Assembly: GCA_027035575.1 (NCBI GenBank)
Contig: JALVUQ010000039.1
Span: 1 to 53,406 of the forward strand
Direction: 5' to 3'
Origin: Desulfurellales bacterium
GTDB lineage: Bacteria; Campylobacterota_A; Desulfurellia; Desulfurellales; Hippeaceae
DNA length: 53,406 bases
The position numbers and the translations under genes are program-made. The notes under the pieces were generated by a model. It saw only the letters and a program-made list of their open reading frames with translations. It had not been told where the DNA came from and did no database searches. Below, one piece after another: positions 1-53,406 of the stretch (positions within the stretch are counted from its first letter, which is position 1; each line of letters begins with the position of its first letter).

Positions 1-2
1 TC

Positions 3-65
3 ACCGTGTCGGGTCATATTCCAAACGAGAAATACGTTCTAAAAAGTTTAAAGGGAAACTTTTAA
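3..65 (+). CDS. C-terminal fragment of an upstream gene, probably a pseudopilin
   Basis: The frame starting at base 3 is open from the window edge to TAA at 63-65. It encodes about 20 residues ending GHIPNEKYVLKSLKGNF. The next genes are MshO- and MshP-like, so the fragment is probably the tail of another minor pilin (MshC/MshD position). The sequence alone is too short to identify it; the call rests on context. Confidence 0.4.
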   Translation, partial: TVSGHIPNEKYVLKSLKGNF

Positions 66-70
66 TATGA

Positions 71-164
71 TTTTGAATTTTGAATGTTGAATTAAAAAAT
101 GGGTGTAGGTATGGGATTTAATTGGATGAGGGTCAATATAAAATCCAAAATTTATAATTCAAAA
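71..164. repeat. Inverted pair of three-unit heptamer arrays
   Basis: Positions 71-91 hold three consecutive 7-mers: TTTTGAA, TTTTGAA, TGTTGAA. Positions 144-164 hold three 7-mers of the complementary type: TCCAAAA, TTTATAA, TTCAAAA. The arrays face each other across about 50 bases and could fold into a long weak stem. The first array fills the gap before the pilin gene. The second lies inside the coding sequence and encodes part of the prepilin leader. It looks like a dispersed simple heptamer repeat, but no second copy outside this spot was seen here. Confidence 0.6.
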
Positions 165-878
165 TTGTTAGTCAGGGGTTTTACTTTAATCGAGCTTATT
201 ATAGCGATTGTGCTTTTCGGTATTATTGCCTATTTGGGTGTGAGCTTGTTGACGCCTGTGATGGAGGGATATGTTGACACAAAAACAAAGACGCTGCTTT
301 TTAACGAAGCGCAATTTTTTGTCGAGAGGGCTTCCATAGAGTTGAGAAACGCCATTCCCAATACCATAAGAACCGGAGACGGTTATATTCAATTTGGGAA
401 GTTCTCTCAATCTGCCTACTACAAACAAACATCTTTCGATAATTTGACCTACTACGGCGGACTCGGCAGCCTATCTGTTAATGATAACCTGTCGATATAC
501 AACACAAAACCGGATTACTTTTACAACAAAGAGAGGGTTTATGAAGCTGTAAAGATTAATTCGGATAATGTCACGCTTAATAAAGCCTTGTCTTCTCCAT
601 CTCCGTATCACAGGGTTTATTTAATCAGCACGCCGGTCACGTTTTACTTAAAAGGCAGTAGAATATACAGAAGTTTCGACTATCCGATAGATAACGCCAC
701 ATACGGCATAGATAAAGGAAAATATTACGTTATTGCAAGCTATGTGAAAAGCTTAAACTTTACATATACACCCGGCAATTTTTTGCACAGCGGCATTGTT
801 TCCATAAACCTGATTATGGAAAGAAACGGTGTCAAACTCAAATACGAATACGAGGTGCATATAAAAAATGTTCCCTAA
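126..878 (+). CDS. MshO-like minor pseudopilin (type IV prepilin family)
   Basis: Probable minor subunit of a type IV/MSHA-type pilus, inserted in the inner membrane and processed by prepilin peptidase. The class III signal is clear: a basic leader ends in ...LLVRG, followed by FTLIELIIAI with Glu at +5, then a hydrophobic helix. The rest is a globular domain of about 220 residues with no motif I recognise. In-frame ATGs lie at 99, 111 and 126. I chose 126 because it gives an 18-residue leader and has GGGA nine bases upstream, but 99 cannot be excluded. The gene overlaps the next by 11 bases. The MshO assignment rests on position before an MshP-like gene. Confidence 0.7.
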   Translation: MRVNIKSKIYNSKLLVRGFTLIELIIAIVLFGIIAYLGVSLLTPVMEGYVDTKTKTLLFNEAQFFVERASIELRNAIPNTIRTGDGYIQFGKFSQSAYYKQTSFDNLTYYGGLGSLSVNDNLSIYNTKPDYFYNKERVYEAVKINSDNVTLNKALSSPSPYHRVYLISTPVTFYLKGSRIYRSFDYPIDNATYGIDKGKYYVIASYVKSLNFTYTPGNFLHSGIVSINLIMERNGVKLKYEYEVHIKNVP

Positions 879-1227
879 AAACAGGGGCTCGGCTTTGCTG
901 TATGCCGTATTTTTAATTATACTGTTCTCGTTTTTGGGACTGGTTATTGTAAATCTTCTATCCACAACATCAACCGTTTCTTCTGAAAATATCTTATACT
1001 CGGAGGCTTTAAGCTGTGCAGAGGCGGGCAAGGAGATAGCCATAATGCAGTGCCTTGAGGGAAGCTGCTCAAATTCAACATACGATTTTAACAAAAATAA
1101 GATATTGATTCGCTATGTGAATAATGTTACACTTCCAAACGGCAAAACGCTATATACGGCAACATCTGAGTGTATTATGAGCCTCGGAAACATAAAAAGA
1201 GAGATAGAATTTAAGTTTTGGAAATAG
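868..1227 (+). CDS. MshP/PilX-like minor pilin
   Basis: A 119-residue protein starting with a short basic stretch (MFPKNRG) directly followed by SALLYAVFLIILFSFLGLVIV. This is the N-terminal layout of MshP/PilX-type minor pilins, which keep the Gly before the cleavage site and the hydrophobic helix but lack the usual Glu at +5. It contains four cysteines in the C-terminal half (C50, C57, C62 and one near residue 102) that may form disulfides in the periplasm. It overlaps the upstream pilin by 11 bases and sits six bases before the ATPase gene. The family level is fairly secure; the exact subunit is inference. Confidence 0.65.
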   Translation: MFPKNRGSALLYAVFLIILFSFLGLVIVNLLSTTSTVSSENILYSEALSCAEAGKEIAIMQCLEGSCSNSTYDFNKNKILIRYVNNVTLPNGKTLYTATSECIMSLGNIKREIEFKFWK

Positions 1228-1233
1228 GCGGTT

Positions 1234-2127
1234 ATGTATAAAAAGTTTTTCGGATTTTTAGACGAGCCGTTCAGGCTTACGCCCGACCCTGAATTTTTTT
1301 ACAGCTCCGAGATTCACGACGATGCCATAAATACGCTTGAGTATGCAATAGACAAAAGAAAAGGGCTTATGGTTTTAACGGGAGAGGTAGGGACAGGTAA
1401 AACGATGCTTGTCAGGGTTTTATTAAACAAACTGTTAAATACCGAAGTATCCTTTATTTTGAATCCGTTTTTGTCGGAAGAGGAGATTTTAAGGGTTATT
1501 GCCAAGGATTTCGGAATAGAGGTTGAAAAGACCAAAAACAAGGGCGATGTATTTAACCTGTTGATAGACTATACGGTTAAACTCTACAAAAACAAAAAAA
1601 ATGCACTGATTATAGTTGATGAAGCACAGCATCTTCCTTTTGAAAGCCTTGAGATGATTAGGCAAATTTCAAATATAGAGATGGAAAATGCCAAGCTGGT
1701 TCAGGTTCTTCTTGTTGGCCAAAGCGAACTTATAGACAGATTGAACGAGGAGAGATACAGACAGATAAAACAAAGAATCGCCTATTGGGTTAACCTTGAA
1801 CCACTGAATTTTGCAGAAACGAAGAATTATATAAATTTTAGAGTGCAGCAGGCATTGAAGTATAAGAGATATATATTTAAGGATTCTGCAATCAGGTATA
1901 TGTATAGGGTTACCAAAGGCAATCCGCGCGAAATAAACCAGGTTGCGGATTTATCCTTAATAATATCCGCATCAAATTCAAAAAAGAAAGTCGGCTTGCC
2001 CGAGATGAAAAAAGCAGCCAAAGAGTATTATAAATTTACCAAAAAAGACAGAAAAACAGTTTATTATTTTATTTTTGCACTTATTTTGATAGTATTTGTT
2101 CTAATAATTGCTTTAAAGGTGAAGTAG
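1234..2127 (+). CDS. mshM: MshM/ExeA-like AAA ATPase with C-terminal membrane anchor
   Basis: Cytoplasmic AAA+ ATPase of the ExeA/GspA-MshM family, thought to help assemble the pilus or secretin across peptidoglycan. The start MYKKFFGFLDEPFRLTPDP is the typical N-terminus. Walker A GEVGTGKT is at residues 50-57 and Walker B LIIVDEAQ at 125-132. A single hydrophobic helix at about 274-295 ends the protein, so there is no periplasmic peptidoglycan-binding domain as in ExeA, which matches the shorter MshM form. AGGCGG lies just upstream of the ATG. The stop is followed immediately by the MshN-like gene. Confidence 0.85.
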   Translation: MYKKFFGFLDEPFRLTPDPEFFYSSEIHDDAINTLEYAIDKRKGLMVLTGEVGTGKTMLVRVLLNKLLNTEVSFILNPFLSEEEILRVIAKDFGIEVEKTKNKGDVFNLLIDYTVKLYKNKKNALIIVDEAQHLPFESLEMIRQISNIEMENAKLVQVLLVGQSELIDRLNEERYRQIKQRIAYWVNLEPLNFAETKNYINFRVQQALKYKRYIFKDSAIRYMYRVTKGNPREINQVADLSLIISASNSKKKVGLPEMKKAAKEYYKFTKKDRKTVYYFIFALILIVFVLIIALKVK

Positions 2128-2841
2128 ATGAGTATTGTTGCCAAATCCTTAAAAAGGCTCAAAGAAAACAAGAAGCCGAAATTTAGCGTTTCGTCTTCAA
2201 AAAATATAGGATTCGGATTAAGCGGTTATCTGCCTGTCTTGTACGGTTTTATTGTTTTGCTGTTTGCGTTTATTATTGCTGCTTACGCTTACACAACGTC
2301 GGCTTATGTAAAAAAAAGGCTGAGCAGTACGAACTATCCTTCCATAAGCAGCTTGAAAATGAAGCTTGAGGCAAAAAAAGCGATGGCTTTAAATGTAAGA
2401 ATGCAGCCCAAAGGTCTTGAAAACCTGCTTATATTAAAAAGGTTTGATGAGATGTTTAAGCTTGCCGAAAAAGAAAATAATTTGAAGTATAAGGGTATAT
2501 ACTATTTTGAAAAGGGTGATTTGGATAAATCTTACGGTATGCTTAAACAATATCTTGAAAAACATAAAAATGACAGTGAGGCTTCTGTTTACCTGTCTTT
2601 TGTGTTGTATAAAAAAGGCGATTACGATACGGCTTTAAAAGTTCTTAACACTATAAAAACAAACAGCTGCGAGTTAAAGGTGGATAGAGCCATCCTCTAT
2701 GAAGCCTCAGAAGAATTTCATAAAGCTTTACAGTTATATAAAAAATCTTATATGAACTGCAAAAACCCAGCCGTTAAAAATAAAATAGAAAAAAAGATAA
2801 TAGTTTTGGAATATTTTTTGAGGAACAGGGATGAATCTTAA
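2128..2841 (+). CDS. MshN-like TPR membrane protein
   Basis: 237 residues: a basic cytoplasmic N-terminus of about 34 residues, one membrane segment (about 36-56, VLYGFIVLLFAFIIAAYAYT), then a soluble region rich in TPR-like helical pairs (about 105-225, for example YYFEKGDLDKSYGMLKQYLE and YKKGDYDTALKVLN). Single-pass proteins with C-terminal TPRs next to MshM are typical of MshN, a pilus assembly factor. The ATG follows the MshM stop with no gap, and the 3' end overlaps the next gene by 11 bases. Confidence 0.65.
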   Translation: MSIVAKSLKRLKENKKPKFSVSSSKNIGFGLSGYLPVLYGFIVLLFAFIIAAYAYTTSAYVKKRLSSTNYPSISSLKMKLEAKKAMALNVRMQPKGLENLLILKRFDEMFKLAEKENNLKYKGIYYFEKGDLDKSYGMLKQYLEKHKNDSEASVYLSFVLYKKGDYDTALKVLNTIKTNSCELKVDRAILYEASEEFHKALQLYKKSYMNCKNPAVKNKIEKKIIVLEYFLRNRDES

Positions 2842-3838
2842 AGAAATACACTCTCTTGTAATAGGTTCAAAACAGGTGAACTACTGCAGCATTGTCAAAA
2901 AAGGCAAGCGCAGCATATTGAATTCTCTGGCTTATTATGATTTTAATTTTGATAACTTCGAGGAGCTTGACGAGATTATTGAATCCGTTAGTGAAATAGC
3001 AGGCAAAGATGCCCTGTTTAATCTCTCGATTATGGGACATAACGTTATTAAGCACATATATTTCTATAAAAAAGGTGCTGCAAATATCAAGGCTAATGTG
3101 TTGAGAGATTTAAAAAATGACTATGAAATACAACTTCAGGATTATCTGATAGATTACGAAGCAGAAGAGCTTGAGGATAAAAAGGTTGCTTTTGTAGCCG
3201 CATATCCCAAAGAGGATTTCGATAAACTATACGGCTTTATAAAAAAGCGTAAAAACATAAAGCTTTTTTCGCTTGAAATAGGTATGGTGTCCGTAAAAAG
3301 GCTTATTAACAACTTTTATAATAAAAACGAAACGAAGCTGTGCATAAGGATGGATAAGGATTTCACCAATATTTTCGCTTTAAAGGGCGATATAATCGTT
3401 GTCAGCAGAGAAATTCAGTACGGCTTTGACGGTTTTTTGGATGATATAATGGAGTCTGGCGGTGTGGATAGGCAGAAGGCTCTTAATGTTATGGAAAATA
3501 TCGGTTTATACAAGGATGAGAATTTCACACAACAAGAGCAGCAAGCCAATGAAATAATTACCGCATCGTTTGATAAAATGAGTATAGAGATACAAAGAAC
3601 AATAGACTATCTGTCATCAAGCAGAAAGATAGGCGGTGTCAATAAAATTATCACGCTCGGATTTATAAACTTTATAAAAAAATCGGACGTGTATCTGTCA
3701 AAGCTGTTTTCGGTTGGTGTTGAAAAACTGGAGGCGGCAAAGTTGATTGAATTTAACTCATCCGTTGATTTTTCGATGGTCAAAGATATGCTCTATTTTG
3801 ATATTGCCGTTGGAGCTGCAATGAGGGATTTGCTGTGA
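2831..3838 (+). CDS. MshI/PilM-like pilus assembly protein
   Basis: A 335-residue soluble protein without signal or membrane segment. It stands just before PilN- and PilO-like genes, the place where PilM (actin-fold ATPase) or MshI is found. The sequence is too diverged for me to place the nucleotide-binding motifs by eye. The region around 175-250 (FTNIFALKGDIIVVSREIQYGFDG...) resembles the PilM segment that precedes the second nucleotide-binding lobe. Known role of the family: cytoplasmic partner of the PilN N-terminus. Translation is probably coupled to both neighbours (11- and 4-base overlaps). Confidence 0.55.
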   Translation: MNLKEIHSLVIGSKQVNYCSIVKKGKRSILNSLAYYDFNFDNFEELDEIIESVSEIAGKDALFNLSIMGHNVIKHIYFYKKGAANIKANVLRDLKNDYEIQLQDYLIDYEAEELEDKKVAFVAAYPKEDFDKLYGFIKKRKNIKLFSLEIGMVSVKRLINNFYNKNETKLCIRMDKDFTNIFALKGDIIVVSREIQYGFDGFLDDIMESGGVDRQKALNVMENIGLYKDENFTQQEQQANEIITASFDKMSIEIQRTIDYLSSSRKIGGVNKIITLGFINFIKKSDVYLSKLFSVGVEKLEAAKLIEFNSSVDFSMVKDMLYFDIAVGAAMRDLL

Positions 3839-4389
3839 AAGATATAAATCTTCTTCCCTCTAACATTGCCTTCAATTATAAAAAATTTTTAATCACAAGG
3901 TTGTCCCTGTTTATAATTGTTTTAAATGTTATTTTACTGTTTTTTATCCTGTTGGATAATGTCTATATAAACAAAAAATTGGAAGCGCGACTGACAAAAA
4001 GAAAAGCTTATCTGTCACAGATAGACAATATAAATTCGACATTTGGAAAATATAAAAAAGAGTATGTTGCGCTAAAGAAAAAGCTCACAGGCTTAAAAAA
4101 AGAGATTGAATATTATGAAAAAACCGTTGTTTTGCACCGTTCGGCATATACTGACAGCATTGTGTTTGTAAATACTTTTTATGACGGTGTTTGGTTTGAT
4201 TCGGTTTCATACAGAAACGGCGTTTTTAATGTTAGCGGATATGCCCCCTCAAAAGTTGAGTTCCAAAAATTTTACGGAGCGCTTGAAAGCAATAAATATG
4301 TAGCCGATACGAGGTTTTTTTATATTAAGGAAAAGGACGGAGAATTCGTGTTTAAAATAAACTACAGGGTGGTTTTTCGACTACAATGA
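3835..4389 (+). CDS. PilN-like pilus assembly protein
   Basis: The N-terminus MKDINLLP carries the INLLP motif by which PilN binds PilM in the cytoplasm. One membrane helix follows at about 24-43, then a coiled-coil stretch (about 45-100) and a small periplasmic alpha/beta domain. At 184 residues it has the usual PilN length. The ATG overlaps the previous stop by four bases and the stop overlaps the next ATG by four, so the PilM-PilN-PilO-like trio is one translational unit forming the inner-membrane alignment platform. Confidence 0.75.
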   Translation: MKDINLLPSNIAFNYKKFLITRLSLFIIVLNVILLFFILLDNVYINKKLEARLTKRKAYLSQIDNINSTFGKYKKEYVALKKKLTGLKKEIEYYEKTVVLHRSAYTDSIVFVNTFYDGVWFDSVSYRNGVFNVSGYAPSKVEFQKFYGALESNKYVADTRFFYIKEKDGEFVFKINYRVVFRLQ

Positions 4390-4931
4390 AAAACGTTAAG
4401 ACAAGAGAGATTGTTGTACTTGTTATATCTTTGTTAGTTCTTATAAATTTTGTGTTTTTTAGGTACATCCATTCGGGCTATGTTCACAAAAGAAATATGC
4501 TTATACAAAATATTAACTCATATGATAATAAAATATCCGAGGCTATTTTCAAATTTCACAGGAACTTGAAAATATTGGATTCAATAGCTTTAATAAAAAA
4601 GGATATTCTGTTTTCAAAAAAGAAAATAGAGCTTTTAAGCAGCAGCCGCACAACGACTTTTGATATGTCAAACATACTCAAAACCCTGCTTGTAAAAAGC
4701 GGAGTGTCGGTTTACGGCGTTACCCTGTCGAGTGTTAAAACTGCAAACTCCAAAAAAACCTACTCTTTTAGCGTTCAGATAAAAGATAGTCTGAATAAGG
4801 TGCTGAAATTTATGGACTTGATAGAAAATTACAGTGATAATATGTATATTCCAAACTACTCCATAAAACCCAAAGACGGTCTTTACAATGTAAATATGAA
4901 GGTAAACTTTGATTATGTAGGTGAAAAATGA
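4386..4931 (+). CDS. PilO/MshJ-like pilus assembly protein
   Basis: 181 residues with the same plan as PilN: a short basic N-terminus, one membrane segment at about 10-27 (VVLVISLLVLINFVFF), a predicted coiled coil to about 80 and a periplasmic ferredoxin-like domain. PilO and MshJ form heterodimers with PilN/MshI2 in the periplasm. Assignment rests on architecture and position; overall identity to known PilO cannot be judged by eye. It overlaps both neighbours by four bases. Confidence 0.65.
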   Translation: MKNVKTREIVVLVISLLVLINFVFFRYIHSGYVHKRNMLIQNINSYDNKISEAIFKFHRNLKILDSIALIKKDILFSKKKIELLSSSRTTTFDMSNILKTLLVKSGVSVYGVTLSSVKTANSKKTYSFSVQIKDSLNKVLKFMDLIENYSDNMYIPNYSIKPKDGLYNVNMKVNFDYVGEK

Positions 4932-5335
4932 GAGTAAAAGTCGCTCTGTTTTTGTTGCTGTTTTTTAGTACGAGCGCATATTGTGCCAACATTCCCGTAT
5001 TTAATATGCCCCCTGATGACTATAAAATTTTCAGCCACAAAGAAATATCCCAAAAGAACACTCAAGCTCAACAAAATAACGAAGCATCACAGATTCCAAG
5101 TGATTTGTCTATAAGCGGCATATTTAAATCGCAAGGTGAGTATTTTGTGCTTATAAATCATAAGGTTTGTAAAAAGGGCGATACAGTCGAGGGTTATACG
5201 ATAAAAAGCATAGAAAACAACAAGGTTGTATTTGTCAAAAACGGTGTTGAGAGTACAAAAACACTAAGCACGACGCCGAATATAATATTCTTTTCAGACG
5301 ATACCGTCTCCAACGATAACGATTCCAAACATTAA
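4928..5335 (+). CDS. MshK/PilP-like periplasmic protein
   Basis: 135 residues with a signal peptide (about 1-20, ending TSAYCA). A low-complexity linker rich in Gln, Asn and Ser follows, then a C-terminal domain of about 60 residues with the PilP/GspC homology-region pattern: SGIF...GEYFVLINHKVCKKGDTVEGYTI..I....VVFVKNGVE. In the family this domain links the inner-membrane platform to the outer-membrane secretin. It is the last gene of the pilus operon; its stop overlaps the stop of the convergent deacetylase gene. Confidence 0.65.
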   Translation: MRVKVALFLLLFFSTSAYCANIPVFNMPPDDYKIFSHKEISQKNTQAQQNNEASQIPSDLSISGIFKSQGEYFVLINHKVCKKGDTVEGYTIKSIENNKVVFVKNGVESTKTLSTTPNIIFFSDDTVSNDNDSKH

Positions 5336-6351
5336 TTGTCGTTTATAATCATCCAAAAGTTGACCGCTATTTTATGGGTATTTTTATCAACGCAGGTTAT
5401 GGCTATTCTGTCTTTTTTTCGTTTGAATTTTTTTGTGTTTTTTATCAAAACGAGCCCGTTTGAGCCGATTTGTGCTTTTTTCCATCCAAGCTCACTGACA
5501 TAGACGCCGCAGTTTGTATAGTTTTTCGGAAATGTAAGTTTTGCACCTATTACTGTCGGTGTTTTTTTAATTGTGCCAAAATCGGGAATTTTCTTATTTA
5601 TCGGCAGATACTCCTCGTTCAATACATCTTTGAAATGCTTCATTGTTGACCAATATTTACCCAAAATTGGCTCCCTTGGGATTAAATAAAGCGGCGTGTA
5701 AACACTTACGGAGCCCGGGTCTTGTGTTAAAATTGCCTCAAAACCAGCCCGTTTTGCCGTATCTATAACCGTTTTGTTGTATTCTCCATAAGGTATTGCA
5801 AAGGCGTAGGGTTTATATCCGAAATGCTTTTTAAAAAACTCCATACTTTTTGTCAGCTCACCCATTATCCATTCTTTATAGCGCTTATTCGTCCAATTCT
5901 TCGGTTTATACGCCATCCTCGGATGGGAGTAGCTGTGCGATTCAAAGTCAATATCGTATTTCATCATTGTTTTTATCTGATTGAGGGTCATATAATCGGG
6001 GTATCTTTTTTCTATTGCTTCTGTCGGCAAGAAAACCGTTGCGGGATAACCGTATTTTTTGATAACGGGGAATGCGTTTTTATAAACCGTCCTGTATCCG
6101 TCGTCAAATGTCAAAACAACGCTTTTTTTAGGGAGTTTTTTGTTATTTTTAATCATATTAACGACCTGTTTTAGTTCTAAAACCTTATAGCCGTTATTGT
6201 GAAGGTATCTCATCTGCTGCTTAAATTGCTTAATCGAGACATTTGTTGTCGGTGTTCTGTTGTCGCCTATTTTGTGGTATATAAGTATGGTTGTTGCATA
6301 GGTTTGGCAGGATAAAAACAGGGCAAACACTAAAGCAGTAATAGTTTTCAT
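5332..6351 (-). CDS. Exported polysaccharide deacetylase (NodB domain)
   Basis: Carbohydrate esterase family 4 protein of 339 residues acting outside the cytoplasm. ATG at 6351 is preferred because GGAGG lies nine bases upstream and it begins a signal peptide (MKTITALVFALFLSCQTYA); the longer open frame from 6414 adds a basic stretch with no support. NodB motifs are present: TFDDGY at 81-86 (metal-binding Asp) and HSYSH at 139-143 (metal-binding His pair). An IPYGEYN segment follows, as expected for the arginine/proline motif region. About 95 residues beyond the catalytic domain look like a beta-rich extension. The substrate is unknown; peptidoglycan or a surface glycan is possible. Confidence 0.85.
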   Translation of the reverse strand: MKTITALVFALFLSCQTYATTILIYHKIGDNRTPTTNVSIKQFKQQMRYLHNNGYKVLELKQVVNMIKNNKKLPKKSVVLTFDDGYRTVYKNAFPVIKKYGYPATVFLPTEAIEKRYPDYMTLNQIKTMMKYDIDFESHSYSHPRMAYKPKNWTNKRYKEWIMGELTKSMEFFKKHFGYKPYAFAIPYGEYNKTVIDTAKRAGFEAILTQDPGSVSVYTPLYLIPREPILGKYWSTMKHFKDVLNEEYLPINKKIPDFGTIKKTPTVIGAKLTFPKNYTNCGVYVSELGWKKAQIGSNGLVLIKNTKKFKRKKDRIAITCVDKNTHKIAVNFWMIINDN

Positions 6352-6440
6352 CTTTAAAATCCTCCGATACTTTATTGCTTTTTTATTCCTATACCTTATT
6401 TGATTAAATTTCAAGATAAATGTTTAAGCTTGAAAAGAGT

Positions 6441-6472
6441 AAAAAAAGAGTCTGTAAGGAAATACAGACTCT
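6441..6472 (-). terminator. Terminator of the flagellar operon
   Basis: A perfect 10-base inverted repeat, AGAGTCTGTA (6447-6456) and TACAGACTCT (6463-6472), with a six-base loop. On the minus strand it is followed by a run of seven T (6441-6447). The upstream arm overlaps the fliS stop codon. Confidence 0.9.
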
Positions 6473-6857
6473 ACTCTTCTTTTTTCATTACATCTCTATT
6501 CCATATCTCGGTCATTTTGTCTAAGTATCTGACCACTATGCCGAACTCTTCAAAGTTGTCGTCTTTATTTGCTTCTATTGTTTTGTTAAGCAAAAAATTG
6601 TACAGAGCTTCCAAGTATTCTGCTGTTTCTCTGTCTGCCGAGTCATCAAGCGAATCCCTCAATGCGAGCAGTATGCCGCTTACTCTGTTTAGGCTGTCAA
6701 TCTTCTCCTCTTCGTTTTTTTCTTCCATAGCTTTATATGCTTTTTTGGCAAAACCAAGTGCTCCCTCGTACAATAAAGACACTATTTGCATTTTATCAAC
6801 CGTTGTTGATATTAAGACATTTTTATACATATCGTATGCTTCGTTGGATGTCATCAT
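6471..6857 (-). CDS. fliS: Flagellar secretion chaperone FliS
   Basis: FliS binds the C-terminus of flagellin in the cytoplasm and keeps it unfolded for export. The 128-residue all-helical protein begins MMTSNEAYDMYKNVLISTTVDKMQIVSLLYEGAL, closely matching the family pattern (AYxxYqxxxvxTAsPxkLvxmLYdGal). Two adjacent ATGs are possible: 6857 overlaps the flaG stop by four bases, and 6854 is seven bases from GGAGG. Last gene of the flagellar operon, after fliD and flaG, the usual neighbourhood. Confidence 0.93.
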   Translation of the reverse strand: MMTSNEAYDMYKNVLISTTVDKMQIVSLLYEGALGFAKKAYKAMEEKNEEEKIDSLNRVSGILLALRDSLDDSADRETAEYLEALYNFLLNKTIEANKDDNFEEFGIVVRYLDKMTEIWNRDVMKKEE

Positions 6858-7231
6858 TTTACCTCCTTACTGTCAAATATAATGCCTACGACCTCCGAGA
6901 GCTTTTTTTGAAGATTGATAACCTCTTTGGGGGGTATTTCTCTTATCACTTTACCCGTTTTTGCGTTCACAACCTTCACAACGAGCGATTTTATCGTGTC
7001 GTTATAGACAAACTTCACATCTTTGTTCAACATACCTACATTTTCATTTATTTTGTTAATCGTGTTTTTCAGCTCTGTTGGAGAGAGGCTTTTAACCTCG
7101 TTTTGTTTCTTGGCTGCAATCTCTATGTTTTTGTCTATATGCTGCACTTTGGCTTTCTGAGCACTGCTTTCACTCATATGCTGCCTTGTTGCAACAGCAC
7201 TATTGATTTTATTCAATACCACATCCGACAT
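6854..7231 (-). CDS. flaG: FlaG family flagellar protein
   Basis: 125 residues. The C-terminal half carries the FlaG signature: VKFVYNDTIKSLVVKVVNAKTGKVIREIPPKEVINL (about 72-107). FlaG proteins influence filament length; the mechanism is unclear. The first 60 residues are low-complexity, as usual. GGAGG lies seven bases before the ATG. It lies between fliD and fliS, the common order. Confidence 0.9.
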   Translation of the reverse strand: MSDVVLNKINSAVATRQHMSESSAQKAKVQHIDKNIEIAAKKQNEVKSLSPTELKNTINKINENVGMLNKDVKFVYNDTIKSLVVKVVNAKTGKVIREIPPKEVINLQKKLSEVVGIIFDSKEVK

Positions 7232-7246
7232 TTTCTAACCTCCGGC

Positions 7247-8626
7247 TTATTTCTTTTTACTATTATCTAAACTGTCAAATACCTGTGTCATATAATCGCT
7301 TTGACTCTTCAGCATTCCTATATATTCGTCCATCTGTGCAAATGTCATTGTAAGATTGGCTCTTTCTTGTTCGAGCTGCTTGTTCATAGCATCTATCTGT
7401 TCCTGGAGTCTATCGGTTTTACCCTGTAGATAGTTCTTTTCAAGTTCTATGCTGCCGTTTGTGTCTGTCATATCGTACAAAGCCGTGTGTAACTTATTTA
7501 AAAATCCGTCATCCAAACCTGTGCCGCTTTCATCCAATACCTTTTTAACGTCTTTAAAGTCGGTTTGAAGAGCCTGCTGGAATTTTGAGGTATCAAGAGA
7601 CATTTTACCGGTTTTATCTATGTCTATTCCCAAGTCCGATAAATAGGATATTGAAGATTTATCACCTCCGTATTTTCCCATTAAAAGATTTTCAAGTGTG
7701 GTTTTTACACCTTGTATGGTAGAGTTTGAGAAAAACGCATCCGCCACATTTTTTTCATCGTCATACCCAGAATTCTTTGAGATGAAATCCATCATATCGT
7801 TGTAGTCATCAACTATATTCTGCATATCTTTCGTAATCTTAGAATAGTCCGTATTAACATAAATGGAAAAACTTCCTGTTTTTTTCAATTTTAATTCAAT
7901 ACCTGGTATGTTGTCTGAAAGCGTGTTTGAATGGGAGGTAACGGAAACACCGTCGATTGTCAAATCGGCATCGCTTGATGCTACATTCGGGTCGCCGTTG
8001 TCACCGAACGTTAAATTCGTGTCGTTTTGTACAATTGTCAGGTCGTTATTTGTTCCTTCCGGTGTTTTTAAAACCACAATATATCCGCTTCCGTTGTTTA
8101 TTGTGGTTGCCTGCAAACCTGACCCGTTGGAATTTATGGCGTTTATGAACTCCTGAAGCGTTGTGGGTGTTGAGGAGAGCGTGTTGTTGTCCAAATTAAC
8201 CGTGTATTCTTTTGTTCCTATTTTATATGTGAAACTCCCGCTTCCGCTTGAAATAACATTGTTTGTCAGGGATGATTCGCTTGTTGTGGAAAGCCAGGTT
8301 TGACCTTGAGCCAACGTATTAACGGTTATGTTATGGATGCCGCTTGTAGGTGCTCCCGTGACGCTCACATCTGCCATAGAATCGTCACTAACCGAAGCTG
8401 CCTGAGCGTTTAGGTCGGTAAGCATAGTTGTTGCATCACCCATAAGTTTTGTCATTCTCGATTCAAGGGAATTAAATGTTTGATAGTAGGACTCATATTC
8501 TATTTTTTGAGTTTGTTTCATAAGTATGGGTTTTTTATCAACATCAATCAGTTTGTCTATCAAGCCCTGCAAATCCATTCCGCTTCCAAGGCCCAAGACG
8601 TTCATAGCTCCCAAATCCATAGACAC
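7247..8626 (-). CDS. fliD: Flagellar filament cap protein FliD
   Basis: FliD caps the growing filament and folds incoming flagellin. The N-terminal FliD_N region is clear (GLGSGMDLQGLIDKLIDVDKKPI at about 12-34) and the C-terminus has the expected long coiled-coil D0/D1 helices (from about 385). The central part is Ser/Thr/Asn-rich and presumably surface-exposed. 459 residues is within the family range. AAGGAGG precedes the ATG. Located 46 bases after flhB in the same operon. Confidence 0.93.
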   Translation of the reverse strand: MSMDLGAMNVLGLGSGMDLQGLIDKLIDVDKKPILMKQTQKIEYESYYQTFNSLESRMTKLMGDATTMLTDLNAQAASVSDDSMADVSVTGAPTSGIHNITVNTLAQGQTWLSTTSESSLTNNVISSGSGSFTYKIGTKEYTVNLDNNTLSSTPTTLQEFINAINSNGSGLQATTINNGSGYIVVLKTPEGTNNDLTIVQNDTNLTFGDNGDPNVASSDADLTIDGVSVTSHSNTLSDNIPGIELKLKKTGSFSIYVNTDYSKITKDMQNIVDDYNDMMDFISKNSGYDDEKNVADAFFSNSTIQGVKTTLENLLMGKYGGDKSSISYLSDLGIDIDKTGKMSLDTSKFQQALQTDFKDVKKVLDESGTGLDDGFLNKLHTALYDMTDTNGSIELEKNYLQGKTDRLQEQIDAMNKQLEQERANLTMTFAQMDEYIGMLKSQSDYMTQVFDSLDNSKKK

Positions 8627-8672
8627 CTCCTTTTCCTGCTTAATAAATCGGATGAAACAGGAAAAACTTTAG

Positions 8673-9743
8673 CTAAAAACCCGTCTTGTTTTGGTTTTTA
8701 ACTTTATAAACATATGCCAGAATTTCGGCAACGGCTTGATAGAGCTCTTCGGGTATAAAGTTGTCTATGTTGACTTTTTTGTAGAGTTCTCTGGCAAGCT
8801 CGGGTTTTTCCACTATAGCGATATTGTTTTGCTTTGCAATCTCCTTAATTTTTTCAGCTATCATATTGATTCCTTTTGCAACAACCTTTGGAGCTGACAT
8901 TTTGGCTTCGTCATATTTCAAAGCTACCGCATAGTGTGTCGGGTTTGTTATAACTACATCGGCTTTTTTCACATCTTCCATCATACGCCTTCTGGAGAGT
9001 TCCATCTGCAGCTTTCTTATTCTCTGTTTAACGTGCGGGTCTCCCTCCATCTGTTTATATTCGTCTTTAATCTCCTTATGGCTCATCCTTATGCTCTTTT
9101 CAAATGTGTACTTCTGGAACACATAGTCCAATACAGCCATAAAAAGAATAAAAATGGTTATGTAAACACTGACAAGAAAAATTCCCTTTAACAGTGCTAT
9201 AAACACAATCTCTTTGGACGTATTTATCAAAGACATCCAATAGGGCATCTTGGCTTTTATAAAAACATACAAGATGTATGATATAACGATTGCCTTTAAA
9301 ATGGATTTTACAAGCTCACCGAAAGACTTTAAGGAAAACATATTTTTAAAACCGTTGATTGGATTCAACTTGTCAAGCTTCAGCTCCATAGCTTTGGGTG
9401 TTATCATAAATCCTACCTGCACTATATTGATAAAAAGAGAGACAAACAACATAACAATCAAAAACGGAAGCATTATGGAAAACATTATGTAAGTTATATC
9501 CTTAACAAGCTGCGGGAAGGTTGCAGGTGTTATCTCGTAGTGGCTTGCAAGTCCTATGAAGTGCACAAAAGACGATTTGAACCCGCTTCCCAGATTGCCT
9601 ATTGTAAAGTAAAAAAATATCAGGCTTGTAACAAGCAAAAAAGCCGTATTCAGCTCAACCGACTTTGCGACTTGACCCTTTTCTCTGGCATCCTGCCTTT
9701 TTTTCGGGGTCGCCTGTTCGGTTTTCTCCTCGTCTTCCGCCAT
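8673..9743 (-). CDS. flhB: Flagellar export switch protein FlhB
   Basis: Membrane component of the flagellar type III export gate that switches substrate class after self-cleavage. With ATG at 9743 (GGAG seven bases upstream, overlapping the fliR stop as TGATG) it has 356 residues. The N-terminus EEKTEQATPKKRQDAREKGQVAKS is the family signature; four membrane segments lie in the first 210 residues. The self-cleavage site NPTH is at 267-270, with YAVAL following. A GTG at 9746 is an alternative start. Confidence 0.96.
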   Translation of the reverse strand: MAEDEEKTEQATPKKRQDAREKGQVAKSVELNTAFLLVTSLIFFYFTIGNLGSGFKSSFVHFIGLASHYEITPATFPQLVKDITYIMFSIMLPFLIVMLFVSLFINIVQVGFMITPKAMELKLDKLNPINGFKNMFSLKSFGELVKSILKAIVISYILYVFIKAKMPYWMSLINTSKEIVFIALLKGIFLVSVYITIFILFMAVLDYVFQKYTFEKSIRMSHKEIKDEYKQMEGDPHVKQRIRKLQMELSRRRMMEDVKKADVVITNPTHYAVALKYDEAKMSAPKVVAKGINMIAEKIKEIAKQNNIAIVEKPELARELYKKVNIDNFIPEELYQAVAEILAYVYKVKNQNKTGF

Positions 9744-10528
9744 CACCCGACTCCGAGCAAAGAGTAGATATGTATAAACACGCTGTTGTAATATTTAACC
9801 AAAACATAGGCTGAGAAGCTGAAGGATGCACCGAGAACAAACAACCCTATGCCGATACTCAAAGGAAAGGCGACAATCATTATGTTAATTTGAGGCATAG
9901 TTCTTGCAATTATTCCAAAAACCACATTTGTTATTAAAAGAGCTATGACAGCCGGCGCAAGAATTTTAAAAGCAACTCCGAACATCATCAGTGCAAGTTT
10001 GTTTAAAACATCAAACACGCTTTGGTTTAATATAAAACCTCCGACAGGCACCATTTTGAAGCTGTCAGCCATAGCCCTGATAAATATGTAATGCCCGTCG
10101 ATTATCAGAAAAATAAGTATGGCAACGATACTTTCAAACTCAGCCAGTATGGAAATTTGCAGGTTCTCCTCAGGGCTTAGAACGTTTGCTATTGAAAATC
10201 CCATCATAAAGCCGACAAGTTGTGCGCCTAACTCTACTCCTGCCCATAAAAAATGGACACAAAAAGCCAAAGCTGCCGATAAAATGACCTCTCTTGTGAC
10301 GATAACCGCAATATTCATTATGCTAAAGTCCGTTATGTGTATATACTGTTTTACAACCGGATACAAAACCATAGCGAATATTAAAGAAAACGCTATTTTA
10401 ACCTGTGCCGGTATTGAAGTGGAAGAAAATATAGGTGCAAAAACAATAATGGCTGAAACCCTTAACAGTATAATAAAAAATGTTAAAAGCGCCGGCAAAG
10501 CGGCACTTAAATTGAGCAGTTCAACCAT
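9743..10528 (-). CDS. fliR: Flagellar export gate protein FliR
   Basis: 261-residue multi-pass inner-membrane protein of the FliP5-FliQ4-FliR1 gate. The order fliP-fliQ-fliR-flhB and the family pattern support it: RVSAIIVFAPIFSSTSIPAQVKIAFSLIFAMVL near the N-terminus and LGAQLVGFMMGFSIANVLSPEE in the middle. The start follows the fliQ stop without a gap; the stop overlaps the flhB start. Confidence 0.95.
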   Translation of the reverse strand: MVELLNLSAALPALLTFFIILLRVSAIIVFAPIFSSTSIPAQVKIAFSLIFAMVLYPVVKQYIHITDFSIMNIAVIVTREVILSAALAFCVHFLWAGVELGAQLVGFMMGFSIANVLSPEENLQISILAEFESIVAILIFLIIDGHYIFIRAMADSFKMVPVGGFILNQSVFDVLNKLALMMFGVAFKILAPAVIALLITNVVFGIIARTMPQINIMIVAFPLSIGIGLFVLGASFSFSAYVLVKYYNSVFIHIYSLLGVG

Positions 10529-10798
10529 CTATTTTATTATTGACGGTATGGATGAGTAGAGCTGCACCGTGTAATTTACTATAAGCTTTGTCATCCACGG
10601 AGCTAAAAAAATCAACGATATGGCAACCGCTATGATTTTCGGAATAAACGTCAGAGTCATTTCCTGAATTTGTGTAACCGCCTGAAAGACACTCACAAAA
10701 AGGCCTGCCACAAGACTTATGATAAGTATGGGCATTGACAGCAGCAGAGAAACCTCCATAGCGGTTTTTCCCAAAGATATAACGGTTGAAATATCCAT
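10529..10798 (-). CDS. fliQ: Flagellar export gate protein FliQ
   Basis: 89 residues with two membrane helices (about 13-37 and 50-70). The sequence ISLGKTAMEVSLLLSMPIL...GLFVSVFQAVTQIQEMTLTFIPKI is typical FliQ. ATG at 10798 (GAGG six bases upstream) gives MDISTVISLG; an in-frame start at 10810 would add four residues. Immediately followed by fliR. Confidence 0.95.
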   Translation of the reverse strand: MDISTVISLGKTAMEVSLLLSMPILIISLVAGLFVSVFQAVTQIQEMTLTFIPKIIAVAISLIFLAPWMTKLIVNYTVQLYSSIPSIIK

Positions 10799-10806
10799 AA
10801 CAAACC

Positions 10807-11571
10807 TCACAAATTAAAGCTTTTAAACAGAGACATAACTACCAGATTCCAGCCGTCTGCCAAAACAAACAAAAGCAGCTTGAAGGGCAAGGAAATCATA
10901 ACAGGAGGCAGCATCATCATTCCCATACTCATAAGAATGCTTGCCACAACCATATCTATAATCAAAAACGGTATGTAAATCATAAAGCCCATCTCAAATG
11001 CCGTTTTGAGTTCGCTAATAATAAAAGCCGGTATGACAATGCCCATAGACAAATCCTGCTCGTTTTTCGGGTTTTTGGTCTTTGATACGCGCAAAAACAG
11101 AGCCAAATCTTTCTGCCTTGTCTGTTTCAACATAAACGCTTTAAGCGGTCTGGCTGCATTGTCGTATGCCTGTTGAAGCGTTATTTGGTTGTTTTGAAGC
11201 GGCTTGTATGCGTTGTTGTAGATGGCTTTTATTTGAGGAGTCATTATAAAAAAGGTTAAAAACAGTGCTATTCCAATCAATATTTGGTTTGGAGGCATCT
11301 GTTGAGTTCCAAGTCCCTGCCTTAATATTGCAAGCACGATGATAATTCTTGTAAACGATGTCATCATAATAAGGATGGAGGGGGCAAGCGCAAGAACGGT
11401 CAGCAGCACAAGGAGCTTTATCGAATTTGCAACCTGCGGGGCACTGCTTGTTCCGCCGAGATTTATGTTAATTGACGGGTTCGGAACAGTTGCGGATAGA
11501 GACGACATATAGCCCGCAAAGACTATAAAAACAACAAGCAGCGCAAGTTTAATCGCCGTTTTTATCTTCAT
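10807..11571 (-). CDS. fliP: Flagellar export gate protein FliP
   Basis: 254 residues with a cleavable-type N-terminal signal (about 1-25) and four further hydrophobic segments. FliP signatures are present: LAPSILIMMTSFTRIIIVLAILRQGLGTQQMPPNQILIGIALFLTFFIM and, near the C-terminus, SMGMMMLPPVMISLPFKLLLFVLADGW. The 5' end overlaps fliO by 23 bases. Confidence 0.97.
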   Translation of the reverse strand: MKIKTAIKLALLVVFIVFAGYMSSLSATVPNPSININLGGTSSAPQVANSIKLLVLLTVLALAPSILIMMTSFTRIIIVLAILRQGLGTQQMPPNQILIGIALFLTFFIMTPQIKAIYNNAYKPLQNNQITLQQAYDNAARPLKAFMLKQTRQKDLALFLRVSKTKNPKNEQDLSMGIVIPAFIISELKTAFEMGFMIYIPFLIIDMVVASILMSMGMMMLPPVMISLPFKLLLFVLADGWNLVVMSLFKSFNL

Positions 11572-11881
11572 CTTTTTTAAGCTCTGTTATGACGTTAATA
11601 TTTTCACCAACACCCAAAGCAAACACCCTGCTGTCTATTTTGGCTATGACAATGGAGCGTTTGTTATCGATATACAGCCTGTCAAGTATGTTTATTCTTC
11701 CGCTTTTAAACCTTGAAGATACGTTGAGTTTTTTTAAAAAGTACATAGCAAAAAACATCAAAGCCAAAACTATAAGCAGGCTTCCGAAAGCCTTGAGGGA
11801 ATAGGCAAGGTAGCTTTGGGTTTGCGCCGCAAAACATATTGACGGAATAGATATGAAAAAAAGAGTAAGCAACCTTATCAT
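11549..11881 (-). CDS. fliO: Flagellar export accessory protein FliO
   Basis: 110-residue single-pass protein: a short signal-like N-terminus, one membrane helix (about 28-48), then a basic cytoplasmic segment with the FliO pattern (INILDRLYIDNKRSIVIAKIDSRVFALGVGENINVITEL). FliO helps FliP assemble. Overlaps fliN by four bases and fliP by 23. Confidence 0.88.
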   Translation of the reverse strand: MIRLLTLFFISIPSICFAAQTQSYLAYSLKAFGSLLIVLALMFFAMYFLKKLNVSSRFKSGRINILDRLYIDNKRSIVIAKIDSRVFALGVGENINVITELKKDEDKNGD

Positions 11882-12150
11882 TTTACGTTTAATTCCATAA
11901 TGTCTTCTTTCGTATAGATGCTGATAATTCTTATGGCGAACTTGTTGTCCAAAACAATAACCTCTCCCGTACCGAGGGGCTTGTTTTCTATCTCTATGTT
12001 TATATATTCGCCTGCCAATTTATTACTCTTAATTATGTCGTCTTTTTTCCATTTGAGAAAATCCCTTATTTTGACCCGTACATCCGCCAAATCAAAAAAA
12101 AGTTTTATCGGTATGTCATAATATTTCTCAAACTCTTTTTCTTCACTCAT
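11878..12150 (-). CDS. fliN: Flagellar switch protein FliN (SpoA domain)
   Basis: 90 residues forming essentially one SpoA domain: YDIPIKLFFDLADVRVKIRDFLKWKKDDII...NIEIENKPLGTGEVIVLDNKFAIRIISI. This is the C-ring/switch-complex fold, and the location between fliL and fliO is where fliN usually lies. No fliM is adjacent; fliM, if present, is outside the window. Start overlaps the fliL stop by four bases. Confidence 0.85.
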   Translation of the reverse strand: MSEEKEFEKYYDIPIKLFFDLADVRVKIRDFLKWKKDDIIKSNKLAGEYINIEIENKPLGTGEVIVLDNKFAIRIISIYTKEDIMELNVK

Positions 12151-12680
12151 TGTATTATAAATTCCGTAAAGAATATTTTTCTTACGAGATTCCTGTGAAG
12201 AGCTTTATTTATCGCTGTTATAAGCTCGTTTTTCAACTCCTCTTTTCCGCTAACGGACAACAGGTCGTCGGATGTTTTTGCCGATGTGGTAATTATAATT
12301 GCATTTCTAATCACGGCATCCTCCAAAGACATACCTGTTTTTGTCTCTTCCTTTTTTGCTTCTTGAGCTTTCTTTTTAGCCTCAAGCAATACCAGTTTCA
12401 ATTTCAAATATCTATCTCCGCCGGCGTCTGCAAGGTTTACAATAATGGGACCGACAACAACCGGCTCCAAGTTTTGTTCGCTGACGGGTTCTTCCTGCGT
12501 TTCGGTTTGTTGTGCTTGTTGTGCCTGTTGTTTTGCAGGTGGTTGTTTTTTGCCGCCCAAAACAAACATCTTAACGGCAACACCGGCAACAACCAAGACC
12601 ACAACAGCTATGATGATTATCAGGAGTTTGCCTTTGCCCTTTTTTTTCGGTGCATCCTCTTGATTTTTATCGTCCGCCAT
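12147..12680 (-). CDS. fliL: Flagellar basal body-associated protein FliL
   Basis: 177 residues: a charged cytoplasmic tail, one membrane helix (about 19-40, LLIIIIAVVVLVVAGVAVKMFVL), a Gln/Pro/Glu-rich linker (about 45-70) and a periplasmic stomatin-like domain (about 75-177) with the FliL pattern VGPIIVNLADAGGDRYLKLKLVLL. FliL stabilises the stator around the motor. First gene of the flagellar operon; GGAGGTGAATT precedes the ATG. I found no convincing promoter in the 118-base gap upstream, so read-through from the gpsA operon is possible. Confidence 0.92.
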   Translation of the reverse strand: MADDKNQEDAPKKKGKGKLLIIIIAVVVLVVAGVAVKMFVLGGKKQPPAKQQAQQAQQTETQEEPVSEQNLEPVVVGPIIVNLADAGGDRYLKLKLVLLEAKKKAQEAKKEETKTGMSLEDAVIRNAIIITTSAKTSDDLLSVSGKEELKNELITAINKALHRNLVRKIFFTEFIIQ

Positions 12681-12798
12681 AATTCACCTCCGCATACTTT
12701 GCTTGTTATCTTACTACCACAAAACTCAAAAAATTGCAAAAAAAGAAGCGTTTTGCTCGTATATATTTTAAAAATCGGCTCTTTTTAAGACTTTTTTA

Positions 12799-13806
12799 TT
12801 AAAATTCGCTTTTTAGCGGTCGTTTCATTAACTCTTCCACGGCATCTTCAGGATTTTTAGCATTGTATAAAATATCGTAAACTCCTTTGGATATGGGCAT
12901 ATCAACGCCGTTTTTTAAAGACCATTCAAAGACGGATTTTACGGTATTTACCCCTTCTGCAACCATCACCATACTGTCCAGAATGTTGTTTATGTCTCTT
13001 TTTTTAACTATTTCAAGCCCAACTTTTCTGTTCCTGCTCAAATCCCCCGTACAGGTTAAAACCAAATCTCCAATGCCTGCAAGTCCCATAAATGTCTCTT
13101 TTTTTGCGCCGAAGTTGAGCCCGAATTTTGTCATCTCTGCAATACCCCTTGTAATCAGGCTTGCTTTTGCATTGTGACCCAGATTTAATCCGTCGCTTAT
13201 CCCCGATGCTATGGCTATGATATTTTTCAGTGCACCGCATATTTCAACACCGACTATGTCGTTAGACGTATAAACCCTGAAGTAATTATTGTTAAAGAGT
13301 TGTTGGAGCATTTTTGCAGTTTTTTTGTTTGAAGATGCCAAAACCGTGGCGCTGGGCAGTTGTCTGGCGACCTCTTTTGCGAAATTAGGACCGCTGATTA
13401 CGGCAATCCTGTCTTTGTTAATATCCAAAACGTCGCTTATTATCTCCGATGGTCTGAAAAATGTATCGTTTTCGATGCCTTTTGATGAACTGACAAAAAT
13501 ATGGTTATCTCTAACATACCCTTTTAAAGCCTCAAGTGATTTTCTCAAATATTTAACCGGAATACTGATAACTATAATGTCGCTTTTTTCCAAAGCAGAA
13601 GACAGGCTGTTTGTTAAGTTTAATCTTTTATCGAGCTTTATTGATTTTAAATAAACGCTGTTTTCACCCGTTTGCAGCATAGTCTTATACAAGTTTTTAT
13701 TTCTGACATAGAGCGTTGTTTTGATACCGTTTCTTGCAAACATATCGGATAGGGTTGTGCCCCAACTTCCCGAGCCTATAACCGAAATTCTATGTATTTC
13801 TTTCAT
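12799..13806 (-). CDS. gpsA: NAD(P)-dependent glycerol-3-phosphate dehydrogenase
   Basis: Makes sn-glycerol-3-phosphate from dihydroxyacetone phosphate for phospholipid synthesis. 335 residues. N-terminal Rossmann motif VIGSGSWGTTLSDMFARNG (9-27); catalytic region EICGALKNIIAIASGISDGLNLGHNAKASLITRG, where the Lys of the GALKN segment is the active-site Lys; AGIGDLVLTCTGDLSRNRKVG follows. Starts 17 bases inside coaX and is the last gene of the hom-gpsA run. Confidence 0.96.
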   Translation of the reverse strand: MKEIHRISVIGSGSWGTTLSDMFARNGIKTTLYVRNKNLYKTMLQTGENSVYLKSIKLDKRLNLTNSLSSALEKSDIIVISIPVKYLRKSLEALKGYVRDNHIFVSSSKGIENDTFFRPSEIISDVLDINKDRIAVISGPNFAKEVARQLPSATVLASSNKKTAKMLQQLFNNNYFRVYTSNDIVGVEICGALKNIIAIASGISDGLNLGHNAKASLITRGIAEMTKFGLNFGAKKETFMGLAGIGDLVLTCTGDLSRNRKVGLEIVKKRDINNILDSMVMVAEGVNTVKSVFEWSLKNGVDMPISKGVYDILYNAKNPEDAVEELMKRPLKSEF

Positions 13807-14548
13807 ATATGACCTTCAACCCGAACAGAGTCAAATGCGGTCTGTAGTAGTTTATGCTCTCAAGGTATTTGTAAAACAGAACACTCTCTCCGCCTGTTGC
13901 GACAACAGTGCATTTTATGCCCATCTCTTTTTTGATTTTTTCTATCATACCCTCGATTAAAGACATATAGCCAAAAAACAAGCCTGACTGAATACTGTGT
14001 ACCGTTGTTTTGCCTATAACGCTTTTTGGCTCTTGTATCGGCACCCTTGGCAATTTGGCTGTCTTTTCCGATAAAGCGTCTGCGGATATGTGTATCCCGG
14101 GAGATATTGCTCCGCCTATATACTCTCCTTTTTTGCTGATTACATCAAATGTGACGGCAGTTCCGGAATCAATAACTATCAGTGCGTCTTTAAACTCTTC
14201 ATAAGCTCCGACAGCATTGACAATTCTATCGGCTCCAACCTCCTTGGGGTTATTGTACTTTATGGGCATACCGGTTTTGATTCCCGGACCGACCTCCAAA
14301 GCGTTAATATTAAACACAACTTTTACGGCTTTGTGTATTTTTGGTGTAATTTGCGGAACGACCGAGGAGATAATCGCACCTTCGGGTTTATTGTCTATGG
14401 AATATAGATTAAACAGGTTGTAGAGGTTTATGCAGTATTCGTCCTGAGTCATTTTTAAGTTTGTGCTCAGCCTAAAACTCAAAAACCTGTTTTTTAAAAA
14501 CACGCCGATAACGATGTTTGTGTTTCCTATATCTATGGCAAGCAGCAT
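13790..14548 (-). CDS. coaX: Type III pantothenate kinase
   Basis: First step of coenzyme A synthesis, using the CoaX (ASKHA) fold. 252 residues. The phosphate-1 motif MLLAIDIGNTNIVIGVF is at the N-terminus; GADRIVNAVGAYEEFKDALIVIDSGTAVTFDVISKKGEYIGGAISPG gives the substrate Asp region and phosphate-2/adenosine motifs. Spaced two bases from tyrS and overlapping gpsA by 17 bases. Confidence 0.95.
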   Translation of the reverse strand: MLLAIDIGNTNIVIGVFLKNRFLSFRLSTNLKMTQDEYCINLYNLFNLYSIDNKPEGAIISSVVPQITPKIHKAVKVVFNINALEVGPGIKTGMPIKYNNPKEVGADRIVNAVGAYEEFKDALIVIDSGTAVTFDVISKKGEYIGGAISPGIHISADALSEKTAKLPRVPIQEPKSVIGKTTVHSIQSGLFFGYMSLIEGMIEKIKKEMGIKCTVVATGGESVLFYKYLESINYYRPHLTLFGLKVIYERNT

Positions 14549-14550
14549 AC

Positions 14551-15774
14551 CTACACCAACTTTACCTTTGCTATTCTCTTTTTCCCTACCTTAACAACAT
14601 ACTCTTTGTTTTTTTGAAGCATATACGATTCATCCGTCACTTTTTTTGAATCCAAGGAAACGGCGTTGGATTTAATCATCCTTCTTGCCTCTGAGGTTGA
14701 TTTTACAAAACCTATATCCTTGAGCAGCTGGCAAATCCAAACTTCATTATCCGAACAGGTATATTTAATCTCTTTTATGTTTTCAGGAACATCCTTCTTT
14801 TTAAACATCTCTTCAAAATATGAAGCTGCCTGTTTGGCAATCTCTTCGTTGTAAAAGCGCGCCGTTATTTCAAAAGCGAGCATCTCTTTGGCTTTTTTCG
14901 GATGCAAAGAACCATCTTCGACATCTTTTTTCATCTTCAGTATGTCTTTCATATCTTTGTCGCTTAAAAGTTCGTAATACCGCCACATAAGTTCATCCGA
15001 CACGGACATAACCTTGCCGTACATCTCGTTGGGTTCGTCCGTTATGCCGATATAGTTTCCCAAAGACTTGCTCATTTTGTTCACACCGTCAAGTCCTTCC
15101 AATATCGGCATCATAAGAACGCTCTGAGGTCTTTGACCCTCACGTTTCTGCAGCTCCCTTCCGACAAGAAGGTTAAATTTTTGGTCTGTTCCTCCAAGCT
15201 CAACATCGGCTTCTAAAGCTACCGAATCGTATCCCTGAATCAACGGATAGAGAAATTCGTGTATTGAAATCGGCTTGTTGGAGTGAAATCTCTTTGAAAA
15301 GTCGTCTCTTTCAAGCATCCTTGCTACGGTCATACTTGCAGCCAGTTTAATCAAATCCTCTGCCGTTAATTTTCCGCACCACTGTGAGTTGTAAACGACC
15401 TGTGTTTTTTCTTTATCGAGTATCTTAAAAATCTGATTTTTATAGGTCTGTGCGTTTTTTTCTATTTCCTGCCTTGTTAAAGCCTTTCTCGTTTCGCTTT
15501 TTCCCGTCGGGTCTCCAATCATTCCCGTGAAATCGCCTATCAAAAAATAGACGGTATGGCCCAAATCCTGAAACTGTTTGAGTTTTTGTATCAAGACCGT
15601 ATGCCCCAGATGCAAATCCGGTGCTGTCGGGTCAAACCCAGCCTTTATTTTTAAGGGTTTGCTGCTTTTAAGAGACTCTTCTATCTTTTCCTTTAACTCT
15701 TTTTCTTCTATAAGCTCGGCACAACCTCTTTTTATAATCTCTATCTGTCTTTCAACCTCTTTTTTTATGTCCAT
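14551..15774 (-). CDS. tyrS: Tyrosyl-tRNA synthetase
   Basis: Class I aminoacyl-tRNA synthetase of 407 residues. HIGH motif as HLGH at 55-58, KMSKS exact in [11 protein letters not shown], and the tyrosine-pocket segment [26 protein letters not shown]. The C-terminal 65 residues form an S4-like RNA-binding domain. The sequence resembles the TyrZ-type bacterial enzymes ([13 protein letters not shown]). AAGGAGAAG precedes the ATG. Not preceded by its own promoter; part of the operon. Confidence 0.96.
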
Positions 15775-15786
15775 ATCTTCTCCTTT

Positions 15787-17979
15787 TTAACCGCACCTGG
15801 AATATCCGCAGTTTCTACAGACAGCACATCCCTCGACAATTTCAAGCATAGAACCGCACTCAGGACACTCCTCACCGGATATAACGCCCTGTTTTTGCTG
15901 TTTTTTTGAAGCCTCGCCCATCTGTTGAAAGTGTTCTTTTAAGACCTGGGCAATGGCATCCGGAACAGATTTAATCAAACGTCCGTTGCTCCAGATAGGC
16001 TGTGCCCCTGTTATGTTTATCAGCGTGTTTATAATATTTTTTACATCAACACCGTTTTGAAGCGCTATGGAAATAAGTCTGCCGATTGCCTCCGAAAGCG
16101 CAGACACGTCTCCTCCGCTTTTTCCTATATTTGCAAAAACCTCGATAGGCTTGTTGTTTACGGTATTGACGGTAACATACAAAGAGCCTCTTGAGGTTTT
16201 GACCTTATCGGTAAAGCCTTTAAGCGTAACGTTCCTTATAAATGTCTCTTTTGATGCCTTTTTGCCGTCTTCTTTCGATGCCGTCACCAAAACCTGAACA
16301 TCCCTCGAGCCGTCCCTGTAAACCGTCATACCCTTCAATCCTTTTTCGTATGCGTAGTTGTAAGCCTCCTTAACATCGTCAACGGTTGCGGAGTTCGGCA
16401 TATTTATGGTTTTTGAAACGGCATTATCCGTATATTTCTGGAATGCAGCCTGTATGTCTATGTGTGATTTATACGATATGTCCATAGCCGTTACAAACAC
16501 CTTTTTGATGTTGTCCGGTATTCCTTCAAGCCCCTTTAAACTTCCTCTGTTGTCTATTATTTTTTCTGCCAGTTCGTCGGAATAGATACCGTCATTTTCC
16601 AAAACATCAAACAGACGCTCATAGGTGTAGGGGAATCTTTTGCCGTCCAAAACCTGTTTGTAATACGCTAAGGAGAATATAGGCTCTATACCGCTTGAGG
16701 CATCGGCAATCATTGAAATAGAGCCTGTCGGGGCTATTGTGGTTGTTGTGGCATTTCTCATTGGAATGCCCTCTTTTGCATAAACGCTGAATTTATAGTT
16801 TGGGAAGTTGCCCCTTTTTTTAGCCAACTCGCTTGAAGCCTCCTTGGAGGTTTTTTGAATAAATTCCATAACTTCTTCGGCTGTTTTGACGGCATCCTCC
16901 GAATCATACGGAATCCCCAAATCTATCAGTAAATCCGCAAATCCCATTACACCCAAGCCGATTTTTCTGTTTTTCTTTGTTTCTTCTTCAATCTTTTTTA
17001 AAGGATATTTGTTCATATCTATGACGTTGTCGAGGAAGTGAACGGAAAGCGTAACGGCTTTTTTCAGCCCGTCGTAATCTATTTTTGAATTCTTCACGAA
17101 TTTGCCGAGATTTATGGAGCCGAGATTGCAGGACTCATAAGGCAGAAGAGGCTGCTCCCCGCAAGGATTCGTAGCCTCAATTTCACCGACCTTATCTGAA
17201 AGCGGATGAAGTTTGTTTATCCTGTCAATAAAAACAATTCCGGGTTCTCCGTTTTTGTGCGCCCCTTTTGCTATTTCATCCCAGACAAAACTAGCCTTTA
17301 GTTTATCAATAACATCACCGTTTCTCGGGTTGACAAGCTCATAATCTTCGTCATTTTTCAGAGCTTCCAAAAATTTGTCCGTAACTGCCACTGAGATATT
17401 AAAATTGTTTATGTCTCCCTCTTTTTCTTTGCAGTGTATAAACTCCAAGATATCCGGGTGGTCTATTCTAACCATACCCATATTTGCTCCGCGTCTGACG
17501 CCGCCCTGTTTTATGGCTTCCGTTGCGCAATCAAACACCTTCATAAAAGAGACCGGACCGCTTGAAACCCCCATTGTCGTTTTGACTATGTCGTTTTTCG
17601 GTCTTAGTTTTGAAAATGAAAATCCGGTTCCTCCGCCTGATTTGTGAATCAACGCAGTATATTTTACCGTGTCGAATATACTGTCTATGGAGTCATCCAC
17701 AGGCAGAACAAAACAAGCGGACAGCTGCCCCAACGCCCTTGCCGCATTAACCAAAGTGGGCGTATTCGGAAGAAATTCCAAGTTCGACATAAGATTTATA
17801 AATTCATCCTTCGTTTGATTAACCTCAGAGTCACCGGCTGAGTAATTTCTGTCTGCTTCAGCAATAAACTTGGCAACCCTTTCAATCAATTCTTCAGGAG
17901 TTTCGACCACCTCTCCGTTTTTGTCTTTTTGTAAATATCTACTCCTCAAAACAACAAGTGCATTCTCAGATAACTTCAC
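15787..17979 (-). CDS. nrdJ: Adenosylcobalamin-dependent ribonucleotide reductase (class II)
   Basis: Reduces ribonucleotides to deoxyribonucleotides with B12, oxygen-independent. 730 residues. Core motifs: [11 protein letters not shown] (redox Cys), [35 protein letters not shown] (substrate loop and thiyl Cys) and [20 protein letters not shown]. The C-terminal tail contains a zinc-ribbon-like cluster [26 protein letters not shown] (from about 705) that carries the reducing cysteines in NrdJ. Starts with GTG, with GGGGG six bases upstream. Two bases separate it from recJ. Confidence 0.96.
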
Positions 17980-17981
17980 TT

Positions 17982-19703
17982 TTAACCCCCTATTTTAGAT
18001 AAAAAGGCATCTCTTACGGCAAACGACATATAACCGTTATTCATACCTGCCGTAAAAACAATATCATACATATAGCCTATTTTTAAATCCATCTCTCTAT
18101 CAAAAGAAATCATCCATATATCATGCGTATTATCGCTTATCAGAAACTTGGGATATTTTTCAAGTACCATTTTTTTATCTTTTATTATTGCGTGCTTAAC
18201 AAAAAACAGAGGTTCGTTGTTTGACTGTCCGAACGGCTCAAGTTGGGATAGTTCCTCCAAAAATTCCCTATTGAAAATCTCCAGCGATACCTCACAATCT
18301 ATATCGTAAGATTCGATAAAACTCAACTTTCCGTATTTTTCTTCGACTATTTTGTTGATTTTTTCCCTGAAATTGTCTATGCAGTCATTTTTTATGGTTA
18401 TGCCCACAGCCATCTTATGTCCGCCGAATTTTTCCAGCATATCGCCGGTTTCTTTTATGGCTGAAAACAGGTCTATCTCCTGGAGGCTTCTTCCGCTTCC
18501 TATGCTTACTTTTTCCATTTCGCTTATAATGATTGCCGGTTTGGAGTATTTGTATGATATGGTATTTGCCGCTATACCAATCACTCCTCTGTGCCAGCCT
18601 TTCCCAGATGCCACTATAACAGATTCGTCCGTATAGTTAATCTTTTTTTCTATATCCGAAACGATTTGGGTTTGCAATTTTCTTCTTTCGTTGTTTATTT
18701 CGTTTAATCTTTGCGCTATCTCTTCAACCTCAAGCCTGTCTTCTTTCATAAACATATCCACAACCAAAGATGCGTCGTAGAGTCTTCCGGCGGCATTTAT
18801 TCTCGGTGCTATGGAATAACTTACATTGCGAGATGTCAGATTTCCGTTTATGCCGGACACCTTTTTCAGCGATTCTATGCCTATGCAGGAATAGTCTTGA
18901 GAGGACAGTCCGAACCTTACGCATATACGGTTTTCATCAAGAAGAGGAACTATATCCGCAAGTGTTCCCAGTGCAACAAGGTCAAGATATTTCTTTAGAT
19001 TCGGTTGGCTGTGGTTTTGAAAAAAATTCATAGCCCTTAACTTGTTTCTTAAAGCCATAAGAAGGTTAAAAGCAACGCCTGCGCCTGACAGCTCCTTAAA
19101 GGGAAATTTGGAATCTTTTCTTTTGGGGTTTACAACGGCATATGCATTCGGGAGTTCTTCGGGCGGCTCGTGATGGTCTGTAACTATTACGTCTATCCCC
19201 ATAACCTTTGCAAAATCAACCTCATCCAAGCTTGTTATGCCGTTATCAACCGTAATTATCAGACCGAAATTCAACTCTATAGCCTTTTTTATCGCATCAA
19301 GACTCAGCCCGTAGCCGTCATTTCTTGTCGGTATGTAGAAATCGGTTTCAACCCCTATTTCCTGAAAAAATTTGAGCATAAGACTTGTTGCCGTTACGCC
19401 GTCTGTGTCATAATCGCCAACAATAAAGATTTTCTCGTTTTTACTTATTGCGTCTACAATCCTGCTTACGGCTATATCCATATCCTTCAGTAAAAAAGGA
19501 TTGTATAAATTATTTAGTGAGGGATATAGAAAATCTTTTATCTCTTTATGTGAGTTAATGCCTCTGTTGTTCAGAATTTTCTTTGTTGCATCGTAGAGCT
19601 TCAGGTCACCTATATCTATTTTTTTATTATCAAAACATTTTTGTTTGAGGGTAAGTTTTTTTTTAAGTTTTTTTATGTTGTTTAGCTCTATAATTTCACT
19701 CAT
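17982..19703 (-). CDS. recJ: Single-stranded-DNA-specific exonuclease RecJ
   Basis: 5'-3' exonuclease of the DHH family used in recombination and repair. 573 residues. Catalytic motifs: DYDTDG at 97-102 and DHH at 176-178, followed by the DHHA1 region ([14 protein letters not shown]...[10 protein letters not shown] with the GGHKMA motif) and a C-terminal OB-like domain. Overlaps the argH stop by four bases (ATGA). Confidence 0.96.
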
Positions 19704-21520
19704 ATCCCAACGCTTTTGAAAAAGTCCTCCAATATCTTTTTATGGTCAAAAACAATCTCTTCAGGCAGGTTATCTTTATCAAACAGACCTATGTCCAAAG
19801 CATCGTCGTCGGCTTTGGGAGTTCCTTGAGCTTTTGCCAAAAAAACCGTGCTTATCGTGTGGGTGCGCGGGTCTCTTTTAGGGTCTGAATAAACACCCAA
19901 AAGCCCGGTAAGCTCAACGTCAAGTCCCGTCTCCTCTTTTGCCTCCCTGACAGCAGCATTTTCGGCAGATTCACCGAAGTCTATAAAGCCTCCGGGTATA
20001 GCCCAACCGAGGGGTTCGTTTTTTCTTCTGATTAACACGATTTTATCGCCTGTTGTTATGATAATATCAACCGTAGGCACAGGGTTTTTATATACCTTAA
20101 CCGGATAGCCGCATCTTGGACATTCTATTGTGTTGCCCTCTTTTTTCTCAAGCTCTTTTTCTATTTCTTCTATAACTTTCGCTACATTGTCTTTTGCCGT
20201 ACCGCCGTAGCTTTTCCTTGAATCAATTGCTTTTTTGTAGTGCAGTATGTCTATGACATCACTCGTTATGTGCTCCGAAAACTTTTTCAGCTCGTCTATG
20301 GACAGCTCTTCGAGTCTTTTGGAATTTTGCTCCGCATAAGCGACTATGCTGCCGACAACCTTATGTGCCTCTCTGAAAGAAAGCCCTTTTCTTGTCAAAT
20401 AATCCGCCAAATCGGTTGCCGTTATAAACCCTTTTTTCAGAGCATTTTCCATAGATTCTTGCTTGGGTTTTATGCCGGGCAGCAGCTTAATCATTATGTT
20501 TATAATATCTAAAGCCGTATCAATCGAATCAAACAGGGACTCCTTATCCTCCTGCATATCTCTGTTGTATGTTAAAGGAAGGGCTTTCATAAGTGTTAAA
20601 AGTTGAACCAGATTGCCGTATGTTCTTGCCGTTTTACCCCTTATAAGTTCCATAGCATCCGGGTTTTTCTTCTGCGGCATAATGCTTGAGCCCGTGCAGA
20701 ACTCATCCGGCAGCTCTATAAAGTCAAACTCAGAGGTTGAAAACAGAATCATCTCCTCTGCAAACCTTGAGGTGTGCATAGCAAAGATGGCAACGTCATT
20801 TAGAAATTCTATTGCAAAATCCCTGTCGGATACGGCATCCATTGAGTTTCTCGATATTTTTGAAAACTTTAACTTCTCAGCCACGAACCTTCTGTCGATA
20901 GGGAAACCCGTTCCTGCCAGTGCACCGCTTCCAAGCGGCATAACATCAATTCGTTTGAGAGTGTCTTTAAACCTATCCGCATCTCTTTTGAATTTTTCGT
21001 AATATGCAAGAAGGTAGTGAGAAAACAAAACAGGCTGAGCGTGTTGAAGGTGAGTAAAGCCGGGCATAGAAACGTCTATGTTGTTTTTTGCAAGTTTAAC
21101 AATCTCTTTAAGCAAGAGGTAGAGCTTATCCACAATCTCCAAAGCGGCGTCTCTTAAAAGAAGCCTTATATCCAAAGCTACCTGGTCGTTTCTGCTTCTT
21201 GCCGTATGGAGCTTGCCGCCAGTTTTGCCAATCATCTCTATTAACTTGTGTTCTATATTCATATGAATGTCTTCGTCTTCTATGCGAAAATCAAACTCCC
21301 CGCTATCTATCATCTGCTTAATTTTACGCAGGGCATCAACTATCTTATCCGCCTCTTCCTCGGATATTATACTCTGCTTTGCAAGCATCTGAACGTGTGC
21401 TATGGAGCCGATAATGTCGTATTCGTAAAGCCTTTTGTCAAAACTAATCGATTCGGAAAACGATTCCATCAGGTTATCTGTGGATTTTGAAAATCTTCCT
21501 CCCCACAATTTCTCACTCAT
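19700..21520 (-). CDS. argH: Argininosuccinate lyase fused to a Nudix hydrolase
   Basis: A 606-residue fusion. Residues 1-460 are a complete argininosuccinate lyase (last step of arginine synthesis): N-terminus [28 protein letters not shown] at 156-171 and the catalytic signature [12 protein letters not shown] at 277-288. A CPRCG knuckle (467-471) and a full Nudix domain follow; the Nudix box runs from G511 with E517 and REAKEETG at 525-532. Usual ArgH has about 460 residues, so the extra 145 are an added domain. Both halves look intact. ATG at 21520 has AGGA upstream and overlaps hom by eight bases. The Nudix substrate is unknown. Confidence 0.95.
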
Positions 21521-22808
21521 CGTCAATCCTTATCAACAGTGTTTTGCTTTTTACAACATCGAGTTTATGTATCTTTTCCAACGCCTCTTGTATGCTTTTT
21601 TCTTTTGCTTTATGCGTCACAATAATCAAAGGCACCCAATTTTCACCTTTATTTAATTGAACGACGCTTTTTATGCTGATTCCGTTTTCTCCCAATATTC
21701 CCGATATTTTAGATAGAACACCCGCACTGTCTTCAACGCTAAACCTCAAGTAGTAGTCCATATCAAGCGAATTTATATCAACAACTCCTCTTTTTTTGAC
21801 ATAGTTAAACGGAAAAGACATAAGCGGTATGCGCAAAGGTGAGTTGTGTTTAATATTTCTTGCTATATCCATTACATCTGCAACAACGGCACTTGCAGTA
21901 GGCAGGCTGCCGGCACCCTTTCCTATGTAAACGGTGTCATCAGCCATATCGCATTGAATCTTGATTGCGTTATATTCACCGTCTGTCTTTGCCAAAATGT
22001 CGCTTTTTTTAACCATAGTCGGATGAACTCTAACATCAATTTTATCACCGACGAGTCTGGTTATGCCGAGCAGCTTAATCGTATATCCGAATTCATTTGC
22101 AAATTTTATATCCAAAAGTGAGATTTCTGTTATGCCCTCAGTAAAAACGTCGTATTCCGTTACATTGTCGCCAAACGAGATGGAGCTTAAAATAGCCATT
22201 TTGTGTGCCGAATCCATACCTTCAATATCGAAAGTCGGGTCGGCTTCTGCAAAACCCTTTTGCTGGGCATCCTTTAAAGCGTCCTCAAACGAAACCTCTT
22301 TTTTAAACATCTCCGTGAGTATGTAGTTGCACGTGCCGTTGACTATGGCTTTTATGGAATTTATGTTATTGGCGGAAAGAGACTCTTTGATTGCTTTTAT
22401 TATCGGAATACCGCCTGCAACTGCCGCTTCGTAACCTACATCGACCTTATTTTCAAATGCTTTGGAAAATATTTCAAATCCGTGTCTTGCAAGAAGAGCT
22501 TTATTTGCCGTAACAACGCTTTTTTTATGCTCAATTGCCTGCAAAATAAATTTTCTTGCAAAATCGTATCCGCCGACAAGCTCTATGACAATATCAATGT
22601 CATCTTGAAACAGGTCTTCGTATGAATCCGTTAAAATATTTTGTACTACTTTTTTGGCTTTGTCACTTACGGACTTTGAGCAGACCCTTTTTAAGTTTAA
22701 GTCAAACCCCAGTCGTTTTTTAATAATTTCAGCGTTATTATTGAGTATCTCAACAACACCGCTGCCCACCGTTCCGACGCCGAGCAACCCTATATTTACC
22801 TGATTCAT
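21513..22808 (-). CDS. hom: Homoserine dehydrogenase with ACT domain
   Basis: Makes homoserine for threonine, methionine and isoleucine. 431 residues. Rossmann motif [17 protein letters not shown] at the N-terminus; catalytic region [16 protein letters not shown]...[13 protein letters not shown]...[19 protein letters not shown]; the last 80 residues are an ACT regulatory domain ([30 protein letters not shown]), implying threonine feedback. ATG at 22808 has GGGG upstream. First gene of the seven-gene operon. Confidence 0.96.
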
Positions 22809-22842
22809 AAACAACCCCGCCTCTTTTCAAAAGTTAAGACAA

Positions 22843-22870
22843 TATATAATTATTAGGGTGTTTATGTCAA
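22843..22870 (-). promoter_or_regulatory. Sigma-70 promoter of the hom operon
   Basis: On the minus strand TTGACA (22865-22870) is separated by 16 bases from TATATA (22843-22848). A second TTGACA directly precedes it (22871-22876), so the -35 element is duplicated in tandem. The 5' untranslated region would be about 27 bases. It lies in the 78-base gap between aroF and hom. Confidence 0.75.
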
Positions 22871-22886
22871 TGTCAATTATATCAAA

Positions 22887-23918
22887 TCAGTCCATACTCT
22901 TACCAACAGCCTTGGCTATCTTTTTTAACTCCTTAACGAGTTCGCAGTATTCCTTTACGTTAAGCTGTTGTGCGGCATCGGATACGGCAATCTCAGGTTT
23001 GTAGTGAACCTCTATCAACAGTCCGTCTGCTCCAACAGCCACGGCTGCTTTGGATAAAGCAGGCACATAATCTCTCTTTCCGGCAGCATGGGAGGGGTCT
23101 ATTAACACCGGCAAGTGAGTTTCTTTCTTTAATACAGGAACGGCAGAAATATCGAGCGTGCTTCTTGTTGCCGTTTCAAATGTCCTAATTCCTCTCTCGC
23201 AAAGAATTACATCGCCGTTTCCTTCACTCATAACATATTCCGCACTCATTAAAAATTCCTGTATTGTTGTTGACATACCTCTTTTTAACAGCACTGCTTT
23301 ATCTGTTTGACCCACGAGCTTTAACAGGGAGAAATTTTGTATATTTCTTGCGCCGATTTGCAAAACATCCGCGTATTTGAGAACCACATCCAAATCTTTA
23401 GGGTTCATAACCTCGGTTACTATAGGCATATCTGTCAACTCGGATGCCTCTTTGAGAAGTTTCAGCCCTTCTTCTCCAAGCCCCTGGAATGTGTAGGGTG
23501 AGGTTCTCGGTTTGAATGCACCGCCCCTCAGCATTTTTGCTCCGCATTTTTTTATGCCTGTTGCGGTTTCAATCATCTGCTGTCTGTTTTCAACGGAACA
23601 AGGACCGGCTATTATCGTAAAGTTGCCTCCTCCTACAACCACGTCTTTAACCTTTACAATAGTATCTTTTTCCCTATTTTCTCTTGAAGCAAGTTTGTAG
23701 GGCTTTGTTACGGGATAAACCCTATCGACGTTTTTATCGGTTGACAGTATTGCTATCGGGTCCAAGCTTAGCTTATCCTTATCAAGATTACCCACAACCC
23801 CGATTACCGTTCGTTCGCTTCCTTTGGATATATGGGCTTTCAACCCCATATCCTCAATACGCCCTCTTACCCTTTCAACATCCTGCTCTTTGGAATTTTT
23901 CTTCATTACAACAATCAT
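22887..23918 (-). CDS. aroF: DAHP synthase (3-deoxy-7-phosphoheptulonate synthase), Thermotoga/AroA-type
   Basis: First enzyme of the shikimate pathway, joining phosphoenolpyruvate and erythrose 4-phosphate. 343 residues. An N-terminal ferredoxin-like domain (1-80) typical of type I-beta enzymes precedes the barrel. Catalytic segments: IIAGPCSVEN, LRGGAFKPRTSPYTFQGLG, IGARNIQNF, LLKRGMSTTIQEFLMSAEY, VLIDPSHAAGKRDYV. GGAGG lies upstream of ATG 23918. Expression is very probably controlled by the attenuator just upstream. The exact symbol varies between genomes (aroF, aroG, aroA). Confidence 0.93.
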   Translation of the reverse strand: MIVVMKKNSKEQDVERVRGRIEDMGLKAHISKGSERTVIGVVGNLDKDKLSLDPIAILSTDKNVDRVYPVTKPYKLASRENREKDTIVKVKDVVVGGGNFTIIAGPCSVENRQQMIETATGIKKCGAKMLRGGAFKPRTSPYTFQGLGEEGLKLLKEASELTDMPIVTEVMNPKDLDVVLKYADVLQIGARNIQNFSLLKLVGQTDKAVLLKRGMSTTIQEFLMSAEYVMSEGNGDVILCERGIRTFETATRSTLDISAVPVLKKETHLPVLIDPSHAAGKRDYVPALSKAAVAVGADGLLIEVHYKPEIAVSDAAQQLNVKEYCELVKELKKIAKAVGKSMD

Positions 23919-23951
23919 CTTATACCTCCGAACTTAAATTTTTTTACAAAT

Positions 23952-23999
23952 AAAAAAAGCCGTTTGGGAAGGCTTCTGGCGACCTACCCAAACGGCTTT
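23952..23999 (-). terminator. Attenuator terminator in the DAHP synthase leader
   Basis: A perfect 13-base inverted repeat: AAAGCCGTTTGGG on the plus strand at 23956-23968, and its complement at 23987-23999, with an 18-base loop. On the minus strand the hairpin is followed by seven T (23952-23958). It lies between the leader peptide gene and the DAHP synthase start, so it stops transcription before the gene unless prevented from folding. Confidence 0.92.
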
Positions 24000-24089
24000 A
24001 ATTAAAAGCTGCGTTAAAATTCAGGTAGTCCGCCCCCTATAGAAAAACCAGAAATAATAAGCATAAAAGCTATAGGAAAAAACTCTACC
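23978..24089 (-). promoter_or_regulatory. Alternative antiterminator and pause structures of the aromatic attenuator
   Basis: Minus strand. Segment 2 (24024-24034, GGCGGACTACC) can pair with segment 3 in the terminator loop (23978-23988, GGTAGGTCGCC): ten pairs including one G-U, one mismatch; this would break the terminator. Segment 2 can instead pair with segment 1: CCTATAG (24070-24076) with CTATAGG (24036-24042), plus GGTAG (24085-24089) with CTACC (24024-24028). Segment 1 lies in the aromatic codons, so a stalled ribosome would free segment 2 for segment 3. This is the classic trp/phe attenuation logic; folding is inferred, not computed. Confidence 0.8.
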
Positions 24090-24110
24090 CGAATTACTCA
24101 AACCACTCAT
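24021..24110 (-). CDS. Aromatic-rich attenuator leader peptide of the DAHP synthase gene
   Basis: A 29-codon frame, ATG at 24110 to TGA at 24021-24023. Residues 11-24 read FSYSFYAYYFWFFY: 11 of 14 are Phe, Tyr or Trp (five Phe, five Tyr, one Trp). Such runs are known from pheL, trpL and similar regulatory leaders and sense charged aromatic tRNAs. No Shine-Dalgarno sequence is visible; the -10 box ends ten bases before the ATG, so the message is probably leaderless or nearly so. The codons overlap the pairing segments described for the attenuator. Confidence 0.88.
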   Translation of the reverse strand: MSGLSNSGRVFSYSFYAYYFWFFYRGRTT

Positions 24111-24119
24111 AATGAACTG

Positions 24120-24148
24120 CTTATAACAAATAAATTTTTAAAATGCAA
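24120..24148 (-). promoter_or_regulatory. Promoter of the DAHP synthase leader
   Basis: Minus strand TTGCAT (24143-24148), 17-base spacer, TATAAG (24120-24125). Expected start near 24112-24113, two or three bases before the leader-peptide ATG at 24110. Confidence 0.75.
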
Positions 24149-24251
24149 GAAAAAAATGAATAAAAGCACACAAACTCGGATTGTAAGACATAAAGATAAC
24201 CGGCAGATAAGCAGCAAATGAATAATATACCAGCATAGTACTCAGACAATT

Positions 24252-24299
24252 ATACCTATTTACAAATAAAGGAATTAAAGTGACATTGTAAATGGGTAT
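24252..24299. other. Hairpin in the gap between the aromatic leader and mqnC
   Basis: ATACCTATTTAC (24252-24263) and GTAAATGGGTAT (24288-24299) form a 12-pair stem with one G-U, loop of 24 bases. No T-run follows on either strand. It lies in the 247-base gap 24149-24395, which otherwise shows no gene. It could be an operator, a processed RNA or chance. Confidence 0.35.
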
Positions 24300-24395
24300 T
24301 ATTGTCGAAAGATCTTGCTTAAGAACTTTTAAGCTGAGGGTAAATGAAACAATTCAAAGGAAATTGTGGTGTGAGCAAATAAAGAAATTTCTTAA

Positions 24396-25463
24396 TTAAA
24401 GATATTTAACTATTTTATAGTCGGTTGTTCTTAAAGCAGGTTTAAAGCCGGCTTTTTTTATAATGTCGGCTATTTCTTGCACGGTCGATTCGGCTCTGAA
24501 ACCGGCTTCTCTCATAACGTTTTCTTCAACAAGCATACTGCCCATATCGTTGGCACCAAAATGAAGGGCAATCTCTCCCACATCCTTGCCTTGAGATGCC
24601 CAGGAAGCCTGTATATTGTCAAAATTATCGAGGAATATGCGTGATACGGCGACAATTTTCAAATAGTCCATACCGGTTACGCTTCTTTCTATACGCTTTC
24701 CAAGTTCGTTATTCTCTTTTTTGAAATCCCAAGCTATAAAAGCCGAAAATCCTTTTGTTTTATCCTGAAGCTCTCTTAATCTTTGCAGATGTTCCACAAT
24801 ATCTTCTTCGGTTTCTATGTGACCGAACATCATTGTTGCCGTCGTTCTTATGCCGAGTTTGTGTGCTTCTTCCATAATTTCAAGCCATCTCTCGGTGCTT
24901 ATCTTTTTTGGAGAAATTCTTTTTCTGACTCTTTCTGTCAGAATTTCAGCGCCACCTCCGGGGATTGTTTTTAAACCGGCTTGTTTTAAATCAAACAGGA
25001 CATCTTTTGTGCTTTTTTTAGATATTTTACACATCAAGTCGATTTCGGGCGGTGAGAACGCGTGAACGTGAACGTTACTTTTTGATAGTTCGCTAACCAA
25101 GTCTATATAGTAGGAATACGGTATATCAGGGTTAAGTCCGCCTTGAATCAAAGCTGTTGTAATACCAAGCTCTTCTGCCGACTTTATCTTCCTTTTTAAC
25201 TCCTCAATTGTTAAGGTATATACGTCTTCTGCCTTTTTGTCTCTGTAAAACGCACAAAACAGACACCCTACATAACAAATATTGGTGTAGTTAATATTCG
25301 TATCGAGAATAAAGGTTACGGTATCTTCGGGGTGTTTTCTGAATCTCACCATATCGGCGTATTCACCGAGCTTTAGAAAATCCCACTCTTTTAAAAGTCT
25401 CAAAGCCTCTTTGGCTGTTATTCTTTCGTTGTTTTTTATTTTTTCATATATATTATTCATCAT
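24396..25463 (-). CDS. mqnC: Cyclic dehypoxanthinyl futalosine synthase MqnC (radical SAM)
   Basis: Radical-SAM enzyme of the futalosine menaquinone pathway, forming the spiro-cyclic naphthoquinone precursor. 355 residues. The Fe-S/SAM motif is C63-x3-C67-x2-C70 (CYVGCLFC), followed by AFYR. Further family features: LIQGGLNPDIPYSYYIDLV, IPGGGAEIL, TATMMFGHIETEEDIVEHLQRLRELQ and ALHFGANDMGSMLVEENV. Adjacent MqnE supports the assignment. Two start ATGs (25463, 25460) overlap the mqnE stop region. Confidence 0.9.
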   Translation of the reverse strand: MMNNIYEKIKNNERITAKEALRLLKEWDFLKLGEYADMVRFRKHPEDTVTFILDTNINYTNICYVGCLFCAFYRDKKAEDVYTLTIEELKRKIKSAEELGITTALIQGGLNPDIPYSYYIDLVSELSKSNVHVHAFSPPEIDLMCKISKKSTKDVLFDLKQAGLKTIPGGGAEILTERVRKRISPKKISTERWLEIMEEAHKLGIRTTATMMFGHIETEEDIVEHLQRLRELQDKTKGFSAFIAWDFKKENNELGKRIERSVTGMDYLKIVAVSRIFLDNFDNIQASWASQGKDVGEIALHFGANDMGSMLVEENVMREAGFRAESTVQEIADIIKKAGFKPALRTTDYKIVKYL

Positions 25464-26532
25464 ACACCGCTATTTCATTGTACAGAGCATCTCTTTCAAC
25501 CGGAACAAAACCGGCATTTTTAATTAGGTTAATCATATTTTCTTTAGCCAATCCCAAAGGGCTTTTTGCTCCTGCTGCGTGAGTGACTCTCTCTTGCCCT
25601 ATTGTTCCGTCCATATCGTCGGCACCGAAATGCAGTCCGATTTGCCCGACCTTCGGAGAAAGCATAACCCAGTATGCTTTGATATGTGGGAAATTATCCA
25701 AAATGATGCGCGACAAAGCCAAAATTTTTAATTCCCTAACGGCATCCACCTTCTTAATATTTTCCGACAACGGTGTATTTTCAGGATGAAAGCTCAAAGG
25801 TATAAAACATAAAAACCCTGGAGACTCTTCTTGAATTTTCTTTAGTTTAAACAGATGGTTTATTATTTCCTCGTCGGTCTCTATGTGTCCGAAAAGAAGT
25901 GTTGCATTGGTTGGGATATTGAGGCTATGTGCTGTTTTGTGCACCTCAGCCCACTTTTCGTAAGGTATTTTGTTCGGGTAGAGCTTCTTTCTGACCCTTT
26001 CGGAAAACACCTCTGCTCCGCCGCCTGGCATTGAGTCAAGTCCCGCATTTTTCAAAATTGTTAGCGTTTCTTTGTATGATATACCCTCAAGATTGGAAAA
26101 ATAGTCTATCTCAACCGCCGTAAAAGCCTTAACGTTTATATCCCTGAAATTTTTCTTTATGCTTTTTATCATATCTACATAGTAAGAAAACGGCTTTGTT
26201 GGATGCAGCCCTCCTACTATGTGCACCTCTTTTATACCGTTTGGCATCTTTCCTATCTCATCAATAATCGTATCTATCTCCATTGTATATGCGTCCTGCT
26301 CGTCTCCGTTTCTGTAAAATGCACAAAATTTACATTTGGAAACGCACAGGTTTGTATAATTTATATGCTTGTTAAATACGAAATAAACCTTATTTTGACT
26401 TTTTTTATATTTTATTTTTCCGGCGAGTTTTCCTATTTCAATAAGCTTTGCGGATGAAAGCAGGTATTTTGCATCCTCAAAGCTTAAAGGCTCGTTAGAT
26501 TCCAATTTTTTTTCGATATATTCAACATTCAT
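25453..26532 (-). CDS. mqnE: Aminofutalosine synthase MqnE (radical SAM)
   Basis: First committed menaquinone step in the futalosine route: adds SAM-derived adenosyl to 3-[(1-carboxyvinyl)oxy]benzoate. 359 residues. C63-x3-C67-x2-C70 (CVSKCKFC) followed by AFYR; family segments EVHIVGGLHPTKPFSYYVDMI, SMPGGGAEVFSERVRKKLYP, NATLLFGHIETDEEIINHL and LHFGADDMDGTIGQE. ATG at 26532 is preferred, seven bases after AGGGG; GTG at 26535 would add one residue. Overlaps mqnC by 11 bases, so the pair is co-translated. Confidence 0.9.
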   Translation of the reverse strand: MNVEYIEKKLESNEPLSFEDAKYLLSSAKLIEIGKLAGKIKYKKSQNKVYFVFNKHINYTNLCVSKCKFCAFYRNGDEQDAYTMEIDTIIDEIGKMPNGIKEVHIVGGLHPTKPFSYYVDMIKSIKKNFRDINVKAFTAVEIDYFSNLEGISYKETLTILKNAGLDSMPGGGAEVFSERVRKKLYPNKIPYEKWAEVHKTAHSLNIPTNATLLFGHIETDEEIINHLFKLKKIQEESPGFLCFIPLSFHPENTPLSENIKKVDAVRELKILALSRIILDNFPHIKAYWVMLSPKVGQIGLHFGADDMDGTIGQERVTHAAGAKSPLGLAKENMINLIKNAGFVPVERDALYNEIAVYDE

Positions 26533-26563
26533 CACAAAACCCCTTTTTAAAACCAGAGGGCAT

Positions 26564-26590
26564 ATTATAAAACAAAAATCGGTTTGTCAA
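26564..26590 (-). promoter_or_regulatory. Promoter of mqnE-mqnC
   Basis: Minus strand TTGACA (26585-26590) with TATAAT (26564-26569) 15 bases on, or TAATAT (26562-26567) at 17 bases. 5' untranslated region about 25 bases. Confidence 0.65.
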
Positions 26591-26695
26591 AGAAACAGTT
26601 TTTAACATACGGATAAATTTAAGCATTAAATATTGAATGGATAAGTTTTTTCGGTTTGCCGTAAATAGATACGGTTTGAATTTTGCTCATATGTA

Positions 26696-28105
26696 TCAAA
26701 GCTTGTTGTCGATAATCTTTTTGACCATATCTATTGTTTGTTCTTTTAAAAAAGACAGGCGTTCTTTGCTGCCGGCTTCAAACCTGAGCACAAGTGAGGG
26801 TTGTGTGTTGCTTGCCCTGACCAAGCCCCACCCGTCATTTGTTTTAAACCTTATGCCGTCTATTGTATTTATATCCTTTATGTCTAAAGAGTTTTGCGCC
26901 TTCAAGCGGTTGATTATTTTTTCAACAACCTCGAGTTTTTTACTATCAGGGCAATCTATACGTATCTCCGGGGTGTTAAACTTTTTTGGCAGGCTGTTTT
27001 TCCAATCTATTAAATCGATATTTTCCATAGTTATTATTTCAAGCAGACGCAGCGAGGCATAGATGGCATCGTCATAGCCGAAATATCTGTCAGCAAAAAA
27101 GATATGTCCGCTCATTTCACCCGCAAGAAGAGCATTCTCCTCTTTCATTTTGGATTTAATAAGAGAGTGACCGGCTTTGTACATTATGCCTGCTCCGCCT
27201 GATTTTTCTATCCCGTCATACAAAACCTCCGAACACTTCACCTCACCGATTATCTTTGCCTGTTTGTTCTTTTTTATTATATCTTCTGCAAAAAGCAGCA
27301 GCAGCTGGTCTCCGTAAAGAATCTCCCCATTTTTTAATACGACACCTATTCTGTCAGCATCTCCGTCATAACCAATACCTATGTCGTAGCCACCGTTTGT
27401 TAGAGAAGCCTTTAAATCTTTTAGATTTTCTTCAACGGTGGGGTCGGGGTGGTGGTTTGGAAAGTTACCGTCGGGCTCAATAAATATGCCTTTAACATCG
27501 TATCCGAGTTTTTTCATAATGCTGAAACCGGCAATGCCTCCCGAGCCGTTTCCTGCATCAAGTACAACAGAAGGCTTATTTTTTGCTTCTTTTAGGTGAG
27601 CAAAACTTTCAATCATATACTTTTCATACTCTTTTAAGATGTCGTATTTATCTATCTTGCCGGATTTTTTTGTGCAGTCGTTTGTTTTGTCGAGATTAAG
27701 CATAATATCTCTTATTTCCAGGATTTGTGCGCCGTAGAGCGTTTCTTTGCCAACGCTTAACTTAAAACCATTGTATTGAGGAGGATTGTGAGATGCGGTT
27801 ATCATTATACCACCGTCCAGATTTAGCTTAAACAAAGAGAAATATTGAACCGGCGTTGCAACCAAGCCGATATCAACAACATCAATGCCGGAGCAGTTTA
27901 AGCCTAAACAAACAGAGTCACATATCTCCTTCGACGATAATCTAGCATCATAGCCGACACTGATTTTGAGCTTATCTTTGCTGGTTTTTGCCTTTAAATA
28001 CCTTGCAAAAGCCTCACCCAGACCTATGCAAAAGTCGGTATCGATATTTTTATTCCAGATACCCCTTATATCGTACTCTCTAAAAACAGAACTATCTATC
28101 TGCAC
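26696..28105 (-). CDS. Phosphomannomutase/phosphoglucomutase
   Basis: Alpha-D-phosphohexomutase of 469 residues, converting mannose or glucose 6-phosphate to the 1-phosphate for sugar-nucleotide and surface polysaccharide synthesis. Phosphoserine loop TASHNP at 103-108 (Ser105), metal-binding loop DGDADR, sugar-binding loop GEMSGH, and phosphate-binding RASNTQPSLVLRFEA near the C-terminus. The set resembles AlgC/ManB-type dual enzymes; substrate choice cannot be read by eye. Start is GTG at 28105 with GGAGG six bases upstream. Confidence 0.93.
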   Translation of the reverse strand: MQIDSSVFREYDIRGIWNKNIDTDFCIGLGEAFARYLKAKTSKDKLKISVGYDARLSSKEICDSVCLGLNCSGIDVVDIGLVATPVQYFSLFKLNLDGGIMITASHNPPQYNGFKLSVGKETLYGAQILEIRDIMLNLDKTNDCTKKSGKIDKYDILKEYEKYMIESFAHLKEAKNKPSVVLDAGNGSGGIAGFSIMKKLGYDVKGIFIEPDGNFPNHHPDPTVEENLKDLKASLTNGGYDIGIGYDGDADRIGVVLKNGEILYGDQLLLLFAEDIIKKNKQAKIIGEVKCSEVLYDGIEKSGGAGIMYKAGHSLIKSKMKEENALLAGEMSGHIFFADRYFGYDDAIYASLRLLEIITMENIDLIDWKNSLPKKFNTPEIRIDCPDSKKLEVVEKIINRLKAQNSLDIKDINTIDGIRFKTNDGWGLVRASNTQPSLVLRFEAGSKERLSFLKEQTIDMVKKIIDNKL

Positions 28106-28130
28106 AAAAAACCTCCGTTAATTTTAACGC

Positions 28131-28159
28131 ATTATAAAAAAAGGAAAATAAAAAGACAA
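28131..28159 (-). promoter_or_regulatory. Promoter of the phosphohexomutase gene
   Basis: Minus strand TTGTCT (28154-28159), 17-base spacer, TATAAT (28131-28136). 5' untranslated region about 20 bases. It lies just after the stop of the rod-like gene, separating the two transcripts. Confidence 0.7.
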
Positions 28160-28165
28160 CAGCAG

Positions 28166-28477
28166 TTAGGCTTTTAAATCTATCAGGCTTCCAATCATCT
28201 CGTTTTGGCTTTTCAAAACATTTATATTTGCTTTTTCCTGATTGACGTTGTTAATTTGGTTGACAGTTTCCTTGGCAAGCGACACATTGTTTGTTTTGTT
28301 GTTTGAATTAGCTTTCGTATTTTCAACAACTCCCTGAACGCCGCCGGTTTTTTTACTGTGATTAACAACCTCTTTTGCCTGATAGTTTTTGGTATTTATA
28401 TTTGCAACATTATTTGCACTAACGTCTTGCCGCAAGAAAGCATTTCTAATGCCGCTAACGGATGTGTTGATATTCAT
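28166..28477 (-). CDS. Minimal flagellar rod/hook-family protein
   Basis: 103 residues made almost only of the two ends of axial rod proteins (FlgB/FlgC/FlgG family). N-terminal motif SGIRNAFLRQDVSANNVANINTKNYQ (8-33) is the rod-family signature. C-terminal VSLAKETVNQINNVNQEKANINVLKSQNEMIGSLIDLKA (65-103) matches the D0 C-terminal helix of FlgC/FlgG. The central domain is replaced by a linker of about 30 residues rich in Asn, Lys and Gly. No flagellar gene is adjacent. Strong GGAGG and its own promoter. Possibly an extra axial subunit or adaptor; function unknown. Confidence 0.8.
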   Translation of the reverse strand: MNINTSVSGIRNAFLRQDVSANNVANINTKNYQAKEVVNHSKKTGGVQGVVENTKANSNNKTNNVSLAKETVNQINNVNQEKANINVLKSQNEMIGSLIDLKA

Positions 28478-28498
28478 AGCTCACCTCCTTTTGTAGTT

Positions 28499-28527
28499 AT
28501 AATAATACCGCTGCCGTAAAAAGTCAA
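28499..28527 (-). promoter_or_regulatory. Promoter of the rod-like gene
   Basis: Minus strand TTGACT (28522-28527), 17-base spacer, TATTAT (28499-28504); sigma-70 type rather than a recognisable flagellar sigma-28 or sigma-54 site. Confidence 0.6.
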
Positions 28528-28647
28528 GATTATGCTTTTTAAAAAGTGTAAGGAGAGCTCAAAGCCACTTTAAAAATCTTTGTGTTAAAAACGGGAAGCG
28601 ACGACAAACCTCTTTCGTTTTTTTGGTATATATTTTATTATAAATCT

Positions 28648-29550
28648 ATGGAGTATCTGGTTGTTTTTAACAAATCGATATTGCCAATAATAACGATAAT
28701 CTCAATAGCTTTTGTTTACAACAAGCTTTTTAAGCCCGACATAGCTCAAATAGCCTCGGTGGCTTTAAACGTATTTGCGCCTATAATGGTTTTTTACTCG
28801 GTTTTAAACAATAAAATAACCTTGAGTGAGCTTTTTAAGCCGTTTATTTTTATGTTCGCACTGACAGCAGCTTTAATGTTGATAGCATTTGTAGCGGCAG
28901 TTGCTTTAAAATTGAAAGGCGACAATAAAATAAGCCTTTTGCTTGCCTCGTCTATGATAAATGTCGGAAACTTCGGGCTTCCTTTAATCTATTTCGCATA
29001 CTCCAAAAGCGCAATAGCCTACTCTATGATTTATTTTGTTATTTTTAACATTCCGTTGATTACTGTTGCCATCTACTTAACAAGCAAAGAAAATAATCCT
29101 TTCGATGCCTTGAAGGATATGCTGAAAATGCCGATATTTTACGGATTTGTCGTGGCTATAATTATGGCTGAAGCCAACATAGGCCTGCCAAAAAGCATAC
29201 TTAAAGGTTTCGGGCTTATGAACAGCGGAGCAATAGCTCTGCTTGTGTTCGTGCTCGGACTTCAACTTTCAAACATAAAACCCAAGGTTAATTTTATAGG
29301 AATTATAGTAGTGGCCGTCATTATAAGACTTATAATTTCCCCCGCTATTTCGTATGTATTGACCGGCATTTTGGATATAGGAGGTCTTGAAAGGTCTGTT
29401 TCGATTGTTCAAACCTCCACGCCGTCGGCACTTTTGCCTTTGATGTATATGATTAAGTTTAAAAGGGAAAGTCATCTCATAGCTGCAATAATTTTTGCAT
29501 CAACCTTACTTGCCGGTCTTACTCTGCCCGTTTTAATCGGAATCTTATAA
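28648..29550 (+). CDS. AEC (auxin efflux carrier) family transporter
   Basis: About 300 residues in roughly ten hydrophobic segments. Family features: an asparagine-containing broken helix near SMINVGNFGLPLIYFAYS in the middle and a mirrored segment near the C-terminus (TSTPSALLPLMYMIKF). AEC proteins export or import small carboxylates or amino acids; the substrate is unknown. ATG at 28648 begins the first membrane helix; the open frame reaches to a GTG at 28582 but the added residues look non-coding. No Shine-Dalgarno sequence, and TATAAA lies four bases before the ATG. Confidence 0.85.
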   Translation: MEYLVVFNKSILPIITIISIAFVYNKLFKPDIAQIASVALNVFAPIMVFYSVLNNKITLSELFKPFIFMFALTAALMLIAFVAAVALKLKGDNKISLLLASSMINVGNFGLPLIYFAYSKSAIAYSMIYFVIFNIPLITVAIYLTSKENNPFDALKDMLKMPIFYGFVVAIIMAEANIGLPKSILKGFGLMNSGAIALLVFVLGLQLSNIKPKVNFIGIIVVAVIIRLIISPAISYVLTGILDIGGLERSVSIVQTSTPSALLPLMYMIKFKRESHLIAAIIFASTLLAGLTLPVLIGIL

Positions 29551-29555
29551 AATAT

Positions 29556-30161
29556 CTAAAAGAACCGGGAGTATCCGAGAACAAAAAGGTAGGAATTGAT
29601 ACCTTCGTTTGGCATATTCAAATCGGCATTGGATATGTGCCTGAACCTAAACCCCATATTAACTGCACTGTGTTTGGATGTAAAAAGATAGAGACCGCAA
29701 CCTAAGTTATCGTTAAAATTAAACCCGCCGGACTGCTTACTCGAATCAAATGAGATATAGTGTAATCCCGAACCGGCAAGCATATAACCGTCTATTTTGT
29801 TGATTATCCTAAATCTGTACTCAAGCCCGAATCCGAGACCAAACTCGTAATTACCGGAGGGTCTAGTGACTGCGTCGTATTGAGGTTCTAAGTATAGAGT
29901 AAACCTTCCGTTGTTTGGCGGGATGAAGGAGGGAAATATCGAATGGGCTTTGAATCCTATGTGATAAATGAAAGAGGCGACACGATAATTTCGATGACTT
30001 TCTCCCACAAAACCGTTTCCGTAGGATATTATCAAACCCTGTTCGGCTATGTAGCCGTTATTATTTGCAGCAGTTGCAGGTTCGGGCTTAACTGCACACA
30101 AAGCGGAAGCCAACGCCAATATGAATAAAATGTTTACTAAAAGCAGAAAAAAACGTCTCAT
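29556..30161 (-). CDS. pagL: Lipid A 3-O-deacylase, PagL family (acyloxyacyl hydrolase)
   Basis: Outer-membrane beta-barrel enzyme that removes the 3-O acyl chain from lipid A. From ATG 30161 (GGAG seven bases upstream) it has 201 residues, with a signal peptide of about 22 residues. The family signature FRFRHISNADLNMPNEGIN (171-189) contains the catalytic His175-x-Ser177 pair; the third catalytic residue cannot be placed with certainty. Alternating hydrophobic strands and terminal Phe (SRFF) fit an outer-membrane barrel. Converges with the AEC gene, six bases apart. Confidence 0.85.
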   Translation of the reverse strand: MRRFFLLLVNILFILALASALCAVKPEPATAANNNGYIAEQGLIISYGNGFVGESHRNYRVASFIYHIGFKAHSIFPSFIPPNNGRFTLYLEPQYDAVTRPSGNYEFGLGFGLEYRFRIINKIDGYMLAGSGLHYISFDSSKQSGGFNFNDNLGCGLYLFTSKHSAVNMGFRFRHISNADLNMPNEGINSYLFVLGYSRFF

Positions 30162-30226
30162 ACATAATCTCCTGCTTTTGTTCTTTGTTAAATTAATGAG
30201 TTCAAAAATGAAAAAAATCAAGTGTT

Positions 30227-30243
30227 ATTGGTGAACTACCAAT
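30227..30243. promoter_or_regulatory. Palindrome between divergent pagL and metallo-hydrolase genes
   Basis: ATTGGT (30227-30232), five-base spacer, ACCAAT (30238-30243): a perfect 6+6 inverted repeat in the 138-base divergent gap, about 60 bases from either start. Could be an operator; no regulator is identified. Confidence 0.4.
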
Positions 30244-30287
30244 TTTTAAGCCTATTTTTAAGTACTTTTCTTATTTGAAGATATGTA

Positions 30288-30293
30288 TATAAT
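30288..30293 (+). promoter_or_regulatory. -10 element of the metallo-hydrolase gene
   Basis: TATAAT ends six bases before the ATG at 30300, so transcription would begin at or next to the start codon. No good -35 and no Shine-Dalgarno sequence. Confidence 0.45.
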
Positions 30294-30299
30294 TAACTT

Positions 30300-31127
30300 A
30301 TGATTTTTGAGAGAAAAAAGTTTTTTGATTTAACGGCATACAGGCTCGGGCGGTTCTACAGTGCGACAAACCTTGCCGTATATTTTTTCTCGTTGCCGAA
30401 TATTTACATAGACTCGGCACAAAGCTCAATGCAAAAAAAATTCAAAGAGATAGCCGTCAAAGACAAACCCGAATTTTGCTTTCTGACGCACTATCACGAA
30501 GACCACGCAGGAAACGCACCGTTATTGAAAAGTTTGTTTAAAACAAAAATAGTTGCGCATAAAAAATCGGCAAAATATCTTAAAAAACAGTTCAAAATGC
30601 TTCCTTATGAGAAGATAATTTGGGGCAGATTGCAGCAATTTGAGCCTGATTTATATTATGATAAGGAAACTTTTGATGCCAAAGGACACAAATTTAAAAT
30701 AATCAACACACCCGGTCATTCCGAAGATTCGGTTTGCATACTTGATGCCGATAGAGGTTGGCTTTTTAGCGGTGATTTGTATATTTCATCAAAGCCTAAG
30801 TATTTAAGAACGGATGAAAATATATACGAAATACTGAAAAGTTTAAAAATTGTGTCAAAGTTGGAGTTTGAGGTTCTTTTTTGTGCTCATAAGGGGATAC
30901 TTGAAAAATCACCCAAAAAGCTTATAAATGCTAAGATTGAGTATATGGAAACAATGATTTATAATGTTAAAAAGCTATATAAAGAGGGTTTTTCACCGAA
31001 AAAGATAAGGGATATTTTGCTTGGGCGAGAGGGGTTGACATCGTATTTAACATATCTTGACTTTTGCAAAATGAACTTTATAAGTTCTATTTTAAAAGAC
31101 GAACAAAATCAACACCCACAATCATAA
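30300..31127 (+). CDS. Metallo-beta-lactamase-fold hydrolase
   Basis: 275-residue cytoplasmic protein. Metal-binding motif HYHEDHAGN with His64, His66, Asp68, His69; then NTPGHSED (His) and FSGDLYI (Asp), and a late CAHKG histidine at about 198. All ligands for a two-metal site are present. An N-terminal stretch of 40 residues gives the first beta strands and a C-terminal helical tail (210-275) follows the core, as in glyoxalase II-like and RNase-Z-unrelated members. Substrate unknown. Confidence 0.85.
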   Translation: MIFERKKFFDLTAYRLGRFYSATNLAVYFFSLPNIYIDSAQSSMQKKFKEIAVKDKPEFCFLTHYHEDHAGNAPLLKSLFKTKIVAHKKSAKYLKKQFKMLPYEKIIWGRLQQFEPDLYYDKETFDAKGHKFKIINTPGHSEDSVCILDADRGWLFSGDLYISSKPKYLRTDENIYEILKSLKIVSKLEFEVLFCAHKGILEKSPKKLINAKIEYMETMIYNVKKLYKEGFSPKKIRDILLGREGLTSYLTYLDFCKMNFISSILKDEQNQHPQS

Positions 31128-31173
31128 AACGTATGTATTTAAAATAAACTTTCTATGGACTAAAAATAAGAGC

Positions 31174-31665
31174 CTAATCCGAGAAAATCTTATCAAACAT
31201 CCTTTTTTCCGTTTCTTCAACCTCCAGCATCATTTCTTTTATTGCACCGCTAAACATTTTCGACATTAAACCTATATTCATTTTTGCTATATAAACTTCT
31301 CCGTTTTCCTTTTCATATACAGCCCAGGAACAGGGCATAATGCCCATCATAGCGTTATTTTCGTTTATGACTTTATTTGCGAGTTTTGCATTGCAGATAA
31401 AATACACCATTATATTTTTTATGCCTTCAGGGACAAGATTTCTGCTTTCAAAAACTTTATAGAAATTCCATTTTTCAAAGGGAAACCCCCATCCTTCCTC
31501 GGCGAATTGAGGAATGGTTTCTTCTATGGCTTTGCAGGTGTCATCGAAATTTTTGGGGCTTTTGATGTCTATTGCCATCTTTGTCTGCATTAACTTCATC
31601 CCGGCAATGCCGCTCAATGCTGCCCCTGCTAAAACTCCTCCCACAGCACTTAATTTGTTACCCAT
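31174..31665 (-). CDS. DUF302 family protein with N-terminal membrane anchor
   Basis: 163 residues. A glycine/alanine-rich hydrophobic N-terminus (about 6-28) looks like an uncleaved anchor. The rest follows the DUF302 pattern: FDDTCKAIEETIPQFAEEGWGFP..., VYFICNAKLANKVINENNAMMGIMPCSWAVYEKENGEVYIAKMN. Cys ICN and PCS positions are typical of the family, whose function is unknown. ATG at 31665 is seven bases from GGAGG; TTG at 31668 is less likely. Converges with the metallo-hydrolase gene. Confidence 0.8.
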   Translation of the reverse strand: MGNKLSAVGGVLAGAALSGIAGMKLMQTKMAIDIKSPKNFDDTCKAIEETIPQFAEEGWGFPFEKWNFYKVFESRNLVPEGIKNIMVYFICNAKLANKVINENNAMMGIMPCSWAVYEKENGEVYIAKMNIGLMSKMFSGAIKEMMLEVEETEKRMFDKIFSD

Positions 31666-31897
31666 CAAAGCACCTCCTTAACTTGAGATTTTTATATGCT
31701 TATTTTACCTGAAATATGACAATGATTCAAACCTTTATAGATTAAAACATAAATATATTGATAAAATAAATAAAAAACATCGTAGGATAAAATATCAAAA
31801 AGACAATAGAATGAAAATTGTTGCTGATTTTACTTGATAAAGTTCCCTTTTTTTGATAGCTTAGAAGTAAGATAATTCTTTTTTTGAGGGGGAAGGT

Positions 31898-32266
31898 ATG
31901 AAAGAGAAAAAAATTAACGATGTTTTACACACACTGATGTCAACCAATTCTTCAATTGAAGGAGTGGCTTTGGTCACTTCCGATGGCTTGATGATAAGCA
32001 GCCATTTAGCACAAGATATGGATGAGGATAGGATTTCAGCTATGTCTGCCGCTTTGTTATCCTTATCAGAGAGGGCTGTTGAGGAACTCGGGAAAGGAAC
32101 ACCGGAGCAGGTTACATTAAAAGGAAGCAACGGCTACATAGTTTTGACAGCCGCAGGAGAGGAAGCCGTCTTGACGGTTACAACAAATGTTAGCGCCAAG
32201 CTCGGATTGATTTATATGGACGTCAAAAATGCTGCCAAGGAGTTGAAGAGCATTTTTGGTATGTAA
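31898..32266 (+). CDS. Roadblock/LC7 domain protein (MglB-like)
   Basis: 122 residues forming one Roadblock/LC7 domain: IEGVALVTSDGLMISSHLAQDMDEDRISAMSAALLSLSERAVEELGKG...VTLKGSNGYIVLTAAGEEAVLTVTTNVSAKLGLIYMDVKNAAKEL. In MglB this fold acts as GTPase-activating partner of the small GTPase MglA in cell polarity. No MglA gene is next to it. GGGGGAAGGT directly precedes the ATG. Confidence 0.87.
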   Translation: MKEKKINDVLHTLMSTNSSIEGVALVTSDGLMISSHLAQDMDEDRISAMSAALLSLSERAVEELGKGTPEQVTLKGSNGYIVLTAAGEEAVLTVTTNVSAKLGLIYMDVKNAAKELKSIFGM

Positions 32267-32272
32267 TTTCGG

Positions 32273-32301
32273 TTGACTTTTCAAATACTTTTTTGTATAA
32301 A
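32273..32301 (+). promoter_or_regulatory. Promoter of tRNA-Phe
   Basis: TTGACT (32273-32278), 17-base spacer, TATAAA (32296-32301), followed by a GC-rich stretch (TGCGCCGAG), as in stringently controlled stable-RNA promoters. Confidence 0.75.
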
Positions 32302-32314
32302 TGCGCCGAGTTGA

Positions 32315-32390
32315 GCCGAGATAGCTCAGTCGGTAGAGCAAGGGACTGAAAATCCCTGTGTCCGTGGTTCGATTCCACGTCTCGGCACCA
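32315..32390 (+). tRNA. tRNA-Phe (GAA)
   Basis: 76 bases with encoded CCA. Acceptor GCCGAGA pairs with TCTCGGC; D-arm AGCTCAGTCGGTAGAGC; anticodon loop CTGAAAA gives GAA; T-arm with GGTTCGATTCC. Confidence 0.98.
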
Positions 32391-32406
32391 TTTAAAGCCT
32401 ATCATC

Positions 32407-32443
32407 AAGCCAATCAGGGCGATAAGCCTTGGTTGGCTTTTTT
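32407..32443 (+). terminator. Terminator after tRNA-Phe
   Basis: A 13-pair stem with two G-U pairs: AAGCCAATCAGGG (32407-32419) and CCTTGGTTGGCTT (32427-32439), seven-base loop, then T-run to 32443. Confidence 0.8.
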
Positions 32444-32553
32444 GTTGTAATCGAGAAAATGCAAATATTGCAAAAGATTATTGTTGGTGATATTATTTAT
32501 TGAACGGTGTAAGCATAATTAATTTATTTTTCTTCAAAAAGGGGTTCTAAATT

Positions 32554-33630
32554 ATGAAACAGTGGTCTTTGCTGTACTCCGATTTATATAAATATATACC
32601 GATTTTAATTGCTGCGGCAGTGATTATCGGCATTATAATATTTGCGAACTGGTTTTTGCTGCGCCGCAGGGTCAATATGGGTGCAGAGGCTCAATTTCCA
32701 CGCCAGATTATTATGATGCTTCTTGTTGTTGCCGGATTTTTGTTGATAATACTGCTTTTTCCTATGTCAGAAACCACACGAGGACAAATTCTAAGCCTTA
32801 TAGGAATTGTTGTTAGCGCTGTTATTGCACTGTCTTCAACCACTTTTGTGGCAAATGTTATGGCAGGCTTAATGCTGCGTGTTATAAAGAGTTTCAGACC
32901 CGGCGATTTTATCAAAATTGGGAATAATTTCGGACGTGTGACAGAAAGAGGCTTGATGCATACCGAGATTCAAACTCAAGACAGGGACTTGACGACATTT
33001 CCGAATCTCTATTTAATGACTAATCCTGTGACGGTTGTTAGAAGTTCCGGGACTATTATTTCAGCCGAGTTGTCGCTTGGGTATGATGTGGAACACAATA
33101 AAGTTGAAGAATTACTTAAACAAGCCGCTTTAGAGGTTAAGCTCAAAGACCCGTTTGTGCAGATTAAAGAGCTTGGCAATTTTTCTATTTCCTATAGAAT
33201 TGCAGGTTTTTTATCCGACGTTAAACTGCTTTTGAGCGTGAAGTCGGATCTTAGAGAACACATCATAGACGTTCTTCATACAAACGGCATTGAAATAGTT
33301 TCGCCGACATTTATGAACCAGAGGCAGATGCCCTATGATGCAAAGGTTGTGCCTGAAACCACATACTCAAAAAAAGTCGAAACAAAGACGGATAAAGAAG
33401 AAGCCCCGGAAAATATAATGTTTGACAAAGCCGAGGAAGCCGAAAAGATAGAAAAGACACACGACAGGTACGAACGACTGCAAAAAGAGCTTGAAGAGCT
33501 AAAAAAAGCAAAAAAATCTGCCGATAAAAAAGAGAATGAAAAACTGGACGAAAAAATTAGCCGTATCGAAGCCTATCTTAAAAAGCTCGAAGAAAAAATG
33601 GAAGAAGCTGAGAAGGCTGCCAAGGATTAA
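32554..33630 (+). CDS. MscS-family mechanosensitive channel with C-terminal coiled coil
   Basis: 358 residues. Three hydrophobic segments (about 14-34, 50-68, 76-113); the last is the pore-lining helix (IALSSTTFVANVMAGLMLRVIKSFRPGDFIKIG), followed by the MscS beta domain (GRVTERGLMHTEIQTQDRDLTTFPNLYLMTNPVTV). The extra 80 C-terminal residues are highly charged and heptad-like (about 290-356), not part of standard MscS. Protects against hypo-osmotic shock. AAGGGG lies nine bases before the ATG. Confidence 0.9.
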   Translation: MKQWSLLYSDLYKYIPILIAAAVIIGIIIFANWFLLRRRVNMGAEAQFPRQIIMMLLVVAGFLLIILLFPMSETTRGQILSLIGIVVSAVIALSSTTFVANVMAGLMLRVIKSFRPGDFIKIGNNFGRVTERGLMHTEIQTQDRDLTTFPNLYLMTNPVTVVRSSGTIISAELSLGYDVEHNKVEELLKQAALEVKLKDPFVQIKELGNFSISYRIAGFLSDVKLLLSVKSDLREHIIDVLHTNGIEIVSPTFMNQRQMPYDAKVVPETTYSKKVETKTDKEEAPENIMFDKAEEAEKIEKTHDRYERLQKELEELKKAKKSADKKENEKLDEKISRIEAYLKKLEEKMEEAEKAAKD

Positions 33631-33645
33631 AAATTTCGGTTTGAA

Positions 33646-33674
33646 TTAACTTTTTGTGGAAATTTGTGTATAAT
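33646..33674 (+). promoter_or_regulatory. Extended -10 promoter in the gap before the restriction-modification genes
   Basis: TTAACT (33646-33651), 17-base spacer ending TGTG, TATAAT (33669-33674). About 350 bases separate it from the methyltransferase start. A frame of 18 codons begins at 33683, eight bases after the -10 box; I see no reason to call it a gene. Confidence 0.6.
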
Positions 33675-33817
33675 TTAAGTTGATGGGAAAGGGCAGGGTA
33701 ATACATTTACGTTGGCAGAATTTCTTTGTTTTTAATTGAATGCCAAAGAATGTGTACGAATAACATGGAATATGTATTAGATTTGTGGAAAAGCCGTAAA
33801 TATATACGATTATTGTG

Positions 33818-33838
33818 TAAACTTAACGATAAACTTAA
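33818..33838. repeat. Direct repeat TAAACTTAA upstream of the restriction-modification locus
   Basis: TAAACTTAA at 33818-33826 and again at 33830-33838, 12-base period, followed by a run of eight T. It lies in the 400-base gap 33631-34030, which has no recognisable gene. Possibly a regulator site. Confidence 0.4.
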
Positions 33839-34030
33839 ACTTTTTTTTGGAACAAAAACAAAGTGAAGATGAATTTTGTTGGTAAGGTAGTTTATTGTGC
33901 TTATAAAGGTAAATTATGAAATTCGGTGCTGAAAACAGAGGAGAAAAAAATACTCTGCCTTGTGATATTATGTCTTTAATAGAGCTAAAAGTTATTATTA
34001 ATGTATTAAGTTTCTTTAAAAATATATATT

Positions 34031-34822
34031 ATGTATAATGATTTAAATTTGGGCAAGTGGAAAGATATTGATATAAACGTTGACAGTTTATGGATTATAA
34101 ACAAAAGAGTTAAAACGGGTAAGCACAGCAATATGTATCATGGAAATTTCATCCCACAAATTCCCAATCAATTAATAAGGCGCTACACAAAAGAAAATGA
34201 AATTGTTTTGGATCCATTTGTAGGAAGCGGAACAACGTTATTTGAGTGTGAGACTTTGAAGAGAAAATTTATAGGCTTTGATATAAATCCCGATATGGTA
34301 AAGTATGTGAATGATAAAATGGCTAACAGTTTATTTAAGGCTTTTGTTATTAATAAATGCGACGTAACAAGTAAAGAGGAGTTTGAGAGTTTATCTCAAG
34401 ATGCATTGAGAAAATTAGGTAGTGAGAAAGTCCAGTTTGTTATTGCTCACCCCCCGTATATGGATGTTGTGAAATTTACCAATAAGAGGGAAGATTTATC
34501 ACAAATATCAGTTTTAACAGAATTTATTAAGAGGTTTATTAATGCAGTGGAGAATTTTATTAAAATTTTAGATAAAAATCGCTACTTTGCGGTTGTCATT
34601 GGTGATGTTTATAAAAATAGTGAAGTTATCCCTTTGGGGTTTTATGTTATGGATGCAATTAAAAGACATTTTCAAGTTAAGCTTAAAGGAATAATCGTAA
34701 AAAATATTGAAGGCAATAGAGGGAAATTGGGTAAAGGTGGAATTTGGAGATATAGAGCATTAAAAAGTGACTATTATATTTTCAAGCATGAATATATTTT
34801 AGTTTTTAAAAAGGAATTTTGA
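34031..34822 (+). CDS. Amino-type DNA methyltransferase (N4-cytosine/N6-adenine class)
   Basis: 263 residues. The SAM-binding motif DPFVGSGTTLFECETLKRKFIGFDINPDM (about 57-85) precedes a catalytic motif of the PPY type, AHPPYMD (about 139-145). So the order is motif I then motif IV, as in alpha/gamma-like groups rather than the usual beta order. His-Pro-Pro-Tyr in place of Asp/Ser-Pro-Pro-Tyr is a known variant. First gene of a three-gene unit with a putative nuclease and a second methyltransferase; one base separates it from the next gene. No Shine-Dalgarno sequence before ATG 34031. More AT-rich than neighbours, suggesting transfer. Confidence 0.85.
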   Translation: MYNDLNLGKWKDIDINVDSLWIINKRVKTGKHSNMYHGNFIPQIPNQLIRRYTKENEIVLDPFVGSGTTLFECETLKRKFIGFDINPDMVKYVNDKMANSLFKAFVINKCDVTSKEEFESLSQDALRKLGSEKVQFVIAHPPYMDVVKFTNKREDLSQISVLTEFIKRFINAVENFIKILDKNRYFAVVIGDVYKNSEVIPLGFYVMDAIKRHFQVKLKGIIVKNIEGNRGKLGKGGIWRYRALKSDYYIFKHEYILVFKKEF

Positions 34823-34823
34823 T

Positions 34824-35720
34824 ATGAATATAAAAAAATATATGTCGGAAGAGACTGCTAAAAAAATATTTGGCAATAGGAAAAATGCCGAAACTTACTT
34901 GTTAAAATTATCCGAAAAGAAAGGGATTAGATTAAAGACTAAATTGGTATCCAGAGGAGTAAATAAAGGTAAAAAAGTATTAAATTATCCCAAAGACGAG
35001 ATATGGAAAGAGATAGTTAAAGAATGGGATTATGATGCTGCTCTGGGTATTATTCGTGATATATTTAAGACTACGGATAAGTATAAAAATGGTAAAGAAG
35101 CCGATAAAGTTATGAAAGTTTTAACCGATGAATGGAATAGATTGAGTTTGGGGAAACTTGAATGGCCTTTTTCTCAAGGTGCCTTTGATGATTTTGTTCA
35201 GAGAATTAATTCTGAAAATTTAGACGGAACAAAAAAAGATGACAAAGTAAAAATAGCAGCTGTAAAGTATCGTAGAATTAAGGAAATTAATACCGTTAGG
35301 AATGATTTTATTGAAACTTTAATTTTTGATAAAAAAGATAATATACTGCCAACTTTAAACCATAGAAGAGGGGTGGATTTTTTTATCAACGGTGAATCAT
35401 TTGATCAAAAAGTTGCCAAAAGCCCCACAAATGAGTTTAAAAGAAGATATAAAGACAATTGGAGAGAGGTTGCCATAAAAAACCCCAATAAAGTAGCTGA
35501 ATATTTGTATAAATATCAAGATGAAGGTAGATTTGGGGCTGACTCAAGATTGTTGATTGTTTATATAGATGAAGGTGTTTCTGTTGCAGCCATAAAAGAT
35601 AAAATAAATAAATTTGATTTAGATAGACCTACTGAAATAACCTTTACGTATAAGCACAAGATTCAAGGAGAAAAAACTTACAAGGTTTCTTGTTATATAA
35701 TTTTACTTTATGAAGGTTAA
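34824..35720 (+). CDS. Putative type II restriction endonuclease (PD-(D/E)XK-like)
   Basis: 298 residues, no family I can name. Position between two methyltransferases strongly suggests the restriction enzyme. A possible catalytic core lies at about residues 184-200: GVDFFINGESFDQKVAKSP, where Asp and the D-x-K of FDQK could be the metal and catalytic residues. The N-terminal part (1-60) is basic and helical and may bind DNA. AAGGA lies eight bases before the ATG; two bases separate its stop from the next gene. The call is context plus a weak motif. Confidence 0.6.
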   Translation: MNIKKYMSEETAKKIFGNRKNAETYLLKLSEKKGIRLKTKLVSRGVNKGKKVLNYPKDEIWKEIVKEWDYDAALGIIRDIFKTTDKYKNGKEADKVMKVLTDEWNRLSLGKLEWPFSQGAFDDFVQRINSENLDGTKKDDKVKIAAVKYRRIKEINTVRNDFIETLIFDKKDNILPTLNHRRGVDFFINGESFDQKVAKSPTNEFKRRYKDNWREVAIKNPNKVAEYLYKYQDEGRFGADSRLLIVYIDEGVSVAAIKDKINKFDLDRPTEITFTYKHKIQGEKTYKVSCYIILLYEG

Positions 35721-35722
35721 TT

Positions 35723-36724
35723 ATGAACTACATAGGCTCTAAATATAGACTGTCGAAATTTATAAAAACAACTATTGTTTCTGTTGTAGGTCAAGATTTG
35801 TCAGATAAAATTTTCTGTGATATTTTTGCAGGTACTGGAATTGTCGGTAGAAATTTTAAGAATTTAGTAAAAAAAGTAATAGCCAACGATTTTGAATATT
35901 ACAGTTATGTTTTAAATAAAAATTATATTGAAAATCATACACCAATTCCAAATAAGGAAGAATATATTGAACAACTTAACAAAACTGAACCTGTTGAAGG
36001 ATTTATTTATTGGAATTACTGCACGGGTAGTGGCAGTAAAAGACAATATTTCTCGGATGAAAACGGTAAAAAGATTGATGCAGTAAGACAACAGATAGAA
36101 AAATGGAAAAATAACAATGAAATTTCTAATGAATTATATTATTTTTTATTAGCCAGTTTAATTGAAAGCGCTGATAAAGTCGCAAATACGGCATCTGTTT
36201 ACGGAGCATTTTTAAAACATCTCAAACAAAGTGCCAAAAAAGAGATTGTTGTTGAGCCGGCTGAATTTGATGTGAATGACAATGAGCATTTGGTTTTTAA
36301 TGAGGACAGCAATAAATTGATTAAACATATAGAAGGCGATATCTTATATATTGACCCTCCCTACAATGCTCGCCAATACGGAGCTAATTACCATTTATTA
36401 AATACTATAGCGTTATACGATAGTTTTAAACCGATAGGCAAGACAGGATTGAGGAAATATAAGAAATCTCAATATTGTATCAAAAACTCCGTGAAAGAAG
36501 TGTTTGAAGAGTTAATAAAAAATGCCAAATTTAAATATATATTTTTGAGTTATAATAATGAAGGATTAATGTCTGTTGAAGACATAAAGATGATTATGTC
36601 TAAGTATGGTAAATATGATTTAGAAACAGTAGAATATCAGAGATTCAGAGCCGATAAAGAAGAAAATAGGAATCACAAAGCAAATAAAACTAAAGAGTAT
36701 TTGCATATACTTGAAAAGATATGA
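35723..36724 (+). CDS. D12-class N6-adenine DNA methyltransferase
   Basis: 333 residues. Motif X/N-terminus NYIGSKYRLSKFI, motif I CDIFAGTGIVGRNFK (about 33-47) and catalytic DPPYNARQYGANYHLLNTIALYD (about 212-234) define the Dam/FokI-like D12 family. Length and NARQYG continuation resemble methyltransferases of type IIS systems. With the first methyltransferase it could protect the two strands of an asymmetric target. AAGG lies six bases before the ATG. Confidence 0.92.
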   Translation: MNYIGSKYRLSKFIKTTIVSVVGQDLSDKIFCDIFAGTGIVGRNFKNLVKKVIANDFEYYSYVLNKNYIENHTPIPNKEEYIEQLNKTEPVEGFIYWNYCTGSGSKRQYFSDENGKKIDAVRQQIEKWKNNNEISNELYYFLLASLIESADKVANTASVYGAFLKHLKQSAKKEIVVEPAEFDVNDNEHLVFNEDSNKLIKHIEGDILYIDPPYNARQYGANYHLLNTIALYDSFKPIGKTGLRKYKKSQYCIKNSVKEVFEELIKNAKFKYIFLSYNNEGLMSVEDIKMIMSKYGKYDLETVEYQRFRADKEENRNHKANKTKEYLHILEKI

Positions 36725-36748
36725 TGGGATTTAAAGAAAACCGAATGG

Positions 36749-36788
36749 TTGTAATACTTTTCTGTCAGGCATATGCAGAGAATTCTCT
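36749..36788 (+). promoter_or_regulatory. Promoter and overlapping palindrome before the 36831 gene
   Basis: TTGTAA (36749-36754), 17-base spacer, TATGCA (36772-36777). The perfect 12-base palindrome AGAGAATTCTCT (36777-36788) overlaps the expected transcription start, a usual place for a repressor site. Assignment is tentative. Confidence 0.4.
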
Positions 36789-36830
36789 ATGATTGAAATA
36801 AAACTTTAAAGTATTAAAGGAGCAAAAGAT

Positions 36831-37208
36831 TTGAATAACAAACTCTGTTTGTTAACCAAGAGCGAAATTGAGGAAATTCAAAACTGGATTTCGGATAACG
36901 ATTATTCGGTATATAAGGGATATTTTGATTTAAGATTTAGTTTTCATCTGCTCGGTGATACTGTTGAAATTGAGTATGTTGCAGACGTCACAATAAGACT
37001 CCTTGCAGTTGACGATGATTTCAATAATAGAAGCAGCAGTATGGATTTGGATGCAGGCTTTTTGAAAATAGGAAATATCACGGTAAATCTGGAGCTTTCT
37101 GATGAGGTTTTGAAAAAATACTACAACTATGCACAAAAAACAACATAGGCGCATTTTGAAGAGGAGTGTGAACCGCCAGGTGACTATATTGATTTTAAGA
37201 TTTTTTAG
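36831..37208 (+). pseudogene. Unrecognised small gene interrupted by an in-frame amber codon
   Basis: TTG start at 36831 with AGGAG eight bases upstream gives 105 residues, stopping at TAG (37146-37148). The same frame continues without a break for 19 more sense codons to TAG at 37206-37208, ending FEEECEPPGDYIDFKIF, which has a natural protein look (acidic, Cys-Glu-Pro-Pro-Gly-Asp-Tyr). The amber codon is one base from CAG (Gln). So the gene is either recently broken, read through, or the stop is real and the tail chance. No family recognised. Immediately follows the restriction-modification operon. Confidence 0.5.
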
Positions 37209-37243
37209 TTTTGGATATGAGATTTATGCTTGCGAGGGGGGGT

Positions 37244-37621
37244 ATGATTGATACTGTTTATCTGCCTTTTAGAAGGCTTGCTGTTGAAGACAACAAAAAA
37301 CTAATTGAGGATGTCTCGATTATAAAGGTAAAAGAAGACCCAAATGTTCTTTATTTTGATGCTGCAGATACAGAGAAAATTGTAAACAGGGCATACGATA
37401 TGGGTTTTGAGATTTATGGTATTGAATGTTGGTCTTCTGCGGATATTGGATACTTTAGAACCTATGTTGAAGAAGGATATACCGATAAGTTTAATGTTCA
37501 CAAAAAAGAGTGGGCAAAAGATGCTATAAAAAGACTGGTTAGAGAATATAGAGAACTTGTTTTAAAAGATGAACCGAATAATCCGCCGATTTTTAATTTG
37601 ACAATAGGCAAAAACCGGTAA
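37244..37621 (+). CDS. Hypothetical protein next to the restriction-modification locus
   Basis: 125 residues, no signal or membrane segment, family not recognised. ATG at 37244 is chosen for the very strong GAGGGGGG five bases upstream; the frame is open to 37211. The composition is that of a small soluble alpha/beta protein (EDPNVLYFDAADTEKIVNRAYDMGFEIYGIECWSSADIGYF). Together with the preceding broken gene it may be a small accessory cassette, but no function is claimed. Confidence 0.65.
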   Translation: MIDTVYLPFRRLAVEDNKKLIEDVSIIKVKEDPNVLYFDAADTEKIVNRAYDMGFEIYGIECWSSADIGYFRTYVEEGYTDKFNVHKKEWAKDAIKRLVREYRELVLKDEPNNPPIFNLTIGKNR

Positions 37622-37655
37622 TAAAAAAGACGGCATCTTCTTATGCTTTAGAAAA

Positions 37656-38672
37656 TTAAGATTTTAAGCCCAACTTTTCCGCCACATCTTTATAATCAGG
37701 GTCATCTGCATAGAGCTTTTCAAGCTCGTTTTGCGAGCGTTTGTGCTGACCGAGTTTTTCATAGATAAGCGCTCTCTCATACCTGATGGCTTTAAGTAGG
37801 TCTTCCGGTCTGCCTTTTTTTCTTCGCAGGGCTGTTGTTAGGGTTTTGGCTGCTGCCTCTTCCAAGCCGAGCCTGTGAAGTGCTTTGGCTTTATAGAACA
37901 ACAAAGCACTATGTATGTAGGTTTCGTTTTCAACATTTTCGGCGAGCTCAACAACCGTTTGCAGAGTTTCTTTGTCGTTGGGTTTTGCATCCAACAGCAG
38001 TTCTGCAAGCGACAGTTTAACCACCACATCATCAGGTGCAATCTTTAAAAGCTCTTTTAAATAAAAAACTGCACTATCGAAGCGCTTGGTTGCCTGGTAG
38101 GCTTCAACAAGTCCAAGCAGTGCACCTTTGACGTCTATGCCCACATCTATTGAAATCTCTACGGTGATAGATAAAGTCAGAGTAGGCACAATGCCGTATT
38201 TTGAAAGATAACTTCCCAGATTTTCATTATTTTTAAGTGCCGTTTCGAGATACTCTACAGCTTTATCGTACTGTTGATTTTTTAGGGCTAAAAAGCCTGC
38301 AAGGTATGCACCGTCAGCTATATGTACGGCTTGTTTGAAATATTCAAAAGCCTTCTCTTCATTTCCTGCAACAAGTTCTCTACACCCGTTAACAAGGGCT
38401 TTTTCATTATCCGGTGTGATAAGCTGCTTAAAAAAGCCCATAGTTAGATTGTCGTTAGCATCTTGTTCGGTTTTTGCGCTCTGTTTTTTCTTAGAGTGTG
38501 TTTTTGTGTAAAACAAACCTGTCCCCGGGATGCCAAATGTAGTTCTTGTGCCCTTTGGTCCTACGGTATATTTAGCTCCTCTTACACCAAACGAAAGCGA
38601 TGCGCCGGATTTGCTTATGTTTAAGGTTACACCCGGCAGAATCTTCATTCTTCTCCAAAATCTAAAACCCAT
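37656..38672 (-). CDS. DUF4236 domain protein with TPR repeats
   Basis: 338 residues. The first 55 (MGFRFWRRMKILPGVTLNISKSGASLSFGVRGAKYTVGPKGTRTTFGIPGTGLFYTK) are a textbook DUF4236 domain. From about 95 to 335 there are repeated helix pairs of TPR type (AFEYFKQAVHIADGAYLAGFLALKNQQYDKAVEYLETALK; ALIYEKLGQHKRSQNELEKLYADDPDY). DUF4236 function is unknown; combination with TPR suggests a scaffold. GGGGAGG precedes the ATG. GC content appears higher than in the preceding island, so the island probably ends before it. Confidence 0.85.
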   Translation of the reverse strand: MGFRFWRRMKILPGVTLNISKSGASLSFGVRGAKYTVGPKGTRTTFGIPGTGLFYTKTHSKKKQSAKTEQDANDNLTMGFFKQLITPDNEKALVNGCRELVAGNEEKAFEYFKQAVHIADGAYLAGFLALKNQQYDKAVEYLETALKNNENLGSYLSKYGIVPTLTLSITVEISIDVGIDVKGALLGLVEAYQATKRFDSAVFYLKELLKIAPDDVVVKLSLAELLLDAKPNDKETLQTVVELAENVENETYIHSALLFYKAKALHRLGLEEAAAKTLTTALRRKKGRPEDLLKAIRYERALIYEKLGQHKRSQNELEKLYADDPDYKDVAEKLGLKS

Positions 38673-38686
38673 ACTGCCTCCCCGTT

Positions 38687-38736
38687 AAACACTGTTTTCT
38701 TGTCAGTCTTAAATGCCTAAACAAACAGTATTGTTT
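38687..38736. promoter_or_regulatory. Paired AAACA-TGTTT-type sites upstream of the DUF4236-TPR gene
   Basis: AAACACTGTTT (38687-38697) and AAACAGTATTGTTT (38723-38736) share the inverted half-sites AAACA and TGTTT. They lie 15-65 bases upstream of the minus-strand start at 38672, where a repressor would act. Candidate operator pair only. Confidence 0.4.
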
Positions 38737-38884
38737 CAAGATATGAAAAAGGCAGACACTTTGTCAAGAAAGTAAATAATGGTTAGGTTAATAAAATGGT
38801 GGATTTTTTTGGAAACGGAGTATAAATTATAAATTAGAGGTAAATGTGTACGATGTAAAAAAGTAAAAACAAGAAAGAGGGCGG

Positions 38885-39379
38885 ATGATGAGCGCACTGA
38901 AAAGAATTTCCATATTTATTTGGTGTATTGTGTTTGCTTTGTTAGGCTCTCAGGGAGTTTTTGCCAAAGAGCTCTATCTTGTTAAAAAAGATGGTAAAAA
39001 GGTAAACATTGAAGATATTTTGCCCGAGCATATAGCAGGATATCCGGTTGCATTGGAGATTTATATTCCTAACTTCTGGGGTGGAAAATATAAAAAATTC
39101 AACGAAAAGTATGGTGAAAAATACGGCAGAAAGGTTTTGGGAGGCTACGATTATTCGTCGGCTTCTATTCTTGCAATAATCTATAACGGGGTGAAGGTTG
39201 TGGACGAAAAAGGCAGAAGTGTGGAGTTTTTGGATAAAATCGACAGAAGAAAGCTTATGTATGCTGTTGCCGAACCGTCCGCTATCAATAACTTGCTTTA
39301 TAATGTAATTAGAAACTATATAGTTGACGACACGAAAGAGGGACCGAAAAGTTCAAGCTATACGGGCTGTACAAAATAG
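38885..39379 (+). CDS. Exported hypothetical protein
   Basis: 164 residues with a signal peptide (about 1-27, ISIFIWCIVFALLGSQGVFA). The mature part is basic and Tyr/Lys-rich (KYKKFNEKYGEKYGRKVLGGYDYSSASILAIIYNGVKVV), ending in a tail with a single Cys (SSYTGCTK). No domain recognised. Two adjacent ATGs (38885, 38888) follow AGAGGGCGG. Periplasmic or surface location is inferred. Confidence 0.75.
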   Translation: MMSALKRISIFIWCIVFALLGSQGVFAKELYLVKKDGKKVNIEDILPEHIAGYPVALEIYIPNFWGGKYKKFNEKYGEKYGRKVLGGYDYSSASILAIIYNGVKVVDEKGRSVEFLDKIDRRKLMYAVAEPSAINNLLYNVIRNYIVDDTKEGPKSSSYTGCTK

Positions 39380-39445
39380 CAACAACAGTTATTGCCTGAT
39401 TAAACCTTAAAAAAACGGTAAATGTCGGTATTAAACCATACTTAT

Positions 39446-39468
39446 CCTTACGTTAAGGTTAATATAAT
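39446..39468 (+). promoter_or_regulatory. Palindrome directly upstream of a -10 box, before the dehydratase gene
   Basis: CCTTACGTTAAGG (39446-39458), arms CCTTA and TAAGG, is followed four bases later by TATAAT (39463-39468). The -35 region is poor. A palindrome in the spacer with a weak -35 is the layout used by MerR-type activators, but no regulator is nearby. The gap 39380-39775 (396 bases) holds no recognisable gene; a second possible -35/-10 pair (TTTAAA, 16 bases, TATAAA) lies at about 39530-39558. Confidence 0.45.
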
Positions 39469-39775
39469 CTCTTTTATAAAAATACCGTATAAATAAGCGT
39501 ATTTCTTTATACTTGCTGACCGATACTGTTTAAAATTTACAAATTTATCATATAAAAGTTGGCATTATAAGAATTAATATGGTAAACTCTGCAACAAGAA
39601 TTATGTAGGCTGCAATTTATTCGGTTTGCGATAATGAAGTAAAATTGTTGTAAAAATAGTGTTTGAGGGGGGGTGGGCAGATTTTAAAGATAAAAAGGTG
39701 GTTGGATTGATGTGCTTAAAGTTTACGTTATCGTTCAATAGAAGAAGAAAGTTAATCTAAAAAAGGGAGGATGAA

Positions 39776-41305
39776 ATGCCGGTAAAAACGTTTGACGAGT
39801 ATTTTGAAAGAATAAAAAAGATGAACAGAAACGTCTATATGGATGGTGAAAAGGTTGCAAGAGATGACGAAAGACTCTCAGGGCAGCTGAGGGTTATCAA
39901 AGAGACATACGACAGGGCAAACGACCCGGAATTTGAAGATGTGTGTACCGCAACATCACACTTAACGGGAGAAAAGATAAACCGGTTCACACACATTCAT
40001 CAAAACAGAGAAGACCTGCTCAAAAAACAGCTTATGACCAAGCTGTTAGCTCACAGGGTAGGCGGATGTATAATGAGATGTATGGGTATAGACGCTATGA
40101 ATGCTCTGTCTGTTGTAACCTATGAGATGGACCAGATGTTGAAGACCGATGTGAATAAGAATTTTATAAACTACCTGAAGTATTTCCAGGAGAATGACAT
40201 AACGGCAAACTGCGCTCAGACCGATACAAAGGGTGATAGGCTTAAAAGACCTCACGAACAAAAAGACCCCGATATGTATTTGAGAATCATTGAAAGCAGA
40301 AGCGACGGTATTGTTGTCAGGGGTGCCAAAATCGACAATACGACAGCACCGGTTAGCGATGAAATCATTGTTGTTCCGACAAGGTTTATGACAGACAAAG
40401 ATAACGAATATGCCGTATCGTTTGCCATACCTGCCGATGCTGAGGGCGTTAAACTGCTTACAAGACCTGCCAATCAGTTTAAAAGAAAGTATTTGAAAGC
40501 GCCTATTGCCGAAATGGGTGACGCTGAATCTTTTACTATTTTTGACGATGTTTTTGTACCGAGAGAGAGGGTATTTTTGGATGGTAAAGGAGACCCGAGG
40601 CAGACGGCATTTGCAGGATTCCTTGCGCTTCTTTTTGCTCATTTCCACAGACACTCATACACAGGCTGCAAACCGGCTGTATCGGAAATTTTGGCTTCTG
40701 CGGCTGCGCTTGTTTCAGAGTATAACGGTATCGAAAAAGAAGACCACGTGAGAGAAAAGATATCTCATCTTATCGGAACAGCCGAATTGGTGTTTGCAGC
40801 CGGGCAGGCAAGTGCATACAGAGCCGAGGCTTCGGGCTCCGGCACTTTAATTCCCGATGAGGTTTTGACAAATGCCGGAAGAAGACTCGCCGGTGAGGAA
40901 ATATACAACGAATATAAGATAGTTGCCGATTTGGCGGGAGGCTTATGTGCCACGATGCCTTTTGAGGAGGAATTTTTTGCAGAGGAAACAAAGGATTTGG
41001 CAAACAAGTATTTGATAAGAAATCCGAGCATCTGTGCCGAAAACCAGCATAAGTGTTTCAGAGGGCTTGAGAATTTGTTAGTTTCGGATTACGCTGGTTT
41101 GATGCAGGTTGCAGGTCTCCACGGAGGCGGTTCTCCTCAGCTTGAAACCATAACTATGATGCAGAGATACGACCTTGAAAGCTTAAAAAGCATAGCTCAA
41201 TACCTGTTTGGCATTAAGGAGAAGCTGCCGAGATACGAAAGAGAGACGGTTACGCCGAGGAAGCAGCTTGAAAGGTTTAAAAAAATGTACGGGGCTAAAA
41301 AATAG
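39776..41305 (+). CDS. abfD: 4-hydroxybutyryl-CoA dehydratase / vinylacetyl-CoA delta-isomerase
   Basis: Flavin and [4Fe-4S] radical enzyme converting 4-hydroxybutyryl-CoA to crotonyl-CoA. 509 residues, the length of the Clostridium aminobutyricum and archaeal enzymes. The cluster ligands of the known enzyme (Cys99, Cys103, His292, Cys299) correspond exactly, offset by one, to Cys98, Cys102 (GGCIMRCMG), His291 and Cys298 (HRHSYTGC). The family also contains oxygen-dependent 4-hydroxyphenylacetate hydroxylases without these ligands, so the dehydratase reading is well supported. GGGAGG precedes the ATG. An SDR gene follows 39 bases downstream, likely in the same operon. Confidence 0.9.
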   Translation: MPVKTFDEYFERIKKMNRNVYMDGEKVARDDERLSGQLRVIKETYDRANDPEFEDVCTATSHLTGEKINRFTHIHQNREDLLKKQLMTKLLAHRVGGCIMRCMGIDAMNALSVVTYEMDQMLKTDVNKNFINYLKYFQENDITANCAQTDTKGDRLKRPHEQKDPDMYLRIIESRSDGIVVRGAKIDNTTAPVSDEIIVVPTRFMTDKDNEYAVSFAIPADAEGVKLLTRPANQFKRKYLKAPIAEMGDAESFTIFDDVFVPRERVFLDGKGDPRQTAFAGFLALLFAHFHRHSYTGCKPAVSEILASAAALVSEYNGIEKEDHVREKISHLIGTAELVFAAGQASAYRAEASGSGTLIPDEVLTNAGRRLAGEEIYNEYKIVADLAGGLCATMPFEEEFFAEETKDLANKYLIRNPSICAENQHKCFRGLENLLVSDYAGLMQVAGLHGGGSPQLETITMMQRYDLESLKSIAQYLFGIKEKLPRYERETVTPRKQLERFKKMYGAKK

Positions 41306-41344
41306 ATACATTCGTAGTTTACAATAAGCAAAAGAGGTGTGAAA

Positions 41345-42115
41345 ATGGCAGCTGAAGAGATTTTCGATTTGAAAGGCAAAGTTGCTTTGATTACCGGAGG
41401 ATATAGGGGAATCGGAGAGGTTTTCACAAGGACATTGGCAAAAGCAGGTGTTAATGTTGCAATTGCGGCAAGAAATAAAGACGGATGCGTGCAGCTTGCT
41501 GATGAGCTTGAGAGCAGTTACGGCATAAAAGCTATCGGCGAGGCGGTTGACGTTGTTAAGAAAGAGAGTGTGAAAGAGCTTGTATCAAAGGTTGCAGGTG
41601 AGTTTAAACGCATAGACATACTTGTAAATTCCGCAGGTGTATCAGGCGTTCAAAAACCTACGGTTGAGTTGGAAGAAGACGAGCTTGATTATGTATTTAG
41701 TGTTGATTTTAAAGGAACGCTCTTTTGTTCGCAAGAGGCTGCCAAGTTGATGGCAAAGCAAAACGGTGGGAAAATAATAAATGTGGCTTCGATTGCAGGT
41801 AAATTGGCTATACCGTATATGGCAGGATATTGTGTCAGCAAGGCAAGCGTTATACAGCTTACGAGAGTTATGGCTCTTGAGCTTGCAAGGTATAATATAC
41901 AGGTGAACGCTCTTTGCCCTGGATATTTTTTAAGCGATATGAACAAGGAGTTTTTTGAAAGCAAAAAGGGTAAGCAGTATATAAACGAACGCATACCGTT
42001 GAAACGTTTGGGGAATTTAAAAGAGCTGGAAAGCACGGTTATTTATCTGGCGAGCGCTCCTGCTTATCTTACGGGTACCGAGATTGTAATTGACGGAGCT
42101 CAAAGCATAATTTAA
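41345..42115 (+). CDS. Short-chain dehydrogenase/reductase (SDR)
   Basis: 256 residues. Cofactor motif TGGYRGIG (about 17-24), NSAGVSG in the NAG position, catalytic Ser in VASIAG and YCVSK (Tyr-x3-Lys), then the family CPGYFLSDM region. Resembles 3-oxoacyl-ACP/CoA reductases, gluconate 5-dehydrogenases and related. With the dehydratase upstream it may act on a crotonyl-CoA-derived hydroxyacyl-CoA; this is inference. ATG at 41345 follows AGAGGTG; GTG at 41339 is possible. Confidence 0.88.
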   Translation: MAAEEIFDLKGKVALITGGYRGIGEVFTRTLAKAGVNVAIAARNKDGCVQLADELESSYGIKAIGEAVDVVKKESVKELVSKVAGEFKRIDILVNSAGVSGVQKPTVELEEDELDYVFSVDFKGTLFCSQEAAKLMAKQNGGKIINVASIAGKLAIPYMAGYCVSKASVIQLTRVMALELARYNIQVNALCPGYFLSDMNKEFFESKKGKQYINERIPLKRLGNLKELESTVIYLASAPAYLTGTEIVIDGAQSII

Positions 42116-42129
42116 ACGTTTGTTTGTTT

Positions 42130-42160
42130 AGCCGCCTTGATTTTTTAAGGCGGCTTTTTT
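42130..42160 (+). terminator. Terminator after the SDR gene
   Basis: Perfect nine-pair stem AGCCGCCTT (42130-42138) and AAGGCGGCT (42147-42155), eight-base loop, followed by a T-run. Confidence 0.92.
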
Positions 42161-42207
42161 ATTGACTTGAAACTTTACGGTTTATATCCGCAGGACATAT
42201 TCTTTCG

Positions 42208-42236
42208 TTGAAATTAATCGCTTGCAATAGTAGTAT
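42208..42236 (+). promoter_or_regulatory. Promoter of der
   Basis: TTGAAA (42208-42213), 17-base spacer, TAGTAT (42231-42236), about 20 bases of untranslated leader before the ATG at 42265. Confidence 0.55.
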
Positions 42237-42264
42237 GGAATGAGAAAAATTTATCGGAGAGAAG

Positions 42265-43557
42265 ATGAGTAGAGTTGTTATTGTAGGAAAACCCAATGTA
42301 GGTAAATCTACCTTATTTAACGCATTGGTTAAAAAGAACAAAAGCCTTGTGCTTAATATTCCCGGAACAACAAGAGACAGGGTGTTTGAGTACGGGCAAA
42401 TCGAAGATAAAGAGGCTCTGTTTGTGGATACGGGAGGATTTGAAAGTGAGGGCGAATTCTCTGAAAAAATAAACGAACAGATACTGTTTGCCATAGATTC
42501 AAGTGATGTTGTAGTTGTTGTTTTTGATGCCACAACTCCGGTTAGTGCACAGGATGAGGCAATATTTACCTATGTTTTAAAAAGCAAGAAGCCGTTTATT
42601 TCGGTTATCAATAAAAGCGATGTAAAAAACAGGGAATTTCTCTACGATTATTATAAATTTGGAGAGGCTATTGAAATTTCTGCGGCACACAGGAGAAACC
42701 TCTCCGAGGTTAAAGAAAAACTGTATGACTATATAGAGAGCGAAGAAAAAGGTGAGTTTGACGCAAGAGTTGCCATTGTCGGCCGCTCCAATGTGGGTAA
42801 ATCGAGCTTGTTGAATGCTATACTTAATCAAAAAAGAAGCGTTGTTGACAGTAGTGTGGGAACAACAACCGACAGCGTGGACACCCCTTATGAATTTGAA
42901 GGACGTAAATATCTTCTTGTTGATACGGCAGGCATAAGAAGAAAATCCAAAACCAAAAAATCGTTGGATAAGCTCGCATCCATATTTTCCGTTTTTGCCA
43001 TAGACAGAGCTGATATAGCGGTATTTGTGTTGGATGCTTTTGAGGGTGTGACATCTATGGATAAGCAGATAGGTAACCTTGTGGCAAAGAAGCATAAAGG
43101 TGTGGTTATTGCACTGAATAAATGGGATTTGGTGGCGGATAAACAAAAATTTGACAGATATGTCAAAGCAATTAAGCAGCAGATGCCGTTTCTGAATTTT
43201 GCCGAAATTATTCCTACAAGTGCCGTGGAGCTTAAAAATACAAAGAGAGTGTTAAAAAGCATATCCGAAATTGTCGATATCTGCTCTCAAAGGATAAACA
43301 CCGCAAAGTTAAATGATGATTTAAATAAAATTATAAAAATAAACGCTCCGTTTTCAAAAAGGGGCAGGGAGTTAAAACTTAAATACATTACACAGGTTGA
43401 TACAAACCCGCCTCATTTTGTCATATTCACAAACAGAGCCGAGGATATTGAAGAAAATTACAAAAGGTATATAAGAAACAGTATGTACAAACTTTATGAG
43501 TTCAAAGGTTGTTCAATTAAAATTACGTATAGGAATACGAAAAATGACGAATTTTAA
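42265..43557 (+). CDS. der: Ribosome assembly GTPase Der (EngA)
   Basis: 430 residues with two tandem GTPase domains: first P-loop GKPNVGKST at 8-16, with GTTRDR, DTGG and NKSD; second P-loop GRSNVGKSS at about 174-182, with GTTTDSV, DTAG and NKWD. A C-terminal KH-like domain follows (NPPHFVIFTNRAEDIEENYKRYIRNSM). Tandem G domains are unique to Der, which acts in 50S subunit maturation. The 3' end overlaps nth by 14 bases. Confidence 0.97.
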   Translation: MSRVVIVGKPNVGKSTLFNALVKKNKSLVLNIPGTTRDRVFEYGQIEDKEALFVDTGGFESEGEFSEKINEQILFAIDSSDVVVVVFDATTPVSAQDEAIFTYVLKSKKPFISVINKSDVKNREFLYDYYKFGEAIEISAAHRRNLSEVKEKLYDYIESEEKGEFDARVAIVGRSNVGKSSLLNAILNQKRSVVDSSVGTTTDSVDTPYEFEGRKYLLVDTAGIRRKSKTKKSLDKLASIFSVFAIDRADIAVFVLDAFEGVTSMDKQIGNLVAKKHKGVVIALNKWDLVADKQKFDRYVKAIKQQMPFLNFAEIIPTSAVELKNTKRVLKSISEIVDICSQRINTAKLNDDLNKIIKINAPFSKRGRELKLKYITQVDTNPPHFVIFTNRAEDIEENYKRYIRNSMYKLYEFKGCSIKITYRNTKNDEF

Positions 43558-44167
43558 AGAGATTGTAGAAAGGGTTTTGAGTAACTACCCGAAACCCAAA
43601 CTGGAACTTGATTTTAAGAGTCCGTACGAACTGCTTGTGGGACTTGTGCTGTCCGCAAGATGCAGGGATTCATTAACAAACAGGATAACGAAAGATTTTT
43701 TTAAAAAATATCCGACGCCGAAAGAGATGTCCGAAGCATCGACAGAAGATATTAACGAGATGATTGCATCCTGCAGTATGCATAATACGAAAGCTAAAAA
43801 CTTAAAGAAAATTGCGGAAATACTCTGTGAAAAATATAGTTGTGAGGTGCCGAGCAGTTTTGAAAAATTGATTGCTCTTCCAGGTGTTGCCGATAAGACA
43901 GCCAATATGGTTTTGTCTTTCGGGTTTGGAATTCCGGCAATCGGTGTTGATACACACGTGTTGAGAGTTGCAAATAGAGTAGGAATGTCTTCCTCTAATA
44001 AAGCCAAACAGGTTGAAGAGGATATTAAAAAAATATGTCCTAAGGACAAATGGATTGCATTTTATTCGGGGCTTATTTTACTTGGCAGATATGTTTGCAA
44101 GGCAAAATCTCCTATGTGCGGCAGCTGTTTTTTAAATGATATATGCCCAAAGCGCGGTTTGAAATGA
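43544..44167 (+). CDS. nth: Endonuclease III (DNA glycosylase/AP lyase)
   Basis: Base excision repair of oxidised pyrimidines. 207 residues from ATG 43544. Helix-hairpin-helix LPGVADKTAN with catalytic Lys118, and VDTHV with Asp136. The [4Fe-4S] motif C-x6-C-x2-C-x5-C is complete at the C-terminus (CKAKSPMCGSCFLNDIC). The N-terminal LSARCRDS differs from the usual LSAQTTD, a small oddity near the damage-recognition helix. The longer frame from 43496 lies inside der and is not supported. Confidence 0.95.
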   Translation: MTNFKEIVERVLSNYPKPKLELDFKSPYELLVGLVLSARCRDSLTNRITKDFFKKYPTPKEMSEASTEDINEMIASCSMHNTKAKNLKKIAEILCEKYSCEVPSSFEKLIALPGVADKTANMVLSFGFGIPAIGVDTHVLRVANRVGMSSSNKAKQVEEDIKKICPKDKWIAFYSGLILLGRYVCKAKSPMCGSCFLNDICPKRGLK

Positions 44168-44538
44168 TTGTAAATAAGGATTTTCCCTACTCCTTTGACG
44201 AAACCGTATGCAAACAATGCAAAGCTTCGTGCTGCAAGGGTGAAGGTTATGTGTTTTTAAGTAAAGACGATATCAACAACATATCTTCGTTTTTGGATTT
44301 GGATGTGGGGCAATTTGTTGAATTGTACACAAGAAAGGTGATGTACGGCAAAAAGATTTCACTTGCCAATCTGAAGATTAAGGGTGAATTAAGATGCGTT
44401 TTCTTAGATGAGTTCAACAGGTGTGAAATATACGAAATGCGACCGAAACAGTGTAGAAAGTTTCCTTTTTGGAAGAGTTTAAAGGATAAAAATGTGGAGC
44501 AGCTTGTAAAATTATGCCCCGGGATTATTATAAGTTAA
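44164..44538 (+). CDS. YkgJ family cysteine-cluster protein
   Basis: 124 residues with CKQCKASCC (the CxxCxxxCC cluster typical of YkgJ/UPF0153 zinc or iron-cluster proteins) and a later C-x7-C-type region (CVFLDEFNRCEIYEMRPKQCRKFPFW). Function unknown. ATG at 44164 overlaps the nth stop by four bases (ATGA); ATG at 44143 would add seven residues but has no Shine-Dalgarno sequence. Confidence 0.85.
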   Translation: MIVNKDFPYSFDETVCKQCKASCCKGEGYVFLSKDDINNISSFLDLDVGQFVELYTRKVMYGKKISLANLKIKGELRCVFLDEFNRCEIYEMRPKQCRKFPFWKSLKDKNVEQLVKLCPGIIIS

Positions 44539-44579
44539 GTGTATAGTTTGTTTTTTTACATTAAAAGTTGGAGGGTGGT

Positions 44580-45056
44580 ATGAGCGATAAAAAAGAAAAA
44601 GCTTTTGATTTTTGTTTGGAGGATGCCGACGGAAAGGAACACTGCTTGGACGATTTTAAAGGAAAGTGGCTGGTGTTGTATTTTTACCCCAAGGATAATA
44701 CGAGCGGATGTACAAAAGAGGCGGTTGAATTTAGCGAAAAAAAGAAAGAGTTTGAAAAATTGGGCTGCGAGATAGTTGGTGTTAGTCCCGATTCAGGCAA
44801 AAGACATAAAAATTTCATCGAAAAACATAATTTGAATATTCTGCTTTTAAGCGACCCGGAGCATAAGGTTTTGGAGCAGTATTCTGCTTGGGGAAAAAAG
44901 AAATTGTACGGTAGGGAGTATTTTGGTGTAATAAGAAGCACGTTTCTTATTAACCCCGAAGGAGAGATAGTAAAAAGCTGGAAAAACGTTAAAGTCAAAG
45001 GACATATAGACGATGTTTTGGAAAATCTCAAACAGCTATCGGAAACAGAAAAATAA
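44580..45056 (+). CDS. bcp: Thiol peroxidase of the Bcp/PrxQ type
   Basis: 158 residues reducing peroxides with thioredoxin. Peroxiredoxin signature: VLYFYPKDNTSGCTKEAVEFSE, where the Cys of GCT is peroxidatic; the Ser before Gly replaces the usual Pro (DNTPGCT). No Cys five residues further, so the resolving Cys of the PrxQ alpha type is missing; other Cys (near 15, 25, 71) could serve. ATG at 44580 follows GGAGGGTGGT. Confidence 0.93.
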   Translation: MSDKKEKAFDFCLEDADGKEHCLDDFKGKWLVLYFYPKDNTSGCTKEAVEFSEKKKEFEKLGCEIVGVSPDSGKRHKNFIEKHNLNILLLSDPEHKVLEQYSAWGKKKLYGREYFGVIRSTFLINPEGEIVKSWKNVKVKGHIDDVLENLKQLSETEK

Positions 45057-45088
45057 AATATATTATTTAAAAAAGTTTAAATTTATTC

Positions 45089-45116
45089 TTGACATAGAAC
45101 TTTTATTAAATATCAT
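45089..45116 (+). promoter_or_regulatory. Promoter of cydAB
   Basis: Consensus TTGACA (45089-45094), 16-base spacer, TATCAT (45111-45116). About 43 bases of 5' untranslated region to the ATG at 45166. Confidence 0.8.
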
Positions 45117-45165
45117 ATTTGTGTAATAGTCAGATGTAATACTTAAATTTTGCAGGGAGGTTGTT

Positions 45166-46509
45166 ATGGATGCCGTTTTGCTTTCACGTATTCAATTTGC
45201 CATGACCGCTTTGTTTCATTTTATCTTTGTTCCTTTAACTCTCGGTTTAGTAGTTTTGGTTGCAATAATGGAGACAAAGTATGTAACAAGCGGTGACGAG
45301 GTCTATCTTAGAATGACCAAGTTTTTTGGCAAGCTCTTTCTTATCAACTTTGCATTGGGTCTTGTGACGGGTTTGACCCTGGAGTTTCAGTTCGGAATGA
45401 ACTGGGCAAGATATTCTAAATTCGTTGGTGACATTTTTGGACCCCCGTTGGCTATCGAGGCTACGGTGGCTTTCTTCCTCGAATCTACATTTTTGGGTGT
45501 TTGGATATTCGGGTGGAAAAAGCTCTCCAAAAAGATGCACGCCGTTTCGATATGGCTTGTGGCTTTCGGAACAAATATATCCGCTTTGTGGATATTGATA
45601 GCCAATTCGTGGATGCAGCACCCCGTAGGCTATGTTGTAAAAGGCGGAAAAGCGCACTTTGTTGATTTTATGGATGCCGCAACACAACCGTTTGCACTGC
45701 TTGAATTTACTCATACGATAACCGCAGCATACGTAGTCGGAGCATTCTTTGTAATGGGTGTTTCCGCATACCATCTGTTAAGAAACAACGAGGTTGATTT
45801 GTTTAAAAAGGCGTTTAAAATTGGTGCCGCTTTCAGTGTTTTTGCAACAATCGCCGTATTTTTAACCGGAGATTTGCACGCATCAGAGGTTGCAAAAACT
45901 CAACCCACAAAACTTGCCGCAATGGAATCTGTTTGGAATACTCAAAAAGGTGCACCGATGTATCTTTTTATTGTTCCAAACCCAAAAGAGGAAAAAAACA
46001 GTGTTGAGGCAATAGGAATACCAAAAGCGTTAAGCATCCTGGCATACCACAATCCGAATGCTACTGTTAAGGGCTTAAAATCCTTTCCTAAAAACGACAG
46101 ACCGCCGGTTCTTATCACGTTCCTTTCGTTTAGAACTATGGTCGGACTTGGCACGTTGTTTGTGTTAATAGCTATTTTTGCCTACGCTTATATGAAAAGA
46201 GACGCTTTATTGGATAAGAGATGGTTTTTAAGAATGATGATTTATGCAATACCGCTACCTTACTTGGCAATAGAATTCGGTTGGATTGTAGCAGAGGTAG
46301 GAAGGCAGCCTTGGATTGTGTATGGTTTAATGAAAACGGCAAATGCAACATCAACAGCGGTTTCGGTTTCTCAAATTGTAATGTCTTTAATAGGTTTCGT
46401 GGCTTTGTATAGTATGTTGGGAATTATAGATATCTACCTTTTGATAAAATATGCAAGGAAGGGACCGGAATCTGCGGAAAAAATAACAGCCGAAAGTGGA
46501 GGTTATTGA
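45166..46509 (+). CDS. cydA: Cytochrome bd oxidase subunit I
   Basis: Quinol-oxidising subunit with haems b558, b595 and d in the inner membrane. 447 residues. N-terminus LLSRIQFAMTALFHFIFVPLTLGL has the conserved His of haem b595/d; FLEST, the GDLHA region, and GRQPWIVYG near the C-terminus are family signatures. The loop between GDLHA and the next helix is short, i.e. the short Q-loop class. Strong GGGAGG. With cydB it gives oxygen reduction, likely protective or microaerobic in a mostly anaerobic lifestyle. Confidence 0.96.
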   Translation: MDAVLLSRIQFAMTALFHFIFVPLTLGLVVLVAIMETKYVTSGDEVYLRMTKFFGKLFLINFALGLVTGLTLEFQFGMNWARYSKFVGDIFGPPLAIEATVAFFLESTFLGVWIFGWKKLSKKMHAVSIWLVAFGTNISALWILIANSWMQHPVGYVVKGGKAHFVDFMDAATQPFALLEFTHTITAAYVVGAFFVMGVSAYHLLRNNEVDLFKKAFKIGAAFSVFATIAVFLTGDLHASEVAKTQPTKLAAMESVWNTQKGAPMYLFIVPNPKEEKNSVEAIGIPKALSILAYHNPNATVKGLKSFPKNDRPPVLITFLSFRTMVGLGTLFVLIAIFAYAYMKRDALLDKRWFLRMMIYAIPLPYLAIEFGWIVAEVGRQPWIVYGLMKTANATSTAVSVSQIVMSLIGFVALYSMLGIIDIYLLIKYARKGPESAEKITAESGGY

Positions 46510-46510
46510 T

Positions 46511-47536
46511 ATGTTAAATACAATATGGTTTGCTATATGGGGATTGCTTTGGGCAGTATATTTTATGCTCGACGGATTTGATTTCGGAGCCGGTATCCTT
46601 CATCCTTTCATAGCAAAAAACGATGTTGAAAGAAGGCTGGTTATAAATACGCTTGGTCCTGTTTGGGATGGCAACGAGGTGTGGCTTGTCACAGCAGGTG
46701 GAGCTACATTTGCGGCATTCCCGACAACATATGCTTATATGTTCAGTTATCTTTATACGCCGTTGTTTTTTATTCTTTTCTCTTTAATTTTAAGAGGCGT
46801 TTCTTTTGAATTCAGAGGGAAGATACAATCCGAAGGCTGGGCTAAATTTTGGGATTTTATTATTTTCCTGTTCTCATTTTTGCCGGCTTTATTGTTCGGT
46901 GTGGCTTTCGGCAATATATTCGAAGGACTGCCTATGGATGCAGCCGGATATCACGGCACTTTGATTAGCCTTCTTAATCCGTACGGCTTATTGACAGGAA
47001 TATTTTTCGTTTTGTTGTTTATTGAGCACGGTGCTTTATGGGTAGCTATAAAATCAACCGGCACTGTTTCAGACAGAGCCAAAGCCGTTGCATCCAAAAC
47101 CTGGATTATTTTGCTTATTGTTGCAGTACTGTTTTTAATATATACAAAATTTGCCACTCTGCTTTATAATAACTATTTTGCAAATCCCGTGTGGTTTATA
47201 GTTCCGCTTATAGCTGTAATATCCCTATTAATGATTAAGGTTTTTATGAAAAGTTCCTATATAAAATCATTTTATGCTTCCTGCCTGACAATACTGTCCG
47301 TTGTGTTTACAGGAATCGTCGGGCTGTATCCGAATCTTATACCCTCAAGCATAGATAAGGCTTACAGTTTAACGGCGTTTAACTCCTCTTCAGGTCCTTA
47401 TACGCTTAAAATTATGCTTATAGTTGTTGTTATCTTTGTGCCCATAGTAATTGCTTATCAAATATGGTCATATAAGGTATTCAGCAAGCCTCTAAGTGAG
47501 GAAGACCTTCACGATGAAGAGGTTGAGACCTATTGA
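46511..47536 (+). CDS. cydB: Cytochrome bd oxidase subunit II
   Basis: 341 residues, about eight membrane helices. N-terminus IWFAIWGLLWAVYFMLDGFDFGAGIL and GPVWDGNEVWLVTAGGATFAAFPTTYA are the CydB signatures (conserved Trp and Glu around the quinol/haem region). ATG at 46511 is eight bases from GGAGG and one base after the cydA stop. Ends before a strong terminator. Confidence 0.96.
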   Translation: MLNTIWFAIWGLLWAVYFMLDGFDFGAGILHPFIAKNDVERRLVINTLGPVWDGNEVWLVTAGGATFAAFPTTYAYMFSYLYTPLFFILFSLILRGVSFEFRGKIQSEGWAKFWDFIIFLFSFLPALLFGVAFGNIFEGLPMDAAGYHGTLISLLNPYGLLTGIFFVLLFIEHGALWVAIKSTGTVSDRAKAVASKTWIILLIVAVLFLIYTKFATLLYNNYFANPVWFIVPLIAVISLLMIKVFMKSSYIKSFYASCLTILSVVFTGIVGLYPNLIPSSIDKAYSLTAFNSSSGPYTLKIMLIVVVIFVPIVIAYQIWSYKVFSKPLSEEDLHDEEVETY

Positions 47537-47543
47537 GTTTTAC

Positions 47544-47579
47544 AGCCCCCTTTTAAAGTAGGGGGCTTTTTCTTTTTTT
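47544..47579 (+). terminator. Terminator after cydB
   Basis: AGCCCCCT (47544-47551) and AGGGGGCT (47560-47567) form an eight-pair stem with an eight-base loop, followed by a T-rich run to 47579. Confidence 0.93.
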
Positions 47580-47606
47580 GACATTTATCAAACTTTGATA
47601 TATTTT
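47578..47606 (+). promoter_or_regulatory. Promoter of tRNA-Arg
   Basis: TTGACA (47578-47583), 17-base spacer, TATTTT (47601-47606), or TATATT at 15 bases. It abuts the cydB terminator. Confidence 0.65.
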
Positions 47607-47617
47607 TTAGACAGCCT

Positions 47618-47694
47618 GCGCCCGTGGCTCAATTGGATAGAGCAACGGACTTCGGATCCGTGGGTTGGGGGTTCGACTCCCTCCGGGCGCGCCA
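47618..47694 (+). tRNA. tRNA-Arg (TCG)
   Basis: 77 bases with encoded CCA. Acceptor GCGCCCG pairs with CGGGCGC; anticodon stem ACGGA/TCCGT with loop CTTCGGA, giving TCG (reads CGA); T-arm GGTTCGACTCC. Confidence 0.97.
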
Positions 47695-47806
47695 CTTCTT
47701 TTGCTTTTTACCCTTTTAATCAGAATCGTTTGAACTCTATTTTATCCCATTACACAACGAACTTTTATAACATACACGATTTATGAATAAAGCGGCTATT
47801 TTTTTA

Positions 47807-47834
47807 TTGACAAACACGCTAAATTTATTAATAT
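47807..47834 (+). promoter_or_regulatory. Promoter of the tRNA-Gly/Cys/Leu cluster
   Basis: TTGACA (47807-47812), 16-base spacer, TAATAT (47829-47834), 20 bases before tRNA-Gly. Confidence 0.7.
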
Positions 47835-47853
47835 TCATTGTGTCCTTATGAGG

Positions 47854-47929
<76 letters not shown>

Positions 47930-47953
47930 TTTTTTTATGTAAGCCCTGCAATC

Positions 47954-48028
47954 GGCGGCATAGCCAAGTGGCTAAGGCACAGGTCTGCAAAACCTTGATC
48001 CCCGGTTCGAATCCGGGTGCCGCCTCCA
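47954..48028 (+). tRNA. tRNA-Cys (GCA)
   Basis: 75 bases with encoded CCA. Acceptor GGCGGCA/TGCCGCC; anticodon loop CTGCAAA gives GCA; T-arm GGTTCGAATCC. Confidence 0.98.
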
Positions 48029-48034
48029 TTTTAA

Positions 48035-48122
48035 GCCGGGGTGGCGGAATAGGTAGACGCAAGGGACTTAAAATCCCTTGGTGCTGTGCACCGTGCGGGT
48101 TCGATTCCCGCTCCCGGCACCA
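48035..48122 (+). tRNA. tRNA-Leu (TAA)
   Basis: 88 bases with long variable arm and encoded CCA. Acceptor GCCGGGG pairs with TCCCGGC (one G-U); anticodon loop CTTAAAA gives TAA. The Gly-Cys-Leu order is a common bacterial tRNA cluster. Confidence 0.98.
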
Positions 48123-48295
48123 CTTAAAACCATTAGTTAATTGGTTTCATAAAAATTAATTCTTTGTGACAGAAGTTATAATTGTAATAACAGTTTTTTT
48201 GCGCCTTGCTGCTGTTTGAGTTTTTAAAAGGATTTTATTTGAAAAATGCTGTAGATATCGGTTTTGATTAACATTTTTTGCGTTTTCTATAAATT

Positions 48296-48324
48296 TTGCC
48301 TGTTTAGTTTTCATTTTGTATAAC
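48296..48324 (+). promoter_or_regulatory. Promoter of the sialidase-like gene
   Basis: TTGCCT (48296-48301), 17-base spacer, TATAAC (48319-48324). The ATG at 48332 lies eight bases downstream of the end of the -10 box, suggesting a leaderless message. The 209-base gap 48123-48331 holds nothing else recognisable. Confidence 0.6.
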
Positions 48325-48331
48325 TATGGTT

Positions 48332-49275
48332 ATGAAGTTATTGAAAAAGACGGTTATATCGCCACGTGAAAACGGAAAATACAAAGCCTTTCCGACAGTA
48401 GTAAAAGTATCTGACGAAATAGTGGTGGCATACAGAGAGGGGAGGGTTGATGCAAAAACGCCGCACGGAGTTGATGGTTGTGTCAGGATTGCAACAAGTC
48501 GAAATCTTGAGGATTGGAATGTCTTTTTAACGCCGTTTTGCGATAGCGAACTTGATGCCATTGTTTCTCAGATTCATCAGGATAATCTTTTTTAGTTACA
48601 AGAAGTTATGAGTATAGAGGCTTGAACCGTGTGTATATAAGCAGTTTCTCAAAAAGAGAACTTCCGCCAAAGATAAGAAAGCCGATACACTTTGAAGGTG
48701 CAAATTTTGCTGTTTTCGGTCATATTTTTCGGTATAAAAACGAACTGATAGCAACGTCTTACGGAAATTTTAACGGCATTGAATCCCCGGCATTGCTTGC
48801 ATCTAGCGATTTAGGCGAAAGTTGGAGAATTAAGAGCTTGATAACGCCGCAGGGGCATTTGCCAACTCTAAATGAAACGACAGTTACAAGAAAGGGTGAC
48901 GAGTTTGTTGCTGTTATGCGTTCTTTAGAGCCGTCTTATGATTTGTATTTATCAAAGAGCAAAAATCTCATAGATTGGGCTATGCCTGTAAAAATAAGTA
49001 TATTTGGACACGCACCTATGGCACGAACCTTGTCTTGCGGCAAAATAGCTTTTGTTTTTAGAGATTTGGGCTTGGAATATCCCGGAGTGAGTATTGCTTT
49101 AGGCAGTGATTTGGAACATTGGGAGACCTTTAATATCTGTCAATATACAGGCGGTCTCTACAACGGAGGTTATGCAGATTTTATTGAGATAGACCCGGGC
49201 GTATTGTTTGTGGTGTATTATGTTAGCGATGTAAATAATGAGCCTTGGATAGAGGCTTGCACTGTTGAGATTTAA
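48332..49275 (+). pseudogene. Sialidase-like beta-propeller protein, split by a frameshift
   Basis: Two frames make one protein. The first (from 48332, or ATG 48326) ends ...IHQDNLF at TAG 48593-48595. The second is one frame back and is open from 48586: its translation across the junction reads FLVTRSYEYRGLNRVYISSF, continuing smoothly. The break lies in a run of six T (48588-48593); seven T would restore one frame of about 315 residues. Sialidase-type features: YREGR near the start (arginine and Glu), and an Asp box ASSDLGESW. No signal peptide. Could be a true mutation, a sequencing error, or slippage on the T-run. Confidence 0.7.
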
Positions 49276-49287
49276 GGGTTTTTGTGA

Positions 49288-49746
49288 GTGAAAATAGTTT
49301 ATGAAAAAAAGATAAAATCCGATGACATTGTTATAACGCCAAGACCTGTGTGGAAGTACAAAACCTGCTCATTTTACAACAAAAGACCGTCTTGTCCGCC
49401 GTTTACCCCAAGCTGGAGAGATGCCAAAGAGTGGGTCGAGCACTATTTTTTTGCGCTTTTGATAAAATTTGCCGTTGATATGAAAAACTTTGAGGCAGAA
49501 AAAAGAGAGGTAATAAACTGGCTTTTAAGAAAAGAGAGTGAATTGTTTGAGCAATATCCGTTTGTTTTTGCACTTTTTCCGGGAGCCTGCAATTTATGTG
49601 TAGATTGTGATTTTGAGAAAACGGGGGTTTGTACTTTTCCGAATAAGGTCAGACCTTCGCTTGATGCTTTGGGTATTGAAATATCGAAACTCGTTAAGTT
49701 GGACTATAGTGAAGAGGTACTGTATTCCGTTATTTTATTAGATTGA
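49288..49746 (+). CDS. DUF2284 family metal-binding protein
   Basis: 152 residues. Cysteine clusters match DUF2284: CSFYNKRPSCPPFTPSW near the N-terminus and CNLCVDCDFEKTGVC near the C-terminus, probably binding iron or zinc. Start GTG at 49288 with AAGGG upstream. Function unknown. It begins 12 bases after the sialidase-like gene and may be co-transcribed. Confidence 0.85.
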   Translation: MKIVYEKKIKSDDIVITPRPVWKYKTCSFYNKRPSCPPFTPSWRDAKEWVEHYFFALLIKFAVDMKNFEAEKREVINWLLRKESELFEQYPFVFALFPGACNLCVDCDFEKTGVCTFPNKVRPSLDALGIEISKLVKLDYSEEVLYSVILLD

Positions 49747-49822
49747 GATATTATTTAAAACCTGTTGGAAGGAAAAGAAGCTGTTTTTTGTTTTGGTTTG
49801 CTCAAAATTTTGCCTAATCATA

Positions 49823-49828
49823 TTGACA
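49823..49828 (+). promoter_or_regulatory. -35 element upstream of the OYE-type reductase gene
   Basis: Consensus TTGACA (49823-49828); at 17 bases the -10 is weak (AACATT). A small perfect inverted repeat AGAG-GTA-CTCT lies just downstream, about 30 bases before the gene, and may be regulatory. Confidence 0.45.
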
Positions 49829-49904
49829 AAATCCGAATTTTACTTAACATTTAAATAACAAAGAGAGGTACTCTAATAGAAATTAATGGTTCGGAGGTAT
49901 TTAT

Positions 49905-51788
49905 ATGAAAAAGGCATTTGAGAGTATTGAGTTGGGCGGATTAAAGCTAAAAAACAGGTTTATTATGGCTCCGGTTAAAACGGCATACGGCAACCCCAAA
50001 GGAGAGGTAAACAACCTTCACCTTAAATTCTATGAAAAGGTGTCGAAAGGCGAGGTTGCTTTAATTATAACCGAACCTGTTGCCGTATTGAAGAGCGGAA
50101 GGGAGCACCCCAAACAACTCTGCATAGACGAGCCTCTATGCGTTGATGAGCTTAAAAAAATCACAGATACCATACACAAAAACGGCTCACTTGCCTGCCT
50201 TAACATTACGCATGCCGGAAGAGCGGCTAATCCAAAGGCGTCAGGCTCACCCCCCATTGCTCCGAGTGCGGTATTCTGTCCTGCAACCAAGCAAACGCCA
50301 CAAGAGATGACCCTTACGCAGATAAAAGAGGTTGTCGAAGCATTTGGGAGGGCTGCTAAGAGTGCTAAAGATGCAGGTTTTGATGCAATAGAACTGCAAG
50401 CCGGTATGGGGTATATAATCGCTCAGTTTTTGAAAGAAAGGACAAATAAAAGGAGTGACGAGTACGGCAAAAACAAGGAACTTTTTGCTCAAGAGGTGTT
50501 TGATGCCGTTTTTAATAGTGCGAACGGGCTTCCGGTTATTGTCAGGATAGCCGGCAATGAATTTGTTGAAGGAGGCATTACGCCGCAAGATAACCTTCCT
50601 TTGTTGAAACTTGCAGAAAAGTACTCCGCTTGTGCAGTGCATATCGGTCTTGGGAGTGCCTGTGATACACCGCCATGGTATTACAGCGCAACCTTTACAC
50701 CTGAGGAAAAACAAATCGAGACATTTAAGAAGATTAAAGAATTGACGAATCTGCCTTTGATAATTGACGGAAGAATGGCAAACCCGGACAAGATTAACAG
50801 AGCTTTGGAGGAAGGTTGGGCTGATTTTATAGGTTTGGGCAAATCGTTGGCTTGTGACCAGGAGTTTGTTAAAAAGCTTAAAGAGAAGAAAGATGAAGAA
50901 ATTTGGTATTGCGGCGGGTGCTTGCAGGGCTGCCTGCTGAAGGTTAAAGCCGGAGTGGGCTTGGGTTGTATAATAAACCCGTTTGTAAATAAGGATAAAT
51001 TTGAGAAAGCCGATAAATCTCTTAAATTTGTTGTCGTAGGTGGCGGACCGGCAGGAATGGCTTGTGCGACCTATGCAAAAATGAGGGGTCATAAAGCTGT
51101 TTTGTTTGAGAAGAAAAAACTCGGCGGTCAGTTTAATTTGGCAATCAAGCCTCCCTTTAAAGATAAGATGAAAAGACCTCTGGATTCTATGATAAAAGAG
51201 ATGGAAAGGCAGGGTGTTGAGGTTATTTACGAAGAGGCAGCTTTAGATAATATAGAGGCTCAAAAGCCGGATGTAGTTGTTGTGGCAGCAGGGGCAAACT
51301 CCTTTGTTCCTAAGATAAAAGGCATAGAAAACGAATATGTTATGGATTCGTTTGCCTATTTTGAGGGTGAAAAGGAGCCTAAAGGAAAAAGAGCTCTGGT
51401 GCTTGGCGTGGGGCTTATAGGAAGAGAGGTGATGGAGGATTTGATTAAGAAGGGCTTCGATGAGGTGGTAGGCGTTGATATACTTGAAGAATTGCCTGAA
51501 GACTTCACACTTGCAAGGTTGAAAAATATGAAGAATGTTAAAATATTAACCGGAACAAGGCTTGAGGAATTTACAGAAGAGGGCGCTCTAATAAGCAGAA
51601 ACTCCAAGCTGGAAAACTTGGGTAAATTCGATACAGTTGTAACAAGTATAGGGACAAAACCAAACAGAGACCTTTACGATAAAATAAAAGACAAATTTGA
51701 GAGGGTTGAAATAATAGGTGATGCAAACGCAGTTGCGGATATATACGAAGCGACTCACCAGGCTTATTCGTTAATTGAAAAGTATTAA
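49905..51788 (+). CDS. Old-yellow-enzyme-type FMN / Fe-S / FAD oxidoreductase (2,4-dienoyl-CoA reductase family)
   Basis: 627 residues: an FMN-binding TIM barrel (1-325), a [4Fe-4S] motif C336-x2-C339-x3-C343-x11-C355 (CGGCLQGC...C), then FAD-binding VVVGGGPAGMACA (about 377-389) and an NAD(P)-binding domain. This is the layout of 2,4-dienoyl-CoA reductase and trimethylamine dehydrogenase. The barrel segment that is usually HGAHGYLxxQF reads QAGMGYIIAQF, so the catalytic His area is altered and the substrate may differ. GGAGG precedes the ATG. Confidence 0.88.
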   Translation: MKKAFESIELGGLKLKNRFIMAPVKTAYGNPKGEVNNLHLKFYEKVSKGEVALIITEPVAVLKSGREHPKQLCIDEPLCVDELKKITDTIHKNGSLACLNITHAGRAANPKASGSPPIAPSAVFCPATKQTPQEMTLTQIKEVVEAFGRAAKSAKDAGFDAIELQAGMGYIIAQFLKERTNKRSDEYGKNKELFAQEVFDAVFNSANGLPVIVRIAGNEFVEGGITPQDNLPLLKLAEKYSACAVHIGLGSACDTPPWYYSATFTPEEKQIETFKKIKELTNLPLIIDGRMANPDKINRALEEGWADFIGLGKSLACDQEFVKKLKEKKDEEIWYCGGCLQGCLLKVKAGVGLGCIINPFVNKDKFEKADKSLKFVVVGGGPAGMACATYAKMRGHKAVLFEKKKLGGQFNLAIKPPFKDKMKRPLDSMIKEMERQGVEVIYEEAALDNIEAQKPDVVVVAAGANSFVPKIKGIENEYVMDSFAYFEGEKEPKGKRALVLGVGLIGREVMEDLIKKGFDEVVGVDILEELPEDFTLARLKNMKNVKILTGTRLEEFTEEGALISRNSKLENLGKFDTVVTSIGTKPNRDLYDKIKDKFERVEIIGDANAVADIYEATHQAYSLIEKY

Positions 51789-51822
51789 GATAGGGGGTTT
51801 TTAAGCCCCCTTATCTTTTTTT
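51787..51822 (+). terminator. Terminator after the OYE-type reductase
   Basis: GATAGGGGG and CCCCCTTATC form a nine-pair stem with one bulged base and a loop of about six bases, followed by seven T. The 5' arm overlaps the stop codon region. Confidence 0.85.
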
Positions 51823-51936
51823 GAGATACTTTAATACCCAAAACTCAAACCAATATCGGCTTTTCTAAATATTTATATTTGTACGGCGCTATATTTTTGA
51901 TTAAAAGTTTATAAAGAAGGCTTCGGTAAAATAATC

Positions 51937-51965
51937 TTGACAATATGCGGGAGTTTATTTAGTTT
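51937..51965 (+). promoter_or_regulatory. Promoter of the flippase-like gene
   Basis: Consensus TTGACA (51937-51942), 17-base spacer, TAGTTT (51960-51965). ATG at 51977 lies 12 bases after the -10 box, leaving about five bases of untranslated leader. Confidence 0.55.
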
Positions 51966-51976
51966 GTGCATTGTCT

Positions 51977-52897
51977 ATGAAAAAATTGAAATTTTTGGCA
52001 AAGCTTTCTGTAAGCGCAGTTCTTATATTCGTTTTGTTCCATAAAATCAATATAAGCCGATTTGAGGATATGCTGTTTAAAATAGGGCTTTTGAAATTTT
52101 TCCTTTTAAGTTTGTTGTATATATTGTCTCAGGTTGTAAGCAGTGTTAGGTGGAGCTTTGTTATAGAAAGTTTAAATGAAAAAATGGCTGTTTTGGAACT
52201 TTTAAGGGCTTATTTTTTGGGTATGTATGCAAATCTTTTTTTGCCGAGCATAATAGGGGGTGATGCAATTAAGGCGTATGTTGTCTCGAAAAAAATAGGC
52301 TTGAGAAAGTCGATAAGTTCAATATTTTTGGAGAGATACAACGGGTTAATGGCTCTTTTGCTTATCTCTTTGGTGTCGGTATTGGTGTTTAACAGGTTTT
52401 TCAATGCAAAAATTATAGCCGGAGTTGTGGCTGTCAATATTTTTTCCGTAATTTCAATATATTCTTTGAGATTTAAGATTTTCAGAAGGTATGAGAAGTT
52501 GAGAAATTTCTATGACGATATAGTTATGTTTCACAAAAGCCGTTTCTTTGTGAGGGTTTCAATTTTATCCGTTGTTGTGCAGACGATTGTCATATTGATT
52601 TATATGCTGTCTGGTCTTATGTTGGGACTAAAAATAAGCCCCATATACTATTTTGCCTTCATACCGATAATAAACCTGATAAGCTTTTTGCCCATATCTT
52701 TTAACGGAATAGGTGTAAGAGAATTTTCTTTTGTTTATTTCTTTTCTTTTGCCAATCTAAATAAATTGCAGGCGTTATCTTTGAGTATATCCGTATTTTT
52801 CGTTGTTGTTTTCTGCAGCCTTATAGGGGGTGTTGTTTATTTTGTATCAAAAGACAGAACTGTTAAAGAGGCTGAAGAGTTTTATAAGTCAAAATAG
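51977..52897 (+). CDS. Lysylphosphatidylglycerol synthase-like flippase domain protein (UPF0104/AglD family)
   Basis: About 306 residues, seven or eight hydrophobic segments. Family features: LSQVVSSVRWSFVIESL, FLGMYANLFLPSIIGGDAIKAYVVSKKIG (the conserved F-N-x-hLPs-hGGD pattern) and SFLPISFNGIGVREFSFVYFF. Such proteins move lipids or polyprenyl-linked glycans; lysyl-transferase domain absent. No Shine-Dalgarno sequence before ATG 51977. The 3' end overlaps the start of tilS. Confidence 0.85.
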   Translation: MKKLKFLAKLSVSAVLIFVLFHKINISRFEDMLFKIGLLKFFLLSLLYILSQVVSSVRWSFVIESLNEKMAVLELLRAYFLGMYANLFLPSIIGGDAIKAYVVSKKIGLRKSISSIFLERYNGLMALLLISLVSVLVFNRFFNAKIIAGVVAVNIFSVISIYSLRFKIFRRYEKLRNFYDDIVMFHKSRFFVRVSILSVVVQTIVILIYMLSGLMLGLKISPIYYFAFIPIINLISFLPISFNGIGVREFSFVYFFSFANLNKLQALSLSISVFFVVVFCSLIGGVVYFVSKDRTVKEAEEFYKSK

Positions 52898-53406
52898 GCT
52901 TATCAACTCAAATCGCATCGGAGCAGCAGTATCCGGCGGACCTGACTCTGTTTTTATGCTCCATATGCTAAATGAAATAGCAGAAGATTTCGGGTTTGAA
53001 ATAACGGTTTTGCATTTTAACCACAAAATAAGAGAAGAGTCCGATGAGGACGCCCTATTTGTTAAAAATTCGGCTTGTAAATTGAATCTCGATTTTGAAA
53101 CGGAGTCCTGTGATGTTTTGGAGTTTGCAAAGAAAGAGAAGCTGTCTTTGGAGGATGCTGCGAGGATAAAAAGATACGATTTTTTAAAAAGATGCAAAGA
53201 TAGATTTGAGCTGGGCGAAGTGGCGTTGGCTCACACAAAAGACGATGTTGCCGAGACATTTGTTATGAATATGATGCGGGGCTCTTCTTTGAGCGGTTTA
53301 ACCTCTATGAGAATAAAGAGAGAGTTTTATATACGCCCGGTCTGTTTTCTAAAAAAAAGCGAGATACTGGACTATCTGAACGAACAGGGCATAGCCTTTA
53401 GGGTTG
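52842..53406 (+). CDS. tilS: tRNA(Ile)-lysidine synthase TilS, N-terminal part
   Basis: Open frame running off the window, about 188 codons. PP-loop SGGPDSVFMLHML near codons 31-43, then VLHFNHKIREESDEDALFV and LAHTKDDVAETFVMNMMRGSSLSGL, all TilS signatures. The enzyme converts cytidine at position 34 of tRNA-Ile to lysidine. No ATG is available: TTG 52842 (AGGGGG upstream) is favoured; GTG 52830 and TTG 52833 are alternatives. It overlaps the flippase-like gene by 56 bases with the first start. Confidence 0.88.
   Translation, partial: MYQKTELLKRLKSFISQNRLINSNRIGAAVSGGPDSVFMLHMLNEIAEDFGFEITVLHFNHKIREESDEDALFVKNSACKLNLDFETESCDVLEFAKKEKLSLEDAARIKRYDFLKRCKDRFELGEVALAHTKDDVAETFVMNMMRGSSLSGLTSMRIKREFYIRPVCFLKKSEILDYLNEQGIAFRV

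Follow-up and report, generated by a model that had tools for sequence, protein, structure and literature searches.

A predicted ribosome-mediated attenuator with Phe, Tyr and Trp codons upstream of the DAHP synthase gene aroF in Desulfurellales

The aroF Locus and Its Neighbouring Genes

The window, that is, the whole stretch of 53,406 nt of Desulfurellales DNA that was analysed, carries on its minus strand the gene aroF, and a base-level reading of the sequence in front of it (minus strand, 24148-23952) revealed a promoter, a leader, an antiterminator and a terminator. The gene product is a type I-beta DAHP synthase by Pfam and NCBIfam profiles (NF006421/TIGR01361 above cut-off), in agreement with the preliminary description, which had placed the element before DAHP synthase. 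The features are as follows.

24120-24148, minus strand: promoter, -35 TTGCAT (24148-24143) and -10 TATAAG (24125-24120), spacer 17 nt; read from sequence
24021-24110, minus strand: leader ORF MSGLSNSGRVFSYSFYAYYFWFFYRGRTT followed by a stop codon, 29 codons, ATG at 24110, without a Shine-Dalgarno sequence
24085-24095, minus strand: segment 1 AATTCGGGTAG, which pairs with segment 2 as its protector; lineage-specific rather than conserved
24039-24080, minus strand: control codons 11-24 (F S Y S F Y A Y Y F W F F Y), 11/14 aromatic
24019-24034, minus strand: segment 2 GGCGGACTACCTGAAT, holds the leader stop TGA (24023-24021); from folds and alignment
23978-23993, minus strand: segment 3 GTTTGGGTAGGTCGCC, partner of segment 2 (antiterminator) or segment 4 (terminator); from folds and covariation
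23952-23999, minus strand: intrinsic terminator with a 13-pair stem, a 4-pair upper stem and T7; segment 4 lies in its 3' arm
23924-23929, minus strand: aroF Shine-Dalgarno sequence GGAGGT, outside the terminator; read from sequence
22887-23918, minus strand: aroF, a 343-aa type I-beta DAHP synthase that carries a ferredoxin-like regulatory domain at its N-terminus (PF00793 8.5e-85; PF18152 2.9e-19)
21513-22814, minus strand: hom, homoserine dehydrogenase with an ACT domain, next gene after aroF; profile match

Co-transcription of hom with aroF is possible. The aroF-hom order is kept in most genomes of family f1 and was not seen in Desulfurella. The gap between the two genes (22815-22886, minus strand) contains a promoter-like TTGACA-18-TATATT, and expression of hom may thus rest on more than the attenuator. 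Co-regulation of hom and argH as the general reason for the element was rejected, since the gene order is absent in Desulfurella and others. At 19700-21526 (minus strand), one 608-aa ORF joins argininosuccinate lyase to a C-terminal NUDIX domain (Pfam Lyase_1, ASL_C2 and NUDIX match), and full-length matches in L003, L004 and L005 suggest that this fusion is kept. Upstream of the leader (24396-26535, minus strand) lie mqnC and a radical-SAM ORF related to it; both are menaquinone genes of the futalosine pathway, which consumes chorismate, and they adjoin the gate of chorismate synthesis.

Promoter, Leader ORF and Terminator

The preliminary description had claimed a promoter and a 29-codon leader with 11 aromatic residues in codons 11-24, and the sequence reads exactly so, with 5 Phe, 5 Tyr and 1 Trp in the control run. 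Among the 56,635 stop-free 14-codon stretches in the six frames of the whole window, this run, FSYSFYAYYFWFFY, has the highest F/Y/W count, and when the 477-nt intergenic region was shuffled 1,500 times with its dinucleotides preserved, an ORF with 11 aromatic codons never arose. The leader ATG lies 9 nt 3' of the -10 element, and transcription would start at about 24113-24112, giving a predicted leader 5' UTR of 2-3 nt. Unlike the leader ORF, aroF itself has its own ribosome-binding sequence, GGAGGT.

The perfect 13-pair terminator with a T-run that had been described was likewise borne out: the stem is formed by AAAGCCGTTTGGG and CCCAAACGGCTTT (23999-23987 with 23968-23956), the T7 occupies 23958-23952, and the terminator tail folds with -27.1 kcal/mol. 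A consensus promoter scan gave no match at the leader promoter (the pattern requires T as the last -10 base) and a consensus terminator scan gave none at the aroF terminator (limit on the apical loop); both misses stem from the limits of the patterns and are thus no evidence against either element. Promoter and terminator were therefore assessed by eye, fold and conservation in place of consensus scans.

Conservation across the Order

The affinity to Hippea and Desulfurella that the preliminary description had assumed proved right. In the GTDB order, aroF is present in 19/19 genomes (6 genera, 2 families), and leader and terminator precede it in all 19. A detailed comparison was carried out on 20 loci, the 19 order genomes and L008, whose sequence is the same as that of the L095 contig. 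The 20 leaders are 23-33 aa long with 8-14 F/Y/W codons, and Phe, Tyr and Trp are each present in every one of them, so that the mixture of the three kinds of codon noted earlier for the window holds throughout; most leaders have one Trp codon and those of Desulfurella up to 3. The CTTGC...TATAA layout recurs, with a gap from -10 to ATG of exactly 9 nt in 13 loci and of 5-10 nt in 19 of the 20, and no Shine-Dalgarno sequence was seen there. In the sister family f4 (L095-L097), leader and terminator are also present, and the leaders have a longer 5' UTR with GGAG (L095, L097) or GGGGA (L096).

Within close groups, the aromatic-codon differences in the run are all synonymous (TAT/TAC, TTC/TTT) except for one Tyr/Asn, a pattern that fits the prediction for a translated control region, while the leader peptide outside the run is not conserved between genera. 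The genes upstream of aroF differ among relatives and the element stays with aroF. Relatives lacking both the aromatic run and the terminator would have counted against the preliminary description, yet the two are kept order-wide; the sole exception is the more distant L098 (49% identity), where aroF lies directly behind another gene, in an operon, and leader and terminator are absent.

RNA Folding and Covariation

In the window, the full-length minimum-energy fold contains helices 1:2 and 3:4 (-54.4), and the 2:3 helix forms (-22.2) when segment 4 is not yet transcribed. Both of the mutually exclusive helices claimed previously, 1:2 and 2:3, thus exist in the window, but only 2:3 is general among relatives: the 1:2 helix is present in the window, in the sister locus L065 and in g4 (L066, L067); L072/L080 have a weaker or partial form of it, and the other loci have none. 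Helix 1:2 is therefore not a conserved part of the switch, which is predicted to consist of 2:3 against 3:4. The trp-like picture therefore carries over only in part, with a covarying 2:3/3:4 switch but no conserved 1:2 helix.

Per-genome folds gave a strong terminator in 20/20 loci and the antiterminator 2:3 in 19/20; for L068 the fold picked another structure, although inspection by eye shows nine 2:3 pairs. The conserved aromatic codons and covarying stems that the preliminary description had proposed to look for in an alignment of aroF upstream regions were both found. In the antiterminator 2:3, 86.9% of cells are paired, with a covariation of 0.510 against 0.298 in shuffles (0/500) and 22 double-change cells; in the terminator 3:4, 91.6% of cells are paired, with a covariation of 0.336 against 0.205 (0/500) and double changes in 10/14 pairs, the shuffles in both cases ignoring kinship among the sequences. 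Both signals collapse when the fixed-register alignment is slid by 1-3 columns. Because the register was fixed by hand according to the pairing, the cells-paired measure is favoured; the double changes are the stronger evidence.

In every relative, the stop codon of the leader falls within segment 2 or at its edge. In most genera it opens segment 2, with UAG opposite CUA or UAA opposite UUA in segment 3, and in the window the stop UGA sits in the 3' part of segment 2. In each of the 20 loci, 8-18 nt separate the last aromatic codon from segment 2.

Ribosome-Position Model

A positional model was applied to the 20 loci, in which the RNA was transcribed to the end of segment 3 and a ribosome was placed with the stop codon or an aromatic codon in its A site; the folds are static thermodynamic ones at 37 °C, whereas the order's known members are thermophiles. 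P(2:3) was 0.00 in 20/20 loci for the stop codon and 0.5-1.0 for nearly all aromatic codons, the exceptions being the last W in Desulfurella L079-L081 (0.00), the last W in L008 (0.41) and the first three aromatic codons of L068. Together with the spacing of 8-18 nt, these values suggest that the codons on which a ribosome would stall are placed to antiterminate and the stop codon to terminate. Without a ribosome, 2:3 also formed in 18/20 loci, which indicates that the conserved logic would be to terminate only after complete translation, with the protector as an optional extra, and that an untranslated leader would be read through, unlike in E. coli trp.

Proposed Mechanism

The element is predicted to be a ribosome-mediated transcription attenuator of aroF gated by Phe, Tyr and Trp, with a probability of roughly 0.92. 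The preliminary reading as an aromatic attenuator is upheld by the order-wide conservation of the leader, the synonymous changes, the covariation and the flip of the model at the stop codon. From these parts and positions we infer the following course. Transcription would start 2-3 nt ahead of the leader ATG, and a ribosome would load on the near-leaderless message. When there is ample charged tRNA for Phe, Tyr and Trp alike, the ribosome would translate as far as the stop codon within segment 2; with segment 2 covered, 2:3 could not form, the 3:4 hairpin would form instead, and the polymerase would halt at the T-run before aroF. A shortage of even one of them would make the ribosome stall in the F/Y/W run and leave segment 2 free ahead of it, so that segments 2 and 3 would pair and transcription would proceed into aroF. 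In the window's genus, the 1:2 helix may also hold segment 2 in an untranslated leader. The sensing of three amino acids is predicted from the leader codons, and since most leaders have a single Trp codon, the response to Trp may be weak.

Compared with the trp/his/leu class of attenuators, sequence and folds provide a leader ORF rich in codons for the end products, a terminator before the first gene and an antiterminator blocked at the stop codon. The protector/pause helix 1:2, typical of that class and not universal in it, was found in the window and L065-L067 and not order-wide; as it is treated as optional in the class, its absence does not exclude membership. An Rfam scan at the gathering score gave no cis-regulatory match in the region, and at a permissive E-value nothing meaningful appeared, the best leader-type match being the RF04312 trpB motif (22.8 bits; cut-off 59); no T-box family match was obtained in these scans.

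Alternative Explanations

The element could be a true attenuator that senses no more than two of the three amino acids, Phe and/or Tyr being the likeliest, with the mixed codons arising by drift among aromatics. F and Y do dominate the window's leader, and the Phe-Tyr-Phe leader of C. glutamicum responds to Phe only (PMC11802643); on the other side, Trp occurs in all 20 leaders, up to 3 times each in Desulfurella, and in the model a stall at nearly every aromatic codon, W included, frees segment 2, with few exceptions. We regard this reading as unlikely, though the most serious of those weighed here. Far less probable is a leader whose main product acts in trans, as an RNA or peptide like rhizobial rnTrpL/peTrpL, with attenuation secondary. 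Sinorhizobium peTrpL is reported to work in trans (PMC7298713), and the terminated leader here would be an RNA of ~160 nt, but the peptide beyond the aromatic run differs from genus to genus and a cis switch fully explains the covariation.

Aromatic leader peptides can also arrest ribosomes, as TnaC does (PMC8429421), so that the signal read by the leader might be the free aromatic amino acids, or some other ligand, and not the charging of tRNA. This is very improbable: peptide sequence and length vary (23-33 aa) and what is kept is the aromatic run and its distance to segment 2, aroF is a biosynthetic gene for which starvation control is expected, and trpE of the same genomes has a plain WWW leader. 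The remaining account, an ordinary mqnC terminator together with a chance T-rich ORF and an aroF not regulated at this place, can draw on the fact that a terminator alone could stop upstream transcription and that F/Y codons are T-rich in an AT-rich spacer. It has a negligible chance of being right in view of the shuffles, the leader codons conserved through synonymous changes, the 2:3 covariation that involves the leader stop codon and the conserved promoter between mqnC and the terminator, and the assignment of the terminator to mqnC was rejected because the upstream genes vary while the element travels with aroF.

Trp Leaders at trpE

The genome of the window has an apparently near-leaderless leader, MVSFGIERSIVLFNNWWWGS followed by a stop codon, and a terminator before trpE (L093, 1217-1279; G000:C108). 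A WWW leader and terminator precede 15/15 trpE genes found in the order (including L106-L119), in a near-leaderless layout like that of aroF, and these matching Trp-only leaders indicate that the lineage uses this kind of control. The lineage is thus predicted to have a Trp-only switch at the trp branch and a three-way switch at the pathway entry, a contrast of design within one genome between a pan-aromatic gate at the shikimate entry and a Trp-only gate. In the same genome, pheA (bifunctional CM-PDT) lies between other genes, with no leader seen in the ORF list.

Aromatic Leaders beyond Desulfurellales

An aromatic leader and terminator, mostly led by a Shine-Dalgarno sequence, were also found before aroF in Desulfuromonadales, Desulfuromusa, a Desulfobacteraceae, an Oscillospiraceae and a Neomarinimicrobiota MAG, and the leader codons of Desulfuromonadales are mainly Phe. 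At L014-L042, L053 and L057 (Desulfuromonadota and scattered phyla), leader ORFs of this kind were observed together with antiterminator-like pairing and a terminator before aroF.

In Woesearchaeota MAGs (loci L127-L137, L157-L185; e.g., L019 upstream of 4001), 23/36 distinct aroF loci have an ATG ORF with at least 6 aromatic residues in its last 12 codons, where shuffles expect 0.17 loci. The run ends at or next to the stop codon, e.g., FAFYRLFSSFRYFFFYFKH, LRYFFWNFAYFFYFG and FTFWFTYFFFY, each followed by a stop; the ORFs mostly lie 24-40 nt behind an archaeal TATA box, and a hairpin without a T-run usually comes after them. The neighbours of L019, a DRG-type GTPase and aroB, fit an archaeal aro operon. 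No Trp leaders were found ahead of archaeal trpE. These ORFs possibly represent leader-peptide control in archaea, and as candidates they are more surprising than the Desulfurellales attenuator itself; they could raise the question of ribosome-mediated attenuation in archaea, for which no paper was found in the literature searched. If they work by ribosome stalling, leader-peptide attenuation, or a similar new mechanism, would exist in Archaea. A wide class of aromatic leader ORFs at DAHP synthases with the ferredoxin-like domain, near-leaderless and lacking a conserved protector helix in Desulfurellales, Shine-Dalgarno-led in Desulfuromonadota and TATA-led and terminator-less in Woesearchaeota, is proposed tentatively, at slightly less than even odds.

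Comparison with Known Systems

Attenuators in Desulfurellales were not found in the literature searches, and the present comparison would place amino-acid attenuation firmly in this order, whose cultured members Hippea and Desulfurella make it testable. A protector-free switch on a near-leaderless message would be a natural minimal attenuator, and read-through of the untranslated leader is its prediction.

As in enterobacterial trpL/pheL, there are control codons, competing 2:3 and 3:4 helices and a stop codon that masks segment 2. The enterobacterial leaders sense a single amino acid on a leadered message with a Shine-Dalgarno sequence, whereas the Desulfurellales aroF leader has codons for three aromatics and is predicted to be near-leaderless, and the 1:2 protector hairpin that is standard in trpL/pheL is not conserved in Desulfurellales. 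Leaders whose codons cover more than one end product of a branched pathway are known from ilvL (Ile, Val, Leu) and thrL (Thr, Ile), which share the multi-product design in a different pathway; an aromatic counterpart with all three residues in one leader was not found in the literature searched.

The message from which the trpL leader of Sinorhizobium is translated has a very short 5' UTR or none. In Actinobacteria, trpL, leuL and ilvL of Streptomyces lividans are leaderless leader peptides (PMC8079986). These leaders are Trp- or branched-chain-specific; the Desulfurellales aroF leader, for which a similarly short 5' UTR is predicted, keeps its layout over two families.

The closest known case is aroR-aroF of C. 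glutamicum, where an aromatic leader peptide likewise precedes DAHP synthase and stalling raises operon transcription (Neshat et al. 2014 as cited in PMC11802643; predicted in PMC4046766). Its aroR leader has Phe-Tyr-Phe and is reported to respond to Phe, with Tyr being without effect (PMC11802643). In contrast to these three codons, the Desulfurellales leaders have 8-14 F/Y/W codons including Trp, and the two lineages are unrelated. For Geobacter and shikimate attenuators, the searches gave no further close case; an earlier prediction for Desulfuromonadota may exist in the main proteobacterial survey (Vitreschak et al. 2004). The kind of attenuator, the aroR-aroF arrangement and both leaderless and multivalent leaders are therefore known, and what appears to be new, well supported by the sequence comparison, is their combination and its presence in Desulfurellales.
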